Positions 1 to 64,000 of a DNA stretch of 64,000 bases are shown here, piece by piece. Every line of letters begins with the position of its first letter. Positions within the stretch are counted from its first letter, which is position 1. The translations under genes were made by a program, and so were the position numbers. A model generated the notes under the pieces. That model had not been told where the DNA came from. It worked only from the letters and a program-made list of their open reading frames with translations, and ran no database searches. Source of the DNA: Kribbella sp. NBC_00382 (GTDB lineage: Bacteria > Actinomycetota > Actinomycetes > Propionibacteriales > Kribbellaceae); assembly GCF_036067295.1 (NCBI RefSeq), contig NZ_CP107954.1:62001-126000 (forward strand), given 5' to 3'.

Positions 1-1
1 G

Positions 2-1558
2 ATGCTGGTGGCAATCATCGCGCTGGCTGCGGGGCTGCTGCTGGGTCGGACGATGGGTCACTGGATCTTCGGGATGCTGAGCGGCAATGGCGTAGTACCG
101 GCTGCTCTGCGGTTCGATCAGGGGCCGCTGCCGTTTGCGGGGGCTGCTGTGCTGACGCTGGTGATTCTGCGGCTGACGGTCGGGTTCGCCGCTGGGCGTG
201 CAGCGAAGATCAGGCCGATCCAGGCGTTGACGGAGGCTGCGGTACCGCCGGTTGTGATCGGTCGGGTGCGGCTGATCATCGGCGCGGTCTTCGCTGCGGC
301 GACGGTCGGGGTGGGGGTGTCGACGATCTTCATGAGCCCGACGAATGCAGCTGCGATCGGTGGGCCGGCTGTGCTCACGGGGTCGATCGCGGTTGCCGTG
401 CTCGGGCCGCTGGTGATTCGCGCGATGCTCACCAGCCGGGTCACGGGATTTCTGGAGCGGCGCGCGGGGACGAACGGCGTACTGGCTGTGATCAACCTGC
501 GAGTCCGGGCTGTGCAGTTCGCGGCGATTCTGGTGCCGATCATGCTGGCCACGGCGATTGCGCTGGGCAACATCTACTCGCAGACGACGCAGCAGAAGGC
601 GGCCGTCGAGGCGTACACGGACAATCTGATCGCCAATACCGTCATCACGAGCGAGACGGGTGGTATTCCGGCGGGGTTGTTCGATGAGGTTCGGAGTGCG
701 CCGGGGGTAACGGCGGCTTCGGAGCTGGTTCGGAGCAAGGGCTGGATCGAGGAGCCGTACGACACCACGCACACGAGCGATCCGTGGCCGTTGCTCGGGC
801 TGAATGGGCCTGTTTACAAGGGGAAAGTCCGCGCTGGGTCGCTGGATCAGCTCACCGGAGAGACCGTTGCGCTGCCGCCGGGTGCGGCCAAGCATCTGAA
901 GGTCGGCGTCGGGGATCAGATCGGTGTCCGGCTGGGTGATGACGCACTGATCAAGGTGAAGATCGTGGCGCTGGTCGACGGCACTTCGGGGTACGAGTCG
1001 ATCTTGTTGCCTTCGGCATTGTTGGCGGCGCATACGACGGCCGGGTTGCCTTCGCAGATCTTGTTGAAGACGTCCAAGCCGGTGGACCTGCAGAAGTGGC
1101 CGGGGACGACGGTTGGTGGGCGGTCGTTGCTCTCCGCGGAGTACGACGCGGGGCTCGGGATCGATGCTTGGATCGCGTACCTGCTGGCGGCGATCGCGAT
1201 CGCCTATACCGCGATCGCCTCGATCAACACGATCGCTGTGGCGGTACTCGATCGGCGGCGCGAGTTCGGTTTGCAGCGGCTGACCGGGTCGACGCGCAAG
1301 CAGGTCTCGAAGATGCTCTACCTGGAGAATCTGGTGATCGCGGCCCTCGGGCTCGTACTCGGCCTGGTCGCCGCTTGTTTCAGCGTCTTCCCGATCGCGA
1401 TCGCCACCCGGGGCTGGCCCCTGCCGTCCGGACCGATCTGGGTCCTGCTCGGCTGGATCGTGCTCGTCCTGCTGCTGGTCCTGCCGGTCACGGGCATCGC
1501 GGGCCGCCTGGCGATGCGCGCCAAGCCCATGGACGCCGTCAACTCTCCAGCTGGCTGA
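2..1558 (+). CDS. ABC transporter permease, FtsX/MacB-like (5' truncated by window)
   Basis: This is the C-terminal part of an FtsX-superfamily ABC permease, an integral membrane protein that works with a separate ATPase, usually in lipid, peptide or drug export. The visible 518 residues start inside the first FtsX domain: hydrophobic helices are followed by the motif GRAAKIRPIQAL, which is typical of the end of that domain. Next come a membrane anchor, a large periplasmic-type domain (about residues 185-390) and a final block of three helices with DRRREFGLQRLTGSTRKQV, the usual cytoplasmic coupling loop. The true start and the partner ATPase lie upstream of the window. The stop is one base before the convergent SseB-like gene. 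Family assignment is firm; substrate is unknown. Confidence 0.85.
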   Translation: MLVAIIALAAGLLLGRTMGHWIFGMLSGNGVVPAALRFDQGPLPFAGAAVLTLVILRLTVGFAAGRAAKIRPIQALTEAAVPPVVIGRVRLIIGAVFAAATVGVGVSTIFMSPTNAAAIGGPAVLTGSIAVAVLGPLVIRAMLTSRVTGFLERRAGTNGVLAVINLRVRAVQFAAILVPIMLATAIALGNIYSQTTQQKAAVEAYTDNLIANTVITSETGGIPAGLFDEVRSAPGVTAASELVRSKGWIEEPYDTTHTSDPWPLLGLNGPVYKGKVRAGSLDQLTGETVALPPGAAKHLKVGVGDQIGVRLGDDALIKVKIVALVDGTSGYESILLPSALLAAHTTAGLPSQILLKTSKPVDLQKWPGTTVGGRSLLSAEYDAGLGIDAWIAYLLAAIAIAYTAIASINTIAVAVLDRRREFGLQRLTGSTRKQVSKMLYLENLVIAALGLVLGLVAACFSVFPIAIATRGWPLPSGPIWVLLGWIVLVLLLVLPVTGIAGRLAMRAKPMDAVNSPAG

Positions 1559-1559
1559 G

Positions 1560-2060
1560 TCACTCGCCGGTGGAGATCCAGCCGTAGCCGCCGTCTTCCA
1601 GTCTGACCACCTGGAGGCCGGCGGCTACCCGGCGTACGTCGTCGGTCTCGATCACCGCCGGAGCGGGGCCGGCCACGTCGAGGACGATCGCGGCGGCACC
1701 CTCCTGGATCGCGGCGGTCGCGACCAGCTGCGCCTGAGCGGGCATCGGCCGCGCCTCCGGGCTCCAGAGCTTCAGGCTCTCGGTGCTCGTGAACGCCAGC
1801 AGCGCGTTGCGCCCGTCCTGGCCCTTGAGCAGCGCCACAGCCATGTCCGACGTCTTGTCATGCGCCAGCCCGCGTTCGTCGTACTCGACCTCGCCAAGCA
1901 TCGCCACCACCGGCACCAGCAGCCGCGCCTTGGTCAACGCCGCCAGAATCGCCCCGTGGTCCCGCTGAACCAACGCCGCGCCGAGGGCGGCATCAGCCGA
2001 CCCGTCGTCGTCATCGAACCCGGTGAAGGCAAGCTTGCGTTCTGGTTGCACGGGTCTCAT
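1560..2060 (-). CDS. SseB-family protein
   Basis: This is a 166-residue protein resembling the SseB N-terminal domain family, whose actinobacterial members have no settled function. The open frame extends upstream to 2381, but the natural start is the ATG at 2060 (MRPVQPERKLAFTGF) because a GGGGAGG ribosome-binding site lies just upstream and the extension looks non-coding. Sequence features are the acidic stretch FDDDDGSADAALG near the N-terminus, LLVPVVAMLGE, LLAFTSTESL and a closing VRLEDGGYGWIS. No signal peptide or membrane helix is seen. It is divergent from the membrane protein gene starting at 2152. Family assignment is by recognition and function is unknown. Confidence 0.75.
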   Translation of the reverse strand: MRPVQPERKLAFTGFDDDDGSADAALGAALVQRDHGAILAALTKARLLVPVVAMLGEVEYDERGLAHDKTSDMAVALLKGQDGRNALLAFTSTESLKLWSPEARPMPAQAQLVATAAIQEGAAAIVLDVAGPAPAVIETDDVRRVAAGLQVVRLEDGGYGWISTGE

Positions 2061-2151
2061 TGTCCGCTCAGCCTCCCCGGAGCCGGGTTTCAGGGTGGTG
2101 TCAGGGCTGTTCCCCCCTTGGATCGTGGCGTTCCTGTGCGAGCCTGGGTAT

Positions 2152-2670
2152 GTGCCTGACTTCAACGATCTGACGCTGCTGCCGTTCTGTGTCGGCCTCA
2201 CCCTGCTCGGCCTGATCGGTTCGTGGGCCGCCTGGCGGCGTCGCGGACTCGCTTCGGGCGTCCGCGGCGTGGCTTGGTCGCTGCTCCCGGTCTCCCTGTA
2301 CCTGACCGGGCTGCTCGAGCTGATCTGGGACGTGGCGAAGTCCGTCAGCAGCTGGGTCGCGCACCTGATCTTCTCCCCCACCGTGTGGGCCGGCGTGGCG
2401 CTGTTCGGCGTCTCGGTCGTGCTCTACGTCGTCTCCGGTGTGGCCAAGGGCCGGGGTGGGAACCGGGAGAAGGCACCCAAGACCCAGTCGGCCACCCGGC
2501 CGGCCTCTGACGCGATCGGTGAACTGACCGCCGGCGGCCCCGCCCCCGCGAACGCCGGCCGGCCCGCCAAGACCCCGCAACCCGCCAAGGCCCCCAAGGC
2601 GGCGAAGGGTCAGGAATCGTCGGAGTTCGACGAGATCGAGGACATCCTGAAACGCCATGGAATCAACTAA
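2152..2670 (+). CDS. Small membrane protein with charged C-terminal tail
   Basis: This is a predicted integral membrane protein of about 172 residues. The GTG at 2152 (VPDFNDLTLLPFCVG) was chosen because the longer frame back to 2023 would overlap the start of the divergent SseB-like gene. Three hydrophobic segments are visible (LLPFCVGLTLLGLIGSW, a segment around SLLPVSLYLTGLLELIW, and VWAGVALFGVSVVLYVVSG). They are followed by a long Ala/Pro/Lys-rich cytoplasmic tail ending in SSEFDEIEDILKRHGIN, which looks like a short amphipathic helix. It overlaps the next gene by 14 bases, so the two are probably translationally coupled. I do not recognise a functional family; the start is moderately uncertain. 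Confidence 0.7.
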   Translation: MPDFNDLTLLPFCVGLTLLGLIGSWAAWRRRGLASGVRGVAWSLLPVSLYLTGLLELIWDVAKSVSSWVAHLIFSPTVWAGVALFGVSVVLYVVSGVAKGRGGNREKAPKTQSATRPASDAIGELTAGGPAPANAGRPAKTPQPAKAPKAAKGQESSEFDEIEDILKRHGIN

Positions 2671-3379
2671 TCGCCTGACCAGCGACCCCCTGAACCCCCA
2701 CCCAAAGCCCGGCAGCTCTCAGGCCGACCGGCCCTCTGACGGATGGCCGGTGACCATCGACAGCCTGCTCGACCACGTCCAGGCGGCTCCCGCCCGGCTC
2801 GGCAAGACCCGGCTGATCAGCATCGACGGCCCGGCCGGATCCGGCAAGAGCACCCTGGCCGACCGCTTCGCCGCGCGTGCGGAGGCGCGCGGCGTGCACA
2901 CCCGGGTACTACACATGGACGACCTGTACGACGGTTGGGACGGCGCAGTACGGGGTTTCGCGCTCCTGCGTGACCACGTGCTGACCCGCCTGGCCGACGG
3001 CCGCGAGGGACGGTACCGGCGGTACGACTGGGCGGCCGGCGCGTACGCCGAGCTCCACCTGGTACCGGCGACCGTCGAGCTGCTGATCGTCGAGGGCGTC
3101 ACCTCCTGCGACCGCGACGCCGACACCTGGCAGTCGCTGAAGATCTGGATCGAGACGACCAACGAGATCCGCCTCGACCGCGGCATCGAACGCGACGGCG
3201 AGGCGCTCCGCGACCACTGGCTCGAGTGGATGCGCTGGGAGCGCGACCACTTCGCCTCCGAGAACACCCGAACCCGAGCCAACCTGACAGTCGACGGCAA
3301 CCCCACCCTCCCGCACGACCCGGCCCTGGAGCTCATCACCAAGTCCGTCAACCTCCCCCACGACTCCGCGGCCAGCTAA
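2657..3379 (+). CDS. Uridine kinase-like P-loop kinase
   Basis: This 240-residue P-loop protein resembles the uridine kinase/phosphoribulokinase superfamily. It has a Walker A motif at about residues 58-65 (GPAGSGKS), a downstream acidic motif HMDDLYDGWDG typical of the nucleoside-binding region, and LLIVEGVTSCDRD as the Walker B-like strand. The ~45-residue N-terminal extension before the P-loop is low in conservation-type features. Actinobacteria carry several such proteins annotated as uridine kinase or (d)CMP kinase-like without proven substrates. Its start overlaps the end of the preceding membrane protein, which suggests one transcript. Kinase chemistry is well supported; the substrate is an inference. 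Confidence 0.8.
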   Translation: MESTNRLTSDPLNPHPKPGSSQADRPSDGWPVTIDSLLDHVQAAPARLGKTRLISIDGPAGSGKSTLADRFAARAEARGVHTRVLHMDDLYDGWDGAVRGFALLRDHVLTRLADGREGRYRRYDWAAGAYAELHLVPATVELLIVEGVTSCDRDADTWQSLKIWIETTNEIRLDRGIERDGEALRDHWLEWMRWERDHFASENTRTRANLTVDGNPTLPHDPALELITKSVNLPHDSAAS

Positions 3380-3826
3380 CCCCCGCCGCCTCGGAGCGAC
3401 CTCGGCGCACCTGCCTCCTCGCTGCCTCAGGCTCACTCGCTTGTAGTTCTGCCGAATGCCAACGCACGCACAACCGGCAAAACCCGGCCCACCTCACGCT
3501 CGTCGGACACCCCACAGCACGAGTTGTGCGTGCACAGCCGACCGCCTTTCACCCGGCCGGCGCCTTCGCCCGACTGCCATCGCCCCACGCTTCCATCGCC
3601 CCGCCTTTGCCTTTCTCTCGCCTCGCCACTACCGCCGCATGCCCGTGGCCGTGCGGGATGTGTCCCGCTCGACAGGTAGTACACCCCGAGACGTTGTACG
3701 CGAAAGCGCCGGCTGCGCTCAAGGTGCACTAGGTGGCGTGAACTACCTCCTGTCGAGCGGGACGTATCCCCTCGCGAACCTGGCGGGCAGCGTGGTGGCG
3801 GTCTGCGGGTGCGCGAGGATGGGGGC
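3380..3826 (+). other. Intergenic region without a credible gene
   Basis: Several open frames cross this 447-base stretch on both strands, but none has a ribosome-binding site, a recognisable domain or a composition like neighbouring proteins. The only clear structure is the long inverted repeat at 3655-3770, annotated separately. Confidence 0.6.
3655..3770. repeat. Long imperfect inverted repeat (~30-bp arms)
   Basis: The left arm at 3655-3684 and right arm at 3738-3770 are reverse complements apart from a two-base insertion and a few substitutions. The shared core is CCCGCTCGACAGG, followed by TAGT and CAC at the same places in both arms. The spacer is 53 bases. The total size (~116 bp) is close to that of the palindromic element family found at 25.5, 49.0 and 56.4 kb, although the arm sequence differs. 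Confidence 0.85.
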
Positions 3827-4717
3827 ATGAGCGTCTTGCCGTCGGGTGACCAGTGGACTATTCGCGCCGGGGAGTACTCCGGAACCGTGGTGAGCGTGGG
3901 AGGTGGGTTGCGCGGGCTCTCGTACGCCGGACGCGAAGTCCTCCTCGGCTACCCCGAGGACCAACCCGCGCGCGCCGGGATCGGTCAGCACTTGTTTCCG
4001 TGGCCGAACCGGATCACGGATGGCAAGTACACGTTCCAAGGCGTCGACCAGCAGCTGTACCTGACTGAGCCGGCGCGGAACAACGCGATCCACGGGCTGA
4101 CCCGCTGGGCCAACTGGGAGCGCCTCGACGACGGGAGCGACGAGTCATTCGTCGAGGTCGGCTATCGGTTGCACGGGCAGCCGGGGTATCCGCATCAGCT
4201 GGACCTGACCCTCACGTATCAGCTCGACGCGACCAACGGCCTCACCGTCGCTGCCCGCGCGGTCAACGTCGGGGCCGGCGACGCGCCATACGGGTATGGG
4301 ACGCACCCGTACCTCACCGTCGGCCGCCAGATCGACGAGTGCGAGCTCGAGTTCACGGCCGCCGACTGGCTGGAGGTCACCCCGGACCGGCTGAGCCCTA
4401 TCGGACTCGCACCGGTGGCCGGCTCGCAGTACGACTTCGGTCAGGCTCGCAAACTCCAGGATCTGGACATCGACAACGCCTTCACCAACTTGCCCGACGC
4501 CTGGGAGGTCCGCCTGACCGACCCCGCGACCGGCAACTCGGCGAGGCTCACCAGCGACACCAAGTGGATGCAGCTCTACACGGCCAACGCTCTCGGCCGG
4601 GTGGGACTGGCGGTCGAGCCCATGACCTGTCCGCCGGACGCGTTCATCAGCGGCGACGATCTCGTCGTACTGAAGCCCGGCGACGCACACACCACGAGCT
4701 TCAGGGTCAGTATCTAA
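3827..4717 (+). CDS. Aldose 1-epimerase (mutarotase family)
   Basis: This 296-residue protein belongs to the galactose-mutarotase-like family, which interconverts alpha and beta anomers of aldoses in the cytoplasm. Family marks are FPWPNRITDGKYTF, NAIHGLTRWANW (first catalytic-type His), YGTHPYLTVG (second His) and, near the C-terminus, LAVEPMTCPPDAF with the Glu expected as catalytic base. ATG 3827 is preferred to GTG 3809 because of the GAGGATGGGGG sequence just upstream. The stop overlaps the end of the convergent PH-domain gene by four bases. Sugar specificity cannot be read from the sequence. Confidence 0.88.
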   Translation: MSVLPSGDQWTIRAGEYSGTVVSVGGGLRGLSYAGREVLLGYPEDQPARAGIGQHLFPWPNRITDGKYTFQGVDQQLYLTEPARNNAIHGLTRWANWERLDDGSDESFVEVGYRLHGQPGYPHQLDLTLTYQLDATNGLTVAARAVNVGAGDAPYGYGTHPYLTVGRQIDECELEFTAADWLEVTPDRLSPIGLAPVAGSQYDFGQARKLQDLDIDNAFTNLPDAWEVRLTDPATGNSARLTSDTKWMQLYTANALGRVGLAVEPMTCPPDAFISGDDLVVLKPGDAHTTSFRVSI

Positions 4718-5154
4718 CCGGCGCCGTGCGAGCGGGCGACGGCTGCCAGCTCCTTGGCGGCTCGGCCCGCTCGCGCACCCTCCGAGGCTTGGACCGCGAG
4801 GATGCCGAGGCGGTTGCCTTCGGTATCGAAGAGCTGGAGCCAGGGATCGCCGGCGCGGAAACGCAACGCCTTCACGTCGTTCCACTGATAGCGGTAGGTA
4901 CGGAAGACGTTGCGGACGCGCAGGCTGTCCTCGTACGCCGTGACGCGGACGGTCGCCATCCGGTACAGCAGGTACAGGACCGTGCCGAAGAACGCCAGCA
5001 GTGTCAGCCGCTGGAACAGGGTGAAGGTGTCGCGCGCGTCGGCCGACAGCCGGATCCAGATCACCCCGAAGACGGCGACGATCGACAGTCCCATCACGCC
5101 GGCCATCACCGCGATCGCCCACGGGTGGAACGTCCACAACGCCTTCGGGGTCAT
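4714..5154 (-). CDS. PH-domain membrane protein (bacterial PH type)
   Basis: This 146-residue protein has two N-terminal membrane helices (AIAVMAGVMGLSIVAVFGVI and LTLLAFFGTVLYLLY) followed by a small cytoplasmic bacterial PH-like domain. Recognisable parts are VRVTAYEDSLRVRN, YRYQWNDVKALRF and a C-terminal amphipathic helix. Such proteins commonly sit next to hisG and riboflavin or histidine genes in actinobacteria; their role is not defined. It lies just 10 bases downstream of hisG on the same strand, so co-transcription is likely. It could serve as a membrane-anchored scaffold, but that is inference. Confidence 0.8.
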   Translation of the reverse strand: MTPKALWTFHPWAIAVMAGVMGLSIVAVFGVIWIRLSADARDTFTLFQRLTLLAFFGTVLYLLYRMATVRVTAYEDSLRVRNVFRTYRYQWNDVKALRFRAGDPWLQLFDTEGNRLGILAVQASEGARAGRAAKELAAVARSHGAG

Positions 5155-5164
5155 CGCAAGCAGC

Positions 5165-6010
5165 TCAGATCCGGCAGGCGTGGATGTCGGTGGTCAGGAT
5201 CGCGCGCGCCCCGACCTCCCAGAGCTGGTCCATGATCCGCTGTGCGTCGGCTCGGAGCACCATCACCCGGACGGCGACCCAGCCTTCCCGATGAAGCGGC
5301 GAGACCGTCGGCGACTCGAGCCCGGGCGCGACCGCGTTGGCGGCCTCGACGGCTTCGGCGCGGATGTCGTAGTCCATCATCACGTAGTTGCGCGCGACCA
5401 GGACGCCTTCCAGCCGGCGTACCAGCTGCTCCAGCCCGGTCGGCTTGTCGACGCCGTGCCGGGTGATCAGCACGGCCTCGGACTTGAGGATCACGTCGCC
5501 GAACACCTCGAGGCCGGCCTGGCGGAGCGTAGTACCGGTCTCGACGACGTCGGCGATCACGTCGGCGACACCGAGCTGGACCGCGGACTCGACCGCGCCG
5601 TCCAGCCGGACCACGGACGCCTCGACGCCGTTCTCGGCCAGGTGGTCGCCGAGGATGCCGGCGAACGAGGTGGCGATCCGCTTGCCCTGCAGGTCCTTGA
5701 CCGACTGCGCCACGCCCGGGCGGCCGGCGAACCGGAAGGTCGAGCCGCCGAAGCCGAGTTCGAGGATGGTGTCGGCGTCGGCGTGCGAGTCGAGCACCAG
5801 GTCGCGGCCGGAGATACCGACGTCGAGGGTTCCCTCACCGACGTACACGGCGATGTCGCGCGGGCGCAGGTAGTAGAACTCGACGCCGTTGTCCGGGTCG
5901 GTCAGCGACAGGTCCTTGGTGGTCCGGCGCTGCCGGTAGCCCGCCTCGGACAGGATGGAGGTGGCGGCTTCGCTCAGCGAGCCTTTGTTGGGTACTGCGA
6001 CGCGCAGCAT
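5165..6010 (-). CDS. hisG: ATP phosphoribosyltransferase, long form
   Basis: HisG catalyses the first step of histidine biosynthesis, joining ATP and PRPP to give phosphoribosyl-ATP. The protein starts MLRVAVPNKGSLSEAA and contains RPRDIAVYVGEGTLDVGI and the PRPP-binding stretch around VADVIADVVETGTTLRQAGL. It has the extra C-terminal regulatory domain of the long HisG type (VRVMVLRADAQRIMDQL), which in the family binds histidine for feedback inhibition. ATG 6010 is used; a TTG at 6022 is possible. hisE ends 45 bases upstream on the same strand, giving the usual actinobacterial hisE-hisG pair. Confidence 0.96.
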   Translation of the reverse strand: MLRVAVPNKGSLSEAATSILSEAGYRQRRTTKDLSLTDPDNGVEFYYLRPRDIAVYVGEGTLDVGISGRDLVLDSHADADTILELGFGGSTFRFAGRPGVAQSVKDLQGKRIATSFAGILGDHLAENGVEASVVRLDGAVESAVQLGVADVIADVVETGTTLRQAGLEVFGDVILKSEAVLITRHGVDKPTGLEQLVRRLEGVLVARNYVMMDYDIRAEAVEAANAVAPGLESPTVSPLHREGWVAVRVMVLRADAQRIMDQLWEVGARAILTTDIHACRI

Positions 6011-6055
6011 GACTTGGGCCAATCTGTGGGAGGTGAACCGGATCTGTGGGTGCTC

Positions 6056-6319
6056 CTACAGATGTCGGTACACGTCGTCGAGGCTCAGGCCGAGCGCGTG
6101 CATCATCACCTGCGCGTGGTAGAGCAGCTGGCTCAGCTCCTCCGCGGCCCGTTCCTTGCCCTCGTGCTCGGCGGCCATCCAGGACTCGGCGGCCTCCTCG
6201 ACCAGCTTCTTGCCGATCGTGTGCACGCCGGCATCCAGCGCGGCCACGGTCCCGGAGCCCTCCGGTCGGGTCAGCGCCTTCTCGCCCAGCTCGGCGAAGA
6301 GTTCATCAAAGGTCTTCAT
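6056..6319 (-). CDS. hisE: Phosphoribosyl-ATP pyrophosphatase
   Basis: HisE hydrolyses phosphoribosyl-ATP to phosphoribosyl-AMP, the second step of histidine synthesis. The 87-residue length matches stand-alone HisE. The signature is [14 protein letters not shown] followed by [16 protein letters not shown], the MazG-like helices whose Glu residues bind magnesium. It is the first gene of the hisE-hisG-PH-domain unit on the minus strand and is divergent from the P1-type peptidase at 6422. The 102-base gap between the two starts must hold both promoters. Confidence 0.95.
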
Positions 6320-6421
6320 CGCGCCCCCAGCCTAGAGGTCCCCACTCGTGAGGTTGCGATCAGGTCTCGTCCTCCGGACTTTCCTGTACTGCGCGACGCC
6401 GGTCTGCCCGACGATGGCGGG

Positions 6422-7534
6422 ATGAGAATCCGCGCCCTGGGCGTCGTCCCCGGCACCCTGCCAACCGGCCGCTTGAACGCGATCACCGACGTGCCCGGGG
6501 TACTGGTCGGCCACACCACCCTCGCCACCGGTCCGATCAACACCGGGGTCACCGCGATCGTTCCGCCGGGGTATGCCGATGGGGCGGCCGGGTACGCCGG
6601 TGGGCTGCCGGCGGCGATTGCCGTCGGCAACGGGTACGGGAAGTTGGTCGGGTCGACGCAGGTGGATGAGCTTGGCGTGCTGGAGACGCCGGTGCTGCTG
6701 ACCGGGACGCTGTCGGTGTTTCGGGTGGCTGACGCGCTGGTCAGCTGGTTGCTTGCCCGGGATCCGGATGCCATCAGTCTGAATCCCGTCGTCGGCGAGA
6801 CCAACGACGGCTATCTGTCGGACATCCGGTCCCGTCCGATCACCCAGGAACACGTCTTCGCAGCACTCGACTCCGCCTCCGCGGAGCTGCCGGCGGAGGG
6901 CAATGTGGGGGCAGGCACCGGCACGGTGGCGCTCGGCTTCAAGGCCGGCATCGGCACAGCCTCCCGCGTGGTGGCATCAGCCGTCGCCCCCGACAAGAAC
7001 ACCCGCGCCATCGCCTCCGGCGACGGCGCGGGTGGGGTGGAGAGCGTCCGAGCCACCGAGGCGGACGGTGCGGGTGCGGGTGGCGCGGGTGCGGGTGGTG
7101 CGGTTGGGGTGCTGGTGCAGGCGAACTTCTCGGGGACTCTGACTGTGCTGGGGGCTCCGGTTCCGCCGCCGGTGGAGGTGCCTGTGCCGGAGGGGAATTC
7201 TTGTGTGATCGTCGTCGCCACCGACCTGCCGCTCGACGCTCGGCAGCTGGGTCGGGTTGCGCGCAGGGCTGTGTTTGCGATGGGGCGGGTTGGGTCGGAC
7301 TTCTCGCCGGGGAGTGGGGATTATGCGATCGCGTTCAGTACCAGCAAGGCGGCGGCGATGCGGGAGTACGAGTTGAAGGAGGTGTTCCAGGCGACGATGG
7401 AGGCGGTGGAGGAGGCTCTACTCAACTCGCTCACGATGGCGACCACCGTGACCGGCTACAACGGCAACACGCAGTACGCCGTACCGCATGAGCTGATCAG
7501 TAGAGAGCCGCGACCGACTCCGCCAACTGCTTGA
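6422..7534 (+). CDS. P1/DmpA-family N-terminal-nucleophile peptidase
   Basis: This 370-residue protein belongs to the S58 (DmpA/BapA) family, in which a precursor cleaves itself and the new N-terminal Ser becomes the nucleophile, usually of an aminopeptidase. Family blocks are ITDVPGVLVGHTTL, GGLPAAIAVGNGYGKLVGS, VGETNDGYLSD and the cleavage-site region EGNSCVIVVATDLPLD; the likely nucleophile is Ser260, preceded by Asn259. Residues ~195-228 form a Gly/Ala-rich insertion (GADGAGAGGAGAGGA-type) just before the core, which is unusual. ATG 6422 was chosen; the open frame upstream to 4910 is antisense to hisE and hisG. The 3' end overlaps the convergent WYL regulator by 38 bases. Confidence 0.9.
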   Translation: MRIRALGVVPGTLPTGRLNAITDVPGVLVGHTTLATGPINTGVTAIVPPGYADGAAGYAGGLPAAIAVGNGYGKLVGSTQVDELGVLETPVLLTGTLSVFRVADALVSWLLARDPDAISLNPVVGETNDGYLSDIRSRPITQEHVFAALDSASAELPAEGNVGAGTGTVALGFKAGIGTASRVVASAVAPDKNTRAIASGDGAGGVESVRATEADGAGAGGAGAGGAVGVLVQANFSGTLTVLGAPVPPPVEVPVPEGNSCVIVVATDLPLDARQLGRVARRAVFAMGRVGSDFSPGSGDYAIAFSTSKAAAMREYELKEVFQATMEAVEEALLNSLTMATTVTGYNGNTQYAVPHELISREPRPTPPTA

Positions 7535-8465
7535 GTTCGGCGCGCAACTCGGGCGGCTCCAGGACCTCCAGAAGGTTGCCGTAGCGGATCAAACCCGTTG
7601 CCGCGTTGGGGATGGACTCGATCGGGACCGAGACGGTGATGCTGCCGTCGGAGGCCGGCTCCGCACCGGTATCGGCGATCGCCTTTAACAACAGTGTCGC
7701 CGACAGATCGGCAAGGCTCGCGACCAGGCGAGCGGAGATCCGTACCAGCGCCGAGCCGGTGAAGCGTTCGGTCTCGAAGCGGTCCAGGTGCTCCTGCCAC
7801 CGCTTCGCCAGGTCGAAGCCAGCAGGCCGGGTGAAGACCTCGTCAGTCGGAGCGAGCTGCAGGATGTTGGAGACGCGGTAAGTCCGCACCCCACCGGGCG
7901 CCGCCGCGACGACGTACCAAGTGCCGTTCTTCAGCACCAGCCCGTACGGCTCGAGCGTCCGCGAGACCTCGCGCGGCGCCTCCCACCGCCGATACAGCAC
8001 CTTGATCCGCCGATCCTCCATCACCGCCGACGCCACGGCGGACAGATACGGCGACTCCTCCGCATCCCGGTACCAAGCAGGCATGTCGAGGTGGAAGCGG
8101 TTCTTCAGCCGCCCAGCCCGATCCCGCTGATCCGGCGCCAGCGCTGCGAGCAACTTCAACTCCGCCGAGCTCGTCTGCTCGGTCAACCCAAGCGCTGCCG
8201 CCGGCCCAGGCATCCCCACCAGGAACAGCGCAGCCGCCTCCCCCTCGTTGAGCCCGGTGAGCTTGGTGCGATACCCGTCGACCAGCCGATACCCGCCCGC
8301 ACGCCCCTGATCGGCATAAACCGGTACGCCGGCCGCCGCGAGCGCCTCCACATCCCGGTAGATCGTCCGCAGCGACACCTCCAGCTCCTCGGCCAGCTCG
8401 CGCGCAGTCAACTGCCGCCGCGTCTGCAGCAGCAGAAGGATCTGGAGAAGCCGGCTCGAGCGCAT
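7497..8465 (-). CDS. HTH-WYL transcriptional regulator (YafY type)
   Basis: This 322-residue regulator has an N-terminal winged HTH (SRLLQILLLLQTRRQLTA, then VSLRTIYRDVEALAAAGV) and a central WYL domain (RRIKVLYRRWEAPREVSR, LEPYGLVLKNGTWYVVAA) followed by the WCX-like C-terminal extension. WYL domains in this family sense small ligands, often nucleic acid or nucleotide derived. It is transcribed divergently from the four-repeat protein at 8528. The 62-base gap contains an inverted repeat that could be its operator, so that gene is its most likely target. Its 3' end overlaps the peptidase gene. Confidence 0.93.
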   Translation of the reverse strand: MRSSRLLQILLLLQTRRQLTARELAEELEVSLRTIYRDVEALAAAGVPVYADQGRAGGYRLVDGYRTKLTGLNEGEAAALFLVGMPGPAAALGLTEQTSSAELKLLAALAPDQRDRAGRLKNRFHLDMPAWYRDAEESPYLSAVASAVMEDRRIKVLYRRWEAPREVSRTLEPYGLVLKNGTWYVVAAAPGGVRTYRVSNILQLAPTDEVFTRPAGFDLAKRWQEHLDRFETERFTGSALVRISARLVASLADLSATLLLKAIADTGAEPASDGSITVSVPIESIPNAATGLIRYGNLLEVLEPPELRAELKQLAESVAALY

Positions 8466-8487
8466 ATCCGCAGGTTAGCTCTAATCA

Positions 8488-8511
8488 CTGACACTCACTG
8501 GCAGGTATCAG
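8488..8511. promoter_or_regulatory. Candidate WYL-regulator operator
   Basis: CTGACAC at 8488-8494 and GTATCAG at 8505-8511 form a 7-bp inverted repeat with one mismatch, centred in the 62-bp gap between the divergent WYL regulator and the four-repeat protein. A direct TCACTG repeat overlaps it. Binding is inferred from position and symmetry only. Confidence 0.45.
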
Positions 8512-8527
8512 CGAGAGGCTCTACCCC

Positions 8528-10417
8528 ATGAGCACAATCACCAAGGTCACCGGCGACTTCGACTTCCTCAACGGCCACTTCGACGTCGCGCATCGCGTCC
8601 TCACGCCGACCGGCGCATGGGACGAGTACGCCGGCACCCACACCGGCCGGACCCATCACGCCGGCGCAGTGAGCGTCGACGAGGCACGGTTCCCCGGCAA
8701 AGCGGCGTACGGGATGTCACTTCGCCTGTACGACCCGGTCGAGCAGAACTGGACGGTCTACTGGGTCAGCAGCACGACCGGCAAGCTCCAGCCGCCGGTC
8801 CGCGGCGGCTGGTCGGACGGCGTTTGCACCCTGTACGGCGAGGACGACCTCGGCGACCGGATGATCCCCGTCCGGCTGCGCTGGTCCGACGTCACCGAGA
8901 CGACCGCGCACTGGGAACAGGCGTACTCCGAGGACGGCGGCGAGACCTGGCAGACCAACTGGACGATGGACCTGACCCGGCGATCGACCGAACCGCCGGC
9001 CATCGACGCCCCGAAGGTCACCGGCGACTTCGACTTCTTCGTCGGCTCCTGGAACGTGCAACACCGCCAGCTGCTCGCCCCGCTGACCGGCAGCGACGAG
9101 TGGCGCGAGTACCCGGGCACGGCCGAGGCCTACACGCTCTTCGACGGCGCGGTCTCCATCGACGAGACCTTCTTCCCGACCGAGGACTTCGACGGGATGA
9201 CGGTTCGCCTGTACGACGTGGAGGCGGGCGCGTGGGCGATCTACTGGATCAACAGCAAGCGCGGTGTACTGGAGCCACCCGTGTACGGCGGTTTCGGCGC
9301 GGACGAGGTCGGCATCCTGGAGGGCCCGGACACGCATGACGGGCAGCCCGTGGATGTCCGGTTCCGGTGGACGAAGGGCGAAGTACCGGTCTGGGAGCAG
9401 TTCTTCTCGGCCGACGGCGGCGCGACCTGGGAGAGCAACTGGTCGATGACCTTCACCCGGATGTTCCCCAAGGTGACCAGCGACTTCGACTTCCTCAACG
9501 GGTACTTCGATGTGCGGCACCGGACCCTGAACAAGGTGTTCGTCGGCAGCGACGACTGGCAGAGCTACGACGGCACGTGCACCGCTCGGACCCACTTCGA
9601 CGGGGCGATCAGCATCGACGAGATGCAGTTCCCGGGCAAAGCGTCGTACGGGATGTCGGTGCGGCTCTTCGACCCGGTGTCGCGGGACTGGACCATCTAC
9701 TGGATCAACAGCAAGTCGATGGAGCTCTATCCGCCGGTGAAGGGGCGCTGGGCCGAGGACGGGAAGTCTTGCTGGCTGACCGGCGAAGAGGAGCTCGACG
9801 GCAAGCCGATCCTGGTCAGCTACGCCTGGTCGGACGTCACCGAGACGACGGCGCACTGGGAGCAGTCGTTCTCCGAGGACGGCGGCGCGACCTGGGAGGT
9901 GAACTGGACGATGGACTTCACCCGGCGTTCGACCGAGCCACCGCGGGTCGACATCCCCAAGCCCAGCAGCGATTTCGACTTCCTGGTCGGTGAGTGGGAC
10001 ATGCACAACGAACGCCGCCGGCCGGCGTTGGGCGAGCCGTCGGAGTGGTACGAGCTGGCCTCGAAGATGAAGGTCTACTCGTACTTCGACGGCGCGATCA
10101 GCTTCGACGAGGGCTGGTACCCGACCGAGGGATTCCGTGGCGCGACACTACGGCTCTACAACCCGGCGGCCGAGACCTGGTCCATTCACTGGATCAACAG
10201 CCTGCGCGGCACCCTGGAGACCCCGGTGATCGGTGCCTTCGGCAACGATGGCGTGGGCGTCTTCGAGGGCCCGGACGAGTGGAACGGCCAACCGATCGAC
10301 GTCCGCTTCGTCTGGACCCCCGGCACCACCCACGCCGCCTGGGAACAACTCTTCTCCACCGACAACGGCCAGACCTGGCTGAGCAACTGGAAAATGCGCC
10401 ACACCCGCACGGCCTGA
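8528..10417 (+). CDS. Four-repeat lipocalin-like protein, A-B-A-B architecture
   Basis: This 629-residue protein consists of four tandem copies of one domain, at residues ~6-162, 163-314, 315-477 and 478-629. Each opens with a motif like VTGDFDFLNG or SSDFDFLVGEW, passes through VSIDE...FP and a YWI/VNS strand, and ends with WEQ.FS.DGG.TW..NW.M..TR. The alternating strands and conserved Trp residues suggest a small beta-barrel. Single-domain relatives (~150 residues) of unknown function are common in actinobacteria. Copies 1 and 3 share WSDVTETTAHWEQ and FPGKA.YGMS, while 2 and 4 share FPTE.F.G or YPTE and EGPD...GQP.DVRF. This implies a two-domain unit that was duplicated once. No signal peptide or membrane helix is seen. 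It is likely controlled by the divergent WYL regulator. Function is unknown. Confidence 0.85.
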   Translation: MSTITKVTGDFDFLNGHFDVAHRVLTPTGAWDEYAGTHTGRTHHAGAVSVDEARFPGKAAYGMSLRLYDPVEQNWTVYWVSSTTGKLQPPVRGGWSDGVCTLYGEDDLGDRMIPVRLRWSDVTETTAHWEQAYSEDGGETWQTNWTMDLTRRSTEPPAIDAPKVTGDFDFFVGSWNVQHRQLLAPLTGSDEWREYPGTAEAYTLFDGAVSIDETFFPTEDFDGMTVRLYDVEAGAWAIYWINSKRGVLEPPVYGGFGADEVGILEGPDTHDGQPVDVRFRWTKGEVPVWEQFFSADGGATWESNWSMTFTRMFPKVTSDFDFLNGYFDVRHRTLNKVFVGSDDWQSYDGTCTARTHFDGAISIDEMQFPGKASYGMSVRLFDPVSRDWTIYWINSKSMELYPPVKGRWAEDGKSCWLTGEEELDGKPILVSYAWSDVTETTAHWEQSFSEDGGATWEVNWTMDFTRRSTEPPRVDIPKPSSDFDFLVGEWDMHNERRRPALGEPSEWYELASKMKVYSYFDGAISFDEGWYPTEGFRGATLRLYNPAAETWSIHWINSLRGTLETPVIGAFGNDGVGVFEGPDEWNGQPIDVRFVWTPGTTHAAWEQLFSTDNGQTWLSNWKMRHTRTA

Positions 10418-10430
10418 CCCGCCAACTCTG

Positions 10431-10506
10431 GCGACCTTGAACATCAAGCGGCGACCTTGAACACGTTATTACTTGTTCAGGGTCGCCGCTTGGTGTTCAA
10501 GGTCGC
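10431..10506. repeat. Long near-perfect hairpin between convergent genes
   Basis: The left arm 10431-10464 and right arm 10475-10506 pair over about 32 bases with only a few mismatches, around a 10-base loop. Each arm contains GCGACCTTGAAC-type sequence, and the left arm repeats it directly (10431-10442 and 10451-10462). There is no T tract on either side, so it is not a classical intrinsic terminator. Its place between convergent genes would still let it act as a bidirectional transcript end or 3' stabiliser. Confidence 0.85.
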
Positions 10507-10515
10507 GCCTCCGGG

Positions 10516-10989
10516 CTACAGGGCGCGGGTGGCGACGAGGGTCGCGAGGGCTGCTTGAGCCGACTCGTAGCCCTTGTCTTCGCGGCTGTCCGGCAGGCCC
10601 GCGCGATCGAGTGCCTGCGGGTCGTTGTCGCAGGTCAGCAGACCGAACCCGACCGGTACGCCGGTCTCGACAGCGACCCGCATGAGCCCATCGGTCGCCG
10701 CCTGGCAGACGTACTCGAAGTGTGGCGTGTCACCACGAATCACCACGCCGAGCGCGACAACAGCGTCGTACCCGGCCTTCGCCGCGTGCAGCGCCGCGAC
10801 CGGCAACTCGAACGACCCGGGAACCCGGATCACCTTGAAATCGGTCACTCCCGAGTCGGCGAGCGCTCGCTCCGCGCCCGCGACCAGTGAGTCGGTGACC
10901 TTCGGGTGCCACTGTGCCGCGATGACCGCGACCCGGACTCCCTCAGCCTGCGGGATCTCGATGGTGGGTGCTCCACTGCCCGACATCAA
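10516..10989 (-). CDS. ribH: 6,7-dimethyl-8-ribityllumazine synthase
   Basis: RibH condenses 5-amino-6-ribitylaminouracil with 3,4-dihydroxy-2-butanone 4-phosphate in riboflavin synthesis and assembles into cage-like oligomers. The 157-residue protein shows the family blocks [49 protein letters not shown] (with the catalytic-type His in the GDTPHF motif) and [19 protein letters not shown]. It is the last gene of the rib operon, overlapping ribBA by four bases, and is followed by the long hairpin at 10431-10506. Confidence 0.97.
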
Positions 10990-12218
10990 ACGGCTCCGTT
11001 CTCGTCAGTACCGGTGGGCAAGTGGTGGCCCATCCGGTCGCGCTTGGTCGTCAGGTACCGCAGGTTGTGCTCGGTCGGGTCGATCGTGATGCCGCGGCGC
11101 TCGACAACGTCGATGCCGTAGCCCTGCACACCGGACAGCTTGGCCGGGTTGTTCGTCAGCAGCTTGACGGAGGTGATCCCCAGATCGGCCAGAATCTGCG
11201 CGCCGGTGCCGTAGTCGCGAGCGTCCGCGGGCAACCCGAGATCCAGGTTGGCGTCAACCGTGTCGCGACCGGCGTCCTGCAACTCGTACGCCTGCAGCTT
11301 GTGCAGCAGCCCGATCCCCCGCCCTTCATGCCCGCGCAGGTACACGACCACGCCGCCCTCGGCCGCGACCTGGCGCATCGCCTCGTCGAGCTGCGGACCA
11401 CAGTCACACCGCTGCGAACCGAACACGTCACCCGTCAGGCACTCCGAGTGCAGCCGCACCAGCACCGGTCCGTCACCGAGCTCGCCACGGACCAGCGCCA
11501 GTTGCTCGGTACCGTCGATCGTGTTCCGGTAGCCGTGGGCAACGAAATCGCCGTACTGCGTCGGCAGCGTCGTGGTCGCCACCCGCTGGATCTGGCTCTC
11601 GGTCCGTCGCCGGTACCGGATCAGGTCCTCGATCGAGACGAGCACCAGCCCGTGCTCGTCGGCGAAGGTCCGCAGGTCTCCCCCGCGCTTCATCGTCCCG
11701 TCGTCGTTGACCAGCTCGGCGATCACCGCTGCCGGCCGCAGCCCGGCCAGCCTGGTGAGGTCCAGCGACGCCTCGGTGTGCCCGGGACGTACCAGTACGC
11801 CGCCCTCGCGCGCCCGCAACGGGAAGATGTGGCCGGGCTGTACCAGGTCGTACGACTCGGACGCCGAATCCGCGAGCACCCGGATCGTCCGCGCCCGGTC
11901 CGCCGCCGAGATGCCGGTGGTGACGTTGTCGCGGGCATCCACCGAGATCGTGTACGCCGTGCGCAGCCGCTCACGGTTGTGCGGCGTCATCAACGGGATG
12001 CCTAGCCGGTCGAGCTCGGCCGCCTCCATCGGGACGCAGACCACGCCGGAGCTGTACCGGATCAGGAACGCCAGCAGCTCCGGGGTCGCCTTGGAGGCCG
12101 CGAAGATCAGGTCGCCCTCGTTCTCGCGGTCCTCGTCGTCGACCACGATCACCGGCCGTCCGGCCCGGATCTCGTCGATCGCATGCTCGATCGTGTCCAG
12201 CTTGAGTACTTCGCCCAT
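10986..12218 (-). CDS. ribBA: Bifunctional DHBP synthase / GTP cyclohydrolase II
   Basis: This 410-residue fusion supplies both precursors of riboflavin. The N-terminal half is 3,4-dihydroxy-2-butanone 4-phosphate synthase ([38 protein letters not shown]). The C-terminal half is GTP cyclohydrolase II, with the zinc-binding cysteines in [20 protein letters not shown], the conserved [11 protein letters not shown], and [19 protein letters not shown]. Both active sites look intact. The start lies three bases after the ribM stop, and the end overlaps ribH by four bases, so translation is probably coupled through the operon. Confidence 0.97.
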
Positions 12219-12221
12219 CGG

Positions 12222-12899
12222 TCAGCCCACCGTCACTGGCTCAGGAGTGGCCGCGGCCGACTCACGGTTCTGGATCCGCCACCACGAGACGAATCCGATG
12301 ACACAGAAGAGCCCGTAGACGACATACATCGTCGCGGACGGGTAGAACTTCGCCTGCACGAGCAGCGGTACGCCGACCACGTCGACCGCGATCCAGATCA
12401 GCCAGAACTCGACGAATCCGCGCGCCATCCCGTACGTCGCCAGGATCGACCCGGTCAGGATCCACGCATCCCACTGCGGTCCCCAGGACCCCAGCGCCTT
12501 CAGTACCGGGTAGGCGATCGCGTAAAGCACGACGGCCACGCCCAGCAGCTCGATCCGCTGACGGGTCGTCGCCCACTTCGGCTGCACACCCTTCGCGGCG
12601 CCTGCGTGGCGGGTTTGGTACCACCGGTACCAGCCGTAGAGGCTCACGAGTGCGAAGAACACCTGCCGCCCGGCCTGGCCCCAGAGGTCCTTGTCCTGCG
12701 GGGTATCGAACAGCCCGCCGACGAAAACCGTGAACAGCAAGACGTTGCCGACGATGCCCACCGGCCAGGCCGACACCAGTCGGCGCATGCCGAACAGCGC
12801 GCTGGCCAGCCCGAAGACGTTGCCGACGATCTCCCGGACCAGGACCGGCGAGCCGCCGATCGTCACCTGCGAGTGCAGCAACCAGTCGAAGAAGTTCAT
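12222..12899 (-). CDS. ribM: PnuC-family transporter, probably riboflavin transporter RibM
   Basis: This 225-residue membrane protein belongs to the PnuC family. It has about seven hydrophobic segments, the N-terminal block VREIVGNVFGLASALFGMR and WPVGIVGNVLLFTVF, and a C-terminal FVSWWRIQNRES. PnuC proteins carry nicotinamide riboside or related vitamins by facilitated diffusion. Members lying inside actinobacterial riboflavin operons, as here between ribE and ribBA and under an FMN riboswitch, are known as RibM (PnuX) and transport riboflavin. Its start overlaps the ribE stop (ATGA). Family is certain; substrate is inferred from context. Confidence 0.88.
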   Translation of the reverse strand: MNFFDWLLHSQVTIGGSPVLVREIVGNVFGLASALFGMRRLVSAWPVGIVGNVLLFTVFVGGLFDTPQDKDLWGQAGRQVFFALVSLYGWYRWYQTRHAGAAKGVQPKWATTRQRIELLGVAVVLYAIAYPVLKALGSWGPQWDAWILTGSILATYGMARGFVEFWLIWIAVDVVGVPLLVQAKFYPSATMYVVYGLFCVIGFVSWWRIQNRESAAATPEPVTVG

Positions 12900-13552
12900 T
12901 CCTTGCCTCCAGCAAGCTCAGCCGCCGACTGCGGTGCCGTGGCGCGGCCGGTGGTGCCTGCGGTGAGCAGGCGCTCGACATACTTGGCGATCACGTCGAC
13001 CTCGAGGTTGACGGTGTCGCCGATCTTGTTCGTCCCGAGCACGGTCAGCTCGAGGGTGGTGGGGATCAGGCTGATCCCGAACGTTCCGGTGCTGTCGTCC
13101 ACATCGGTGACGGTGAGGGAGACACCGTCGACGGCGATCGAGCCCTTCTCCGCGACGTACCGGAGAATCTCTGGCCCAGCCGAGATCCGGACGACCTCCC
13201 AGTGCTCCGCGGGCTCGCGGCCGGCGATCGTACCGGTGCCGTCGACGTGGCCCTGGACGATGTGCCCGCCGAGCCTGGCGTGGGCGGTGACCGCGCGTTC
13301 GAGGTTGACCCGGGAGCCCTTCTCGGCGCCGCCGAGGCTGGTGCGCTGCAGGGTCTCGCGCATCACGTCGGCCGTGAAGGTGCCGTCGCCGTGCTCGATC
13401 ACCGTGAGGCAACAGCCGTTCACCGAGATCGAGTCGCCGTGGCCGGCGTCCTCGGTCACCTTGGGCCCACGGATGGTCAGCCGGGCGGCGTCGCCGTCCA
13501 GCAGGTCGAGGGCTTCGACCGTACCGAGCTCTTCGATGATGCCGGTGAACAT
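12896..13552 (-). CDS. ribE: Riboflavin synthase, alpha chain
   Basis: Riboflavin synthase dismutates two molecules of 6,7-dimethyl-8-ribityllumazine to riboflavin and 5-amino-6-ribitylaminouracil. The 218-residue protein has the two expected lumazine-binding repeats: MFTGIIEELGTVEAL...SISVNGCCLTV with GGHIVQGHVDGTG, and a second half containing SIAVDGVSLTVTDV and LTVLGTNKIGDTVNLE. ATG 13552 is the natural start; the longer open frame to 14761 runs through ribD in another frame. It begins two bases after the ribD stop and its own stop overlaps the ribM start. Confidence 0.96.
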   Translation of the reverse strand: MFTGIIEELGTVEALDLLDGDAARLTIRGPKVTEDAGHGDSISVNGCCLTVIEHGDGTFTADVMRETLQRTSLGGAEKGSRVNLERAVTAHARLGGHIVQGHVDGTGTIAGREPAEHWEVVRISAGPEILRYVAEKGSIAVDGVSLTVTDVDDSTGTFGISLIPTTLELTVLGTNKIGDTVNLEVDVIAKYVERLLTAGTTGRATAPQSAAELAGGKE

Positions 13553-13554
13553 GG

Positions 13555-14583
13555 TTATTTCCCTCCCAGGGGAGTCAGGGTGAGCCGCACGTCGTCGCCG
13601 AGGCGAGTGACGTCCGCAAGGTTGAAGCGTTTTAGCTGGTCGATCGATTCCGCGCCCAGGTCGCCGATGGCTGAGAAGCCGGAGCCGAGCACCGCGGGCG
13701 CGACGTACGCGACGATCTGGTCGACCAGGCCGGCCCGCAGGAACGCGGCCGCCAGCGTCGGGCCGCCTTCGAGCCAGAGGTGCCTGATCTGGTGGTCGTC
13801 GAGCTGACGCAGTACTTCGGCGGGGTCGTGGGTGGGGAGCAGGAGGGTCTCGGCGCGGTCGTTGCGCACCTTGGCCGTCGCTGGGATCTCGCGGTCGCCG
13901 ACGACGACGCGGAGCGGCTGCCGGGCGGCGGGCTTGTCGTGCTCGTCGCGGACGGTCAGTTCGGGGTCGTCGGTCAGTACCGTCTGGGTGCCGACCGCGA
14001 TCGCGTCGCACTCGGCGCGCTTCTTGTGCACGTCGGCGCGGGCCAGCGGGCCGGTGATCCACTTGCTCGAACGGTCCTTGGCGGCTGATCGCCCATCGAG
14101 GGTTGTGGCGAACTTCCAGGTGACGAACGGGCGGCCCTGGCGGACGCTGTGCAGCCAGACGTGGTTCACGGCCTCGGCCTCGTCCTGGAGGACGCCTTGT
14201 ACGACGCTGATGTTCTTCGACTGGAGCTTCTCGGCGCCGCCGGCGGCCTGCTTGTTCGGGTCCGGTACGGCGTACACGACTTTGGCGACGCCGGCCGCGA
14301 TGAGTGCATCCGCGCACGGACCGGTGCGGCCGGTGTGGTTGCACGGCTCCAGCGTCACGTACGCGGTACCGCCGCGAGCGCGGTCGCCGGCCATCCGCAG
14401 CGCCTCGACCTCGGCATGCGGGCCACCCGGGTAGGCGTGGAAACCCTCGCCGACCGGATGTCCGTCCCGGCCGGTGATGACACAACCGACGACCGGGTTC
14501 GGATGCGTGCTGCCGACGCCGCGCGCGGCGAGCTCGACGGCACGGCGCATCCAAGCGATGTCGATCGGCGAAGCGTTCTTCAC
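13555..14583 (-). CDS. ribD: Bifunctional deaminase/reductase of riboflavin synthesis
   Basis: RibD performs the deamination and reduction steps that follow GTP cyclohydrolase II. The N-terminal deaminase domain shows the zinc motif PHAEVEAL with TLEPCNHTGRTGPCADAL, and the C-terminal reductase domain shows FVTWKFATTLDGRSA and LWLEGGPTLAAAFL. GTG 14583 was chosen: GAGGGA lies just upstream, the protein then begins VKNASPIDIAWMRRAVELA as in other RibD proteins, and the frame further upstream would run into the riboswitch. About 342 residues, normal length. First gene of the rib operon. Confidence 0.96.
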   Translation of the reverse strand: MKNASPIDIAWMRRAVELAARGVGSTHPNPVVGCVITGRDGHPVGEGFHAYPGGPHAEVEALRMAGDRARGGTAYVTLEPCNHTGRTGPCADALIAAGVAKVVYAVPDPNKQAAGGAEKLQSKNISVVQGVLQDEAEAVNHVWLHSVRQGRPFVTWKFATTLDGRSAAKDRSSKWITGPLARADVHKKRAECDAIAVGTQTVLTDDPELTVRDEHDKPAARQPLRVVVGDREIPATAKVRNDRAETLLLPTHDPAEVLRQLDDHQIRHLWLEGGPTLAAAFLRAGLVDQIVAYVAPAVLGSGFSAIGDLGAESIDQLKRFNLADVTRLGDDVRLTLTPLGGK

Positions 14584-14584
14584 T

Positions 14585-14650
14585 GACGGGTCCCTCGTTG
14601 TCACGGACGCACACCGGGGCCATGACAACCGGCGCACGCGCGGACCCGTC
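14585..14650 (-). promoter_or_regulatory. Candidate ribD translation-control hairpin
   Basis: On the minus strand the nine bases GGACCCGTC directly before the ribD GTG (plus 14585-14593) pair perfectly with 14642-14650. A nested 7-bp inverted repeat sits inside (14597-14603 with 14623-14629). The outer stem covers part of the GAGGGA ribosome-binding site. It lies between the FMN riboswitch and the gene, where an expression platform is expected. Confidence 0.6.
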
Positions 14651-14706
14651 GCTCGGGAGCAGCTGGACTTCAGCCGCGACCGGACGTCGGAGCGCACCCG
14701 CCGACC

Positions 14707-14836
14707 GCGTGCGCCTCCCATCCGGACTTTCACCGTCGGTCCTGGAATTCCACCAGGTCAACCGGCCGAGATAAAGCTTCGACCGGGTCGCGGACTATAA
14801 CCGCCGGCTCGGAATTACACCGACCCCGGAGCACGC
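14707..14836 (-). promoter_or_regulatory. FMN riboswitch (RFN element)
   Basis: Read on the minus strand, the conserved FMN aptamer core is present in order: CTCCGGGGTCGGTGTAATTC, then GAGCCGGCGGTTATAGTC, a variable arm, GGTGGAATTCCAGGACC, GACGGTGAAAGTCCGGATG and GGAGG. It precedes ribD and would lower expression of the whole ribD-ribE-ribM-ribBA-ribH operon when FMN is plentiful. Exact ends are approximate. Confidence 0.95.
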
Positions 14837-14898
14837 GAGTGGGTTCACTCGTACTACGAGTGTGCCACGCCCCCCAACCACCACCAGGATCTGGGTCA

Positions 14899-15250
14899 CA
14901 TCCTGATACCCGACATCGCACCAACCCCGACTCGTCATGCGGGCTGACGAATGGTGCCCGCCCGAACCACATGCGTGGCACCCTCACGGCGTACCGGACC
15001 CACCATCCACCCGCCACACCGCGCATGCCTCCACCCCGACTCGTCACCCGGGCCAGCGTCTTGTGCGCACCCGAACCACATGTGTGGCGGCTCTCAAGGC
15101 GTAGCGGACCCACGATCCACCCGCCCAACCGGGACATGCGCCCACCCCGACTCGCGCCCCGGGCTAGCGAATGGTGCCAACCCGAACCACAGGTGGGGCA
15201 GCCCCGATGTGTGCCCGCACGACGTTGCGGGTCGTCGGACTGGCGCTCGG
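14899..15250. repeat. Degenerate ~110-bp tandem repeat, about three copies
   Basis: Three consecutive copies begin near ACCCCGACTCG at 14924, 15033 and 15144 (spacing 109 and 111 bases). Each then carries a CGGGC block, CCGAACCACA about 30 bases later, and (copies 1 and 2) GGCGTA followed by CGGACCCAC and ATCCACCCG. A weaker fragment with ACCACAGGCGAGGCAGC lies near 15385. Many copies contain a short palindrome of the type CCACATGTGTGG. Confidence 0.8.
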
Positions 15251-15625
15251 TCACTCGGACCCGCGTCCCGGAGCCGACGCCCGGCCCCAGCCGCAACCCC
15301 CGAGCTGGAGGGTTGAGCCCCAAGCGGAGGGCGTCACGGCGGGCGGATCCACCACGCATTCGTTAGAGGCTCGCCTGATCCCACCCAAACCACAGGCGAG
15401 GCAGCTCGATGGGTGCCCGAGCCGGGTGCTATCCGTTGAACCGGCGCTCCGCGACCCACCCTCAAGTCCCGGAGTTCTACGCCTGGCCCTCATCCACAAC
15501 CCCGGATGGAGTGGGTTGGTCCCCGGGCGGAGCCGCGGCGCCGGTCGCAACGAGCGCAAGCGACCGCGCCTGGGCGTGACGGCCGGCCGTGACCCGCAGG
15601 TCTGTCGTCGCCGCGACAACTCCCC

Positions 15626-15654
15626 GACTGCCCGGGGTTAGGCGCCGGGCAGTC
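15626..15654. terminator. Perfect 10-bp hairpin, possible transcript end
   Basis: GACTGCCCGG (15626-15635) pairs perfectly with CCGGGCAGTC (15645-15654) around a nine-base loop. It lies about 190 bases past the stop of the minus-strand TIGR03084 gene. No T tract follows, so a terminator role is uncertain. Confidence 0.5.
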
Positions 15655-15662
15655 CGGCTAGG

Positions 15663-15699
15663 CGGAAACTAGTTGCCGCTCGGTGCAAGTTAGTTACCA
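15663..15699. repeat. Dispersed 37-bp repeat, copy 1
   Basis: The pattern CGGAAACT-N2-T-N3-CGCT-N-GGTGCA-N-GTT-N-GTTACC seen here recurs at 25639-25675 with the same spacing. In this copy the sequence is also roughly palindromic (GGAAACTAG near GTTAGTTACC on the other arm). Confidence 0.75.
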
Positions 15700-15844
15700 C
15701 TCAGGCTCCAACGACTCCGCCGTACCGGCTGCGCCCGCGTGGATGGCTGATTTGCCCGCTCGCGCCGGGATCCAGGCGGCTTCTGTCGGTGGTTCGCCGG
15801 GGCAGTCTTGGTGGTCCTCGCTTGGCTGGCGCAATCGCCCGCGG

Positions 15845-16636
15845 TCAGAGGAAGACGCGGGCTATCTCTAGCCACTTGTTGGCGTCTTCGCCGATGGCGG
15901 TGAGGGTGGTTTCGGGGCGGGATCTGCGGTGGGTGGCTCGGAGGCAGAAGTCGAGGGCTGTGCGTTGGATGCGTTGGGCCGCGGATTCTGGGCCCCAGGT
16001 CCAGGTTTGGCCGTCGGGGGCGGTTAGTTCTACGCGGAATGGGTCTGGCGGGAGAGGTAGCTGGGCAGCGTAGAACGACAACTCCCGTCCGATTACTCCC
16101 AGAGAGTCGACGTGCTTGAGGCGGGTCGTCGGAGGGTGGACTGCGTCGAGGGTGTCGTAGATGTCCTGGCCGTGGGCCCAGGTTTCCATCAGGCGGAGGG
16201 GGGCCATCAAGGCTGGGGTCAGCTGTGCCCCGTACCAGGGGAACTCATGGTCCGGCGGTACTTCGCGGAGGGCTGCCCCCAGGTCGGCTCGGCCGGTGCG
16301 CCATTGGTGGAGGAGGGCTGATCGCGGTTGGGCGGCTCCGGCGGCGGCTTCGAGGTCGGCGTGTTGGGGGCCTGCAGCTTCTGTTTGCTTTAGGACGGCG
16401 TCGAATGCGTCTGGGGTTTGCAGGGCGATGAGTGCGTTTGCGTCGGCTGCGGCTAGGTGGGCGATCTGGTGGGCGATGGTCCAGCCGGGCGCCGGTGTGG
16501 GCTTGGTCCAGTCGGGTTGGGCTGATACGAGGGCGTCTAGGTCGTCGCCTTCGGCGATCAGGTCGGGCAGTACGAGGTCGGGCTCGGACCAGGACACGTC
16601 CAGGCCGTAGTTCAGCAATTTGGCCACCTCCATCAT
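15845..16636 (-). CDS. TIGR03084-type metal-dependent (DinB/maleylpyruvate isomerase-like) protein
   Basis: This ~263-residue protein matches the actinobacterial TIGR03084 family, built on the DinB-like four-helix bundle also used by mycothiol-dependent maleylpyruvate isomerase. Diagnostic pieces are LIAEGDDLDALV, TPAPGWTIAHQIAHLAAADANAL with the metal-type His residues, PWYGAQLTPALMAPLRLMETWAHGQDIYDTL, and the C-terminal FRVELTAPDGQTWTWGPE. ATG 16636 was taken, but a start a few codons later is possible because family members usually begin just before LPDLIAEG. The usual inference is a mycothiol- or metal-dependent reaction; the substrate is unknown. Confidence 0.85.
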   Translation of the reverse strand: MMEVAKLLNYGLDVSWSEPDLVLPDLIAEGDDLDALVSAQPDWTKPTPAPGWTIAHQIAHLAAADANALIALQTPDAFDAVLKQTEAAGPQHADLEAAAGAAQPRSALLHQWRTGRADLGAALREVPPDHEFPWYGAQLTPALMAPLRLMETWAHGQDIYDTLDAVHPPTTRLKHVDSLGVIGRELSFYAAQLPLPPDPFRVELTAPDGQTWTWGPESAAQRIQRTALDFCLRATHRRSRPETTLTAIGEDANKWLEIARVFL

Positions 16637-16773
16637 CCACCGACGCCTGGTACTGGGCAGAAGTTCGGATGGCCTTGGCACGTGGGCATGGGGGTGAGCG
16701 TCCGGGCCGATGGGCGGTGGACGCTGTGGGGTGCGGACGCCGGGGTTCGGGGGCGGCCGTGGTGCGGGGCGGG

Positions 16774-18279
16774 CTACGGGCCGGCGGAGGGGGTGCCGGA
16801 TTCGCCCCAGGGGTTGAGGCTGGCGGCGTATTCGGGGGTTAGCCAGGACAGGCCCGCGGCTGCCGGGGACATCACCGAAGCGGCGGCTGGGGAGAAGGCC
16901 GTCGCGGTGTGGGGCGAGCGTGGGCGGTCGGGGTGAGGCGTAGTGCTGCCGGCAGACCGGGCTGGTGCTGATCCTGTGGACGAGGCGGTGGCCATCCATG
17001 CCTTGGCACTGGCGGAGGGGGCGTGGGCGGCGCGGGGATCGGTGGTGTTGAGGTTCGTGGTGTTCAGGGGGAGCTGGGTTAGCCACGGGTTGGGGTTGGC
17101 GGGGGTCGGGATGGTCCAGTCGGGGCGGGTGATGCGGACGACGCCTGCGGTGACGGTGACCGACCAGTGGCCGGCGTGGACGGCGCGGTGGTGGGCGCCG
17201 CACAGCAACACCAGGTTCTGGATCGAGGTCGGGCCGCCGTCGATCCAATGCACAACATGATGGGCGTGGCAATGCGACGGGGGCGCTTTGCAGATGACGC
17301 AGCCTTTGTCGCGGCGATTCAAGGCACGGCGGATGTAGCGGGTGACGAACCGGTACTCCATCCCCACATCCAACGGCTGAGAATCAGTACCGAGAACGAT
17401 CGGCAACACCGCTGCGTCGCAGGCGAGCAGCCGCACGGCGGAGGCGGAAATGTTGTCACCGAAGACGAGTTCACCGACGGCGGCCGAGGTCAGTGCCTTC
17501 AGGTCGGTGAAGTCGATGGTGACGGTCAGATGCGGCACGCCGGGGACGCCAGTGGTGGGGTCGGCGCCGGTGGCGATGTCCAGGATTGTGGTTAACGCGT
17601 CGGCCTGACGCTTTTCGTGGGAGCGCGGGTCGAGTTCGCCGTCGACGGTGCGGTGGGGTTTGGCCAGGTCGTGGATCGCGGTCTTGAACAGTTCGGCGTT
17701 GGCGCCGGCCAGGTAGCCACCGAACTTCACGCCGTGGTCGACGGGACGGATCCACAGCTTCTCGTTGCGGTACGCCTCTTCCTCAGCCGGTTCCGGGCCG
17801 TCGGTGTCCAGGCGGTCCAGGACCTGACGGCCGAAATCCCGCAAACCACTGGGCGTGATGTGGCGGGCGGCTTCGATCATCTGTTCTTCGGCGACCCGCA
17901 GTGTCTCGGCGGGCACGGTCGAGGGTGCTTTCTCCAGGGTGGTGACGATGACTTTCGCGTGGTCCGGAGTGAGGCCGGTCGGGTCTTCGCCGGCCACGAC
18001 CACAGCGAGGGCTGCGGTGACGGCCTGGTAGTTGGGGAGGTTCTTGAGGAATTTGAGGTCACTGCGGGTGTTGGCGGGGTCGCGGCGGTGGCGTAGTTCG
18101 AGGAGTTCGATGGTGTTGCGGGCGTCGAGTTCCTTGGCCAGGCCGCGGGACTCGACCTCGCCGAGGAGTTCGAGACGGTAGGAGCCAAGAGTGTTCAGGG
18201 CAGCCTCGACCGTGTCCAGAGTGACCAGTACTTCACTGTCGCTCTGGAGGTACGCGGGTCGTAGCTGCGAGATCTCCAT
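16774..18279 (-). CDS. DUF222 / HNH endonuclease (13E12-type) protein
   Basis: This ~501-residue protein combines the actinobacterial DUF222 (13E12 repeat) domain (about residues 20-330) with an HNH nuclease motif: RDKGCVICKAPPSHCHAHHV, then GGPTSIQNLVLLCGAHHRAV, with the paired cysteines, HH and Asn residues needed for metal binding. A low-complexity Ser/Ala/Thr/Pro tail follows. Such proteins occur in many near-identical copies in actinobacterial genomes and may behave as selfish or mobile nuclease genes. No intron, intein or transposase is seen next to it. ATG 18279 is preferred; GTG 18303 would add eight residues. Confidence 0.9.
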   Translation of the reverse strand: MEISQLRPAYLQSDSEVLVTLDTVEAALNTLGSYRLELLGEVESRGLAKELDARNTIELLELRHRRDPANTRSDLKFLKNLPNYQAVTAALAVVVAGEDPTGLTPDHAKVIVTTLEKAPSTVPAETLRVAEEQMIEAARHITPSGLRDFGRQVLDRLDTDGPEPAEEEAYRNEKLWIRPVDHGVKFGGYLAGANAELFKTAIHDLAKPHRTVDGELDPRSHEKRQADALTTILDIATGADPTTGVPGVPHLTVTIDFTDLKALTSAAVGELVFGDNISASAVRLLACDAAVLPIVLGTDSQPLDVGMEYRFVTRYIRRALNRRDKGCVICKAPPSHCHAHHVVHWIDGGPTSIQNLVLLCGAHHRAVHAGHWSVTVTAGVVRITRPDWTIPTPANPNPWLTQLPLNTTNLNTTDPRAAHAPSASAKAWMATASSTGSAPARSAGSTTPHPDRPRSPHTATAFSPAAASVMSPAAAGLSWLTPEYAASLNPWGESGTPSAGP

Positions 18280-18370
18280 GGACACAACACTAGACACCGC
18301 CACCGACAGTTTCGAAGCCGGGAAGCCTTTATCTATAAGGGATTCCTGAATGGCCGGATTCGGTCAGGTT

Positions 18371-18430
18371 GTCCACAGCGCGGGCCGGCCTGTGGACGGC
18401 GGCGCACGTGTTACCGGTTTGACTGGTAAC
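18371..18430. promoter_or_regulatory. Two inverted repeats upstream of panE-like gene
   Basis: GTCCACA (18371-18377) with TGTGGAC (18391-18397), and GTTACC (18410-18415) with GGTAAC (18425-18430), lie just ahead of the ATG at 18440. The second ends ten bases before the start and is well placed for an operator, perhaps for the CGNR regulator encoded in the same operon. Assignment is inferred. Confidence 0.4.
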
Positions 18431-18439
18431 ATCCAAAAT

Positions 18440-19363
18440 ATGACGATCAAGGTGGCTGTGCTGGGTGCGGGTGGCGTAGGTGGGTACTTCGGCGGGCGGT
18501 TGGCGCAAGCCGGGCATGATGTGCGATTTGTTGCGCGTGGCGAGCACCTCGCGGCTCTGCGAAAGAGCGGCCTCACGGTTGAGAGTGTTGCGGGGGACTT
18601 CGCGCTGGAGACGGTGGTGGCGACGGACGATCCGGCGGAGATCGGGGAGGTCGACTATGTGTTGCTGGGGGTGAAGACCTGGCAGCTCCCGGCGGCGATC
18701 GCGCAGTTGGGGCCGCTGGTGGGGCCGAACACGGCCGTGGTCACCACGCAGAACGGGGTTGAGGCGCCTCAGCAGGTTGCGGATGTAACCGGGCGGGAGG
18801 CGGTGCTTCCGGGTGCGGTCGAGGTGGTCGCGTTTCTCGATGGGCCGGGGCGCGTGCGGCATATCGGTGGGCTGGGCAAGCTCACGTTCGGGGAGTGGGA
18901 CAACCACGCGAGCGAGCGAGTCGATCGGCTGCGCGATGCGCTGCAGGAATCGGGGCTGACCGCGGTTGTGCCGGACGACGTCTGGGTTGCGCTCTGGAGC
19001 AAGTTTCTCGCGCTCGGGTCGTTCGGCGCCGTCGCGACGCTCGCCGATGCTCCGTACGGCGTACTGCGTAGCCGTCCGGGCATCCGCCAACTCATCGTCG
19101 ACAGCATGAACGAGATCAAGCAGCTCGCGAAGGCAACCGGCGTCGAACTGCCGGCCGATACCGTCGACAACACCATCGCATTCCTCGACAGCTTGCCCGA
19201 CGCGGGCACGACCTCATTGCAGCGCGACATCAACTCCGGCAAGCCGTCCGAGCTGGAGGCGTGGACCGGCGCGGTGGTCAGGCTCGGGCGGGCGTCGGGG
19301 ACGCCGACGCCGATCAACAGCATCCTGTACGAATTGACGAGCGCGCGCACCCGGGCGAGCTGA
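18440..19363 (+). CDS. 2-dehydropantoate 2-reductase (ketopantoate reductase family)
   Basis: This 307-residue NADPH-binding oxidoreductase is of the PanE/ApbA family, which reduces ketopantoate to pantoate on the way to coenzyme A. The N-terminus has the Rossmann motif VLGAGGVGGYFGGRLAQAG, followed by DYVLLGVKTWQLP, the catalytic-region VVTTQNGVEAPQ and the C-terminal helix block SLPDAGTTSLQRDINSGKPSELEAW, where family members carry the substrate-binding Ser and Glu. Actinobacteria have several paralogues, so the physiological substrate may differ. ATG 18440 fits the family start. Its stop overlaps the CGNR gene start (ATGA), indicating one operon. Confidence 0.88.
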   Translation: MTIKVAVLGAGGVGGYFGGRLAQAGHDVRFVARGEHLAALRKSGLTVESVAGDFALETVVATDDPAEIGEVDYVLLGVKTWQLPAAIAQLGPLVGPNTAVVTTQNGVEAPQQVADVTGREAVLPGAVEVVAFLDGPGRVRHIGGLGKLTFGEWDNHASERVDRLRDALQESGLTAVVPDDVWVALWSKFLALGSFGAVATLADAPYGVLRSRPGIRQLIVDSMNEIKQLAKATGVELPADTVDNTIAFLDSLPDAGTTSLQRDINSGKPSELEAWTGAVVRLGRASGTPTPINSILYELTSARTRAS

Positions 19364-19923
19364 TGACCGCCGCGTTCCCCTTCGTCGGCGGGCGGGTCAC
19401 GCTCAACTTCGTGAGCACCCTCGGCAAGCGGAGTACGGAGAAGCTCGAACGCCTCCGTACTCCGGAAGACCTCGCGCACTGGGTGGAGCTGGCCGGCCTG
19501 GGCTCGATCTCCACGGACGAGGCGGACCTGAAAGCAGCCCGGGTACTACGGGAAGCCCTGTACACGTTGACGATGGCGACCCTCAACCGAGGGCCCCTCC
19601 GTCGAGCGGACGTCAATCTAGTCAACGAATGGGCAGCCCGCGAAACCCCCGCTCCAGCCCTCGCGATCGGGCGCACTCAGGTCCGTGCCACTCCCCTGCG
19701 TCGGCGCGACCCCCAGCCGACCGCTTCCGAAGTACTGGCTGCTCTCGCTCGCGACGGGATCGAACTGCTGTCCGGTCCTGATGCAGGATCGATTCGTGAA
19801 TGCGAGGACCCGGGCTGCACCCTGCTGTTCGTCGACACCAGTCGCAGTCACCGTCGCCGCTGGTGCTCGATGAACAGCTGCGGTGCTCGCGCCAAGATGC
19901 GCACCCTCCGCTCCACCCAGTGA
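19363..19923 (+). CDS. CGNR zinc-finger (ABATE-domain) transcriptional regulator
   Basis: This 186-residue protein has an N-terminal ABATE-like domain (FVGGRVTLNFVSTLGKRS) and a C-terminal CGNR-type zinc finger: CEDPGCTLLFVDTSRSHRRR followed by WCSMNSCGARAKM. The classical CGNR tetrapeptide is CGAR here, so Asn is replaced by Ala while all four cysteines remain. The family is thought to act as a stress- or metabolite-responsive DNA-binding regulator in actinobacteria. It is translationally coupled to the panE-like gene, and both lie downstream of two inverted repeats. Confidence 0.88.
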   Translation: MTAAFPFVGGRVTLNFVSTLGKRSTEKLERLRTPEDLAHWVELAGLGSISTDEADLKAARVLREALYTLTMATLNRGPLRRADVNLVNEWAARETPAPALAIGRTQVRATPLRRRDPQPTASEVLAALARDGIELLSGPDAGSIRECEDPGCTLLFVDTSRSHRRRWCSMNSCGARAKMRTLRSTQ

Positions 19924-20130
19924 GCCGCACGCCCGGTGTGATCTTGAGCACGGCAACAGCTACTAGTTGCCCACCGCAAGGGAATCGCAGCGGCCACATA
20001 TACCATGACTCAGCTAGACATTCCGGACCCGTCTCATCCGGTGTCAGGGCGGAATTCGCCGGTCGCCAGCGGCGTTAGCGTCCTTCTGTGGGCCAACCCC
20101 ACCGTTCCCGACCGTTCTAAGGAGACACCC

Positions 20131-21000
20131 GTGCGCGCCATCAGCGCCTTCCGCCGCCTCGCCGCCGTCGGTACAGCCATCACTTTGGCCGTTGCGCTCG
20201 CTGCCTGTGGCAGTGACGACAAGTCCGATGCCTCGGGCCCCGATCTGGGGCTGCTCCAGAAGGGCACGCTGCGGATCGGGACGCTCACCGACGCGCCGCC
20301 GAACGTGTACGTCAAGGACGGCAAGTTCACCGGCTTCGACAACGACCTGATCAGCGCGGTCGCGGAGAAGCTGAACCTGAAGCCCGAGTTCGTCGGGACC
20401 GACTTCTCCGCGCTGCTCTCGCAGGTCAACGGCGGCCAGTTCGACCTCGGCAGCTCGTCCATCACGATCACCGAGGCGCGCAAGAAGACGGTTGCCTTCA
20501 GCAATGGCTACGACTTCGGGTACCTCGGCCTGAACACCACCAAGGACTCCGGCATCACGAAGTTCGACCAGCTCGAGGGCAAGCGCGTGGTCGTCGTCCA
20601 GGGCACCGTCCAGGACGACTACGCGACCCAGAAGAACCTGAACCCGGTCCGCGTGCCGAACTACAACGCGGCCGTCGGCCAACTCAAGGCCGGTACTGCG
20701 GACGCGTGGATCTCCCCCGCCGAGATCGGCGAGAAGATGGCCAAGGAGCAGGGCGGCGGCGTGGTCATCCTGGCCGCCAAGGAGCTCAGCTCGGCGCCGA
20801 CCGCGTTCGCCGTGGCCAAGAGCAACGACAAGCTGCGCGAGGCCGTCAACAAGGCCCTCGACGAGGTCATCGCCGACGGCACCTGGACCAAGCTCGTCGA
20901 GCAGTACTACCCCGGCCGCGCCGTACCGGCGACCTTCAAGCCTGGCAGCGGGACCGTGAAGTTCACCGCCCCCAAGGCAACCGCTCCCGCAGCTAGCTGA
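20131..21000 (+). CDS. Polar amino-acid ABC transporter, substrate-binding lipoprotein
   Basis: This 289-residue solute-binding protein (family 3) delivers amino acids to the membrane complex encoded just downstream. It begins with a lipoprotein signal peptide ending in LAVALAACGS, so the mature protein starts at the lipidated Cys. Family marks are GTLRIGTLTDAPPNVYV, FTGFDNDLISAVAEKLNL and LLSQVNGGQFDLGSSSITIT. GTG 20131 was chosen because TAAGGAGA sits at the right distance; the frame upstream to 20005 lacks a signal. Its stop overlaps the permease start (ATGA). The amino acid carried is not determinable from sequence. Confidence 0.93.
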   Translation: MRAISAFRRLAAVGTAITLAVALAACGSDDKSDASGPDLGLLQKGTLRIGTLTDAPPNVYVKDGKFTGFDNDLISAVAEKLNLKPEFVGTDFSALLSQVNGGQFDLGSSSITITEARKKTVAFSNGYDFGYLGLNTTKDSGITKFDQLEGKRVVVVQGTVQDDYATQKNLNPVRVPNYNAAVGQLKAGTADAWISPAEIGEKMAKEQGGGVVILAAKELSSAPTAFAVAKSNDKLREAVNKALDEVIADGTWTKLVEQYYPGRAVPATFKPGSGTVKFTAPKATAPAAS

Positions 21001-21749
21001 TGGACATCTGGTCCACCCTGAACGACACCTTCCTCGACTGGGAGTCGATGAAGGCAGTCCTGCCCGAGATGCTCAAGGTAGGCCTGGTCAACACCCTCAT
21101 CTTCGCGGCCGCCTCGGTCGTGCTGGGCACTGTGCTCGGCATGGTCGTGGCGGTCATGGGGCTGTCCCGCAGGTGGTGGCTGCGGTGGCCTGCGAAGGTC
21201 TACACGGACATCTTCCGCGGCCTGCCGGCGATCCTCACCATCCTGCTGATCGGCCAAGGGTTGTCGCCCATCACCAGGCACTGGTGGGGCCCGAACCCGT
21301 ACCCGCTGGGCATTCTCGCGCTGTCGCTGATCGCGGCGGCGTACATCGGCGAGATCTTCCGCTCCGGGATCCAGAGCGTGGAGAAGGGCCAACTCGAGGC
21401 CGCACGGGCGCTCGGTTTCACGCACAGCTCCGGTATGTGGCTGGTCGTCATCCCGCAGGGCGTCCGCCGGGTGCTGCCCGCCCTGGTCAACCAGTTCATT
21501 GCCTTGATCAAGGAATCGAGCCTGGTGTACTTCCTGGGCCTGCTCGCCAGCCAGCGCGAGCTGTTCCGGATCGGCCAGGATGCCGCCGCGACCAACGGCA
21601 ACCTGTCGCCGTTGCTGCTCGCGGGCATCTTCTACCTGATCATCACCGTGCCCCTGACCCACCTGGTCAACTACTTCGACAAGCGGCTGCGCGAAGGCCG
21701 TCCCGCCGATCTCGAGGTCGAGGAGCTCGCCCATGCCGACATTCGTTGA
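21000..21749 (+). CDS. Polar amino-acid ABC transporter, permease
   Basis: This 249-residue permease of the HisM/GlnP type forms the membrane channel of the importer. It has about five hydrophobic segments and the family motif [19 protein letters not shown] followed by [15 protein letters not shown], the EAA loop that docks onto the ATPase. The C-terminus ends in a cytoplasmic tail ([14 protein letters not shown]-like). It overlaps the binding-protein stop by one base and the ATPase gene by 17 bases, so the three are certainly one operon and probably translated together. Confidence 0.94.
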
Positions 21750-22476
21750 GGACGCGGCGAGCCTGGAGCTCACCGGTATCGAGCTTGCCTTCGGCAAGAA
21801 CAAGGTACTGCGCGGCGTCGACCTCGCCGTACCGGCCGGCAAGACCGCTTGCGTGATCGGACCGTCCGGCTCCGGCAAGTCAACGTTGCTGCGAGCAACC
21901 AACCGACTGCTCGAACCGGCCGCCGGCGACATCAAGCTGGGCGGCGAGTCGGTACTGCGGAGCAACCCGGACGAGTTGCGGCGGCGGATCGGGATGGTGT
22001 TCCAGCACTTCAACCTGTTCCCGCACAAGACGGTACTGGAAAACATCACTCTCCCATTGCGCAAGATCAAGAAGCTGACCACCGAAGGCGCCGTCGCAGC
22101 GGCCCGGGAGCAGCTCGAACTGGTCGGACTGAAGGAGAAGGAGTCAGCGCGACCCGGCAACCTTTCCGGTGGCCAGCAGCAACGAGTCGCGATCGCCCGG
22201 GCGCTGGCGATGAAGCCCGAGGTGATGCTGTTCGACGAGGCCACGTCGGCACTCGACCCCGAATTGGTCAAGGGCGTGCTCGCGCTGATGGCCGACCTCG
22301 CCGGCGCCGGGATGACGATGATCGTGGTGACCCACGAGATGGGGTTCGCGCGCCAGGTGGCCGACCAGGTGGCGTTCATGGATCGCGGGGTCGTGGTGGA
22401 GTCCGGAGTACCGGAGAAGCTGTTCACCGCGGCTGAGTCGCCCCGGCTTCAGCAGTTCCTGTCGCAGGTGCTCTAG
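21733..22476 (+). CDS. Polar amino-acid ABC transporter, ATPase
   Basis: This 247-residue ATPase of the GlnQ/HisP type energises the importer. Visible motifs are Walker [13 protein letters not shown], the Q-loop [18 protein letters not shown], the signature [18 protein letters not shown], Walker [17 protein letters not shown] and the switch His in [16 protein letters not shown], all intact. It is the last gene of the three-gene transporter; a gap of 53 bases separates it from the polysaccharide deacetylase, which may have its own promoter. Confidence 0.96.
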
Positions 22477-22529
22477 CCAAATCGGGCCGGGCGGCCGATG
22501 GTGGAGGTACACAACGCCTGGGGGTTCGG

Positions 22530-23234
22530 ATGGCTGCCTGGCACGGTCGGATGACCAGATTGCTGCTGACGATCGCCCTGATCGCCCTGCCGGGGATCTC
22601 GACGGCCTGCCGGCCACAGGTCGCCAGCCAAACGACCGCGGCCGCTCCCGGGGGCGCGGTGGCGGCGAAGTACGTGTTCATCACCTTCGACGACGGGCCG
22701 GGGCCGACGTACACGGCCCAGATCCTCGCCATCCTGCGACGGTACGGGGTGAAGGCGACGTTCTTCGAGCTCGGGATGAACGTCCGGAAGTACCCGGCCG
22801 TCACCCGCAAGGTGCACCAGCAGGGCCACAGCGTCCAGAACCACACGTACTCGCATCCGGATCTGCGAAAGGTGTCGGCGGCAACCTTCCGGTCCCAGGT
22901 GCAGAGTGCGGACCGCTATATCCGGGCCCAGACCAAGTCGCAGCCGCGCTGCCTCAGGCCGCCGTACGGTGGAGTGAACACCACGGTCAGACGACGTGCG
23001 GCCGCCCTCGGCAAGACGATCCGGCTGTGGACCGTGGACCCGCGCGACTGGTCCCGGCCGGGCACCAAGGTGATCACTCAGCGCGTACTGGGGTCGGTCC
23101 GCAACGGCTCGACCATCCTGCTGCACGACGGCGGCGGCAACCGCAGTCAGACGGTCGCCGCGCTCCCGACGATCCTGCGGACCCTCAAGGCGCGCGGCTA
23201 CGCGTTCCGGTTGGTGCCCTGCTCAGGACATTGA
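22530..23234 (+). CDS. Polysaccharide deacetylase (NodB domain), probable lipoprotein
   Basis: This 234-residue exported protein has a NodB-type carbohydrate esterase 4 domain that removes acetyl groups from peptidoglycan, chitin or xylan. It has an N-terminal hydrophobic segment ending in GISTAC, a plausible lipobox. Catalytic motifs are complete: FITFDDGPGP (motif 1), NHTYSHPDL (metal His pair), LRPPYGGVN, LWTVDPRDWSRPG and ILLHDGGG. ATG 22530 is used; a second ATG at 22551 would shorten the signal. The 3' end overlaps the convergent HAD gene by 12 bases. Cell-wall remodelling is the likely role, by family inference. Confidence 0.92.
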   Translation: MAAWHGRMTRLLLTIALIALPGISTACRPQVASQTTAAAPGGAVAAKYVFITFDDGPGPTYTAQILAILRRYGVKATFFELGMNVRKYPAVTRKVHQQGHSVQNHTYSHPDLRKVSAATFRSQVQSADRYIRAQTKSQPRCLRPPYGGVNTTVRRRAAALGKTIRLWTVDPRDWSRPGTKVITQRVLGSVRNGSTILLHDGGGNRSQTVAALPTILRTLKARGYAFRLVPCSGH

Positions 23235-24014
23235 GGCGATCAGCGGTACGACGTCAGCGATCGACTCGACGATCCGGGTCGGGCGGTAGGGGAACCGCTC
23301 GACCTCGTGCTCGCCGGTCGAACCGGACAGCACCAGGATGCTGCGCAGCCCGGCTTCCAGCCCGCTGATGATGTCGGTGTCCATCCGGTCGCCGATCATC
23401 ACCGAGGTCTCGGAGTGCGCCTCGATCCGGTTGAGCGCGCTGCGCATCATCAGCGGGTTCGGCTTGCCGACGAAGTACGGCGCGACGCCGGTCGCCCGCG
23501 TGATCAGCGCAGCCACGGACCCGGTGGCCGGCAGCGGGCCCTCGGTCGACGGGCCGGTCGGGTCGGGGTTGGTGGCGAGGAAGCGCGCACCATCGGCGAT
23601 CAGCCGGATCGCCCGGGTGATGGCCTCGAACGAGTACGTCCGCGTCTCCCCCAGTACGACGTAGTCCGGCGCCCGCTCGGTCAGCACGTACCCGACCTCG
23701 TGCAGCGCCGTCGTCAACCCGGCTTCACCGATCACGTACGCCGTACCGCCCGGCCGCTGGTCATCCAGGAACTGGGCCGTGGCGAGCGCCGACGTCCAGA
23801 TCGCCTGCTCCGGCACATCGATGCCCCCGGCAAGCAATCGCGCCCGCAGGTCCCGCGGCGTGAAGATCGAGTTGTTGGTCAGTACCAGGAACTTCTTGCC
23901 CGACTCCTGCAACGACCCGATGAACTCACTGGCCCCCGGGATCGCCCGCTCCTCATGAACCAGGACCCCGTCCATGTCGGTCAACCAGCTCTCAACCGGC
24001 TTGTGCTCAGTCAT
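23223..24014 (-). CDS. HAD-superfamily (class IIA, NagD-like) phosphatase
   Basis: This 263-residue HAD phosphatase has the nucleophile motif [10 protein letters not shown] near the N-terminus, the C2-type cap, the Lys motif [13 protein letters not shown] and the acidic closing motif [17 protein letters not shown]. Relatives hydrolyse sugar phosphates, nucleotides or p-nitrophenyl phosphate. ATG 24014 was chosen, after which the protein begins [16 protein letters not shown]; it overlaps the rpe stop by four bases, so the two are co-translated. A role in sugar-phosphate turnover fits the neighbour but is inference. Confidence 0.9.
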
Positions 24015-24694
24015 CGCTGCACTCCTTCGTCGAGCTTGCTCGCGTCGGCGGCCAGAGAGCGGAGCTGGTCGACCATCAGGTTGGGGTTGTCGGCGCTGTA
24101 GACGGCTGAGCCGGCCACGAAGACGTCGGCGCCGGCTTCGGCGCATTGTTCGATGGTGTCGGCGGAGATGCCGCCATCGATCTCGATCCACAGGTCGAGG
24201 CCGTGCTTGGCGATCAGGTCGCGGGTGCGGCGGATCTTCGGGACGCAGACGTCGAGGAACTTCTGGCCGCCGAAACCGGGCTCGACGGTCATGATCAGGA
24301 TCATGTCGAACTCGGACAGGATGTCCTCGTACGGCTCGATCGGGGTGGCCGGCCTGAGCGCCATCGCCGCCCGGCCGCCCTTGGCGCGGATCTCGCGGGC
24401 GGTCCGGATCGGGGCACGGCAGGCCTCGATGTGGAACGTGACGCTCGACGCGCCCGCCTCGACGTACCCGGGAGCCCAGCGGTCCGGGTCCTCGATCATC
24501 AGGTGGCAGTCGATCGGCTGAGCCGCGGCCTTGGCGAGCGACTCGACGACGGGCATGCCCAGGGTCAGGTTCGGGACGAAATGGTTGTCCATCACGTCGA
24601 CATGCAGCCAGTCGGCGTTCGACACCGCCGCTGCCTCATCGGCGAGCCTGGCGAAGTCAGCGGCCAGGATGCTGGGTGCGATCTGGATTCCCAT
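24011..24694 (-). CDS. rpe: Ribulose-phosphate 3-epimerase
   Basis: Rpe interconverts ribulose 5-phosphate and xylulose 5-phosphate in the pentose phosphate pathway. The 227-residue TIM-barrel shows [33 protein letters not shown] (catalytic Asp and metal His), [25 protein letters not shown] and [15 protein letters not shown]. Length and motifs are normal. It leads a two-gene unit with the HAD phosphatase downstream. Confidence 0.97.
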
Positions 24695-24765
24695 GAAACG
24701 ACAATCTACCGGCGGTACTCCGTCCGGCTGATCACCCGGTTGGCCAACCCACCGGCCGACCCCGG

Positions 24766-25485
24766 TTACCTGGCGAGCCAGGCCTGTACTTCGGCTGCCG
24801 TCTCCACCGTCGCGACACCTGCGGGGAGGGGCGGGCGCTCGATCAGTACGACCGGAATGCCCAGCTCGCGAGCCGCCGTCAGCTTGGCGGCAGTCATCTC
24901 GCCACCACTGTTCTTGGTGACCAGTACGTCGATCCGCCGCGCCCGCAGCAGCTCAAGCTCAGCACCCAGCTCATACGGCCCTCGATCCAGCAGTAGCTCG
25001 CACCAGGTGGGCACAGGCTCTGGCGGGTCAACACAGCGCGCCAGCGTCCACAGCCCGGTCCCGGCGAAGTCACCCAGGCCCTGCCTGCCAGTGGTGAGGA
25101 ACACCCGCTCCCCGAGCCCAGGCAGCAAGCCAGCGGCCTCCACGGCGTCAGCAACCCAATGCCACCTGTCCCCTGGCTGCTCCTGCCAGCCCGCGCGACG
25201 TAGTACGAGCAGGGGAAGGCCCAGAGCGCTAGTGGCCGCCACTGCGTGCGCGGTCATGGTGGCGGCGAAGGGGTGAGTGGCATCGACGACTGCTTCGATC
25301 CCCTGCTCATCAAGCCACGCAGTGAGCCCGGCAACCCCACCGAACCCGCCCTGCCGCACCTCCCCCACCGGCAGCCGCGCCTCCCCCGTCCGCCCAGCCA
25401 ACGACGACACCACGTCATGCTCCCCGGCCAGTACCTCCGCCAACCGCCGCGCCTCCCCGGTACCACCGAGCAGCAAGACCCTCAC
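24766..25485 (-). CDS. cobK: Precorrin-6A reductase
   Basis: CobK reduces precorrin-6A to precorrin-6B with NADPH in aerobic cobalamin synthesis. The protein (239 residues) starts [19 protein letters not shown] and carries [35 protein letters not shown] and [17 protein letters not shown], all typical of the CobK/CbiJ family. The GTG start at 25485 fits the Rossmann beginning; the frame upstream runs into a palindromic repeat. It is separated from cobM by ~210 bases that hold two repeats, so it may be transcribed apart from cobL-cobM. Confidence 0.94.
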
Positions 25486-25508
25486 GCGGCCGTCAGCTCC
25501 CCAGCCCT

Positions 25509-25621
25509 CGGACCGCCACCACACACCAACCTCGCTCGCTCGCGCACCGCAGCGCCGACCCACCGCTCAATCGGCCAAGCTGGCGGGCGATTGACGCACG
25601 TTGGTGTGTGGTGGCGATCCG
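25509..25621. repeat. Palindromic element family, copy A
   Basis: The arms 25509-25530 and 25600-25621 are reverse complements at 21 of 22 positions. The left arm reads CGGACCGCCACCACACACC then AAC. The 69-base spacer contains a further 7-bp inverted repeat (TCAATCG with CGATTGA). It lies between cobM and cobK, both on the minus strand. Copies B and C are at 56411-56513 and 49033-49144. Confidence 0.9.
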
Positions 25622-25638
25622 GGCCGTCGGCATCAGGA

Positions 25639-25675
25639 CGGAAACTTCTCGTCGCTGGGTGCAGGTTTGTTACCG
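25639..25675. repeat. Dispersed 37-bp repeat, copy 2
   Basis: This copy matches the one at 15663-15699 at CGGAAACT, CGCT, GGTGCA, GTT and GTTACC with identical spacing. It lies 17 bases beyond palindromic copy A and about 20 bases short of the cobM stop. Confidence 0.75.
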
Positions 25676-25695
25676 CCTTGAGCGCCCGGAGGTGG

Positions 25696-26439
25696 TCAGG
25701 CACGGTCTCGGGTGGTCGAGTACAGGTGGCTGTCGCGGAAGGCTGTTGCTGAGAGCACCTTTCCGACCAGGATGACGGCGGTGCGGCGGATGCCGGCGGT
25801 GTGGACCTGGGGGGCGATGTCGGCGAGGGTGCCACGGAGGATGAGTTCGTCGTCGCGGGAGGCGCGGGCTACTACGGCTACCGGGCAGTCGGGGCCGTAG
25901 TTGGGGGTCAGCTCCTCTACTACGCGATCGATCTGCTGGACGGCTAGGTGGAGGACGAGGGTGGCTTGACTGGCGCCGAGGGTGGCCAGGTCTTCGCCGG
26001 GAGGCATGGCGGTGGCTCGGCCGCCGATGCGGGTGAGGATGACGGTCTGGCCCAGCTCGGGGACGGTGAGTTCGCGGGCCAGGGAGGCGGCGGCTGCCGC
26101 GTACGCCGGTACGCCGGGCGTCACGTCGTACGGGATCTCCAGGGCGTCGAGCCGGCGCATCTGCTCGGCCATCGCGCTGAAGACGGAGGGGTCGCCGGAG
26201 TGGAGACGGGCGACGTCGGCGCCGGACTCGTGGGCGGTGGCGAGCTCGGCGATGATCTGGTCGAGGTTCAACTCGGCGGTGTCGACCTTGCGGGCTCCGA
26301 CCGGGCAGTGGTCGAGGAGTTCGAGTGGGACGAGCGCACCGGCGTACAGGCAGACGGGTGAGGCGGCGATCAGGTCGCGGCCGCGCACGGTGATCAGGTC
26401 GGCGGCGCCCGGACCCGCGCCGATGAAATGCACGGTCAT
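25696..26439 (-). CDS. cobM: Precorrin-4 C11-methyltransferase
   Basis: CobM uses S-adenosylmethionine to methylate C11 of precorrin-4. The 247-residue protein has the tetrapyrrole-methylase pattern: [20 protein letters not shown] at the N-terminus, [40 protein letters not shown] and [20 protein letters not shown] 26439 overlaps the stop of a 20-codon micro-ORF that itself overlaps the cobL stop, an arrangement created by a tandem repeat of the cobM start region. Expression is therefore probably coupled to cobL through re-initiation. Confidence 0.94.
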
Positions 26440-26498
26440 CCGATCACGCTCCAGAGGTGCACGGTCATTAGGTGATCGTCCAGCAGGTGCACGGTCAT
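26436..26498 (-). CDS. 20-residue micro-ORF created by tandem repeat of the cobM start
   Basis: On the minus strand ATGACCGTGCAC occurs at 26498 and 26468, and ATGACCGTGCAT at 26439; the first two are 30 bases apart and the third 29 bases further. The first two share a frame encoding [20 protein letters not shown], whose TGA overlaps the cobM ATG, while its own ATG overlaps the cobL stop. The repeat unit also includes the C-terminal cobL codons (CTGGAGCATCACC-like). Whether it is translated is unknown. Confidence 0.5.
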
Positions 26499-26520
26499 TT
26501 GGTGATGCTCCAGATGGTGA
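26437..26520. repeat. Three tandem 29-30-bp repeats at the cobL/cobM junction
   Basis: Units on the plus strand read CACGGTCAT, then CCGATCAC, AGGTGATC or TGGTGATG, then GCTCCAG or GTCCAG, ending in GGTG. They span 26431 to about 26520 and cover the end of cobL and start of cobM. Confidence 0.85.
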
Positions 26521-27856
26521 CGGGCATGGCGGGGCGCCAGCCGGTCATTGTGCCTACGGCGGATGCTCGTTGGACGGCCAGGCGGACGAGGTCGCCGCCG
26601 AGTTCGGCGTACCAGCGGGCGATCAGCGCCTCGGTCTCCAGGGTCACGCCGTTGACGACGAGCCGGCCGCCCGGTCGCAACGCCTCCCAGCAGGTCTCGA
26701 TCACGCCGGGGACGGTCGCGCCGCCGCCGACGAATACGGCGTCCGGCGACTCCAAGCCTTCCAACGCGACGGGCGCGGCGCCGACGACGGTACGGACGGC
26801 GACTCCGAGCGTCGCGGCGTTGCGGTCGAGGCGTTTGGCGCGGTCGGGGTCCTGCTCGATCGCGACCGCGCGGCAACTCGGGTGATGCCGCAGCCACTCG
26901 ATCGCGATGCTGCCCGCGCCGCCGCCGACATCCCAGAGCAACTGCCCCGGTACCGGCGCCAGCCGCGACAACGTCACCGCGCGCACCTCGCGCTTGGTCA
27001 ACTGCCCGTCACTCTCGTACGCCGAATCCGGCAACCCCGGCGCCGTCGACAACAAGGTCGCGCCGTCGTCCGCTCTGCAGTCGACCCCGATGACGTTGAG
27101 CGCGTCGACCTCGCCGCTCCATTCATCAGCCCTGGTACTACGTACGCGCTCATCCTCCGACCCCAACTGCTCGAGCACGGTGAACGCGCTTCCGGCGTAC
27201 CCGCGCCCGACCAGCAACTCCGCGACCTCTGCCGGCGTCTGCGCACCCCAACTCAGGATGACGAGCCGCCGCCCCGGCTGCACGTGCGGCTGGACGAGCT
27301 CCAGCGGATGCCCCACCAGGCTGACCACCTGCACCTGATCCTGCGGCCACCCCAGCCGAGCACAAGCCAGCGAAACACTCGACGGATGCGGGATCACCCG
27401 CACCGCCTCCGCCCCCAGCATCCGCGTCAACGTCGTCCCGATCCCATGAAACGTCGGATCCCCACTGGCCAGCACACAGATCCGCCGCCCCCGATGAGTA
27501 GCCAGCAACCCAGTCAATGACTCCGACAACGGCGAACTCCAAGCAACCCGCACCTGCCCACCGCTCACATCGCCTTCGGCGCTGTTCGCGGGAAGAGCGG
27601 ACGAGCCGGCGGGACCGGCGTGGTCGGCGGAGGCCGAGCCGACGTGGGCGGCGGAGGGCTCGCCCGGGTGTGTGGCGGAAGGCTTGCCCGGGTGGGCGGG
27701 TGGGGATGGCTCGGGTGGCGGGGTGGTGGGGATGAGGGCTAGTTGGCGGGTGCTGCCGAGGAGGACTTCGGCGGTGGTGATTGCTTGTTGGGCGGTGGGT
27801 GACAGGCCGGGCCAGCCGTCGGCGCCGAGGCCTATGACGGTGAGGGGGTCAGGCAT
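26495..27856 (-). CDS. cobL: Precorrin-6Y C5,15-methyltransferase (decarboxylating), CobL
   Basis: CobL is a fusion of a CbiE-type methylase and a CbiT-type methylase that methylates C5 and C15 of precorrin-6B and removes the acetate side chain. The N-terminal domain shows [15 protein letters not shown] and [15 protein letters not shown]; the C-terminal domain shows [18 protein letters not shown] and [21 protein letters not shown]. Residues ~45-100 hold a Pro/Ala/Ser-rich insertion with repeated HPG.PSA..-type units, not usual for the family. The 453-residue length is longer than typical because of it. It overlaps the PPOX gene upstream by eight bases. Confidence 0.94.
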
Positions 27857-28241
27857 TGCCGAGGATCCTGGTGACGGTGATTTCGATGGCTACGCGCAGG
27901 GGGTTTTCGCGGGGTTGTTTGTAGCGCTCGGTGTAGCGGCGTACGGCGTCGGCGACGGCTTCGGGGTCGTCGTTCACGACCGCCCGGCCTTCCAGGGTCG
28001 ACCAGCGTCGACCATCGACCTGGGTGACTGCGACCGCGGCACCGGTGACACCGATCAGCCGCGCCTTCTGTGAGGTTCCGGAGCAGATCACTCGGGCGAT
28101 CCCCGTCTTGAGGTCCAGCGTCACCCCAACTGGCGTCGCGTGCACCGTCCCGTTTCCGCGCACCGTGCTGAGGACACACAGATGCCGTTCGGTCCAGAAG
28201 TCCACGAACGACTCGGGCCGTTCACTCAGCGCCAGTTTCAC
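27849..28241 (-). CDS. PPOX-class (F420- or flavin-binding) oxidoreductase
   Basis: This 130-residue split-barrel protein is of the pyridoxamine-phosphate-oxidase-like class, many actinobacterial members of which bind F420. Features are FWTERHLCVLSTVRGNGTVH, TPVGVTLDLKTGIARVIC, KARLIGVTGAAVAVTQVDG and RRYTERYKQPREN. It overlaps the cobL start by eight bases and is first in this minus-strand unit, so it is probably co-transcribed with cobL-cobM. A direct role in cobalamin synthesis is not established; cofactor assignment is by family only. Confidence 0.85.
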   Translation of the reverse strand: MKLALSERPESFVDFWTERHLCVLSTVRGNGTVHATPVGVTLDLKTGIARVICSGTSQKARLIGVTGAAVAVTQVDGRRWSTLEGRAVVNDDPEAVADAVRRYTERYKQPRENPLRVAIEITVTRILGNA

Positions 28242-28266
28242 CCCGTGATCGTAGACGCGCGAAGAA

Positions 28267-28328
28267 GGCCCGCCCCGGGGAGGACCCCAGGGCGGGCCGC
28301 TGGCGCTGAACCCCTCAGACCAGCGCCA
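28267..28328 (-). terminator. Two tandem GC-rich hairpins after the ABC exporter operon
   Basis: TGGCGCTG (28301-28308) pairs with CAGCGCCA (28321-28328), and GGCCCGCCC (28267-28275) pairs perfectly with GGGCGGGCC (28290-28298). Both lie just after the stop of the minus-strand permease gene and before the PPOX gene start. There is no long T tract. Transcript-end function is likely but not proven. Confidence 0.6.
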
Positions 28329-28343
28329 AGCTTCTACCCGACC

Positions 28344-29942
28344 TCAGCCGATGTCTCGGCGGCGGAAGGTGGTGGCGCCGGTCAGCAGGAGTGCGGCGGC
28401 GATCGCGGCGACAACGATGACGGGAGTGGCCGAGAAGTCCCCGCCGGGAAGGCGAGGCGTGTGGGCGTACGGCGAGATGTCCATCAGGCCTTGGGGCAGG
28501 TCGAAGAGCGGACCGAACTGGCCGAGGAGGACGAACGCGCCGAAGAGGGCCCACGCTCCGGTGACCAGCCTGGGGGCCAGCCCGAAGAGCAGCACGACCA
28601 AGGCAGTGACGAGCCAGATCGCGGGGAGTTGCACGGCCGCCGCAGCAAGCATGCGCGGCACCTGGCGGCCCATGTTGTTCAGGGAGGCGCCGCTGGAGAT
28701 GCCGGAGCCAAGGCCGCCGACGAGGATCAGTACGCCGGTACCAAGCACAGCCATCAGTACGTGGCTGGCCAACCACTGGTAGCGGCTGACCCCCGTTGCC
28801 AGCAAAGGCTCAGCACGCAAGGCCGTCTCCTCCGACCGGAGCCGCAGAGCCGCCTGTACTCCGAACGCCGAGGCAAGCAGCCCGAGAATCCCCATCTCGG
28901 TCGAGAGGAACGCGTCGGTGATCCCGTTCACCCCACCAAGCTTCTCCACCATGTCGCGAGCACTGTCGCTGGTGACAAAACCTTCGACGTTCGAGGCGAT
29001 GTTGCCGACCACGAACCCAAGCAGCAGGAAGCCGAATCCCCACGCATACAGCGACCCGCGATGCAGCCGCCAAGCCAACGCGAGCGGCGAGCGCAACGAC
29101 CGAGCACCAGTCGCAGGCCCCGGCCGCGGCCGCACCAGCCCGGCCCCGATGTCGCGACTACGCAGCAACGCGAAGGCGGCGGCGATCAGCAGCCCCAGCA
29201 AGGCCAGCGGAAGCAGCGCGACCAGCCACCGGTCACCGGCGTACGGGCGGATCTGTTGAGCCCACCCGATCGGCGACAACCAGGAGATCCAGCGCGTACC
29301 ACCGTCAGCGGCCGAATCGCCCGCCGCGCGCAGGATGTAGCTGACGCCCAGCACAACAGCGGTGACGCCATTGGCCGTCCGGGCGCCCTCGGTCAGCTGA
29401 GCCGACAACGCCCCGACTCCCGCGAAGGCGAGCCCGGCAACGATCCAGGTGAGGCCGAAGGCGAAGGAGCCGGCGGTAGGCAGACCGGTACCGATCAGGC
29501 TCAGCGCGGTCAGCAGGCCGAGCACGATCACGGTGCCCGCCGAGATGATCAGCGCCGAGGTCAACGCGGCGTACCGGCCGAGCACTCCGGCGCTGAGCAG
29601 CTCGAGCCGGCCGCTCTCCTCCTCGGCGCGCGTGTGGCGGACCACCAGCATCGCCGCGAGCAGGCCGACCAGCAGCGCACCGAAGGCGGTCAGCTTGAAC
29701 AGCGACACCTCTCCCAGCGAGGTGGGGTCGAAAATCCTTCCGTACAAGGAGACCAGGGCCGGTGACGAGTTGGTCGTGTTGGCCGCGGAGACGCGCGAGG
29801 CGACGTCCGGGTAGAGGTCGATCGACGCCTTGGCGGAGCCCGCGGCCATCGAGACGAAGACCAGGATCCACACCGGCAGCAGCACCCGGTCCCGCCGCAG
29901 GGCGAGTCGCACCAGGGTCGAAGTACCAGCGAAGTCGTTCAT
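28344..29942 (-). CDS. ABC-2-type exporter permease
   Basis: This 532-residue membrane protein is the permease of an ABC-2-type exporter with roughly twelve hydrophobic segments. Relatives are called tetronasin- or multidrug-type permeases. Recognisable stretches are [18 protein letters not shown] at the N-terminus and [18 protein letters not shown], seen in the actinobacterial antibiotic-exporter permease family; the second half repeats the topology with [19 protein letters not shown]. The gene overlaps the ATPase stop (ATGA), so the pair is coupled. Substrate is unknown. Confidence 0.9.
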
Positions 29943-30853
29943 CGCGAGGCCGCCACTGGCTCGGGCGCCGCGTCGTCTTCGTAGTGCCGCAGGAACAGCT
30001 CCTCCAGCGTGGGCGGCTGGGCGACGAGGCTCTTGATCCCACTCGCCGCGAGTTGCTTCATCAGACCGTCGAGCTGCGCGGTATCGACCTCACAGCGCAC
30101 CCGGTTTCCTTCGACATCCAAGCTGTGTACTCCGGGAAGCTGCGCCAGCCCATTGGGCGAACCGGCCAGCTCGGCCTGGATCGACGTACGAGTGAGGTGC
30201 CGCAGGTCGCCCAGCGTGCCGGTCTCGACCACCTTGCCGCGCCGGATGATGCTGATCCGGTCGCAGAGCGCCTCGACCTCCGACAGGATGTGGCTCGACA
30301 GCAGCACGGTGCGATCGCGGTGCCGCTCCTCCTCGATGCACTGCCGGAACACCTCCTCCATCAGCGGGTCGAGGCCGGAGGTGGGCTCGTCCAGGATCAG
30401 CAGCTCGACGTCCGAGGCGAGCGCCGCGACCAGCGCGACCTTCTGCCGGTTGCCCTTGGAGTAGGTCCGGCCCTTCTTGGTCGGGTCCAGATCGAACCGG
30501 CGCAGCAGGTCGTCGCGCTTCTTCGGGTCCAGCCCGCCGCGGAGCCGGCCGAGCAGGTCGATCACCTCGCCGCCGGTCAGGTTCGGCCACAGGTTCACAT
30601 CACCGGGGACGTACGCGAGCCGCCGGTGCAGCTTCGCCGCGTCGTGCCACGGGTCGCCGCCGAGCAGCGAGACGTCGCCCTCGTCACCCTTCAGCAGGCC
30701 GAGCAGGACCCTGATGGTGGTGGACTTCCCGGCGCCGTTCGGGCCGAGGAAGCCATGCACCTCACCGGTCGCGACATCGAGGTCGAGACCGTCGAGGGCG
30801 TGCGTGCTGCCGTACGACTTGTGCAGTCCGGAGACCACTATGGCTGATGTCAT
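29939..30853 (-). CDS. ABC exporter ATPase (DrrA/CcmA-like)
   Basis: This 304-residue ATPase drives the permease encoded downstream. It has Walker [20 protein letters not shown], the signature [17 protein letters not shown] (SKGN in place of SGGQ, as in many drug-type ABC-2 exporters), Walker [18 protein letters not shown] and [17 protein letters not shown]. The C-terminal ~80 residues form the usual DrrA-type extension. It is divergent from a MarR/GbsR-like regulator; the 96-base AT-richer gap probably carries promoters and an operator for both. Confidence 0.94.
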
Positions 30854-30884
30854 GTTTCATAACGTACACTTCATTCAGAAGTTT

Positions 30885-30911
30885 GTGAATCTTACTAACG
30901 GATTTCTCACG
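30885..30911. promoter_or_regulatory. Candidate operator of the MarR/GbsR-like regulator
   Basis: In the AT-rich gap between the exporter and the regulator, GTGAATC is followed by TTACTAACG and then GATTTCTCAC, giving an imperfect dyad of AATC with GATT flanked by GTGA and TCAC. The position and symmetry suggest an operator. No binding evidence exists. Confidence 0.4.
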
Positions 30912-30949
30912 CGCCAGGTTTTTCGGTGCCGGGAGGAGATGATGGGGCG

Positions 30950-31459
30950 GTGAGTGCAGCGATGGAACGAGATGACGAGGCCGTCCAGCGGTACGCCGAG
31001 CAGTTCGGCAATGTACTGGCCGAGATGGGCTGGCCGCGGATGTCTGCCCGGGCCTTCGCCGCCGTCCTGGTCAGCGAGGACGGTCGCCTGACCGCCGCCG
31101 AACTCTCCGAACTGCTCAAGGCGAGCCCGGCCGCCATCTCCGGGGCCGTGAACTACCTGCTGCAGCTGCGGCTGGTGACCCGGGAGCGCGAGCCCGGCAG
31201 CCGGCGCGACGTCTATGTGGTCCAGGACGACTTCTGGTTCCAGTCGATGGTGAGCCAGGATCGCGGCCTGGGTCGCTGGGAGGACATTCTCCGGCAGATG
31301 CTGCCGGTGACCGGTACCGCCACCGAGGCGAACCGGCGGATCCGCGCGTCCATCGGCTTCATCGAGTTCATCCAGGAAGAGGTCGAAGCCCTCACCGCGC
31401 GCTGGGTGATACGCAAGGCCGAGATCGACGCCAAGATCGCAGCCGACGACGGTCGGTGA
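30950..31459 (+). CDS. MarR/GbsR-family transcriptional regulator
   Basis: This is a ~169-residue winged-helix regulator. The HTH core is LTAAELSELLKASPAAISG, followed by AVNYLLQLRLVTREREPGSR as the wing. A C-terminal helical region (ASIGFIEFIQEEVEALTARW) probably mediates dimerisation. GTG 30950 is preferred because GGGAGGAG lies about 12 bases upstream; GTG 30926 and ATG 30962 are alternatives. It is divergent from the ABC exporter genes and is likely their repressor. The gene ends in a strong hairpin terminator. Confidence 0.87.
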   Translation: MSAAMERDDEAVQRYAEQFGNVLAEMGWPRMSARAFAAVLVSEDGRLTAAELSELLKASPAAISGAVNYLLQLRLVTREREPGSRRDVYVVQDDFWFQSMVSQDRGLGRWEDILRQMLPVTGTATEANRRIRASIGFIEFIQEEVEALTARWVIRKAEIDAKIAADDGR

Positions 31460-31496
31460 ACTGCCGGGCAACCCGTACTACGAGTTGCCCGGCAGT
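31460..31496. terminator. Bidirectional hairpin terminator
   Basis: ACTGCCGGGCAAC (31460-31472) pairs perfectly over 13 bp with GTTGCCCGGCAGT (31484-31496) around an 11-base loop. It separates the regulator gene from the convergent peptidase gene and so should end both transcripts. Confidence 0.75.
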
Positions 31497-31509
31497 CAGT
31501 ACTTCGTAC

Positions 31510-33378
31510 TTATCGCAGCGTGTTGGCTGCGACCGTGTCCATCACCTGCTGGAGTAGCGGGTTCGCCTTCGGAGCGGCTGCCTTCGACTTCGGCAAGTGC
31601 ACCGACTTGCCGTCGACCGGGCCCTTGACCGGGTAGACCGACAGGTCGCCCGGCAGCGGCGTAGTACCGCAGAACTGGTCCTTGGCCGGCAGCTCGCCGG
31701 TGAAGATGTACCGGTCGCCGATCTGCTCGGCACACGCCGAGCGCTGGCCGAGGATGTACTGCCCGTGCTGCCCCTCGTCATCGATCGCCACGAACCGCGT
31801 CGCGTTCTTGGTGTCGTTGTGCGTCCGCAGCGACCCCTCGTAAGCAGTCGCCGGATCCATCTCGCTCTGCACGATCAGGATCCGCGGCGAACCCGTCAGG
31901 TCGAGCTTGCGATCCTGCGGCGCGTACTTCCAGAACGCGCACATCGGGACGCCGTTGAGGTAGCCGAAGAAGTCGTACTTCTTCGCCATCTTGTCGGCTT
32001 CCTTGAGGTAGAAGTTCGTGTCCTTGCTCCACGCCGTGTCGTTGCAGCGAACCGTGGTGCTGATCGCTCCGACGTCGACCAGCTCGTCACCCGACTTGGC
32101 CTGCGCGGCCTCGACCTTGGCGTCCGCGATGATCGAGCGCAGCGAATCCACCTGCGTCGAGGCGACAGCACTCGCCGTGGGAGGCGCCGGCGTCACGCCG
32201 TACCGGGTCCGTAGCGCGGCCAGGGTGTCGAACTTCTGCAGCTCCGGCGAGAGCCGGGCCCACGCCGCGTCGACCTGCGCGAGCTCGATCTTGCCCGAGT
32301 CGGTCGGCGCCTTGGTGTACTCGTCGTGCACGAGGATGTCGAGCGTCGCCCGGATGAAGCGCGTGTCGTTGTAGATCGCGCTGTAGATCAGCCCGTCGAG
32401 GTCGTCGCCACGGACCGAGCTCTCCCCCGACTTCACCAGCGTGGTGAGCGCGGCGCGGATCCCGTTGTACTTCGCGGTGACCTGGGCCGGCGTCTTGCCC
32501 AGCCCACTGATCTGGTCGGCGTGCCGGGCGATCCACGGGAAGAACTGGGTGTCGCGGCGGCGCTGGCCCGAGAACGGGTCGAAGTTCACGTTGTCCCACT
32601 GGGTGTGGGTCCAGTCCATGTTCGAGTCGAGCACGAACCGGCCGACCTTCGCCGGGTAGGTGTCGGCGTACCAGCCGCCGAGCCAGGTGCCGTAGCTGTA
32701 GCCGATGAAGTTCAGCTGCCGGGCCTTGAACAGGGCCCGGAGGAAGTCCATGTCGTAGACGGTCTGCTGGCTGCTGACGAACTGGCCGAACTCGGTCGCG
32801 GAGCAGGCGTCGGCGTAGAACTTCGCCTCGGCGACCTCGACCTTGTGGGTCTGCTTGGTGCGCTCCTTGTAGTCAGGAGTCACCGGCAGGGCCGCGATGT
32901 CCTCGGCCGAGGCCAGGCACTGCAGCGGAGTGCTCGCACCGAAACCACGGGGGTCGAAGCCGAACAGGTCGAAGTCGCTGAACAGTTGCGGCTTCGAGAC
33001 GCCCAGGCTGGCCGTCAGGTTGAGGCCGGCGCCACCAGGGCCGCCCGGGTTGCTGGTCAGCAGGCCTTTCGAAGTACCGGTGGCCTTGCTGTACGAGATG
33101 GCGACCTGGACGTCGGGGTGCGCGTCCGGGTGCGCCCAGTCCATCGGAACATTGACCTTGGCGCAGTTGGTGGTCGGCGCCTGCGGGTAGCCGCGCTTGA
33201 TGGTGGCGTCGAACGCGCAGACCGACCAGTTGATCGGCTGGTCGAGATAGCGCTGCGGAATCGCTGGTACGGCGGGGTCTTTCGGCCCGGAGGCGGCGGT
33301 CGCGGAGGTCGTGGCCGTCAGCAACGGAACCAGTACTGCGACAGCGACGACGGCGGCGAATTTGCGAGGGCTTGGCAC
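31510..33378 (-). CDS. Secreted S33-family tripeptidyl aminopeptidase-like hydrolase
   Basis: This 622-residue alpha/beta hydrolase is of the type called tripeptidyl aminopeptidase (Tap/SlpD-like) in Streptomyces. The N-terminus is a Sec signal peptide (KFAAVVAVAVLVPLLTATTS...ATAAS). The nucleophile is the Ser in NFIGYSYGTWLGGWY, with a likely acid in ILIVQSEMDPATAYEG and the His in DDEGQHGQYILGQ. The C-terminal TAP-like domain has the usual Cys-containing stretch SACAEQIGDRYIFTGELP. It is exported and probably trims peptides outside the cell. It stands alone between a terminator and the XRE gene. Confidence 0.92.
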   Translation of the reverse strand: MPSPRKFAAVVAVAVLVPLLTATTSATAASGPKDPAVPAIPQRYLDQPINWSVCAFDATIKRGYPQAPTTNCAKVNVPMDWAHPDAHPDVQVAISYSKATGTSKGLLTSNPGGPGGAGLNLTASLGVSKPQLFSDFDLFGFDPRGFGASTPLQCLASAEDIAALPVTPDYKERTKQTHKVEVAEAKFYADACSATEFGQFVSSQQTVYDMDFLRALFKARQLNFIGYSYGTWLGGWYADTYPAKVGRFVLDSNMDWTHTQWDNVNFDPFSGQRRRDTQFFPWIARHADQISGLGKTPAQVTAKYNGIRAALTTLVKSGESSVRGDDLDGLIYSAIYNDTRFIRATLDILVHDEYTKAPTDSGKIELAQVDAAWARLSPELQKFDTLAALRTRYGVTPAPPTASAVASTQVDSLRSIIADAKVEAAQAKSGDELVDVGAISTTVRCNDTAWSKDTNFYLKEADKMAKKYDFFGYLNGVPMCAFWKYAPQDRKLDLTGSPRILIVQSEMDPATAYEGSLRTHNDTKNATRFVAIDDEGQHGQYILGQRSACAEQIGDRYIFTGELPAKDQFCGTTPLPGDLSVYPVKGPVDGKSVHLPKSKAAAPKANPLLQQVMDTVAANTLR

Positions 33379-33513
33379 GCTCAGGTCTCCCTACGTCAGG
33401 CGGACGGGATGCCTCAACGTATTCGGCCGGCCGCCTCCGGCGACACCCATCGGCCCAACCTCAAGGGCAAACACTCACTTACCAGCACGAGAACGAGGTC
33501 GTGAGGTGGGAAG

Positions 33514-34206
33514 TTACAACTCATAGACAGTGAAGATCGTGCAGTAGACCGGCGGGGACTCCAGGCCCGGGTAGTAGAGTCGGCCGGCTTCGTCGGTGAC
33601 CTTGAAATAAGCCGTGGACGCGCCGATCTGCGAGGGCGCCTGCAGTGTCATCCTGACCGTCACGACCTCACCCGGTAGCGCGTCGGGCAGTCGGGCGCGT
33701 GACGGCGAGCGGAGCCATCCCGGCGTACCGGCTGCTCCTTGTCTGGTGAGCCAGCGGTCGTGCCAACTGCTCTCGCCGCTGTTGAGGATCTCCCAGGTCT
33801 TCTCGAACTCCTCGTCGCGGATCACCCGGGTCCCGTCGGGCACGGTCTCGCCGACGAGCTCCGCCCGGTCCTCGGGGTGATGGTCGGCGGGCACCGAGCC
33901 GCCCAGCAGCGTCGGGTGCGGAAGCGAGTCGCGGCGGCGCATGTCCCGCATCGACATGTCCTTGCCGGCCCGTACGGCGGCGTCGAGCTCCATCAGCTGG
34001 TTCACCAGCGCACGACCGGCGCCGAAGGAATCGTCGTACCACTCGATCAGTTCCCGGCTGGGTTTGGTGTGCCCGCGCTCGACCCGGGACAGGTGGCCCT
34101 TGTCCCAGCCTGACAACGCCGCCGCGCGGGTGAGCGGCACCCCGGCAGCCTCTCGCAGCTCCCGCATCCGGCTGCCGATCACGTACCGCGCCTGCGCTGG
34201 CCTCAC
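33514..34206 (-). CDS. XRE regulator fused to an NBR1 FW-like (Ig-type) domain
   Basis: This 230-residue protein starts with an XRE HTH (RMRELREAAGVPLTRAAALS, GWDKGHLSRVERGHTKPS). The C-terminal ~110 residues resemble the four-tryptophan domain of NBR1: VPDGTRVIRDEEFEKTWEIL, NSGESSWHDRWLTRQG, then PGEVVTVRMTLQAPSQIG and AYFKVTDEAGRLYYPG. Trp residues sit at KTW, SSW, RWL and GWL. Similar HTH-FW proteins occur in some actinobacteria without known function. The gene is divergent from the secreted protein at 34376, which may be a target. Ligand or partner is unknown. Confidence 0.8.
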   Translation of the reverse strand: MRPAQARYVIGSRMRELREAAGVPLTRAAALSGWDKGHLSRVERGHTKPSRELIEWYDDSFGAGRALVNQLMELDAAVRAGKDMSMRDMRRRDSLPHPTLLGGSVPADHHPEDRAELVGETVPDGTRVIRDEEFEKTWEILNSGESSWHDRWLTRQGAAGTPGWLRSPSRARLPDALPGEVVTVRMTLQAPSQIGASTAYFKVTDEAGRLYYPGLESPPVYCTIFTVYEL

Positions 34207-34375
34207 GGCGAACTCCCCAGTGTGACTTGTTCACGGAGACTACCTGTTTCCGGTTACTCGCTTTCGTTGCCTACTGCGACAACTCCGTGACGCTCTGATT
34301 CTGTGGGGTGTAGTGCCAGATCGCCAAGGATCCGCCCACTCCGAGCGACAGTTCACCCCCAGAAAGGCCACGACC

Positions 34376-35071
34376 ATGCGGACCGCCCTCACCCGTACCT
34401 TCGCCAGGCTCACTGTTACCACCCTTCTCGGCGGTGTCGCCGTCCTCGGCGGCGCGGCGCTGCCGGCCAGCGCCGCCACCGGCACCGTCGTCACCGATTC
34501 CGGGGCCGGGGTGACGATCCGCTCCGGCAACGCGACCAACTTCGGCTCGGTCGGCACCCAGCCGAACGGCGCGGTCGAGATCGACTGCCAGATCTACGGC
34601 GAGCCGGTGACCGGCAAGTTCGGCCGCAGCCTCGTCTGGGACCACGTCCCCGGCAAGGGCTTCATCTCCGACTCCTACGTCAACACCGGCAGCGGCGGCC
34701 TGGTCGCCCCGCTGTGCGCGAGCAACCCGCGCGCCAACAACGCGATCAACTGGTACTCCGCCCGCAACGGCTCGACCGCCTTCCAGGGGTACTGCGAGAT
34801 GGCCGCCGAGAACTCCTACGGCAAGACCGGCATCTGGGCCTCCGCCAAGGCCGACTGGAACGACGCCGTCGCCCGCGGCGTCGCCCACAAGGGTGACCTC
34901 AACCCACCCAAGGGCGCCCTGGTCTTCTGGGACCTGGCCGCTCCCTACGGCCACGTCGGCGTAGCCCGCGGCGACGGCTACTTCTGGGCCACCAGCGTCA
35001 ACAGCAAGATCGGTCTGGCCAAACTCCCCTACTTCAACTCCTACCTCGGCTGGGCCTGGCCCAACTTCTGA
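34376..35071 (+). CDS. Secreted protein with SH3-like and CHAP/NlpC-like regions
   Basis: This 231-residue protein has a clear signal peptide (LTRTFARLTVTTLLGGVAVL...ALPASA, cleavage near ASA-ATG). An N-terminal SH3b-like segment (GVTIRSGNATNFGSVG) is followed by a region with a Cys in FQGYCEMAAENSYGKTG and a His in LAAPYGHVGVARGDGYFW, the spacing of CHAP-type cysteine amidases. A role in cell-wall cleavage is inferred; no catalytic proof is available. ATG 34376 has AGAAAGG upstream. It is divergent from the XRE-FW regulator and ends at a bidirectional terminator. Confidence 0.8.
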   Translation: MRTALTRTFARLTVTTLLGGVAVLGGAALPASAATGTVVTDSGAGVTIRSGNATNFGSVGTQPNGAVEIDCQIYGEPVTGKFGRSLVWDHVPGKGFISDSYVNTGSGGLVAPLCASNPRANNAINWYSARNGSTAFQGYCEMAAENSYGKTGIWASAKADWNDAVARGVAHKGDLNPPKGALVFWDLAAPYGHVGVARGDGYFWATSVNSKIGLAKLPYFNSYLGWAWPNF

Positions 35072-35109
35072 TCTCCCATCAGCCCTAGGCACGGGGGCTG
35101 AAGGGATAC

Positions 35110-35150
35110 AAGCACCCAGGCGCGTCCGCCCCTCAAGCGCCTGGGTGCTT
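35110..35150. terminator. Bidirectional hairpin between convergent genes
   Basis: AAGCACCCAGGCG (35110-35122) pairs over 13 bp with CGCCTGGGTGCTT (35138-35150). The right arm encodes the last residues (KHPGA) of the convergent hydrolase, whose stop sits in the loop, so coding sequence and terminator overlap. Confidence 0.75.
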
Positions 35151-35900
35151 CGCCATGCGGCTCAGCCAGTCCCCCACCAGCGCTTGGTACAGGCCGTGAT
35201 CATCGACAGGCAGATCATGGTCAGCCCGATCCAGTACTACGTACGTCGCGCGCGGGTAGTCGTCGAGCAGCCCCCAAGCATCGGCGTACCCGGTCATCAC
35301 GTCCTGCCGCCCGGTGACGATCAACGTCGGCGCATCCAGCCTCGCGCGCGGGTCGACGCTCAGGCTGTACTTGGCGACGTCGCTCTGGATGCTGCCGAGG
35401 AACTCCAGGTCGGCCACGGCTTCCGCCACGTCGTAATAGAGGTGCTGCTTCCGTTGGCTGGCAGCTCTGTAGTCGTCGTCCCAGACGGACGGGTCGTCGA
35501 TCGGGAGTGTGCGCTTGCTGCGGTCCACGATTACGCCTGGCACCCTCAGCAGGAGGCCGAGGATGCGGGCGGGGTCGCGGCGGACGATGCCCCGCGCATG
35601 CAGGCCGCCTGCTGACGTACCGGCCAGAGCGAAGGGCTCGGAGCCGACCACGTCGTCGATCACCCAAGCCAGGACATCCAGCATGTCGTCCTGATTCTTG
35701 ATCCAGGGGCGGGATGGCGTCTGCCCGGTACCGGGTGGGTCGATGTAGACGCGGCGCCAGCCGGGATGGCTGGTGAAGGCGGGCTCGTGGACGTCGCGGC
35801 CTTCGCCATTGGCGTTGCCCCAGCCGGGGAGGAACACGATCGGGCGTCCCTCGCCGAAGGACTCGTAGTACACGGGCAGGTCGTCGACCAGGCTGATCAC
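35133..35900 (-). CDS. Alpha/beta hydrolase
   Basis: This ~255-residue alpha/beta hydrolase has the lid-less core YESFGEGRPIVFLPGWGN, YIDPPGTGQTPSRPW, the nucleophile elbow FALAGTSAGGLHARGI, and the acid and His in LIVTGRQDVMTGYADAW and LDRADHDLPVDDHGLYQ. GTG 35900 (VISLVDDLPVYY) is preferred over the long frame to 36341, which overlaps the LacI gene. An AGGTAG sequence lies upstream. Its substrate cannot be predicted; the transcript ends at the shared hairpin. Confidence 0.88.
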   Translation of the reverse strand: MISLVDDLPVYYESFGEGRPIVFLPGWGNANGEGRDVHEPAFTSHPGWRRVYIDPPGTGQTPSRPWIKNQDDMLDVLAWVIDDVVGSEPFALAGTSAGGLHARGIVRRDPARILGLLLRVPGVIVDRSKRTLPIDDPSVWDDDYRAASQRKQHLYYDVAEAVADLEFLGSIQSDVAKYSLSVDPRARLDAPTLIVTGRQDVMTGYADAWGLLDDYPRATYVVLDRADHDLPVDDHGLYQALVGDWLSRMAKHPGA

Positions 35901-35938
35901 CTGATCGACGCTACCTACTGTCCGCCGCTGCGTCCCAC

Positions 35939-36973
35939 CTATTTGCCGCTGGCAGAACGTTCGCCGGAGCCGCGCTGGATCAACTCGCACGGCAGGACGA
36001 TGCGCTGGGGTGGGCGGGTGTCGGTCTTCGAGGCGCGGTCGAGGAGGAGGCGGGCGGCGATCCGGCCGAGTTCGGCGATGTCGGAGGCAACGACGGTGAC
36101 CGGGGTCGGGAGCATGTCGGCCAGGCGGAAGTCGTCGAAGCCCACGACCGCGGGCTCGGCGTCGACCTCGCGCAGCGCCCGGAGTACGCCTTCGGTGAGG
36201 AAGTTGGTGGAGGCAAACAATGCGGTGGGCGGGTCGGGGCGATGCATCAGCTCCCGCGTCGCCTTCTCGGCGGCTTCGGCCGTACCTTCCGGGAGCTGGA
36301 TGACGAGGCTCTCGTCGACCTCGACTCCGGCCGCTCGACAAGCCCGCCGATAGCCGCGTAGACGTCGGCCGGTCGTGTAGTACGACGGCGCTAGCAGGAT
36401 CGCGATCCGCTCATGACCTTGCCCCAGAAGGTGATCCGTGGCGAGCTTGCCGCCGCCCTCGTTGTCGACCATCACGATGTCGGCCTCGATCCCGTGCGCC
36501 GGCCGGTCCACGAACACCACCGGTACGCCGGCCGTCGACAGGAACGAATGGTCGCCCTGGTCCGGCACGATCATCAACCCGGCGACCTGCCGGCCGACCA
36601 GCTCCTGGATCGCCCGCCGCTCCCCCTCCGGGTCCTCGTCCACCGACCCGAGTACGACCGCGAACCCGTCCTGCCCGGCGACCTCGAGCGACGCCTTGGC
36701 GATCGTCGCGTAGAACGGGTTGGTCAGGTCACCGAGTACCAACGCCAGGCTGGACGACTTCTTGCCCGGCCGCAGCGCCCGGGCGACCTCGTTGCGCTGG
36801 AAGCCCAGTTCGTCGATCGCGGCCCGGACCCGGCTCGCGGTCTCATCGCGCACACCGGCCCCGCCGTTGACCACCCGGGACACCGTGCCCAACCCGACAC
36901 CGGCCCGCTTCGCCACGTCGATCATCGTCGGCCGGGCCGACTCGGTCTGTCTTGGAAACGTTTCGGACACAGG
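35939..36973 (-). CDS. LacI-family transcriptional regulator
   Basis: This ~344-residue regulator of the LacI/GalR family has the HTH and hinge in PTMIDVAKRAGVGLGTVSRV and FQRNEVARALRPGKKSS. A periplasmic-binding-like effector domain follows (SLALVLGDLTNPFYATIAKA; LFASTNFLTEGVLRALRE). GTG 36973 follows GAGAGGGA; ATG 37000 or GTG 37006 would add residues. It is divergent from the sugar ABC operon at 37048. Operator-like palindromes lie in its own 5' end and just before the operon, so it should repress both. Confidence 0.93.
   Translation of the reverse strand, partial: PVSETFPRQTESARPTMIDVAKRAGVGLGTVSRVVNGGAGVRDETASRVRAAIDELGFQRNEVARALRPGKKSSSLALVLGDLTNPFYATIAKASLEVAGQDGFAVVLGSVDEDPEGERRAIQELVGRQVAGLMIVPDQGDHSFLSTAGVPVVFVDRPAHGIEADIVMVDNEGGGKLATDHLLGQGHERIAILLAPSYYTTGRRLRGYRRACRAAGVEVDESLVIQLPEGTAEAAEKATRELMHRPDPPTALFASTNFLTEGVLRALREVDAEPAVVGFDDFRLADMLPTPVTVVASDIAELGRIAARLLLDRASKTDTRPPQRIVLPCELIQRGSGERSASGK
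36955..36964. promoter_or_regulatory. LacI-type operator palindrome, inner copy
   Basis: GAAACGTTTC is a perfect 10-bp palindrome located inside the first codons of the LacI gene. Its core AAACGTT is shared with the site at 37022. Confidence 0.65.
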
Positions 36974-37021
36974 GTTGACTTCCCTCTCAGGGCACGGCAT
37001 CGTCACCTCACAGTAAACTTT

Positions 37022-37033
37022 GGAAACGTTACC
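37022..37033. promoter_or_regulatory. LacI-type operator upstream of the sugar ABC operon
   Basis: GGAAACGTTACC is a 12-bp palindrome with one mismatch centred on CG, 14 bases ahead of the permease start and next to the AGGAGG site. It matches LacI-family operators and the nearby GAAACGTTTC. Repression by the adjacent LacI protein is inferred. Confidence 0.7.
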
Positions 37034-37047
37034 GTCCAGGAGGCAGG

Positions 37048-37989
37048 ATGAATCGTGACGGACGGAGTCGCGGCGGGCGCGGTGGATTCAGCCGCAACGC
37101 CGGCTCGGACGTCAAAGCCGCCTACTTGTTCATCGCACCGGCGATCATCGGTTTCACCGTCTTCGTCGTCTATCCGCTGGTCCGCTCGTTCTATCTGTCG
37201 CTGACCAAGTACAACGGCCTGACCGACCCGGTCTTCGTGGGCCTGGGCAACTTCCGCCGGCTGTTCACGGTCGATCCGGCGTTCTGGCCGTCGCTGCGCG
37301 CAACGGGGTACCTGGTGGTCCTCTATGTGCCGTTGTCGCTGGCCCTCGGTCTGGCCCTCGCGATGTTCTGCAACCAGCGCTTCGCGGGCGTCCGGATCGT
37401 CCGGACCCTGGCGTACCTGCCGGTGGTACTGCCCGCGGTCGCGACCATCACGCTGTGGAAGTTCATCCTCAATCCCCAAGTGGGCTTGGCGAACACGATC
37501 CTCGACAAGCTGCACCTGCCGACCAGCCTCTGGTTGCAGAGCCCGTCGATGTCGATGCCGTCGATCGTGATCGTGATGCTGTGGGGCGTCGGCGGGACGA
37601 TGATCATCTTCCTCGCCGCGCTCCAAGCGGTGCCGACCGAACTGTACGAGGCGGCCCGGGTCGACGGCGCCGGACCGTACGCGGTGTTCTTCCGGATCAC
37701 GTTGCCGATGATCAGCCCGATCATGCTGCTGCAGGTGATCCTGCAGACCACGGCGGCGCTCCAGACGTTCAACCAGCCCAAGATCCTCACGGGCGGTGGG
37801 CCTGGCTTCAGTACCAACGTGCTGATGCTGTCGATCTACAACAACGGCTTCTCCAACCTGGGCAGGATTCCGCAGCTCGGCTACGCCTCGGCGCAGGTGT
37901 GGGTGCTGTTCATCGTCATCATCGCCGTGATCGCCCTGACCGCGAAGTTCTCCTCGCTCTGGACATACAGTGACAACACTCCCGACTGA
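37048..37989 (+). CDS. Carbohydrate ABC transporter permease (MalF-like)
   Basis: This 313-residue permease is the first membrane subunit of a sugar importer of the CUT1 type. It has about six hydrophobic segments, starting AYLFIAPAIIGFTVFVVYPL, and the EAA loop TELYEAARVDGAGPYAVFFR for ATPase contact. An AGGAGG ribosome-binding site lies just upstream. Its 3' end overlaps the second permease by 20 bases. No ATPase is encoded nearby, as is usual in actinobacteria that share one MsiK-type ATPase among several importers. Confidence 0.94.
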   Translation: MNRDGRSRGGRGGFSRNAGSDVKAAYLFIAPAIIGFTVFVVYPLVRSFYLSLTKYNGLTDPVFVGLGNFRRLFTVDPAFWPSLRATGYLVVLYVPLSLALGLALAMFCNQRFAGVRIVRTLAYLPVVLPAVATITLWKFILNPQVGLANTILDKLHLPTSLWLQSPSMSMPSIVIVMLWGVGGTMIIFLAALQAVPTELYEAARVDGAGPYAVFFRITLPMISPIMLLQVILQTTAALQTFNQPKILTGGGPGFSTNVLMLSIYNNGFSNLGRIPQLGYASAQVWVLFIVIIAVIALTAKFSSLWTYSDNTPD

Positions 37990-38893
37990 CCCCGCCGAGA
38001 CCGTCGCCCCCGCGCTCACGCGCACCGTCGACCGGCCACGGCGTAGTACCGGCAAACGGCCGTTGCGCGTTACAACGTGGTACGCGACCGCGCTCTTCAT
38101 CTGCGCGGTGATGATCGTCCCGCTGCTGTGGATGATCACGATCGGCCTGAAGAGCCGCAACGCCGTCTTCGAGGTGCCGCCCCGGTTGCTCCCACATGAG
38201 TTCCACTGGCAGAACTTCCTCGACGGGCCGAAGGCGATCCACTTCCCGCGGTTGTTGCTCAACTCAACGATCATCACGGTGCTGAGCGTGCTCGGCGGGG
38301 TGATGACCGCGATGATGGCCGGCTATGCGCTGGCCCGGTTGCGGTTCCCGGGTCGCAAGGTCTGGTTCTACCTGTTCGTCGGCAGCATGCTGCTGCCCGG
38401 CGTGGTCGGCCTGATCCCGCTGTTCCAGATGTACAAGAGCATCGGCTGGTACGACACCTGGCTGCCGCTGATCGTGCCGGCCTTCTTCGGCGGCAACCCA
38501 CTCTTCATCTTCCTGGCCCGGCAGTACTTCCTGGCCATCCCGTACTCGATCGACGAGGCGGCCAAGATCGACGGCGCCGGGCACCTGCGGATCTTCGTCA
38601 GCGTGATGCTGCCGTTGACCCGGCCGGCCTGGATCACGATGGCGATCCTCGCCTTCCAGGCGTCCTGGAACGACTTCCTCAATCCACTGGTCTACCTGTA
38701 CTCCGCCGGCAAGTGGCCGCTGTCGGTCGGCATGGCGCAGTTCGTCTCGCCGTTCGCCGGGCAGACGCCGAACTGGAGCTACTACATGGCCACCAACCTG
38801 CTCTACATGCTGCCGCCGCTGATCCTCTTCTTCGCCGCGCAGCGCTACTTCATCCAGGGCCTCGGCTCGCTGGGCAGCACGACGCAGAAGTGA
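37970..38893 (+). CDS. Carbohydrate ABC transporter permease (MalG-like)
   Basis: This 307-residue protein is the second membrane subunit. It has an N-terminal cytoplasmic segment, six hydrophobic segments (from TALFICAVMIVPLLWM) and the EAA loop YSIDEAAKIDGAGHLRIF. It overlaps the MalF-like gene by 20 bases and is followed 23 bases later by the solute-binding protein. The trio is one operon under the LacI regulator. The substrate is probably an oligosaccharide or sugar, not specified by the sequence. Confidence 0.94.
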   Translation: MTTLPTDPAETVAPALTRTVDRPRRSTGKRPLRVTTWYATALFICAVMIVPLLWMITIGLKSRNAVFEVPPRLLPHEFHWQNFLDGPKAIHFPRLLLNSTIITVLSVLGGVMTAMMAGYALARLRFPGRKVWFYLFVGSMLLPGVVGLIPLFQMYKSIGWYDTWLPLIVPAFFGGNPLFIFLARQYFLAIPYSIDEAAKIDGAGHLRIFVSVMLPLTRPAWITMAILAFQASWNDFLNPLVYLYSAGKWPLSVGMAQFVSPFAGQTPNWSYYMATNLLYMLPPLILFFAAQRYFIQGLGSLGSTTQK

Positions 38894-38916
38894 CTCACCC
38901 CCTGAGGAGCACAACA

Positions 38917-40215
38917 GTGAACAGGATCATCGGCACCACCCTCGCCTGCGCCGGGTTGCTGACGGCAACGGCTGCCTGCAGCGGCTCGGACTCGGGCGGC
39001 AAGTCCGACGGACCGGTCACCGTGACCGTGATGACGTGGGAGTCGCCCGAGACGAACACCGCCATCAAGAAGGCACTCGAAGGATTCAAGGACGACAACG
39101 TCAAGGTGCAGCTCGTCGACACCCCGAGCGGCGGGTACGGCGACAAGCTCGCGTCGCTGACCCAGGCGAAGAAGCTGCCCGATCTGTTCTGGTGCGGCAA
39201 CGACACCGAGCAGCAGTACACCTCCCAGGGCCTGCTGGTCGACTGGTCGAAGCGGGTCGACAGCGGTGACGGCGGCCTCAAGGCGGACGACTTCGTCGGC
39301 TCGGCGATGAAGAACTGGAAGACGAGTGAGGGCCAGATGGGCGGCCTGCCGTCGCTGATGAACACGTACGGCGTCTGGTACAACGCCGATGCGTTCAAGG
39401 CGGCCGGCATCGCGGAGCCCAAGTCCGGCTGGACCTGGGACGACATGTACTCCGCGGCCGGCAAGCTCGCGGGGAAGAACGGAGCGAAGTACGGGCTGGT
39501 CGCGGATCAGCTCACCTCGGCGGACGCGCCGTTCACGATGTCGATGTACTCGGTGTCAGCTGGTGGCGCACCGTTCACCGACGACGTGAACCACCCGACC
39601 AAGGCGGAGATCGACGGCAAGTACACCGAGGGCGTGGAGAAGCTCGCCGCGGCGATCAAGTCCGGCGCGGTGGCGCCACCCGGGTACGACGCGTCGAACG
39701 TGCCGGCGCTGTTCTCCGGCGGCAAGGTGCCGATGATGTTCGGCGGGCAGTGGCTGGCGGCCGGGTTCCAGACGGACAAGCCGAAGATCAAGTACGGGTT
39801 CGCGCCGTTCCCGCAGGTGACGACGCCGGCGACGCTGTACGACTCGGTGGGGATCTGCACGCCGCAGTACACGGCCAACGAGGACGCGACGTACAAGGTG
39901 CTCGCGTACCTCAACACCAAGGTGTGGGACGCCGTACTTCCGGCCTCGCCGGTGGCGCCTCCGGCCTACACGCCGGCGCAGGAGAGCTACTTCAACGCGT
40001 TGACCAAGGCCGGCCAGGCCACGGTCGTGGACACGGTGAAGGCGGATCTCTCGGCTGAGAAGACGGTCGGCGTACGGTTCACAACCCAGTGGGCGTCGCA
40101 GGTCGGCGATCTGACGACGGCGATGTACCAGCCGATCCTCAGCGGGAAGAAGCCCGTCTCTGATCTGCAGGCCTATGCGGGCAAGATCAACGACTTGATC
40201 AAGTCGCAGGGCTAG
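38917..40215 (+). CDS. Carbohydrate ABC transporter, substrate-binding lipoprotein
   Basis: This 432-residue extracellular solute-binding protein (family 1) captures the sugar. It has a lipoprotein signal ending in TATAACSGSDS, then VTVMTWESPETNTAIKKALE and LPDLFWCGNDTEQQYTSQG, typical of the family. GTG 38917 follows CTGAGGAGC. It ends four bases inside the convergent MmyB-like regulator gene. Actinobacterial binding proteins of this class serve sugars such as xylobiose, cellobiose or chitobiose; no specific sugar is implied here. Confidence 0.92.
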   Translation: MNRIIGTTLACAGLLTATAACSGSDSGGKSDGPVTVTVMTWESPETNTAIKKALEGFKDDNVKVQLVDTPSGGYGDKLASLTQAKKLPDLFWCGNDTEQQYTSQGLLVDWSKRVDSGDGGLKADDFVGSAMKNWKTSEGQMGGLPSLMNTYGVWYNADAFKAAGIAEPKSGWTWDDMYSAAGKLAGKNGAKYGLVADQLTSADAPFTMSMYSVSAGGAPFTDDVNHPTKAEIDGKYTEGVEKLAAAIKSGAVAPPGYDASNVPALFSGGKVPMMFGGQWLAAGFQTDKPKIKYGFAPFPQVTTPATLYDSVGICTPQYTANEDATYKVLAYLNTKVWDAVLPASPVAPPAYTPAQESYFNALTKAGQATVVDTVKADLSAEKTVGVRFTTQWASQVGDLTTAMYQPILSGKKPVSDLQAYAGKINDLIKSQG

Positions 40216-41054
40216 ACAGTCACCAGCGGAGGGGGCCCGGTGAGGAGGTGCAACTTCTCCCGGGTCTCCTCGTCAACGGGGGTGTAGGTGACCAGCCGCG
40301 GACGGTTGGTGCCGGGCTCGGTCCAGAGGCTGGTCGCCGACAGGCGCAGTACGCCGGCCAGCGGGTGGTGGTAGACCTTCAACTGGTTGCCGGGACGCAG
40401 TACCTCGTGGTCGTCCCAGTACTCGCTGAACTCCGGTGACTCGGTCTGGAGTCGCTTGAGCAACGCCTTCCAACTGGGGTCGCCGATGCTCTCCACCATC
40501 GACGCGCGGAACTTGGCGACCATCGCGCGTTGTGTCTCCGCCAGGTTGGGCAGGGTCGCCTTCCACTGCTCGTTCATGAAGCCGAGCCAGATCACGTTGC
40601 GATCCTCGGGCGGGACCGCGTCGAGGTCGCACATCAGCCGGCTGAACGGGCGGTTGTAGGCGAGCAGGTCGTACCGGCCGTTCTGCACGCAGGCGGGCAG
40701 CGGCTCGAGTTGGTCCAGCAGGTCCCGCAGAGCGTCGGTGACGGGCGTGAAGGCGCTGGCTGGGGTCGGGTCGATCGCTCCGGCGAGCGCGAACAGATGC
40801 TCCCGCTCACTCTGATCCAGTCGTAGCGTCCGGGCGATCGCGTCCAGCACCTCGGCGGAGACCTGGATATCCCGCCCTTGCTCGAGCCAGGTGTACCAAG
40901 TCGTGCCGATCGCCGCGAGCTGAGAGACCTCCTCCCGCCGCAACCCCGGAGTCCGTCGCCGTCGCCCGCGAGGCAGCCCGACGTCCTCCGGCGCGATCCG
41001 CTCCCGCCGGTTCCGCAGGAAGGTCGCCAACTCCTCCCGCCGCTGATCCGTCAT
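40212..41054 (-). CDS. XRE regulator, MmyB-like
   Basis: This 280-residue protein has an N-terminal HTH with the characteristic RREELATFLRNRRERIAPED and RRRRTPGLRREEVSQLAAIG, followed by TWLEQGRDIQVSAEVLDAIA. The C-terminal MmyB-like ligand-binding domain contains LIWLGFMNEQW-like and QLKVYHHPLAGVLRLS. It is divergent from an MFS exporter, and a 13-bp-arm palindrome lies between them. The protein most likely binds that site and controls the exporter. ATG 41054 is used; the longer frame back to 41129 overlaps the operator. Confidence 0.92.
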   Translation of the reverse strand: MTDQRREELATFLRNRRERIAPEDVGLPRGRRRRTPGLRREEVSQLAAIGTTWYTWLEQGRDIQVSAEVLDAIARTLRLDQSEREHLFALAGAIDPTPASAFTPVTDALRDLLDQLEPLPACVQNGRYDLLAYNRPFSRLMCDLDAVPPEDRNVIWLGFMNEQWKATLPNLAETQRAMVAKFRASMVESIGDPSWKALLKRLQTESPEFSEYWDDHEVLRPGNQLKVYHHPLAGVLRLSATSLWTEPGTNRPRLVTYTPVDEETREKLHLLTGPPPLVTV

Positions 41055-41078
41055 GACTACCACGATGCCGCATCTGAA

Positions 41079-41110
41079 ATCCTGGTACAAGGTAGTTCTT
41101 GTACCAGGAT
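41079..41110. promoter_or_regulatory. Strong operator between MmyB-like regulator and MFS exporter
   Basis: ATCCTGGTACAAG (41079-41091) and CTTGTACCAGGAT (41098-41110) form a perfect 13-bp inverted repeat with a six-base spacer. A third related site, TGGTACCA, lies at 41121-41128. The location between divergent genes points to autoregulation and exporter control. Confidence 0.75.
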
Positions 41111-41155
41111 AAAGACGCTCTGGTACCACCCTGAGAACCCGGCGATCGTCATCTC

Positions 41156-42565
41156 ATGACCGAAGTCGCCGAACGCCCAACCTCTACAACTCTCTCTGGT
41201 ACTGGGCTGCTCGCCCTCCTGCTCTGTGCCGCTCTACCGATCCTCGACTTCTTCATCGTCAACGTCGCCCTGCCGTCGATGGGTCGGGAGCTTCGGGCTG
41301 GGCCGGCTCTGCTCGAACTGGTCGTCGCGGGGTACGGCGTGGCGTTCGCCGTCTTGCTGGTGCTCGGTGGACGGCTCGGCGACACCTTCGGGCGGCGGCG
41401 GTTGCTATTGATCGCGATGACCGCGTTTACGGTGAGCTCCATCGCCTGCGGACTAGCCCCGAACGCACCAGTGCTCGTCGCGGCCCGCATCCTGCAAGGA
41501 GCCTCAGCCGCCCTCCTCAATCCACAGGTCCTCGCAACCCTCCACGCCACCACCTCCGGCGACCGCCGCAACCGCGCCCTCAGCCTGTACGGCGCAATGG
41601 CCGGCCTCGCGATGGTCGCCGGTCAGATCCTCGGCGGCCTACTCGTCGCCGCCGACCTCGGTGGATCGGGCTGGCGAGCCGTCTTCCTCGTCAACGGCCC
41701 CGTCGGCCTGATCGCGTTCGTACTCGCCTGGCGCACAGTCCCCGCCACCCGCTCCGACCGCCCAGCCCCCGTCGACCTCGCCGGTACCGTCCTCCTCGCC
41801 GTCACCCTGACCGCTCTCCTCGTACCACTCAGCGAAGGTCGCGCAGCTGGCTGGCCCCTCTGGTCCTGGCTCTGTCTGGCCGTCTGCCCGATCGCCGCCA
41901 TCACTCTGCTGCGAGTCGAGCGCCGACAGGAACGCGCCGGCCGGCTCCCGCTACTCCCACCGAGTCTGTTCAGCTTCAGCGGAGTACGGCTCGGCCTCGG
42001 ACTGCTTGTGCCGTTCTCGATCAACTTCGGCGGCTTCATGTTCGTGATGGCGATCGCCTTGCAGCAGGCTTTGCGCTTCGGCCCGATCCAGGCCGGTCTC
42101 ACCCTGGCGCCGCTCGCGGTCACCCACCTGCTCGCCTCGCTCATCAGCCCGCGTCTGATCGGCCGCTTCGGCAGCCGAGTCATCCAGGTCGCCTCGTCCA
42201 TCCACCTGATCGCGTTGGTGGTGCTCGGCATCACCGTCCTGCGCGGCTGGCCGAACCTCACCGCTCTCGACTTCGCGCCGGCTCTCGCTTTGTGGGGTGT
42301 CGCCTCGGGTTCGCAGATCCCGGTGTTCTTCCGGATCGTGCTGGCCGACCTCCCTGGTGACCGGGCCGGCGTCGGCAGCGGCGTACTGGTCACCTTCCAG
42401 CAAGCCTCGTTGGCTCTCGGCGCGGCCGTGATCGGCACCCTGTTCCTGTCCCTCGAGACAGCACAGGGCGACCAGGGCAAAGCGCTGGCCGAAACCATCG
42501 CCGCCCTGGTCGCCCTGGTCATCCTGACCTTGACGATCAGCACCCGCCTGCCGAGGCGGTTGTGA
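41156..42565 (+). CDS. MFS transporter (DHA2-like drug exporter)
   Basis: This 469-residue protein is a major-facilitator exporter with about fourteen hydrophobic segments, as in DHA2 drug:proton antiporters. Marks are LPILDFFIVNVALPSMGREL (motif D1-like), GGRLGDTFGRRRLLL (motif A) and ARILQGASAALLNPQVLATL (motif C region). It is divergent from the MmyB-like regulator and probably induced by the compound it exports. The stop abuts egtD on the other strand. Substrate is unknown. Confidence 0.93.
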   Translation: MTEVAERPTSTTLSGTGLLALLLCAALPILDFFIVNVALPSMGRELRAGPALLELVVAGYGVAFAVLLVLGGRLGDTFGRRRLLLIAMTAFTVSSIACGLAPNAPVLVAARILQGASAALLNPQVLATLHATTSGDRRNRALSLYGAMAGLAMVAGQILGGLLVAADLGGSGWRAVFLVNGPVGLIAFVLAWRTVPATRSDRPAPVDLAGTVLLAVTLTALLVPLSEGRAAGWPLWSWLCLAVCPIAAITLLRVERRQERAGRLPLLPPSLFSFSGVRLGLGLLVPFSINFGGFMFVMAIALQQALRFGPIQAGLTLAPLAVTHLLASLISPRLIGRFGSRVIQVASSIHLIALVVLGITVLRGWPNLTALDFAPALALWGVASGSQIPVFFRIVLADLPGDRAGVGSGVLVTFQQASLALGAAVIGTLFLSLETAQGDQGKALAETIAALVALVILTLTISTRLPRRL

Positions 42566-43531
42566 TCAGACCGCTTGCCACAACGAGAGGGCGAAGCGTT
42601 CCTCCGAGTCGGTCCACCAGGCGCCGTTGGTGAAGGCGGCCTTGTCGAGCTCCGCCTCGACGCCGTCGCGGTGGAACTTGGCGGAGACCTCGGTACTGAG
42701 CTCCTCGCCTTCGGCGAAGTCGACCTCGAGGCCGATCTCCGGGATCAGCACCCGCATCGCGCGGTCGGCGCGCAGGTGCATCTCGATCCACTCGTTCTCC
42801 GGGTCCCAGATCGCGCGGTGGCTGAACGCCTCCACGTCGAAGTCCGCGCCGAGCTGGCGGTTCAGCACTCGCAGTACGTTCCGGTTGAACTCGGCCGTCA
42901 CGCCCGCGCTGTCGTCGTACGCCGCGACGAGGGTGGCCGGGTCTTTCACCAGATCCGTACCGAGCAGCAGCCACTCCCCTGGCTCGAGAACATCGCGGAT
43001 GGACTGGTAGAAGTCGGCCCGCTCGTCGGGCAGCAGGTTGCCGATCGTCCCGCCGAGGAACGCGACCACCCGCGGCGCCTCACCGGGCAGCTTGTCGAGG
43101 TGCTCGGTGAAGTCGCCGACCACGCCGTGCACGGTGACGCTCGGGTAGTCGGTGTTGATCGCGGCGGCTGCCTCGCGCAGCGCTGACTCCGAGACGTCCA
43201 GCGGTACGAACGTCGTCAGCGTGCCGTGGTCGCGCAACCCGTCGAGCAGCAGCCGCGTCTTCTCCGACGATCCCGAACCGAGCTCGACCAGCGTGTGCGC
43301 GCCGGTCAGCTCGGCGATCTCACCGGACCGCGCGTCGAGGATCTCCCGCTCGGCGCGGGTCGGGTAGTACTCCGGCAGCCGGGTGATCTCCTCGAACAGC
43401 TCGCTGCCCCGCGCGTCATAGAACCATTTCGGCGCGAGCCACTTCGGCTCGGCCGTCAGACCGTCCCGGGCATCCTCGCGTAGTGCGCGGGCGGCGTAGT
43501 CCGGGGTCAGGTGGATATCGATTGAAGTCAC
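42566..43531 (-). CDS. egtD: L-histidine N-alpha-methyltransferase
   Basis: EgtD adds three methyl groups to the histidine alpha-amino group to make hercynine, the first step of ergothioneine synthesis. The 321-residue protein shows RLPEYYPTRAEREILDARSG, the SAM-binding ELGSGSSEKTRLLLDGL, FLGGTIGNLLPDE and the C-terminal HLRADRAMRVLIPEI. The ORF is the last of the egtA-egtB-egtC-egtD set on the minus strand and overlaps egtC by four bases. All expected motifs are present. Confidence 0.96.
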   Translation of the reverse strand: MTSIDIHLTPDYAARALREDARDGLTAEPKWLAPKWFYDARGSELFEEITRLPEYYPTRAEREILDARSGEIAELTGAHTLVELGSGSSEKTRLLLDGLRDHGTLTTFVPLDVSESALREAAAAINTDYPSVTVHGVVGDFTEHLDKLPGEAPRVVAFLGGTIGNLLPDERADFYQSIRDVLEPGEWLLLGTDLVKDPATLVAAYDDSAGVTAEFNRNVLRVLNRQLGADFDVEAFSHRAIWDPENEWIEMHLRADRAMRVLIPEIGLEVDFAEGEELSTEVSAKFHRDGVEAELDKAAFTNGAWWTDSEERFALSLWQAV

Positions 43532-44268
43532 TGTCGTCCTTCCAGCAATGGGGTGACGGCTAGCGTGTTTTTGGTTGCCAATAGCAAAGAACGGTCGGGG
43601 ATCTCTTCCCAGCCTTCAGTCGTCCAGGGCTCGGAGCTAACGGCTACGGAGTCGGTGGTGCGGCGAACCCAGAGCGAATGCGTCCAGGTGGTGGCGACAA
43701 TCTGCTCCCCATCGGTGAGCAGCAGGTTGAGCCTGCTGTCCTGCGCAACGGCGGCGACATCCCGTACTACCGAAGCCACCGCCTCAGGCGCACCCAGATG
43801 CAAGCGATCCTGAACCAGCGCCCACAGAAGCGCCGAGTCCATCGGCGCATCAAGAGTCAGAAGCTCAGATACCGGCAACGCCTCCGCCAGCTTGGACACC
43901 GACCCCGGCCAACCGCTGATCAGCCCGTTATGACTGAACAACCACTGGTCTTTGGTGTACGGCGCCACGGCGATCTCCGTGAGTGGCGCACCGACGGTCC
44001 CGTTCCGTACTGCCGCCAGCACCGCGGTCGAGTTGATGGACGCCGCCAGCGCAGGCAACGACTCGTCTGCCCAGATCGGCACACTCCGCCGATACCGGAC
44101 CGCGGTGCCATCGGCGTACCAGCCCAGCCCAAAACCATCCGCGTTGACTGAGCCGCCGCCGCGCATGTCTGACGGGGCCCAACTCTGGCGGTACAGCGAG
44201 TGCGGTGGCTCCAGGACGAGTGAGGCGAGTGAAACGGCCGGGCCGAGGTAGGCCAGGTGGCGGCACAT
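43528..44268 (-). CDS. egtC: Gamma-glutamyl-hercynylcysteine sulfoxide hydrolase
   Basis: EgtC is a class II glutamine amidotransferase-like enzyme that removes the gamma-glutamyl group from gamma-glutamyl-hercynylcysteine sulfoxide. The N-terminal MCRHLAYLGP exposes the catalytic Cys2. It continues with FGLGWYADGTAVRYRRSVPI and the substrate-region stretch YTKDQWLFSHNGLISGWPG, ending in a normal ~246-residue length. It sits between egtB and egtD; overlap with egtD and a 28-base gap to egtB indicate one operon. Confidence 0.95.
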   Translation of the reverse strand: MCRHLAYLGPAVSLASLVLEPPHSLYRQSWAPSDMRGGGSVNADGFGLGWYADGTAVRYRRSVPIWADESLPALAASINSTAVLAAVRNGTVGAPLTEIAVAPYTKDQWLFSHNGLISGWPGSVSKLAEALPVSELLTLDAPMDSALLWALVQDRLHLGAPEAVASVVRDVAAVAQDSRLNLLLTDGEQIVATTWTHSLWVRRTTDSVAVSSEPWTTEGWEEIPDRSLLLATKNTLAVTPLLEGRQ

Positions 44269-44296
44269 CAGCGGCCTCCCCGCCGGCTCCTCGGCA

Positions 44297-45631
44297 CTAC
44301 GCCAGCTCCTCGGCGCGGGGATCCCGGGCGCAGCGGAAGCCGGCGAAGATCTGGCGGCGGATCGGGTAATCCCAGTTGCGGAAGGTGCCGCGGGCCACGA
44401 TCTCGTCGGTGCCGAACGAACCGCCGCGCAGCATCTTGTAGTCGTCTCCGAAGAAGACCAGCGAGTACTCGTCGTACGGGAACGCGCGGAACCCCGGGTA
44501 CGGCGTGAAGCTACTGCTCGTCCACTCCCACACGTCGCCGATCAACTGCTCGACCCCGAGCGGCGACGCGCCAGCCGGGTACGCCCCGATCGGCGCCGGC
44601 CGCAGGTGCCGTTGACCGAGATTCGCATGTTGCGGGCCCGGGCTCTCGTCGCCCCAAGGGAAGCGCCGCGTCCGCCCGGTCGCCGGGTCGAAGCGGGCCG
44701 CGAACTCCCACTCCTCCTCGGTCGGCAGTCGCTTGCCCGCCCACTTCGCATAGGCCTCGGCCTCGTAGAAACTGACGTGCATCACCGGCTCGTCGAGCGG
44801 CAGCAACTCCCGATGCCCGAACCGCGTCCGCACCCAGTTGCCGTCCTCACGCTCCCAGAATCGCGGCGCCACGAGCGAGGCCTTCTGCACCTGCGCCCAA
44901 CCGGCGTCAGACCACCACTGCGGATCCTGGTAGCCCCCACCGGTGACGAACTTGAGGTAGTCGCCGTTGCTCACCGGCGCGGTGTCGATCACGTACGGAG
45001 CGACGCGCACCGGATGGGCCGGCCGCTCGTTGTCGAGCGCCCACGGCTCGATCGAAGTACCCATCTCGAAGACACCACCCGGTACGAGCACCTCGGACTT
45101 GGCGAGCCGTCGACCGGGCGGCGGCGCCGGCGCGTCGAGGACCGGGGCGCCGGTGCGGAGCTGGTGCGTGGCGAGCATCGTCTCGTCGTGCTGCTGCTCG
45201 TGCTGCACGATCATGCCGAACGCGAATCCGTTGTCGATCAGCTCGCGATCGCCGCCGAACTTCACGTGGTCGAGCACGTCGAGGACCTTGTCGCGCACCT
45301 CGACGACGTACTGCCGGGTCTCGGCCGGGCCGAGCAGCGGCAGCGACGGGCGGTCGGCCCGGGCGTGCATGAACGCGTCGTACAGCTCGTCGATGTCCTG
45401 CCGGACCGGGTCGCGGCCGCCGACGTCGCGGACCAGCCAGAGCTCTTCCTGGTTGCCGATGTGCGCGTAGTCCCAGACCAGTGGCGACATCAGCTTCGAG
45501 TGCTGCCGGACCAGGTCGTCGGTGTCGACCGCGTCGGTCAGCTGGACGGTCCGGCCGCGCGAGCGCTCGAGCTGCTCGGCGACGAACGACCGCAGTCCCT
45601 CGGCGGTCAGATCTGACAACTGGTGGTTCAT
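44297..45631 (-). CDS. egtB: Hercynylcysteine sulfoxide synthase (EgtB)
   Basis: EgtB is a non-haem iron oxygenase that joins hercynine and gamma-glutamylcysteine. The 444-residue protein has an N-terminal DinB-like domain with the iron-ligand motif VQHEQQHDETMLATHQLRT, and a C-terminal formylglycine-generating-enzyme-like domain with GGVFEMGTSIEPWALDNE, WAGKRLPTEEEWEFAAR and the closing VFFGDDYKMLRGGSFGTDE. ATG 45631 overlaps the egtA stop by four bases, coupling the two. All residues expected for the iron site are present. Confidence 0.95.
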   Translation of the reverse strand: MNHQLSDLTAEGLRSFVAEQLERSRGRTVQLTDAVDTDDLVRQHSKLMSPLVWDYAHIGNQEELWLVRDVGGRDPVRQDIDELYDAFMHARADRPSLPLLGPAETRQYVVEVRDKVLDVLDHVKFGGDRELIDNGFAFGMIVQHEQQHDETMLATHQLRTGAPVLDAPAPPPGRRLAKSEVLVPGGVFEMGTSIEPWALDNERPAHPVRVAPYVIDTAPVSNGDYLKFVTGGGYQDPQWWSDAGWAQVQKASLVAPRFWEREDGNWVRTRFGHRELLPLDEPVMHVSFYEAEAYAKWAGKRLPTEEEWEFAARFDPATGRTRRFPWGDESPGPQHANLGQRHLRPAPIGAYPAGASPLGVEQLIGDVWEWTSSSFTPYPGFRAFPYDEYSLVFFGDDYKMLRGGSFGTDEIVARGTFRNWDYPIRRQIFAGFRCARDPRAEELA

Positions 45632-46947
45632 GAAGCTCGCCTTCTCTGGGTGTCGTCGACGATGTAGTGCAGTCGCTCGCCGGCCTCGGTGATCAGGTCT
45701 TGATCGACTCCGGTCCGGTAGAGGTTGGTGGTGGCCAGCTCGACCAGCTCGCGCGCGGCCTGCAGGACAGGCTTGTCGTCCAGCCCCTCCCGCGCCGCCG
45801 GGAACCATCGCCCAGCCGCCGGCGCCGAAGCCGCCAGTGCCTGGTCGGTAACGGCCGGGTCAGACATCAGTGCGGAGAGCAACAAGGTCGGCGCGATCCA
45901 GCCATCGCCCTCCTGCGCATCGAGATACCGCACCTCCAGGTAGCCGCGGGGCCGTACCGGTGGGAACAACGTGGACAGGTGGTACTCCAGATCCCCGTAC
46001 GTCGGCCTGTCGGCCAGCGGATCACCAGCGCCCGGACTGCTCCCGGATCGAGCACCGCCGGCCAGGCCGGTGCCATCCGGCGCTCGGCTCGCCAGGCCCG
46101 TGCCGTCCAGGGCTCCATCGGCCCAGGCGCCGAACGTGAGGCCGGCGGGTGCGTCCCAGCTGTCTCCCCGTCGGAGACAGAGCACCGGCGCCTCCATCGC
46201 AGTACGGGCCCAGGCCTCGGCTGGATCACCGCCGTCGAGCGGCGGCGGCTCGGTGAACGGTGCACAGGTACCGAAAGTCGCCTCCGTCCGGGCGGAGGCC
46301 CAGCCGGTGTCGTTGCCTTCGCGGTGTCGCGAGTTGGCGAAGAGCGCGACCAGGGCCGGGCCGAGGTCGTGCAGTGCTCGCCAGCGCAGCGCTGTCTGGT
46401 CAGCTTCGCCTGCGTCGAGGCAGACCTGCAGACCGGCGGTGCTGCACATCATCCGGGGGCCGTGCGGACCGAGCTGCGCGAAGGCGCGCTCCATCGCGGC
46501 GTACCGGGGAACGGTCAGCAGGCGGCGGGGCGGGCGGTAGGCGTCGAGGCCGTGCCGCCCTGGCTCGAGGCCTTGGGCGGCGAGCAGTTGCCTGAGCTCG
46601 GCGGCGTCGGCCGTCGTGTCGTCGATCAACTGAGGGATGGAGGCCGCGGCCTGACCCGAGATCTCCACCTGGCCACCCGGCTCGACGGTGACCAGAGAAC
46701 CCCGGCCGAGTGGCAGCTGTGGGCTGTCCGGGACCAGGGTCGGGGGCGCGTGCACGCCCAGGGCGTTGCTGAGTTGAGCGGCATCGAGAGGCCGGTGCGG
46801 ATCATCCGCGTGGTGCACCGTCCACTCCAGCTCGACGCCGTGCAGCTGGGGAGGACCATGCTTGAAACACACCATCGCGACATAACCCTCTGCCTCCACG
46901 CGGGAGCCGATCGGGGTGGTCGCCGGAAACTCGCCGGGCGCGGTCAC
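45628..46947 (-). CDS. egtA: Glutamate-cysteine ligase of ergothioneine synthesis
   Basis: EgtA makes gamma-glutamylcysteine, the sulfur donor for EgtB. This ~439-residue protein belongs to the actinobacterial GCS2-type family: VELEWTVHHADDPHRPLDAA, LVTVEPGGQVEISGQAA, GPRMMCSTAGLQVCLDAGE and RGYLEVRYLDAQEGDGW. The start is uncertain: GTG 46947 is chosen, while a TTG at 46983 would add twelve residues. Residues ~300-330 contain a Gly/Ala-rich insertion (GTGLASRAPDGTGLAGG). It leads the egtA-B-C-D operon; egtE was not found in the window. Confidence 0.92.
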   Translation of the reverse strand: MTAPGEFPATTPIGSRVEAEGYVAMVCFKHGPPQLHGVELEWTVHHADDPHRPLDAAQLSNALGVHAPPTLVPDSPQLPLGRGSLVTVEPGGQVEISGQAAASIPQLIDDTTADAAELRQLLAAQGLEPGRHGLDAYRPPRRLLTVPRYAAMERAFAQLGPHGPRMMCSTAGLQVCLDAGEADQTALRWRALHDLGPALVALFANSRHREGNDTGWASARTEATFGTCAPFTEPPPLDGGDPAEAWARTAMEAPVLCLRRGDSWDAPAGLTFGAWADGALDGTGLASRAPDGTGLAGGARSGSSPGAGDPLADRPTYGDLEYHLSTLFPPVRPRGYLEVRYLDAQEGDGWIAPTLLLSALMSDPAVTDQALAASAPAAGRWFPAAREGLDDKPVLQAARELVELATTNLYRTGVDQDLITEAGERLHYIVDDTQRRRAS

Positions 46948-46983
46948 GTCAGCGAACCTAACCGCGCCCCTGGGCGCGTTCAA

Positions 46984-47224
46984 CCGATAGTGGGTTACCC
47001 CTCGATGACGTGACAGCGGGGGTGTGAGCCGTCCAACACTGTGTCGAATTCATGATCGACATCGTGCCTGCGGCCACCGACAATATTGCTCCGTCACCCT
47101 CGGCCCCCTTTTGTAGCGCTTCGGTCGGTCCCGCCTGGACCGCGCGGTCAGTCGCCGGTGCCCGTTCCGCTTTGAGCGAAACGGCGATCGTGGTGCGCGG
47201 TATCCGGACGGGTAGGAAGGATGC
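46984..47224 (+). other. Intergenic gap between egtA and the solA-like gene
   Basis: This ~240-base divergent gap should hold the promoters of the egt operon and the oxidase gene. I see no clear -10/-35 pair, palindrome or short gene in it; GGTAGGAAGG just before 47225 is the ribosome-binding site of the oxidase. Confidence 0.5.
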
Positions 47225-48301
47225 ATGCAGAGCTACGACGTGGTCGTGATCGGCGCCGGCGCGATGGGATCGGCTGCGGCCCGGGCCCTGGCGGTCGCCG
47301 GCCGTGAGGTGCTGGTGCTGGAGCAGTACGAGCTCGGGCACGACCGGGGCGGATCGCATGGCGGCACCAGGCTGTTCCGGCTGGCCATCGACGACGAGGG
47401 CGAACTGTTGCGTGCGGCACGTTCTCGAGAGCTCTGGCATGAGCTGGAGAGCGAGACGGGCGTGCAGATGCTCGACCTGGTCGGCGGGGTGGACCATGGC
47501 ATGCCGGAGCGGCAGGTTTCGGAGTCTGCCGGGCTGCTTGGGCAACACGGGATTGAGCACGAGGTGTTGGCGCCGGAGGCTGCTGCTGAGCGCTGTCCGG
47601 GGATGCGGTTCGACGGGCAGGTGCTGTACCAACCTGGGTCGGGGCGGGCGTTGGCGTCGCAGGCGTTGGCGGCGATCCGGGAGTCGGCTGTCGCGTTGGG
47701 GGTTGAGTTCCGGACTGGGTGCGCGGCTACCGGCGTACGGGTTGTCGGGGATGGGGTTGAGGTGGAGACGGCGGCCGGCGTAGTGCGGGCTGGGCAGTTG
47801 GTGGTGACTGCTGGGCCTTGGACTGCGGACGTACTGGCTTGGGTTGTCGAGGTGCCGGCAATCTCGGCGTCGCAGGAGCAGCCGCGGTTCTTCGCGCCGC
47901 TGGATGAGTCTGCGCAGTGGCCGGTCTTCGTGCATCGGCGGGCGGCGACACCGGCGTACGGGGTGTTCGAAGAGGGACACGGGGTGAAGGTCGGTCTGCA
48001 TGCGACCGGTCCGGTGATCTCGCTCGACCAGCGGGACTTCGCGATCGAGCCGACGCGGGATGCGGCGCTGATCGAGTACGTGCGGGAGTGGTTCCCCGGC
48101 GTGGACGTTTCGCGATCCGAGGCGATCAGCTGCCTCTACGACAACACCACCCGCGGCGACTTCGTGATCGACCGCCGCGGCCCGATCAGCCTGGCCACCG
48201 GCTTCCACGGCGAGGGCTTCAAGTTCGTCCCGCTAGTAGCCCACTACCTGACCAGCCTGGTGACCGGCGGCGACCCGGTCCCCGACGTCTTCAGAATTTG
48301 A
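47225..48301 (+). CDS. FAD-dependent oxidase, N-methyl-tryptophan/sarcosine oxidase-like
   Basis: This 358-residue flavoprotein resembles monomeric sarcosine oxidase / SolA, which oxidise N-methyl amino acids to formaldehyde and the amino acid. The N-terminus has the FAD motif VVVIGAGAMGSAAARALAVA, then GSHGGTRLFRLAIDDEGE. Near the C-terminus, EAISCLYDNTTRGDFVIDR carries the Cys that binds FAD covalently in the family. The closing GFHGEGFKFVPLVAHYL is also typical. ATG 47225 has GGAAGG upstream. It overlaps the convergent FhuF-like gene by 11 bases. Substrate is inferred from family. Confidence 0.9.
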   Translation: MQSYDVVVIGAGAMGSAAARALAVAGREVLVLEQYELGHDRGGSHGGTRLFRLAIDDEGELLRAARSRELWHELESETGVQMLDLVGGVDHGMPERQVSESAGLLGQHGIEHEVLAPEAAAERCPGMRFDGQVLYQPGSGRALASQALAAIRESAVALGVEFRTGCAATGVRVVGDGVEVETAAGVVRAGQLVVTAGPWTADVLAWVVEVPAISASQEQPRFFAPLDESAQWPVFVHRRAATPAYGVFEEGHGVKVGLHATGPVISLDQRDFAIEPTRDAALIEYVREWFPGVDVSRSEAISCLYDNTTRGDFVIDRRGPISLATGFHGEGFKFVPLVAHYLTSLVTGGDPVPDVFRI

Positions 48302-48953
48302 CCCGCGGACACCCGCCACATGCCTTCACGTTGGGCAGCGCGTAGACGAAGCAGCACGAAGTACGAAACTTCTGGTCCAGGTCGATGTGGAACGCCTCAG
48401 CCGCCGTGGCAGCCTGCACTGCTTCCTCCGGCAGTCGCAGAGCAGCCCGGAGCTCGTCATCCACCGCACCGCGCTTCTGACGAGACCCCATCTTCACGCC
48501 AGGCCGGTAGCTGTCAGTGAACGCCTCCGTATGCTCCCTGACCTGCCGCGCCGCCTCCTCGAGCGAGACCACCCGCTCCGACAGCAGCGCAACCTCCATC
48601 GGGTAATGCGCAGTCGGATGCTTCCTGAACGCCAGCCCCTCCGGCGAAACATCCGGCGATACCCCAGTCAACGCAGTAGCCAGCCCCGCAACAATCGACG
48701 GCACCGACACGTACCACATCAACACGAACATCGCCGCGACCTGCACCGGCGGCTCGATCGCATACTCCCGCCCGTAGTCATCCAGCAACGCCTCACGCCA
48801 CCCGTACGTCGGATCGCCGCCAGCCTGCTGCTCCTTCAGCAACTCAGCGCAGGAAATCCACTCAGGCCCAGGCAATCCAGCCGCAGCACGAACGGACAGC
48901 CAGGAAACCTCCCCATCCAGCACGCCCGCGAGCCGCCCCACGGAATAAGTCAC
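48291..48953 (-). CDS. FhuF-like ferric iron reductase / (2Fe-2S) protein
   Basis: This 220-residue protein has the FhuF C-terminal [2Fe-2S] domain: the last ~20 residues contain Cys-Cys, ten residues, Cys, two residues, Cys (TSCC...KACGGC). The N-terminal part matches the siderophore-interacting IucA/IucC-like or FhuF helper region (VQVAAMFVLMWYVSVPSI). FhuF-type proteins reduce ferric siderophores in the cytoplasm to release iron. The gene is divergent from the unknown gene at 49177, and the gap between carries palindromic copy C. Confidence 0.87.
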   Translation of the reverse strand: MTYSVGRLAGVLDGEVSWLSVRAAAGLPGPEWISCAELLKEQQAGGDPTYGWREALLDDYGREYAIEPPVQVAAMFVLMWYVSVPSIVAGLATALTGVSPDVSPEGLAFRKHPTAHYPMEVALLSERVVSLEEAARQVREHTEAFTDSYRPGVKMGSRQKRGAVDDELRAALRLPEEAVQAATAAEAFHIDLDQKFRTSCCFVYALPNVKACGGCPRVKF

Positions 48954-49032
48954 CCGCCCACCCTACGTTCCCACCCCCAGGTCCGGTGCGGCCTACTCGG
49001 GCCCTCGATCGCAGGACTCGCAGGAGGTAATG

Positions 49033-49144
49033 CGGACCGCCAGCACTCACCAACCAGCAGGACGGGTGACCTCGCGTGATCGGCTGAGCGTGGGATACGC
49101 GGCGCCGGTTCGGGTGGGAGGCGTTGGTGAGTGCTGGCGGTCCG
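49033..49144. repeat. Palindromic element family, copy C
   Basis: The arms 49033-49054 and 49123-49144 are perfect reverse complements over 22 bp. The left arm reads CGGACCGCCAGCACTCACC then AAC, differing from copy A at arm positions 11 and 15, and both arms carry the matching change. The 68-base spacer contains a CGCGT/ACGCG dyad. It lies between the divergent FhuF-like gene and the unknown gene at 49177. Confidence 0.92.
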
Positions 49145-49176
49145 GGCGCCCGGCTCGCGTGGGTAGGGTCGGGGGT

Positions 49177-49848
49177 ATGGCGTTGGAGCGATGGCATGTG
49201 GGGCCTTGGACGGCTCGGGGGACGGGTATCGGGGAGGCGTTTGAGCCGGGGGTGAAGCGGACGCCGGATGAGTTGAACTTTGATGTTGTGGGGTTGTCGC
49301 GGATTCTTGGGCGGCGGCAGACGACTGCTGAAGAGATGTTGATGCGGCGGTGTCAGGGGGAACTGCGGCCGACCGATCCGCGGCTGGTTGGGGTGCAGAC
49401 GATTCCTGATGCCGACGTCGCTCGGCAGCTGAGCGAGTTGGCAGAGGTGGCGTTCGCGTGGATTGCTGGGCAGGCGCCGGTTGGGTATGAGTTTGTTCGG
49501 GGAGACGCCGTTGAGTTGCGGCCATTGATGGATCTCGGCGCCGAGGTGGTGACGGTGGACGCTGTCGTTGAGGTGGCGGCTGGGCGCGGGGATGCGTTGG
49601 CGGCGGATCGGTTGGCGGCTTCGCAGGTACGGCGTTCTAGTACCGGCGACTGGTACGCCGGTGACGCCATCTGCAACTGGTCGGGCCCCTACCCGACCGC
49701 CGAGCAGGCCGCCGATGCCGTAAGGGCAGCTCGTGTCGAACTTGTCAGCCAGCTCGCCGAAGCGGGTCACGATGACCTTGCAGCCACCGCGACCCGCTGG
49801 CCAGACGTGGTCACGCAACAGCCCGAAGCGGTTACGCCACCGACCTGA
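49177..49848 (+). CDS. Hypothetical protein of 223 residues
   Basis: I do not recognise this protein. It has no signal peptide or membrane segment. The N-terminus is rich in Trp and Arg (ALERWHVGPWTARGTGIG), followed by a helical region with DELNFDVVGLSRILGRRQ and a C-terminal acidic-aliphatic helix (EQAADAVRAARVELVSQLAE). ATG 49177 is preceded by GGTCGGGGGT, and the longer frame back to 49030 runs into palindromic copy C. Its 3' end overlaps the convergent CHAP gene by 17 bases. Confidence 0.6.
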   Translation: MALERWHVGPWTARGTGIGEAFEPGVKRTPDELNFDVVGLSRILGRRQTTAEEMLMRRCQGELRPTDPRLVGVQTIPDADVARQLSELAEVAFAWIAGQAPVGYEFVRGDAVELRPLMDLGAEVVTVDAVVEVAAGRGDALAADRLAASQVRRSSTGDWYAGDAICNWSGPYPTAEQAADAVRAARVELVSQLAEAGHDDLAATATRWPDVVTQQPEAVTPPT

Positions 49849-50623
49849 AGCCGTGTTTGAGGCCGAGCCTCTTCAGCGAGTCCATCCCGGGGATGCCATC
49901 AGCGTCCTTGCCGGAAAAGCCGAGCCGGCGCTGGAACTGCGCATACGCCTTGATCGTGACCGTGCCGAACGACCCGTCCTTGGCGAAAGCCGGCGACAGC
50001 AAACCCTCAGCCACCAGCGCCGCCTCCACGACCCGCACCTCCGCCGGGAACGACGTCGCGCCATCAGCCCCCGGCGCGTCCTTCTTCGCAGCAGCGACAA
50101 CCCTCGCCAGCGACACCGTCGGAACGCCCGGCCTGAGCGCGCTCCCACGACCAACCGCCTTGTAATCCGGACGCCCGAAACCCCGGATCATCGTCGCCCC
50201 ACCGGTCCACCGCCGGCTGTGCCGGAACACTCCGACGCCGGTCCTGCTGCCGTCCAGATTCGTGTTGCCCTCGATCGTTTTGACGAAGTCGCCCTCGACC
50301 CGCTCGACGAAGAAGACATGCGCGATCCGGCCGAGCTTCTGGTCGAACAGGAAGCCGACGTCACCCGCCCGCGGGCTGTTGAACAGCCGGCCGGCGTTCT
50401 TGAAGCCGGTCTGCATCGACGGGGTGAACGCGGTGTCCGTCCCCGCCACCAGCGGCACCTTGTTGAGCTTCCAGCCCGCGACCAGGAACGTAGCGCACCA
50501 GGCCTGGCCGTTCGCGTGACCTGCCTTGGCCGCGTACGGGTTCTTGTTGGAGCCGAGCGGATTCTCCATCGTCCGCACCTGCGCCGCCGCCCAGGTGAGC
50601 AGGTCCCGCACCGTGCCGCTCAT
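49832..50623 (-). CDS. CHAP-type amidase with C-terminal peptidoglycan-binding domain
   Basis: This 263-residue protein has an N-terminal CHAP-type cysteine peptidase/amidase region: the Cys in GQAWCATFLVAGWKLNKV and the His in GRIAHVFFVERVEGD are placed as the catalytic pair. The C-terminal ~80 residues resemble a peptidoglycan-binding domain (TIKAYAQFQRRLGFSGKDAD, IPGMDSLKRLG). There is no signal peptide, so it looks like a phage-type endolysin or an intracellular cell-wall enzyme. ATG 50623 overlaps the stop of a 46-codon acidic gene, coupling the two. No other phage genes are adjacent. Confidence 0.8.
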   Translation of the reverse strand: MSGTVRDLLTWAAAQVRTMENPLGSNKNPYAAKAGHANGQAWCATFLVAGWKLNKVPLVAGTDTAFTPSMQTGFKNAGRLFNSPRAGDVGFLFDQKLGRIAHVFFVERVEGDFVKTIEGNTNLDGSRTGVGVFRHSRRWTGGATMIRGFGRPDYKAVGRGSALRPGVPTVSLARVVAAAKKDAPGADGATSFPAEVRVVEAALVAEGLLSPAFAKDGSFGTVTIKAYAQFQRRLGFSGKDADGIPGMDSLKRLGLKHGFRSVA

Positions 50624-50760
50624 GAGTCGGACTCCAGCGTCGCACCGTCCACCAGGTCCTCGTCGTACTGCGGCAGCCGGGTCTGTACGACCTGGTCCTG
50701 CGCGCCGTCCTCCGGTAGCGGGTAGTTGCCCGTCTCAACCGGATTCTCCTTGTCAGACAT
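50620..50760 (-). CDS. Small acidic protein coupled to the CHAP gene
   Basis: This is a 46-residue protein beginning MSDKENPVETGNYPLPEDGA and ending LVDGATLESDS, with twelve Asp/Glu and only two Lys/Arg. GGGGGAGAA lies about 10 bases upstream of the ATG at 50760, a good ribosome-binding site. Its TGA overlaps the CHAP gene ATG. No family is recognised; a role as inhibitor, chaperone or partner of the CHAP enzyme is possible but is inference. Confidence 0.7.
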   Translation of the reverse strand: MSDKENPVETGNYPLPEDGAQDQVVQTRLPQYDEDLVDGATLESDS

Positions 50761-50844
50761 CCTGTTCTCCCCCTTGGATCTGCAGGCGGGTCCGGTTCGG
50801 ACCGGCCCTTATCCAACAGATTCCACCGGAGGCTTCAGAAACCC

Positions 50845-51540
50845 TTAAAGTGCCCAGCTCGCGACGAAGTAGCCGACGCCGTACGGCGCCGCGTGGTACC
50901 CGAGTTGCCCGTGTAGACCCGCCGTGGCAGTGGCCCCGGCTAGTACCTGGCATGGGGCCCGGCCGGCGGCGTGGAGTTCGGTGGCGAGGTCGGGATCGAG
51001 CGCGGCGAGTGTGTCGGTGTCGGCCAGTTCAAGGGCGGCGGCGACCGTACTGTCGAAGAGCTCGGCGCGTGGGTGGAGATGTACCGGGGCGTGGTCGCTG
51101 CGTCGCGCTGAGCCATCGCCCATCACCAGCAGGGCGATCCGTTCGTTGCCATGGGCAATCTCTTGTCCCAGGGCGAGACAAGCGGCCGGGGTTTCCGAGG
51201 CGGACACGGTGATGGAGGTACGCGGCAGGTCGGCTGCTTTGCTCTGCTCGACGAGCCAGGCGCCGACGGCGAGCGACAGCGGCAGTACCGGAGGACCGGG
51301 ATCGCCGACGGTCACCTCCGGAGCGCCGTACGGGCCGAAACTGCCGGCGGCGGACGCGTCATACCGAGTGCCCGTGGCCGGGCCAGAACCAACGATCACC
51401 AAGGCGTCCGCATCGGCCAGTCGGTCGATTGCGGTGAAGCAAGCAGCGCGGAGAGGATCGAGTTCGAAGGCGGCGCCTGAGGCGAGTTCGGGGATCAGGA
51501 GGGGCGGATGCGGGCAGACCGCGGCGGCGACGACAGGCAC
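50845..51540 (-). CDS. Class III extradiol dioxygenase-like (LigB/MEMO-type) protein
   Basis: This 231-residue protein belongs to the LigB/class III extradiol dioxygenase superfamily. It begins VAAAVCPHPPLLIPELASG with the His pair position, has LVIVGSGPATGTRYDASAAG and GDGSARRSDHAPVHLHPRAEL, and lacks the full set of metal-binding residues expected in a true dioxygenase, as far as I can judge. Related actinobacterial proteins of unknown role occur in many genomes. It starts two bases after the stop of the RibD-C reductase gene, placing it in one operon with the folP2-like gene. Confidence 0.75.
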   Translation of the reverse strand: MPVVAAAVCPHPPLLIPELASGAAFELDPLRAACFTAIDRLADADALVIVGSGPATGTRYDASAAGSFGPYGAPEVTVGDPGPPVLPLSLAVGAWLVEQSKAADLPRTSITVSASETPAACLALGQEIAHGNERIALLVMGDGSARRSDHAPVHLHPRAELFDSTVAAALELADTDTLAALDPDLATELHAAGRAPCQVLAGATATAGLHGQLGYHAAPYGVGYFVASWAL

Positions 51541-51542
51541 CC

Positions 51543-52280
51543 TCAGTTCCTTCCGTACCGCAGGAAGAGGTAGCCGTCATCCCCGTTGAGCACATGCAAC
51601 GGCGACAACCGGTGGACCTCCGTCGACGCGATCCCGTCCGTGATCCGCCGCGCCCCAGGCCCCGCCAGCAGCGGCGAGACCGTCAGGCACATCTCATCCA
51701 CGAGATCCGCCGACGTCAGCGCCCCCAGCAAATGCGGCCCGCCCTCACACAGGATCTGCGGCAACCCACGCTCGACCAAACCCTCAACAGCCTTGCCCAG
51801 ATCAACGACATCATCACCACAGACCAGTACGTCGGCAACCTCCGCCAACGCCTTCCGCTGATCCGCCGGCGCCGACTCGCAAGTGATCACGATCGGCCGC
51901 ACCGGCGCCTCCGTGAACACCGAACTCTCAGCACTCAGATCCAACCGCGCCGAAACAACCGCGAGCACCGGATTCTCCGGCAACCCCTGCGCCGCACGCC
52001 ACTCGCGACGCGCCTTGCCCAACCGCAACCCGTTGTACTGCTCGGCCCGGAGCGTCCCAGCACCAACCAGTACGACATCCGCGAGCTGCCGCAACAGCCC
52101 GAGCAGATTCTGGTCATCCTTCGACGACAGCCCACCGGACAACCCGTCCAGCGTCACCGCCCCGTCGATGCTCGTGACGAAGTTGGCCCTCAGCCGACGC
52201 GCCGACCGATCCGGTACGGCGTACGCGGCGATCAACTCCTCACCGGTCAACTCGTTGCCCTCAGCCGACCAGCGATGCAT
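51543..52280 (-). CDS. RibD C-terminal-like pyrimidine reductase family protein
   Basis: This 245-residue protein is related to the reductase domain of RibD: LRANFVTSIDGAVTLDG, LADVVLVGAGTLRAEQYNGL and LPQILCEGGPHLLGALTSADL, all with the NADPH-site pattern. It lacks the deaminase domain. Because a full ribD exists at 13.6 kb, this one probably acts on another pterin- or pyrimidine-like molecule. The ATG at 52280 shares one base with the folP2-like stop (TGATG), so translation is coupled. Confidence 0.82.
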   Translation of the reverse strand: MHRWSAEGNELTGEELIAAYAVPDRSARRLRANFVTSIDGAVTLDGLSGGLSSKDDQNLLGLLRQLADVVLVGAGTLRAEQYNGLRLGKARREWRAAQGLPENPVLAVVSARLDLSAESSVFTEAPVRPIVITCESAPADQRKALAEVADVLVCGDDVVDLGKAVEGLVERGLPQILCEGGPHLLGALTSADLVDEMCLTVSPLLAGPGARRITDGIASTEVHRLSPLHVLNGDDGYLFLRYGRN

Positions 52281-53191
52281 CACACCAGGCTCCTTCGCGA
52301 GTACGCGGGTTGTTTCGTCCGCTGCAGAACGGCGATCAGGTCGAGCGCCTGCCGGCTCCCGGCGACATCGTGTACCCGGAAGACCCGGGCGCCTAACCAG
52401 GCCATCACGCTGACCGCCGCCATCGTCGCCGGCCCCCGACGACCGGACGGCAGATCAAGGCTTTCGCCGAGGAAGTCCTTGTTGGACGGGGCGACGAGCA
52501 CCGGCCAGCCGGTCGCGGCCAGCTCGTCGACCCGGCGGGTCACTTCTAGCGAGTGCCAGGTGTTCTTGCCGAAGTCGTGGGTCGGGTCGATCACGATCGC
52601 GTCCCGCCGGACGCCGGCCGCGACCGCGCGCTCGGCCAGGGCGGTCGTCGTGCGGATGACGTCTGCCACCACGTCGTCGTACGCCATCCGATGCGGATCG
52701 GTACGCGGCGCGAGTCCGCCGACATGACTGCAGACGAGTCCCGCGCCAACCTCCGCGGCCGCTCCGGCGAGCTCGGGGTCGGAGCCCGACCAGGTGTCGT
52801 TGATGAGGTTGGCACCGGCCTCGCCGACGCGTCGGGCGACTCCACTGCGATAGGTGTCCACGCTGATGATCAGTTCGGGGTGCCGCGAGCGGACATCGGC
52901 GACGAAGTCGGCGGTCCGGCGGAGCTCCTCGGTCTCGCTGACATGTTCGCCGTACCCGGCCTTGACTCCCCCGACGTCGACCACATCGGCGCCGTCCGCG
53001 ACGGCCCGGTCGATCGCCTCGAGCGCCGCCTCGGTCGCGTAGGTCGCGCCGCCGTCGAAGAACGAGTCGGGCGTCCGGTTCACGATCGCCATCACGGCGA
53101 ACTCCCCCGGCCCGAAACTCCGGCCACCGAGCCGCAGCACTCCATCGCCGGCTTCGCCCTCGGTCCTGCCGCCAGCCTCTTCGTCAGCCAC
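52280..53191 (-). CDS. FolP2-like dihydropteroate synthase homologue
   Basis: This 303-residue TIM-barrel protein resembles dihydropteroate synthase. It keeps VNRTPDSFFDGGATY (Asn and SF motif), INDTWSG, DPTHDFGKN (Lys), APSNKDFLG (Lys) and RVHDV, but several canonical positions are changed, for example NRTPDSFFDGG instead of NVTPDSFSDGG and THDFGKN instead of GIGFGK. It looks like the FolP2 paralogue of actinobacteria, which in mycobacteria is not a working DHPS. It starts a three-gene unit with the RibD-C reductase and the LigB-like protein. The GTG start 53191 is not certain. Confidence 0.8.
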   Translation of the reverse strand: MADEEAGGRTEGEAGDGVLRLGGRSFGPGEFAVMAIVNRTPDSFFDGGATYATEAALEAIDRAVADGADVVDVGGVKAGYGEHVSETEELRRTADFVADVRSRHPELIISVDTYRSGVARRVGEAGANLINDTWSGSDPELAGAAAEVGAGLVCSHVGGLAPRTDPHRMAYDDVVADVIRTTTALAERAVAAGVRRDAIVIDPTHDFGKNTWHSLEVTRRVDELAATGWPVLVAPSNKDFLGESLDLPSGRRGPATMAAVSVMAWLGARVFRVHDVAGSRQALDLIAVLQRTKQPAYSRRSLV

Positions 53192-53240
53192 GGGCCGACT
53201 CTATCCATTGCCCTTTCTTGAGCAGGTGAATTAAACGGGT

Positions 53241-53276
53241 CAACCAGTGCGCACTGACCCACATATCCTATAGGAT
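53241..53276. promoter_or_regulatory. Operator-like palindromes upstream of the fucose operon
   Basis: Within the gap before the fuconate dehydratase gene, GGGTCA..AGTGCGCACT..TGACCC forms a symmetric block (inner palindrome AGTGCGCACT), followed by ATCCTATAGGAT at 53265-53276, a perfect 12-bp palindrome. These may be regulator sites, for example for a GntR-type protein. A matching site was not seen upstream of the FadR-type gene at 61023. Confidence 0.5.
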
Positions 53277-53317
53277 CTACGGGACAGATCGGATCACTGC
53301 CAGAAACGGGTCTCTGC

Positions 53318-54637
53318 ATGCCGCGCTTCTCCGAGGTCGAGACGTACGACGTCCGCTTCCCCACGTCGCTGGACCTGGACGGCTCCGACGCGATGAACGC
53401 CGACCCGGACTACTCCGCGGCGTACCTGATCGTCCGTACCGACGCCGGCGACGGGCTGGAGGGGCACGGCTTCGCCTTCACCATCGGCCGCGGCAACGAC
53501 GTCCAGACCGGTGCGATCGAGGCGCTCCGCAACCACATCATCGGGCTCGACGTCGACGCGACGCTGAACGACCTCGGTGGGTTCTGGAAGTCGCTGGTCC
53601 ACGACTCGCAGCTGCGCTGGCTCGGCCCCGAGAAGGGCGTCATGCACATGGCGATCGGCGCGGTCGTCAACGCTGTCTGGGACCTGGCCGCGAAGCGGGC
53701 CGGCGTACCGCTGTGGAAGCTGTTGTCGGACCTCTCCCCCGAGCAGATCGTCGACCTGGTCGACTTCCGGTACCTCACCGACGCGCTCACCCGCGACGAG
53801 GCGCTGGAGATCCTGTACGCCGCTCAGCCGGGCCGGGCCGAGCGCGAAACGCTGCTGCGCGAGCAGGGCTACCCGGCGTACACGACAACGCCCGGCTGGC
53901 TCGGGTACGACGACGCCAAGCTGGTCCGGCTCTGCCGCGAGGCCGTCGCCGAGGGGTTCACCCAGATCAAGCTCAAGGTCGGCGCGAACCTCGACGACGA
54001 CATCCGCCGGATGCGGCTGGCTCGCGAGACGGTCGGCCCGGACATCCGGATCGCCATCGACGCGAACCAGCGCTGGGACGTCGGCGACGCGATCACCTGG
54101 ATCGAGGCGCTGAAACCGTTCGACGTGTGGTGGGTCGAGGAGCCGACCAGCCCGGACGACATCCTCGGGCACGCTACGATCGCCCGCGCGGTCGCGCCGA
54201 TCCGGGTCGCGACCGGCGAGCACGTGCAGAACCGGGTCGTGTTCAAGCAGTTGCTGCAGGCGCAGTCGCTGTCGTTCGTCCAGATCGACTCGGCCCGGGT
54301 GGCCGGCGTGAACGAGAACATCGCGATCCTGCTGCTGGCGGCTAAGTTCGGCGTACCGGTGTGTCCGCATGCGGGCGGGGTAGGTCTGTGTGAGCTGGTG
54401 CAGCACCTGTCGATGTTCGATCTGGTCGCGGTCAGCGGGAGTACGGAGAATCGGGTGATCGAGTTCGTCGACCACTTGCACGAGCACTTCCTGGAGCCTG
54501 TAGTGATCAAGGACGGGAACTACGTCGCGCCGCTGCGGCCGGGGTTCAGCGCCGAGATGGATGCCCGGACCTTGGCCGACTACCGGTACCCGAGTGGCAA
54601 GATCTGGACCGAGCTGACTAAGGAGAGCGATAAGTGA
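53318..54637 (+). CDS. L-fuconate dehydratase (enolase superfamily)
   Basis: This 439-residue enolase-superfamily enzyme dehydrates L-fuconate to 2-keto-3-deoxy-L-fuconate. Motifs match the fuconate dehydratase subgroup: [15 protein letters not shown] with the KxK catalytic Lys pair, [51 protein letters not shown] and [17 protein letters not shown] with the His. The N-terminal capping domain ([20 protein letters not shown]) also fits. Stop and next start overlap as GTGA. It heads a three-gene catabolic operon. Confidence 0.95.
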
Positions 54638-55422
54638 CGGATTTCGCGGGCCTCAAGGCCGTCGTGACCGGAGGAGCATCGGGGATCGGACTGGCCGCGG
54701 CGACGCTGCTCGCGAGCCGTGGCGCCGAGGTGATCGTCTTCGACCTGAAGCCGGACGTGCCCGCGCCGCTGAGGGGGATCGCGGCGGACGTGAGCGATGA
54801 CAGCTCTGTCCGGGACGCAGTGTCGGCCGCGGCGTTGCAGCTCGGTGGGATCGACATCCTGATCAACAACGCGGGCATTGGCGCGCAGGGGACGGTCGCG
54901 GGGAACGACGACGACGAGTGGCATCGGGTGTTTGATGTGAACGTTGTCGGAATCGCTCGGGTGACGCGCGCGACGCTGCCTTATCTGCGTCGGTCGTCGG
55001 CTGCGGCGATCGTCAACACCTGCTCGATCGCGGCGACGGCGGGGCTGCCGAATCGGGCGTTGTACAGCGCGAGCAAGGGCGCCGTACTGGCGTTGACGAT
55101 GGCGATGGCCGCCGATCACGTGCGCGAGGGGATCCGCGTCAACTGCGTCAACCCTGGTACTGCGGACACGCCGTGGGTCGGGCGGCTGCTGGACGTGGCG
55201 ACCGATCCCGCTGCGGAGCGGGCCGCGTTGGAGGCCCGGCAGCCGATGGGTCGACTGGTGACGGCCGATGAGGTCGCATTGGCGATTGCCTACCTCGCCA
55301 GCCCGTTGGCCGGCTCAACAACCGGTACCGCCCTGGCCGTCGACGGCGGCATGCAAAACCTCCGCCTCCCGGCGGCACCCCCGGCCGCCGCTTCGACATC
55401 GGCCCCGGAGGCTCGGTCGTGA
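54634..55422 (+). CDS. SDR oxidoreductase, 2-keto-3-deoxy-L-fuconate dehydrogenase-like
   Basis: This 262-residue short-chain dehydrogenase has the NAD motif [24 protein letters not shown] ([11 protein letters not shown]), the catalytic Ser/Tyr/Lys in [10 protein letters not shown] and [15 protein letters not shown], and the [11 protein letters not shown] block. By context, downstream of fuconate dehydratase, it probably oxidises 2-keto-3-deoxy-L-fuconate at C4. GTG 54634 overlaps the dehydratase stop. The family match is certain; the substrate assignment is by neighbour. Confidence 0.86.
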
Positions 55423-56384
55423 GGCTATTCGCGGACGACAACCGGATCGGGCTTGGCGGAGCTCCCCTCGCTGGGCTCTTCTCCCCCGTGCCCGACGCCG
55501 AGGCTGTCGCCACCGTTCAGGCAGCGTGGGACGAGGGCTGGCGGTACTTCGACACCGCGCCGCACTACGGCCTCGGGCTGGCCGAGGAGCGGCTCGGCGC
55601 CGGACTCGCGGGCAAGCCGCGTTCGGAGTACGTGCTGTCCTCGAAGGTCGGCCGGATCATCTACGAGGCCGACACCCCTGCGCCTGATGACGAAGGCTTC
55701 GCCGTCGTCTCGAACCGTCGCCGGCGCTGGGACTTCAGCCGCGACGGCGTCCTGCAGAGCATCGAGGACTCCCTGCGCCGCCTCGACGTCGACCGCCTCG
55801 ACGTCGTCTTCGTCCACGACCCGGACGACCACTACGAAGAAGCCGTCGCCACAGCGTTCCCCACGCTGATCGAACTCCGCGACCAGGGCGTGATCGGTGC
55901 CATCGGCTCAGGCATGAACCAGACCGCGATGCTCACCCGCTTCGTCGAGTCGGTCGACATCGACGTGATCATGCTGGCCGGCCGCTACACCCTGCTCGAC
56001 CCCGACGGCCTCGACGACGTCCTCCCCGCCTGCGTCGCCAACAACGTCCAGGTAGTTGCCGTCGGCATCTTCAACTCCGGCCTCCTCTCCCAACCCCGCC
56101 CGGCACCCGACGCCACCTTCAACTACGCACCGGCCCCCGATGCCTTGATCGACAAGGCCAACAAGCTCGCAGACGTCTGCGAGTCCCACGGGGTCACGCT
56201 CCCCGCAGTCGCCCTCAAGTTCCCGCTGACCCACCCCGCCGTCGCCGGCATCGCAGTAGGCTGCCGCACCGCCGCCGAGGTCCACGCCAACGCAGCACTT
56301 GCGCGTACCGAAGTACCAGCCGCTGTCTGGTCGGACCTCAAATCAGCAGGCCTCCTCCGCAAGGACGCACCTACGCCGAGCTAG
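55419..56384 (+). CDS. Aldo/keto reductase, L-fucose (D-threo-aldose) 1-dehydrogenase-like
   Basis: This 321-residue aldo/keto reductase resembles D-threo-aldose/L-fucose 1-dehydrogenase, the first step that converts L-fucose to fuconolactone. Catalytic residues sit in YFDTAPHYGLGLAEERLG (Asp and Tyr), EYVLSSKVG (Lys) and DVVFVHDPDDHYEEAV (His). GTG 55419 overlaps the SDR stop. Together with the dehydratase and SDR it supports a non-phosphorylating L-fucose pathway; the lactonase, aldolase and a transporter are not in the window. Confidence 0.88.
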   Translation: MRLFADDNRIGLGGAPLAGLFSPVPDAEAVATVQAAWDEGWRYFDTAPHYGLGLAEERLGAGLAGKPRSEYVLSSKVGRIIYEADTPAPDDEGFAVVSNRRRRWDFSRDGVLQSIEDSLRRLDVDRLDVVFVHDPDDHYEEAVATAFPTLIELRDQGVIGAIGSGMNQTAMLTRFVESVDIDVIMLAGRYTLLDPDGLDDVLPACVANNVQVVAVGIFNSGLLSQPRPAPDATFNYAPAPDALIDKANKLADVCESHGVTLPAVALKFPLTHPAVAGIAVGCRTAAEVHANAALARTEVPAAVWSDLKSAGLLRKDAPTPS

Positions 56385-56410
56385 CCCCGTCGCGCTTCCG
56401 CGCCTCGACC

Positions 56411-56513
56411 CGGACGCCACCACACACCAACCACAAGCCCGCCACCGCCACACCCACCTGCCAACGCTCAGCAGGACATGTGGGCGACACCTTGATGTGT
56501 GGTGGCGGTCCGG
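56411..56513. repeat. Palindromic element family, copy B
   Basis: The left arm at 56411-56431 reads CGGACGCCACCACACACC then AAC, one base shorter than copy A, and the right arm at 56492-56513 is its complement with one mismatch near the tip. The spacer is 60 bases. It lies between the fucose operon and a RidA remnant, and is followed at once by a second inverted repeat (56552-56640). Confidence 0.85.
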
Positions 56514-56551
56514 CCCATTCGCAACCTTGGGCCAGCGGGGCGGGCGAACGC

Positions 56552-56640
56552 CCAGCCCATCAATGGCCGCGCAAAGCGCCGGTGCCCCGGCTGCGTTTGA
56601 GCGCGTGCTGGTCGCCCGATCCGGAGCATTGATGGGCTGG
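56552..56640. repeat. Second inverted repeat next to palindromic copy B
   Basis: CCAGCCCATCAATG (56552-56565) and CATTGATGGGCTGG (56627-56640) are perfect 14-bp inverted arms with a 61-base spacer. The size and placement resemble the main palindromic family, but the arm sequence is different. The 3' end lies just after the RidA remnant stop. Confidence 0.8.
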
Positions 56641-56653
56641 CGCTCCGGACCAC

Positions 56654-56815
56654 CTAGCCCAGGACCGCGATCGCTTCGACCTCGACCAGGTGGTCCGGGA
56701 CGTCCAGGGCGGCGACGCCGATGAGGGTGCCGGGAGGTACCGGGGTGGTGCCGGCCACGCCCTCCGCGCCACGGTCCACCAGATGTGTGACTGGACCCAC
56801 CAGTACTTCACCCAT
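56654..56815 (-). pseudogene. C-terminal remnant of a RidA (YjgF/UK114) protein
   Basis: The minus-strand frame of 53 residues, MGEVLVGPVTHLVDRGAEGV...GTTPVPPGTLIGVAALDVPDHLVEVEAIAVLG, matches the C-terminal half of RidA enamine/imine deaminases, which are ~130 residues long. The usual end motif (GVAAL...LVEVEAIAV) is intact, but upstream an in-frame TAG near 56835 stops the frame and no N-terminal RidA sequence follows. It is probably a decaying fragment left by a rearrangement that also brought the palindromes beside it. A short working protein cannot be excluded. Confidence 0.65.
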
Positions 56816-56894
56816 ATCGAAGCCTCCCGCCAAACCTTCGACGCGTGATCGCTAAGGTTTCGCCCTGAGATTCCAGTCCTGGGGAGGAAACACT

Positions 56895-57353
56895 GTGGGG
56901 TTCTTCGGCACTTACCTGTACGCCGGTAACCAGTGGACAGACCACGACCCGGACCAGCCGGTCGAGGCACCCGGGCCTTGGCTCCAGATCAACATCCACG
57001 ACAGCGACTTCACCATCGTCAGCTACCACCCACCGTACGAGGGCACCGGCGTCGCCTACCTCGGCTACACCCCTCGCATGTACTTCGAATCCGAAACCGA
57101 ACACCCCCGCACCAACACCACCCAAGAAGCCGCGGGCCTAGCCACCTGGTCCACCACCTACACCGCAACCACCCCCGCCGATCTCCTCCCCTACCTAGCC
57201 GAAGACCAAGACACCTTCGACCAAGAAGACGAGGACGAGGAAGACGACGAAGACCTCCCCGACTCCGAGATCTACGTCGAGGTCAAAACCGCCGACTTCC
57301 TAACCACGCTAGGACTTCCCCTCCCACCCGCCCTCGACCAACTCCTCGCGTGA
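56895..57353 (+). CDS. Acidic hypothetical protein of 152 residues
   Basis: I do not recognise this protein. It begins GTG at 56895, after GGGGAGGAAA, a strong ribosome-binding site. It is rich in Trp/Tyr/Thr in the first half (MGFFGTYLYAGNQWTDHD, FTIVSYHPPYEGTG), with a highly acidic tract near residue 110 (DQEDEDEEDDEDLPDSE) and a hydrophobic end (LTTLGLPLPPALDQLLA). No signal peptide. Its stop overlaps the start of the lipoprotein gene (GTGA), so the two form a unit. Confidence 0.6.
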   Translation: MGFFGTYLYAGNQWTDHDPDQPVEAPGPWLQINIHDSDFTIVSYHPPYEGTGVAYLGYTPRMYFESETEHPRTNTTQEAAGLATWSTTYTATTPADLLPYLAEDQDTFDQEDEDEEDDEDLPDSEIYVEVKTADFLTTLGLPLPPALDQLLA

Positions 57354-58078
57354 CGACCCGCCGGGCCTACGTCGCCGCCGCACTCCTCCTGCCACTCCTG
57401 CTGACCGGCTGCAAGAACACCTCGCCGACAGCGGTACCACCGCCACCGACTCCATCAAGCACGCCTTCGCCCACGCCTCCGAAGCTGCTCGACATCAAGC
57501 CGCCCAACACCCCGGAGCAGTTGCAGGCCGCGCTGCCAACGGCGTACGGGAAAGTGAAGTTCTCCTTGTCCTCCGCGCTGGTCAGCGACTGGACGCCGCG
57601 CGACGATCCGTTCGAGGGACACCGAGTCGAGCCCGAGTCCTGCCGTGCCGAGCTGTGGACCGGCGGCCGGACCCCGAAGACCTTCGCCAAGTTTCCCTAC
57701 CTCCCGTACGCCGATGCGTTCCCGACGTCGAAGACGAACGGACTCCACGCCGGCCTCGTCTCAGTGCCGGCGCCGTTCGGGGACAAATACCTGGACGCGT
57801 ACCCGCTGGCAGCTCCGCAGTGCGTGAAGATCCTGATCGACGGGCGCGACCAGGCCTCGATCGTCGAACGGCCCGTCCCCGGCCTCGGGACCCGTTCACG
57901 CTTCTACCTCCGCACCTACACCAAGGACGGGAAGGTACATCGCGAAGGCCAGATCTCCTTCATCACTCCCACGTACTACGCGACGGTCGCCAACTACGCC
58001 ACCAGCTACGACGAAGCAACCCTCATCGCCTTCGCACATCACGTACAGGCGCTTGCCGACAGCAAACTCAAGAGGTGA
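57350..58078 (+). CDS. Putative lipoprotein of unknown function
   Basis: This 242-residue protein has an N-terminal lipoprotein signal (AYVAAALLLPLLLTGCKNT) with a lipobox ending in Cys21, then a Pro/Thr/Ser-rich linker (PPPPTPSSTPSPTPP). The rest has no family I recognise; it contains single Cys residues in ESCRAELWTG and APQCVKILIDG that could form a disulfide. GTG 57350 is coupled to the acidic gene upstream. The gene ends close to the convergent ABC-F gene. Confidence 0.65.
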   Translation: MTTRRAYVAAALLLPLLLTGCKNTSPTAVPPPPTPSSTPSPTPPKLLDIKPPNTPEQLQAALPTAYGKVKFSLSSALVSDWTPRDDPFEGHRVEPESCRAELWTGGRTPKTFAKFPYLPYADAFPTSKTNGLHAGLVSVPAPFGDKYLDAYPLAAPQCVKILIDGRDQASIVERPVPGLGTRSRFYLRTYTKDGKVHREGQISFITPTYYATVANYATSYDEATLIAFAHHVQALADSKLKR

Positions 58079-58098
58079 GTTGAGCTCCCCCGGCTGGG

Positions 58099-59679
58099 TT
58101 AGAGCGGTTCTATTTCGGTTAGTTCGTTGTGGTCTAGGTGTAGCCAGCGGGTGATGCCGATTTCTCGGAGGAAGGGGACGTCGTGGCTGGCTATGACCAG
58201 GGCGCCGTTGTAGGAGGCTAGGGCGTCTTGGAGTTGGGTGACGCTGGCTAGGTCGAGGTTGTTGGTGGGTTCGTCGAGCATCAGGAGTTGGGGTGGGGGT
58301 TCCGCCAGGAGGAGGGCGGCGAGGGTTGCTCTGAAGCGTTCGCCGCCGGAGAGGGTGCTGACTGGTTGGTCTGCTGCTCGGCCTCGGAAGAGGAAGCGGG
58401 CTAGGCGGGAGCGGCGGTATTGGTTTTCCGTGCTGGGGGCTAGTAGGGCCAGGTTTTCTACTACAGACAAGGAATCCTGGAGCAGGTCTAGGCGCTGCGG
58501 TAGCAGGCGCCATGGGACCAATGGCTTGTCGTCGGAGGCGATGGCGTGGAGCAGGGTGCTCTTGCCGGCGCCGTTCGGGCCGGTCAGCGCGATCCGCTCG
58601 GGGCCGCGGATCTCCAGGTCGGCGTGCAGGCCGGTCCGGAGTACATAGTCTTCTAGCCGTACTACGATCCGCCCCGCCGGGACCGCAGTCTTCGGCAGGT
58701 CGACGCGGATCGTGTCGTCGTCGTGCACCTTCTCCTCAGCGTCGGCCAGGGCGCTGGCAGCAGTGTCGAGCCGGTCGCTGTGCATGCCGATGTGCTTGGC
58801 CGCCGACACCTGCGCGTTGCGTTTCAGGTTGCCGGCGACGATCTTCGGGATGCCGCCCTGCTCGAACGCGCGCTGGCCGGCCGCCCGCCGGCGGTCCATC
58901 TTCATCCGCGCCTCGGCCAGTTCGCGTTTCTGCTTCTTCAGGTCGGACTCGGCCGCCCGGACCATCCGTTCAGCCGCTTCCTGTTCGGCCGCGACGGCTT
59001 CCTCGTACGCCGTGAGGTTGCCCCCGTACCAGGTCAGCTCGCCCCTGCGCAGATCCCCGATCTGGTCGACCCGGTCGAGCAGCTCACGGTCATGGCTGAC
59101 GATCAGCAACGCGCCGCGGAAGGCGTCGACCGCGTCGTACAGGTGTTTGCGGGCGCGCAGGTCGAGGTTGTTGGTGGGTTCGTCGAGCAGCAGTACGTCG
59201 GGACGCTTCAGCAACTCGGCAGCCAGCCCGAGCAGGATCGTCTCGCCACCGGACAGCTCGCCGACACTGCGGTCGAGCGTGATCGCCCCGAGGCCGAGCT
59301 TGCCGAGCATCGCGTCGGCGCGCTCCTCCACGTCCCAGCCGTCGCCGACGATGGCGAAGTTCTGCTCCGACGCGTCGCCGGCCTCGATCGCGGTGATCGC
59401 GGCCCGGATCCCGTCGATGCCGAGCGCCTGGTCGACCCGCAGCGCGGTGTCGAGGGTGAGGTCCTGCGGCAGGTACCCGAGCTCGCCGCTGACCCGGATC
59501 GTCCCGCGTTGCGGAGTGAGGCGTCCGGCGATCAGCCGCAGCAGGGTGGACTTGCCGGCACCGTTGCGGCCGACCAGCCCGGACCGCACGGGTCCCGCCA
59601 CGAAGGTCAGCCCGTCGAACAGGACGTCGCCGTCCGGCCAGGCGAAAGAGAGGTCAGTACAGGTCAAAGAGTAAGACAT
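58099..59679 (-). CDS. ABC-F ATPase (ribosome-associated)
   Basis: This 526-residue protein has two ABC ATPase domains and no membrane segments, as in the ABC-F family, whose members act on the ribosome and include antibiotic-resistance factors and translation factors. The first domain has GLVGRNGAGKSTLLRLIAG and LSGGETILLGLAAELL; the second [19 protein letters not shown] and LSGGERFRATLAALLLAE. The interdomain linker is rich in Lys/Arg/Glu (AERMVRAAESDLKKQKRELA). ATG 59679 was chosen; upstream palindromes may form a leader. Whether it gives drug resistance is unknown. Confidence 0.9.
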   Translation of the reverse strand: MSYSLTCTDLSFAWPDGDVLFDGLTFVAGPVRSGLVGRNGAGKSTLLRLIAGRLTPQRGTIRVSGELGYLPQDLTLDTALRVDQALGIDGIRAAITAIEAGDASEQNFAIVGDGWDVEERADAMLGKLGLGAITLDRSVGELSGGETILLGLAAELLKRPDVLLLDEPTNNLDLRARKHLYDAVDAFRGALLIVSHDRELLDRVDQIGDLRRGELTWYGGNLTAYEEAVAAEQEAAERMVRAAESDLKKQKRELAEARMKMDRRRAAGQRAFEQGGIPKIVAGNLKRNAQVSAAKHIGMHSDRLDTAASALADAEEKVHDDDTIRVDLPKTAVPAGRIVVRLEDYVLRTGLHADLEIRGPERIALTGPNGAGKSTLLHAIASDDKPLVPWRLLPQRLDLLQDSLSVVENLALLAPSTENQYRRSRLARFLFRGRAADQPVSTLSGGERFRATLAALLLAEPPPQLLMLDEPTNNLDLASVTQLQDALASYNGALVIASHDVPFLREIGITRWLHLDHNELTEIEPL

Positions 59680-59859
59680 GGGGTGCTCCGAGATCTCGAA
59701 CGAGACCGTCCACCGATCGGTGGCGATCAACCGCTACTGAAGAGAGATCTCAGTTCGACAACCCGAACCCCTGACGCCGGCAATGTGACACCGACAAGAG
59801 TAGGCGCACCCCCGCCCGGCTTCAACTCCATTTACCGGATCAGTTGCTCCAAGCAACAG
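59680..59859 (-). promoter_or_regulatory. Leader/promoter region of the ABC-F gene
   Basis: This 180-base gap contains a perfect 14-bp palindrome CCACCGATCGGTGG at 59710-59723 and two GAGATCTC palindromes (near 59692 and 59745). An in-frame TTG at about 59730 would add 17 residues. ABC-F genes often have leader-based attenuation, so these may form alternative stems; an operator is equally possible. Confidence 0.4.
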
Positions 59860-60273
59860 TTACTTGCGCCAGGGCATGTGCTGCAGCGTCCACGTGTTGC
59901 CGTCCGGGTCGGCGAACCACGCATAGAACACCCCACCCATGTCCTCGACCGGCGCAACGTCGACACCACGGTCGATCAGTTCGGCCCGGGCTGCCTCGAT
60001 GTCGGCGACGACGAGGTGCAGGCCACGCAGAGATCCGATCGGCATGTCCATCTGCGCGATCCCGGTGCTCAGGGTGATCGAGCAGTACGACCCCGGCGGC
60101 GTGAGCTGCACGATCCGGACCCCCTCAGCCGGCGTCACGTCGACATCGACGGTGAACCCGAGCTGATCGGCGTAGAAGGCCTTGGACTTGTCGAGGTCAC
60201 TGACCGGTACGAGCACAAGCTCCAGCAGGAATGATCCAGGGCGAACATCAGCGGTGGGGTTCTTCTCGGTCAT
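59860..60273 (-). CDS. VOC-family (glyoxalase-like) protein
   Basis: This 137-residue protein has one vicinal-oxygen-chelate fold: ELVLVPVSDLDKSKAFYADQ, LGFTVDVDVTPAEGVRIVQL, DMPIGSLRGLHLVVADIEAA and GVFYAWFADPDGNTWTLQHM with the C-terminal Glu/His-type metal motif partly present. Such proteins act as lyases, dioxygenases or resistance proteins; no specific function is implied. It lies between the ABC-F and FadR-type genes on the same strand, separated from the latter by ~78 bases. Confidence 0.85.
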   Translation of the reverse strand: MTEKNPTADVRPGSFLLELVLVPVSDLDKSKAFYADQLGFTVDVDVTPAEGVRIVQLTPPGSYCSITLSTGIAQMDMPIGSLRGLHLVVADIEAARAELIDRGVDVAPVEDMGGVFYAWFADPDGNTWTLQHMPWRK

Positions 60274-60351
60274 CTGACTGTCCTTCTTCTCAGGGGTAGC
60301 TGCCTGTCACGCAGTACGTCGGAACCGATCTCGGATTCTCGACACGGTCAC

Positions 60352-61023
60352 TCAGCGGGCCTTGCGGAGCCAGGTCTCTACGCCGGAGATGTGGGCCGTC
60401 ATCCAGGCCCGGGCCGCGTCTGTGTCGCTGGCTTCGATGGCGTCGAGGATGGCGGTGTGTTCGGCGAGGGTGCGCTCGACCGCGCCGGCCTGGGTGACGC
60501 CCCGCCAGATCCGGGCCCGCTGGGTGGCGCCGGAGATGCCGTCGAGCAGCGAGCAGACGACGGCGTTGCCGCTGGCCTCGGCGATCCCCCGGTGGAAACG
60601 CAGATCATTGGCGACCAGCTCGTCGATCGGCGCGTCGGCGGTCAGGTCACTGGTCAGCAGCCGGAGCTCGGCCAGCTGTTCGCGGGTGATGCGGACGGCC
60701 GCCAACGCAGCGACGCCCGGCTCCAGCAACCGGCGTACCTCGAAGAACTGCAGCACCGAGTCGTCCTGGTGCAGGTCGACCATGAAGCTGAGCGCGTCGA
60801 GCAGGTGCGCGGAGTCGAGCGAGGTCACATACGTACCGTCGCCGTGCCGCACGTCGAGCACGTTGACCAGGGTGAGCGCCTTGACGGCCTCGCGCAGCGA
60901 GTTGCGCGACAGCCCGAGCCGGGCCGCGAGGTCCGCCTCCTTGGGCAGCCGGTCGCCCGGCCCCAACTCGCCCGAGGTGATCATGTCCTTGATCTTGACG
61001 ATCGCCTCATCCGTCAACGCCAT
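60352..61023 (-). CDS. FadR-type GntR transcriptional regulator
   Basis: This 223-residue GntR regulator of the FadR/FCD class has an N-terminal winged HTH (IVKIKDMITSGELGPGDRLP, AARLGLSRNSLREAVKALTL, NVLDVRHGDGTYVTS) and a C-terminal helical FCD domain (FFEVRRLLEPGVAALAAVRI; HRGIAEASGNAVVCSLLDGI) likely to bind a carboxylate or sugar acid. It might regulate the fucose operon at 53.3-56.4 kb, but it is not adjacent. ATG 61023 fits. Confidence 0.93.
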   Translation of the reverse strand: MALTDEAIVKIKDMITSGELGPGDRLPKEADLAARLGLSRNSLREAVKALTLVNVLDVRHGDGTYVTSLDSAHLLDALSFMVDLHQDDSVLQFFEVRRLLEPGVAALAAVRITREQLAELRLLTSDLTADAPIDELVANDLRFHRGIAEASGNAVVCSLLDGISGATQRARIWRGVTQAGAVERTLAEHTAILDAIEASDTDAARAWMTAHISGVETWLRKAR

Positions 61024-61072
61024 TCGGTCAGTATGCCGTCACAGCCGCCCGTCAGGGGCCAGAATCGGCGGT

Positions 61073-61477
61073 ATGACACAGGGGTACTCCGGGAAGCCGC
61101 TTGCCGCGAAGCTCGGGATCAAGCCCGGGCACACGGTGGTGCTCGACAACGCCCCGCCCGGGTTCGCGATCGAGGGGCTGCCCGACGGCGCCAGGACGCT
61201 GAGCCGTCCCGGCAGGGCGGAGTACGACGTGATCCTTGCCTTCTGCCCCGATCGCGCCCGGCTGGCCGCCAGACTTCCCGTACTCCTGCCGAGAACCAGC
61301 ACGGCCGGGATGATCTGGGTGGCCTGGCCGAAGCGCGCGTCCGGCGTACCGACCGACCTGGACGAGAACGGTGTCCGCGAGCTGGCCCTGCCGCTCGGGG
61401 TGGTGGACGTGAAGGTGTGTGCGATCGATGCCACCTGGTCCGGGCTCAAACTGGTCCGCCGACTGGCCAATCGGTGA
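61073..61477 (+). CDS. DUF3052-family protein
   Basis: This 134-residue protein matches the DUF3052 family of small actinobacterial proteins. It reads MTQGYSGKPLAAKLGIKPG, VVLDNAPPGFAIEGLPDGA, DVILAFCPDRARLAARLPVL and MIWVAWPKRASGVPTDLDEN. No signal or membrane segment. It is divergent from the FadR-type regulator, with 49 bases between the starts. Its function is not known; family recognition is moderate to good. Confidence 0.8.
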   Translation: MTQGYSGKPLAAKLGIKPGHTVVLDNAPPGFAIEGLPDGARTLSRPGRAEYDVILAFCPDRARLAARLPVLLPRTSTAGMIWVAWPKRASGVPTDLDENGVRELALPLGVVDVKVCAIDATWSGLKLVRRLANR

Positions 61478-61882
61478 GAACTGGACTGATCCGCTGAGTG
61501 ACGTTGGCCACATCGGTATCCGCCGGCGTCCCTCACGACCAGCGATCGACCCGCTGCATACTGTGGCCAGCAACGCTCGCCGACCGGCCGCAGGTAGACC
61601 GGAATTACCGCTGGAACCCCACGCCTGCAACGTGTCCGGCAGCTAATCCGCCATCAGTCCAGTTCCCGGCGGCCAGGCCCGGCGACGCGCTCGCTGGAAC
61701 ACCTGCCACGGCAGTGTTTCAGCCCTCGATCGATCAACTGCGCGGATGCCAACCACTCGATCGACTGGTCCGGTGATCCCCGGCTGCGGAACTGTTGCGG
61801 CAGCTATTAGCCTTGGCTCGGGAAGTCCCTCATAACTTCCCTAGTCATAACTCTGACCCGATCGGAAGAGGCGAACTGCCCA
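61478..61882 (+). other. Intergenic region upstream of kgd
   Basis: This 405-base gap contains no credible gene. It holds GGGAAGT (61820-61826) with ACTTCCC (61835-61841), an inverted repeat around an eight-base spacer, and two CATAACT copies 15 bases apart (61831 and 61846). These sit about 40-60 bases before the kgd start and may be regulatory. Confidence 0.5.
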
Positions 61883-64000
61883 GTGGCCACCGAGCCATCA
61901 GAACCTGACCCCTTTGCAGCCTTCGGTGCGAACGAATGGCTGGCCGACGAGATGTACGAGAGCTACCTCTCCGATCCGAAGTCGGTGGACCCGGCCTGGA
62001 TCAAGTACTTCGAGTCCGACAGCTTCAAGGGGAACAGCCCGGGTGATGCGAAGCCGGTGACGTCCAGCCCGGCCGACGCTCCCCGTCCGGACGCCGTGTC
62101 AGACAACAAGACCCCCGAGGCGCCGAGCCGCGGCACGGCCGCAGCCGCCCCCGCCTCCAGCCAGCCGGCCGCCCAGGCCGCGGCACAGGCCCCCGCTCCA
62201 GCAGCGCCGGCTCCGGCTGCCGCCGGCCAGCAGCCCGCGGCGGCACAGCAGGCCAAGCAGCCCCAGACAGCAGCATCGACACAGAAGGCAGCGCCCGCCG
62301 GAGGCGGCGCCCCGACCGGAGGCACGGTGAACCAGCCGACCAGCGCGCAACCCAAGCCCGCGCCCGCGACCGCTGCGGACGCGGAGCGGCGGATCCTGCG
62401 CGGCGCGCCCGCACGGACCGCGCAGAACATGGAGACCAGCCTCACGGTCCCGACCGCGACCAGCGTTCGCGAGGTGCCGGTCAAGCTGCTGATCGACAAC
62501 CGGATCGTCATCAACAACCACCTGCGCCGGGCGCGCGGTGGCAAGATCTCGTTCACCCACCTGGTCGGCTGGGCCCTGGTCCGGGCGCTCAAGACGCTGC
62601 CCGAGATGAACGCGTCGTACGACGTGACCGACGGCAAGCCGACGCTGGTCCAGCCCGAGCACATCAACCTCGGCCTGGCCATCGACATGCAGAAGCCCGA
62701 CGGCACCCGGCAGCTGCTGGTGCCGTCGATCAAGGCCGCCGAGTCGATGACGTTCGCCCAGTTCTGGATGGCCTACGAGGACGTCGTCCGGCGGGCCCGG
62801 GACAACAAGCTCGCGCTGCCCGACTTCCAGGGCACCACGATCAGCCTGACCAACCCCGGCACGATCGGCACCCAGCACTCGGTGCCGCGGCTGATGAGCG
62901 GCCAGGGCTGCATCGTCGGCGTCGGCGCGATGGACTACCCCTCGGCGTACCAGGGCGCGGCCGAGGAGACGATGGCCAAGCTCGCGGTCAGCAAGGTGAT
63001 GACGCTGACCTCGACCTACGACCACCGGATAATCCAGGGCGCCCAGTCGGGTGAGTTCCTGCGCCGGCTGCACCGGCTGCTGCTCGGCGACGAGGGCTTC
63101 TACGACGAGATCTTCCAGTCGCTGCGGATCCCGTACGAGCCGATCCGCTGGGCCGCCGACCTCCCGCACAGCCACGAGGAGGACATCAGCAAGCAGGCCC
63201 GCATCCTCGAGCTGATCCACGCGTACCGGGTGCGCGGCCACATCATGGCCGACACCGACCCGCTGGAGTACAAGCAGCGCAGCCACCCCGACCTGGACGT
63301 CGCCACCCACGGGCTGACCCTGTGGGACCTGGACCGCGAGTTCGCCACCGGCTCCTTCGGTGAGCAGAGCGACCGCCGGTTCATGAAGCTGCGCGACATC
63401 CTGGGCATCCTGCGCGACTCGTACTGCCGGACCACCGGGATCGAGTACATGCACATCCAGGACCCCGAGCAGCGCAAGTGGATCCAGGAGCGGGTCGAGC
63501 GGCCGCACACCAAGCCGCCGCGCGAGGAGCAGCTCCGGATCCTGGCCAAGCTGAACGAGGCCGAGGCGTTCGAGACCTTCCTGCAGACCAAGTACGTCGG
63601 CCAGAAGCGGTTCTCGCTGGAGGGTGGCGAGACCACCATCCCGCTGCTCGACGAGCTGTGCGAGGAAGCCGCCGGGGCCGGCCTCGACGAGGTCACCATC
63701 GGGATGGCCCACCGTGGCCGGCTGAACGTGCTGGCCAACATCGTCGGCAAGTCGTACGGGCAGATCTTCCGCGAGTTCGACGGCAACATCGACCCGCGGA
63801 CCGTCCAGGGCTCCGGTGACGTCAAGTACCACCTGGGCGCCGAGGGCGAGTTCGTCTCCGAGTTCGGCGACAAGATCAAGGTGTCGGTGGCGGCGAACCC
63901 GTCCCACCTGGAGACCGTCGACCCGGTGCTCGAGGGCATCGTCCGGGCCAAGCAGGACATCCTCGACCAGGGCGCGGCCTTCCCGGTACTTCCGGTACTG
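61883..64000 (+). CDS. kgd: Multifunctional 2-oxoglutarate metabolism enzyme (3' truncated by window)
   Basis: This is the first 706 residues of Kgd, the actinobacterial fusion of a 2-oxoglutarate dehydrogenase E1 component with an E2-like acyltransferase domain. The GTG at 61883 gives [20 protein letters not shown], then [20 protein letters not shown], the typical N-terminal binding motif. A long Pro/Ala/Gln linker follows (about residues 55-170), then the E2-like catalytic domain ([38 protein letters not shown]), the E1 beginning at about residue 420 ([20 protein letters not shown]) and [20 protein letters not shown]. The rest lies beyond the window. The protein works in the TCA cycle, forming succinyl-CoA or succinic semialdehyde in this family. 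Confidence 0.97.

Follow-up and report, generated by a model that had tools for sequence, protein, structure and literature searches.

The window, the 64,000-nt stretch of Kribbella sp. NBC_00382 DNA that we analyzed, contains a gene encoding four barrel domains in the order A-B-A-B and, across a gap of 62 bp, a divergently oriented gene for a regulator (Table 1). Other genes around the locus that we recognized by sequence were hisG, ribH, ribAB and a peptidase-like ORF. The regulator had Pfam matches to HTH_11 (66.2 bits), WYL (65.8 bits) and WCX (40.6 bits), with cut-offs of 25, 21.8 and 23.9, respectively, and by its domains is assigned to the WYL transcription regulators (HTH-WYL-WCX). The organism is rich in WYL regulators: its genome gave 13 WYL matches. 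Pfam contains no family for the barrel domain. A Pfam search with the repeat gave DUF1579 at 20.4 bits, below the gathering cut-off of 25.2, and 5 of 52 relatives matched DUF1579 at E up to 1. An NCBIfam search with the 629-aa protein gave no match for the repeat.

Table 1. Positions in the window of the barrel gene, its domains, the divergent regulator gene and the predicted control elements between them.
Feature	Position	Strand	Basis or remark
Divergent HTH_11-WYL-WCX regulator, 322 aa	7497..8465	-	Pfam domains
Predicted -10 of WYL gene, TAACCT on minus strand	8472..8477	-	10 nt from dyad
Putative operator dyad, CTGACA-CTCAC-TGGCAG (consensus CTGNCA-N5-TGNCAG)	8488..8504		Conservation
Predicted weak -10 of barrel gene, GAGGCT	8515..8520	+	10 nt from dyad, 7 nt before ATG; inferred
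Four-barrel A-B-A-B gene	8528..10417	+	ATG to stop, 629 aa plus stop
Domain 1 (D1), type A	8543..9013	+	Residues 6-162; alignment and tree
Domain 2 (D2), type B	9014..9469	+	Residues 163-314; alignment and tree
Domain 3 (D3), type A	9470..9958	+	Residues 315-477; fold predicted, pLDDT 96.9
Domain 4 (D4), type B	9959..10414	+	Residues 478-629; alignment and tree

The initial annotation had described four domains of about 155 residues falling into two types (1 and 3, 2 and 4), and had proposed duplication of a two-domain unit. Pairwise identities within the 629-aa ORF were 62% for D1-D3, 46% for D1-D2, and 38% for both D1-D4 and D3-D4. By raw identity itself, the pairing of domain 2 with domain 4 is backed weakly, because D2-D4 (51.3%) is so close to D2-D3 (50.7%). 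We also built a maximum-likelihood tree from 70 of 110 domains, leaving out the distant loci L124, L125, L133, L134 and L136. Domains 1 and 3 grouped with N-terminal (A) domains (starred support 100/96), whereas the even-numbered domains fell among the C-terminal (B) domains (starred support 95/97), in a bootstrap that had not fully settled (correlation 0.945). That is, the two types are recovered as two clades. Purifying selection acts on each of the four domains (dN/dS of 0.15-0.38 against four fused orthologues), and W31, E52, R66, W75, W79, W121, W131, Q133, N146 and W147 are among the nearly invariant residues of the barrel domain.

The barrel gene was present in all 38 genomes of the same genus that we examined. 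Domain counts over these genomes (a set that includes L135) gave 30 with a single two-domain A-B gene, orthologous to copies 3-4, two with unfused, adjacent A-B genes in tandem (G020 and G031), and six with the four-domain form (G000, G036, G026, G008, G024 and G027). In G020 the stop codon of the first gene is followed two bases on by the ATG of the second, and in G031 the stop and start overlap. The four-domain gene of G027 is frame-shifted within domain 1 (L057:5536-5900), from a sequencing error or decay. Outside the genus, we found two-domain genes in two other families of the same order (L068 and L118). In the tree, domains 3-4 clustered with the common two-domain gene and domains 1-2 with the first gene of G020; domain 2 clustered more loosely with the first gene of G031.

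Based on the domain tree and the adjacent A-B genes, the A-B gene was doubled in tandem and the copies were afterwards fused to A-B-A-B. The proposed duplication of a two-domain unit is thus borne out by the pairing of 1 with 3 and 2 with 4 and by the unfused intermediates. Because the extra copy branches deeply, the duplication probably predates most of the genus and was followed by losses. Since lone A-B genes, neighbouring pairs of them and the A-B-A-B fusion all occur in one genus, the multiplication of domains can be traced stepwise.

We found that the divergent WYL gene was conserved beside the barrel gene. It was there in all 38 genomes of the genus, and the WYL protein was 71-91% identical across the 37 others. 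In a survey outside the genus (matches in G409 and G376 left out), 8 of 23 loci had a divergent WYL neighbour and 15 had no WYL neighbour of this kind. Among the best 80 of 588 matches, taken from named genomes, the proportion was 66/80, which is biased upwards because these are the best matches and the queries were drawn partly from WYL-paired genes; the sample leans to close relatives. The 14 misses include L141 and L151, both of which start at a contig edge, and L070 and L183 are apparently one place counted twice. Genera with the pairing among these 80 include Micromonospora, Amycolatopsis, Streptomyces and Streptosporangium, along with two Caulobacter. Thus, the divergent pairing, which the initial annotation had noted at this one locus and read as part of an undescribed module, is kept in many relatives. 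Our literature search, which reached few subscription papers, found no earlier description of it. The WYL-barrel pair is a real and apparently undescribed module made of known kinds of parts. To our knowledge, an operator or a target has been established for few WYL regulators in any organism.

The inverted repeat that had been noted in the gap is real and conserved, but it is imperfect: CTGACA (8488-8493) and TGGCAG (8499-8504) are separated by 5 nt, and a generic repeat finder run on the window did not list it. The pattern CTGNCA-N5-TGNCAG was present in the gap in 38/38 genomes of the genus. Of 74 other loci with the WYL gene, 71 had it (70 with the strict pattern and one with a looser one); the 74 are those with a WYL N-terminus among 88 loci given (80 plus 8 chosen for their WYL gene). 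The pattern occurred in about 1% of 20,000 random 116-bp windows from the same loci. The dyad is recognizable by its conservation. Of 21 loci without a WYL neighbour, 18 lacked the dyad. G049 (8.5 Mb) has exactly two perfect dyads, one at each of its barrel loci, and a WYL gene at only one of them. With its GGT extension, the pattern occurs once in the window's 8.49-Mb genome. We take the dyad to be real and a putative operator. This putative operator and the predicted promoter layout are precise, and they are tied to one target family over many genera.

The dyad was also seen at other places. The only perfect CTGACA-N5-TGTCAG of the genome (G000:C1:353495-353511; L260:1501-1517) is upstream of a gene that, from its sequence, we read as whiB7-like. 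At 29 sites in the genus (L267-L295, one per genome), whiB7 was within reach of none, and because of this absence we treated the dyad near whiB7 as chance and rejected control of whiB7 by the dyad. Many of the 38 genomes of the genus also contain identical copies of the dyad CTGACAGTAACTGTCAG (for example, G011:C1:522368-522384); these copies are perhaps the operator of some other regulator.

Elements resembling a -10 lie at fixed distances from the dyad. On the WYL side, TANNNT was found 10 nt from the dyad in 36/38 genomes of the genus (25/27 non-redundant loci). On the barrel side, a weaker NA...T was found at the same distance in 36/38 genomes, and TANNNT in none of the 27 non-redundant loci. 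Outside the genus, 28 of the 39 loci that are non-redundant have TANNNT exactly 11 nt past the dyad on the target side. Within the genus, the ATG is usually 22-23 nt from the dyad; in G006 and G035, the barrel gene is farther away, with other sequence interposed. The fixed spacing of the -10 elements and the nearby ATG predict a bidirectional promoter with leaderless messages. Because the dyad ends 10-11 nt before a -10-like element, the operator is predicted to sit between the usual positions of -35 and -10, as in activators of the SiwR/PafBC type.

Three described WYL systems have a similar arrangement, according to those parts of the reports that were available to us. In M. smegmatis, SiwR activates adjacent genes under genotoxic stress via arginines of its WYL domain, and the site that it binds is a 19-bp imperfect palindrome upstream of their -10 (PMC10693628). 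PafBC is activated by ssDNA via paired arginines and acts from the -26 position (PMC11804915), and DriD binds a palindrome that overlaps the -35 (PMC12340889). The signal for all three is single-stranded DNA (PMC11804915, PMC10693628, PMC12340889). From the same excerpts, one of the closest known systems is SiwR with its DinB-like targets (PMC10693628), likewise a single WYL regulator adjoining its targets with a palindrome just upstream of the -10. The SiwR target is a DinB helical bundle, whereas the target here is a calycin-type barrel and the operator is CTGACA-N5-TGTCAG. PafBC acting at RecA-NDp shares the layout of a WYL/WCX regulator at about -26 with no -35, but PafBC works as a heterodimer at a site that is not palindromic, and here there is a single WYL protein and a dyad. 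In the window's WYL protein, R194 and R197 are spaced like the PafBC and SiwR arginines and on that basis are their candidate equivalents. Of 111 proteins, at least 95% have R197, whereas R194 is not invariant and occurs in 60-90%.

We prefer activation because the dyad is placed like SiwR and PafBC sites and because of the spacing of R194 and R197. The WYL protein, probably a homodimer, would bind the 17-bp dyad between the back-to-back -10 elements, which in both promoters spans roughly -39 to -23, and would activate the barrel gene in the manner of SiwR or PafBC. The trigger would be a stress ligand bound by the WYL/WCX part; this ligand could be a nucleic acid or a small molecule.

It is also possible, though somewhat unlikely, that the WYL protein is a repressor that sits on the dyad, shields the two promoters and is released by a metabolite, such that the barrel protein is made only when its ligand is present. 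The dyad in place of a -35 hexamer and the weak target-side -10 are as expected of an activated promoter, and SiwR and PafBC, the closest precedents in layout, are activators according to the excerpts available. These points argue against repression, even though a protein bound between the two -10 elements could block both promoters and the initial annotation's idea of induction by a small ligand fits a repressor.

We predicted the structure of one domain and of the whole target protein. An AlphaFold2 model of domain 3, made with 58 aligned domains, had ten strands (pLDDT 96.9, pTM 0.89), and domain 3 is predicted to be a 10-stranded calycin-type barrel. The full-length model had four sets of ten strands in series (pLDDT 88.6, pTM 0.62), and their placement relative to each other is uncertain. 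The initial annotation had proposed a comparison with lipocalin and nitrobindin barrels and had named a ligand-binding barrel and a conserved divergent pairing as support for the module. The predicted fold, a ligand-type barrel, and the pairing both speak in favour, and neither of the outcomes that it had named as refuting was seen. Nitrobindins matched domain 3 with Z of about 14-15 (about 15 at rmsd 3.3; Rv2717c Z 14.0), Rv0813 with Z 13.5 and fatty-acid/retinoid-binding proteins with Z of about 10, but OlmO and OssO are closer than nitrobindins or classical lipocalins. The best solved match was OlmO, with a Foldseek E of 8e-9 and, across 142 residues, an rmsd of 2.1 (Z 19.3), followed by OssO (Z 18.1, rmsd 2.5).

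Nitrobindins (2a13, Rv2717c, THAP4) are ten-stranded barrels too. The heme-ligating histidine of nitrobindin is H158. The barrel protein differs in having tandem domains and no conserved heme histidine; among 58 domains, none of the invariant or nearly invariant columns was histidine, and because of this lack we rejected a heme or nitrobindin-like role. We also rejected a BNR/Asp-box sialidase, as the match was only to the 12-residue SxDGGxTW motif and the predicted fold is a 10-stranded barrel, not a beta-propeller. Profile matches to Kelch and to designed propellers were weak, partial and at odds with the barrel fold. With the full-length model, Foldseek also matched BFA1 and DUF3598 proteins, which are calycin-type barrel proteins with two barrels each. 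They do not have four barrels, and no A-B-A-B history is known for them.

OlmO and OssO (7sfn and 7sfp), spiroacetal cyclases with the same barrel fold as the domain 3 model, have been proposed as spirocyclases in the part of the source available to us (PMC6490886). The link in fold to these proteins gives a first chemical hypothesis for a barrel domain that has no Pfam family. It is unlikely, in our estimate, that the barrel is itself an enzyme of this kind, acting on a secondary metabolite by cyclization or dehydration and not a carrier. In its favour, no solved structure matched better than OlmO and OssO, which score well above nitrobindin, and several polar residues are near-invariant (E52, R66, Q133 and N146). 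However, identity to the barrel domain is 16% for OlmO and 15% for OssO, and neither has a sequence-profile match: OlmO was absent from the 30 matches up to E 10 with profile A5 and from the matches listed, the best 60 of 104, with profile A2. Because OlmO is beyond reach by sequence, shared chemistry is not implied. The barrel protein also differs in its tandem domains and in having no polyketide or other biosynthetic cluster adjoining (its neighbours are hisG, ribH, ribAB-like and peptidase-like genes), and the locus is kept in every genome of the genus, unlike a typical metabolite cluster.

The explanation that we prefer, with moderate confidence, is a ligand-gated WYL activator with a target barrel of a small-molecule type whose A-B unit was doubled and fused. 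The pairing, operator, spacing, fold prediction and duplication history come from computation; that the WYL protein activates rather than represses, what it senses, what the barrel carries and what four barrels gain are inferences. Counting against the explanation are the incomplete conservation of R194, the weak target-side -10 in the genus and the 15 of 23 loci outside the genus that have no such WYL neighbour. The target would be a cytoplasmic calycin-type barrel with the OlmO/nitrobindin fold. Its most probable role is to bind, and possibly also to convert, a small hydrophobic molecule. In this genus, tandem duplication turned an ancestral double barrel of A-B type into neighbouring genes, which were then fused in a few species to A-B-A-B. 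The fusion would double the number of sites per promoter, presumably the advantage of four barrels. A more far-reaching version, which we regard as quite unlikely, is a widespread actinobacterial stress circuit. In it, a WYL regulator gated by a nucleic-acid or antibiotic-damage signal would switch on barrels with the OlmO fold that capture or chemically close the offending natural product, and in this genus A-B duplication and fusion would have scaled the circuit up to a four-site protein.

It is very unlikely that PafBC, through its DNA-damage regulon (RecA-NDp), controls the promoter in place of the local WYL protein: the window's WYL-facing promoter (TGTCAGTG-N8-TAACCT) and L050 (TGTCAGTG-N8-TAGCCT) have the TGTCAGTG-N8-TANNNT arrangement of the RecA-NDp gene SCO6735 (TGTCAGTG-N8-TACGGT in a printed primer, as we read it in the available part of PMC5087735), but RecA-NDp is described as non-palindromic (PMC6789036) and the dyad here accompanies the WYL gene wherever that gene is retained, the target-side spacing outside the genus is N9 in 26/74 loci and N8 in 0/74, and we treat cross-talk as minor because only 2 of 38 genomes of the genus have the exact match.

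Apart from the activator and its barrel target, other sequences were seen at or near these loci. A conserved gene for a 159-aa protein (gene X; L189:3513-3992 and L159:3525-4004, in loci of Streptomyces and Micromonospora type) had no match in Pfam or NCBIfam. Of 92 loci outside the genus, 39 have it, and in the examples that we read it sits between the WYL gene and the barrel gene. Gene X is absent from the window's barrel locus, and weak relatives occur elsewhere in the genome. In the window, the gap between the barrel gene and ribH contains a near-perfect palindrome with 36-nt arms (10431-10506; MFE -70.6 kcal/mol, z -13.3). This palindrome has at least 78 matches on the chromosome (both strands, at about 40 places; 40 of 64 candidates scored) and is a member of a dispersed family of palindromic repeats.

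Follow-up and report, generated by a model that had tools for sequence, protein, structure and literature searches.

Palindromic elements in the window

The window analysed here, a stretch of 64,000 nucleotides that corresponds to bases 62001-126000 of a single-contig 8.49-Mb genome, contains three palindromic elements, A, B and C, all of which are among its longest inverted repeats (Table 1). A sequence-only reading had reported these three copies, and all of them are present. In element C the 22-bp arms pair without a mismatch around a 68-bp spacer, while the arms of A and B pair with one or a few mismatches; arm positions 11 and 15 are C and A in elements A and B, but G and T on both arms of C, as that reading had described. 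The surrounding gene contexts differ among the three copies. Element A occupies the gap between a cobK-like gene and a cobalamin methylase-like gene on the same strand and is thus in a co-directional context, whereas B lies in a convergent and C in a divergent one. The spacers had been taken as unrelated, a description that has to be revised, because a core is common to them: it is present as CTGAGCGTG in C, with one mismatch in B, and in degenerate form in A, where it was read directly from the sequence and falls below the threshold of the automatic core search. The best reading of A, B and C is as short non-autonomous DNA elements.

Table 1. Palindromic elements of the window and their parts (window coordinates)
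Feature	Position	Strand	Description
Element C	49033..49144	.	112 bp; arm subfamily CAGCACTCACCAAC; divergent intergenic region
Left arm of element C	49033..49054	+	100% complementary to the right arm
Core CTGAGCGTG of element C	49084..49092	+	51 bp from the left end, 52 bp from the right end
Right arm of element C	49123..49144	-	From the inverted-repeat listing of the window
Element A	25509..25621	.	113 bp; arm subfamily CACCACACACCAAC
Degenerate core of element A, ACCGCTCAA	25562..25570	-	About 53 and 51 bp from the ends
Element B	56411..56513	.	102-103 bp; arm subfamily CACCACACACCAAC; 3' of an aldo/keto reductase gene
Core of element B, AACGCTCAG	56463..56471	-	One mismatch; 52 and 42 bp from the ends
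Element D	56553..56639	.	Fourth element; architecture like A, B and C; arms CAGCCCATCAA; 40 bp from B
Inverted repeat I3	3655..3770	.	Probable related element; clade-3-type arms GTCCCGCTCGACAGGTAGTA
Inverted repeat I1	10431..10506	.	Probable related element; arms CTTGAACACCAAGCGGCGACC

The arms of element D are those found around the CAGCCCATCAA-type enzyme gene of the same genome (assembly positions 1906496-1907332). The inverted repeat I3 is probably another family of the A/B/C kind; its arms resemble those of loci L216, L217, L232 and L240, and the automatic core search returned no core within it. Locus L077, a remote homologue, has the arms of I1 on either side.

A genome-wide family with a shared core and helical spacing

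The right-arm pattern matches the 8.49-Mb genome at 16 perfect sites and at many sites with one mismatch, most of them in facing pairs with a separation of about 101 or 112 bp. A two-arm pattern recovers 17 pairs in the window genome versus none for a reversed control, and it matches in 20 of the 58 genomes searched, all belonging to one genus, again with no match for the reversed control. Element numbers are far above chance. Arm sequence varies from genome to genome, and families with other arms are as common as the A/B/C arm family: GGCCATCACAA elements occur in 19 of 38 genomes, and the window genome itself holds 16 copies of CGACAGGAGGT elements and five of CAGCCCATCAA elements, element D being one of the latter.

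Each element is composed of an arm of about 22 bp, a spacer and a second arm, with the core CTGAGCGTG near the middle. This core is enriched in the elements that flank the enzyme gene, as its 7-mer CACGCTC or the complement occurs in 42 of 120 spacers compared to 1.4 expected from shuffles. The 75 listed clade-1 elements, measured from CCA to TGG with an allowed range of 70-100, fall into length classes of 76-77, 87-89 or 98-99 bp, with no lengths between them. The core lies 51 and 42 bp from the ends in solo elements of the window genome, as against 51/52 in C and 42/52 in B, and the distances from arm motif to core, taken per clade and not pooled, are 40/31 in clade 1, 29/31 in clade 2a and 41/32 in clade 3. 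Element lengths and core-to-arm distances therefore step by about 10-11 bp, or one helical turn, which suggests recognition of duplex DNA by proteins positioned on one face of the helix. The family is probably read at the level of DNA, and probably mobile.

Co-varying arms had been proposed from the differences between A/B and C, and this proposal was examined in 77 elements by permuting right arms within each genome. At position 15 the arms agree in 72 elements versus 59.5 expected (p<0.0002), but at position 11 in 47 versus 46.2 expected (p=0.45). Of three further arm positions one has a weak excess (p=0.015) and two have none, giving clear covariation at one, weak covariation at one and none at three of the five variable positions. 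With covariation at position 15 and none at position 11, the difference between A/B and C is mainly one of arm subfamilies.

Some elements are clustered. A tandem-like array of seven listed elements of one subfamily, spaced by about 255-400 bp, is found in genome G026 (C21:97601-99372), and a smaller array of three elements at 207 bp in G015 (C137). Among the viral contigs searched there were only four distant or partial matches.

An AbiEi-Vsr enzyme gene between cognate palindromes

Two elements situated about 1 kb apart in the window genome enclose a single gene, an arrangement also seen in G031. The bracketed gene lies outside the window and encodes a 291-amino acid protein comprised of an AbiEi-like winged-helix domain and a Vsr/homing-endonuclease-like domain, with Pfam matches to MTES_1575 REase and AbiEi_4 (DUF559 in G031); its best named relative is from K. 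catacumbae (92%). PADLOC AbiEi models match the N-terminal region of all 32 aligned members. In an AlphaFold2 model of the enzyme (mean pLDDT 91.7), which was also compared to known structures by Foldseek, the predicted fold of residues 178-281 matches I-Bth0305I (3r3p; Z 12.2, 2.3 Å over 93 residues) and Vsr (1cw0; Z 9.9), and that of residues 1-175 matches the AbiEi antitoxin (Z 9.8). The nuclease part has acidic, histidine and arginine residues that scarcely vary among members. Inverted repeats of 23 bp in their promoters are the binding sites of AbiEi and Rv2827c (PMC7319586), and by analogy binding of the arms by the predicted domain of this enzyme is plausible.

Homologues of the enzyme occur in 36 of 38 genomes of the genus. 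In a set of 84 full-length Kribbella homologues, a palindrome (at least 16 of 20 pairs) lies upstream of 73 and downstream of 68, and 60 have both; the corresponding controls gave 0 of 84 for mid-gene windows and 3 of 240 for shuffled upstream windows. The distance from the end of the upstream element to the start codon is mostly 46-57 nt, or roughly 50 bp. In clade 1 the 3' element extends into the last codons of the gene, and its arm there encodes the residues PLTK. Both elements of a locus carry the same arms and loci of other clades carry different ones, with an arm similarity of 15.9 within a locus versus 5.9-8.9 between clades; the same-locus similarities sum to 954 against a permutation maximum of 558, in a test that ignores shared ancestry. 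To these computed features, namely core enrichment, bracketing and cognate pairing, we would add cleavage and transposition as inferred activities. At one locus of G026 (L216, contig C6) the spacers of the upstream and downstream elements are nearly identical, which suggests recent copying or gene conversion between the two.

The window genome carries an intact enzyme gene, L071, whose neighbours encode GH43, F5/8 type C and PhoD proteins; an adjacent AbiEii-like (DUF1814) toxin gene is absent from that locus. Only the Vsr-like gene was found between element-type ends, in a transposase scan that covered part of the families, and PF01797, the Y1/RAYT transposase, is absent from the window genome while control genomes were positive.

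One chromosomal site with several arm types

Comparison of flanking DNA places 32 loci from 31 genomes at one conserved chromosomal site, where orthologous surroundings enclose the enzyme and both palindromes of one of several arm types. The copies scattered elsewhere usually share their arms with the enzyme at this site. Elements of the GGCCATCACAA type number 8-27 per genome in the 12 genomes with that enzyme and are absent from 11 of 16 genomes with the other type (p=9e-6), and the reverse comparison gives p=0.001, both tests ignoring shared ancestry. Three genomes (G010, G012 and G025) possess a clade-1 enzyme, yet many elements of the other type, a mismatch that would be accounted for by recent exchange of the enzyme.

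In the window genome the conserved site holds the CAGCCCATCAA enzyme (L072), and L071 is a further enzyme gene at a site common to this genome and G026. The conserved site of G036 instead holds an enzyme whose arms, CACACACCAAC, are those of A and B, so these two elements are probably orphans of an enzyme that was lost or replaced in the window genome. A homologue split over two reading frames (L073 and L074; G000:C1:1270716-1271439) appears to be a broken clade-3 enzyme, and its genome still holds 16 elements of the clade-3 type.

Probable mobility of the elements

Comparison with G036, the closest relative by DNA match, distinguishes the elements of the window from one another. Elements A, C and D are absent from the orthologous sites, whereas B is present at its orthologous site with arms and core kept and the remainder of the spacer diverged. 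The intergenic DNA at A, C and D has diverged too far in G036 for an insertion junction to be placed to the base, and the best reading is that C and A were gained in the window lineage or lost in G036, and that B predates the split.

A recent burst is seen in a subfamily of nine copies in the window genome that are 94-100% identical over 101 bp and share the arm type of L071. Three of these (L033, L036 and L038) have flanks unlike those of all other copies of the burst, and the elements of L031 and L036 are 100% identical while the similarity outside them is at background level. The other six (L031, L032, L034, L035, L037 and L039) share parts of a larger repeat with ends CCGGAGTTCGTGATGTT, so some may have moved as part of it; every copy found of this larger repeat carries the burst element and none is without it, and hence no target duplication can be defined there. 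Flanks of the listed arm pairs display no evident target-site duplication, there being no base-exact empty site for comparison, and the genome comparisons revealed neither a transposition event nor an excision product. Element copy numbers are modest.

Occurrence beyond the genus

Among 148 genomes drawn from across the class, 35, representing 28 genera, have a homologue at E<1e-30 in a profile search. Among 29 non-Kribbella loci, several have same-arm palindromes on both sides (e.g. L260, L262, L271, L275, L280, L283 and L286) and some also have a GAGCGTG-like core; the rest have palindromes on one side only or none. The same bracketing thus appears in several other actinobacterial genera, as a supporting observation and not as a measured rate.

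Relation to known systems

Short intergenic elements of about 100 bp with terminal inverted repeats and multiple copies are familiar from the Correia/NEMIS and RUP MITEs. The Kribbella elements resemble these in their terminal inverted repeats and in having multiple near-identical copies at unrelated sites, but differ in bearing a core near the dyad and in lengths quantised by the helical repeat; in the flanks of the listed pairs no target-site duplication is evident. The attC site of integron cassettes is an unlikely counterpart, as there are no cassette arrays.

The closest parallel in organization is the REPIN/RAYT system, in which inverted conserved ends around a variable spacer are scattered through the genome and a single-copy enzyme gene is flanked by the same repeats (Bertels and Rainey 2011, PMC3116915). 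Both systems feature dispersed inverted pairs of conserved ends with a variable spacer, located between genes; in both, a distinctive enzyme gene is present once and is framed by these repeats, and the type of enzyme and the type of repeat go together. The enzymes themselves are different: RAYTs are Y1/HUH tyrosine transposases that act on single-stranded DNA, whereas here an AbiEi winged helix is joined to a Vsr-type nuclease and the element spacing points to recognition of duplex DNA. Clade-1 elements also have no GTAG terminus, their arms starting with CGGACC and ending with GGTCCG or GTACCG. Since the enzyme is not of the Y1 type and no Y1 transposase was found in the genome, the Kribbella system is not a member of REPIN/RAYT.

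The individual domains have known counterparts in other settings. The N-terminal fold is shared with the AbiEi and Rv2827c type IV antitoxins, from which the enzyme differs in its C-terminal Vsr-type nuclease, in repeats scattered genome-wide and in the lack of an AbiEii toxin neighbour at L071. The predicted fold of residues 178-281 and its conserved acidic, histidine and arginine residues are shared with Vsr and with I-Bth0305I, a Vsr-like homing endonuclease of the EDxHD type; unlike I-Bth0305I, the gene is located between two complete palindromic elements rather than in an intron or intein. In the open-licence literature, no link of DUF559, MTES_1575, AbiEi or Vsr to palindromic elements was found.

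Proposed mechanism and alternatives

Movement of the elements in trans by the AbiEi-Vsr protein is the likeliest mechanism, and we consider it probable. The system as a whole is best read as one in which a single-copy enzyme spreads non-autonomous elements in trans, an arrangement that would have converged on that of REPIN/RAYT. Mobilisation of a REP-like element in trans was among the candidates of the sequence-only reading, and it gains support from copies genome-wide, from the enzyme gene that these arms enclose, from a recent near-identical burst in unrelated flanks, and from presence or absence between related genomes. Further copies are many and covariation holds at one of the two positions only, and that reading is, overall, partly supported.

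The family, its bracketing, cognate arm types, shared core, helical spacing and recent burst in unrelated flanks were all computed here, and we infer that the protein binds the arms and cuts the DNA, and that cutting drives copying; the nuclease is linked to copying by association. A dedicated enzyme would bind each arm through its winged-helix domain, and the near-central core would be a second putative recognition site, possibly the place of nuclease action. Two enzyme molecules, one per arm, would sit on the same helical face, as the spacing implies; their nuclease domains, to judge from the fold and conserved residues, would then nick or cut the element, and host repair would presumably copy it into a new site. 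The enzyme gene, in single copy at the conserved site and between two complete elements of its own arm type, would stay in place while its elements spread through, and turn over in, the rest of the genome.

A more far-reaching proposal, for which we judge the evidence to be evenly balanced, is that of a class-wide actinobacterial system, in which single AbiEi-Vsr nucleases located between their own palindromes spread duplex-recognised elements, representing a second and independent origin of a REPIN/RAYT-like arrangement with copying by a restriction-type nuclease. If this is true, the partnership between scattered palindromes and a captive enzyme has been acquired at least twice with unrelated enzymes, and the question of why hosts keep such enzymes becomes testable by comparison. 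It would also provide a role for the large AbiEi/DUF559/MTES_1575 protein group, whose members databases presently describe as resembling antitoxins or leave without a function. Exchange of arm types at one conserved site would serve as a natural experiment on how nuclease and DNA-site specificity change together.

The main rival, though an unlikely one, is that the elements are operators: an AbiEi-like repressor would control its own gene through the upstream one, the scattered copies would be its regulon, and the nuclease domain would be used elsewhere, as in defence. The near-constant distance of 46-57 nt to the start codon would suit an operator, and AbiEi and Rv2827c do autoregulate by binding inverted repeats (PMC7319586). 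Against this reading stands the second complete element at the 3' end of the gene, and a regulon needs neither copies in co-directional, convergent and divergent gaps, nor presence that differs between related genomes, nor a near-identical burst in unrelated flanks. The two roles are compatible, and for the upstream element autoregulation may hold alongside mobilisation in trans.

It is less probable still that the elements are ordinary MITEs moved by some other transposase, with the nuclease gene as a passenger caught between two copies. Such elements would have short terminal inverted repeats and could show a recent burst, as is the case here, and the transposase scan of the genome covered part of the families; however, arm sequence changes with enzyme clade both at the two ends of the gene and genome-wide, and loci of several other genera are bracketed in the same manner by arms of unrelated sequence. 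A passenger gene would show no such link to arm type, and this disfavours the reading. Even more remote is a defence or addiction module in which the nuclease is directed at DNA that is invading or lacks a mark, with the palindromes as self-marks or decoys. The N-terminal PADLOC matches (32 of 32) and the occurrence of related nuclease folds in restriction enzymes are consistent with such a module, but L071 has GH43 and F5/8 type C neighbours in place of an AbiEii-like gene, and there is no link to phage.

Least credible of all is a functional RNA in which the arms form a stem, whether as a terminator, a structured 3' element or the novel non-coding RNA put forward in the sequence-only reading: long inverted repeats can indeed fold as RNA and one arm position co-varies, but the helical-turn steps in length, the independent variation at other arm positions including position 11, the long loops and the absence of any Rfam family match at A, B and C in a search of the window all argue against it, and the three gene contexts do not fit a terminator or 3' element. 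An intrinsic terminator in particular is rejected on loop length and gene contexts. The sole match of the Rfam search of the window was an FMN riboswitch (RF00050) at 14706-14837, with a score of 94.8 bits.
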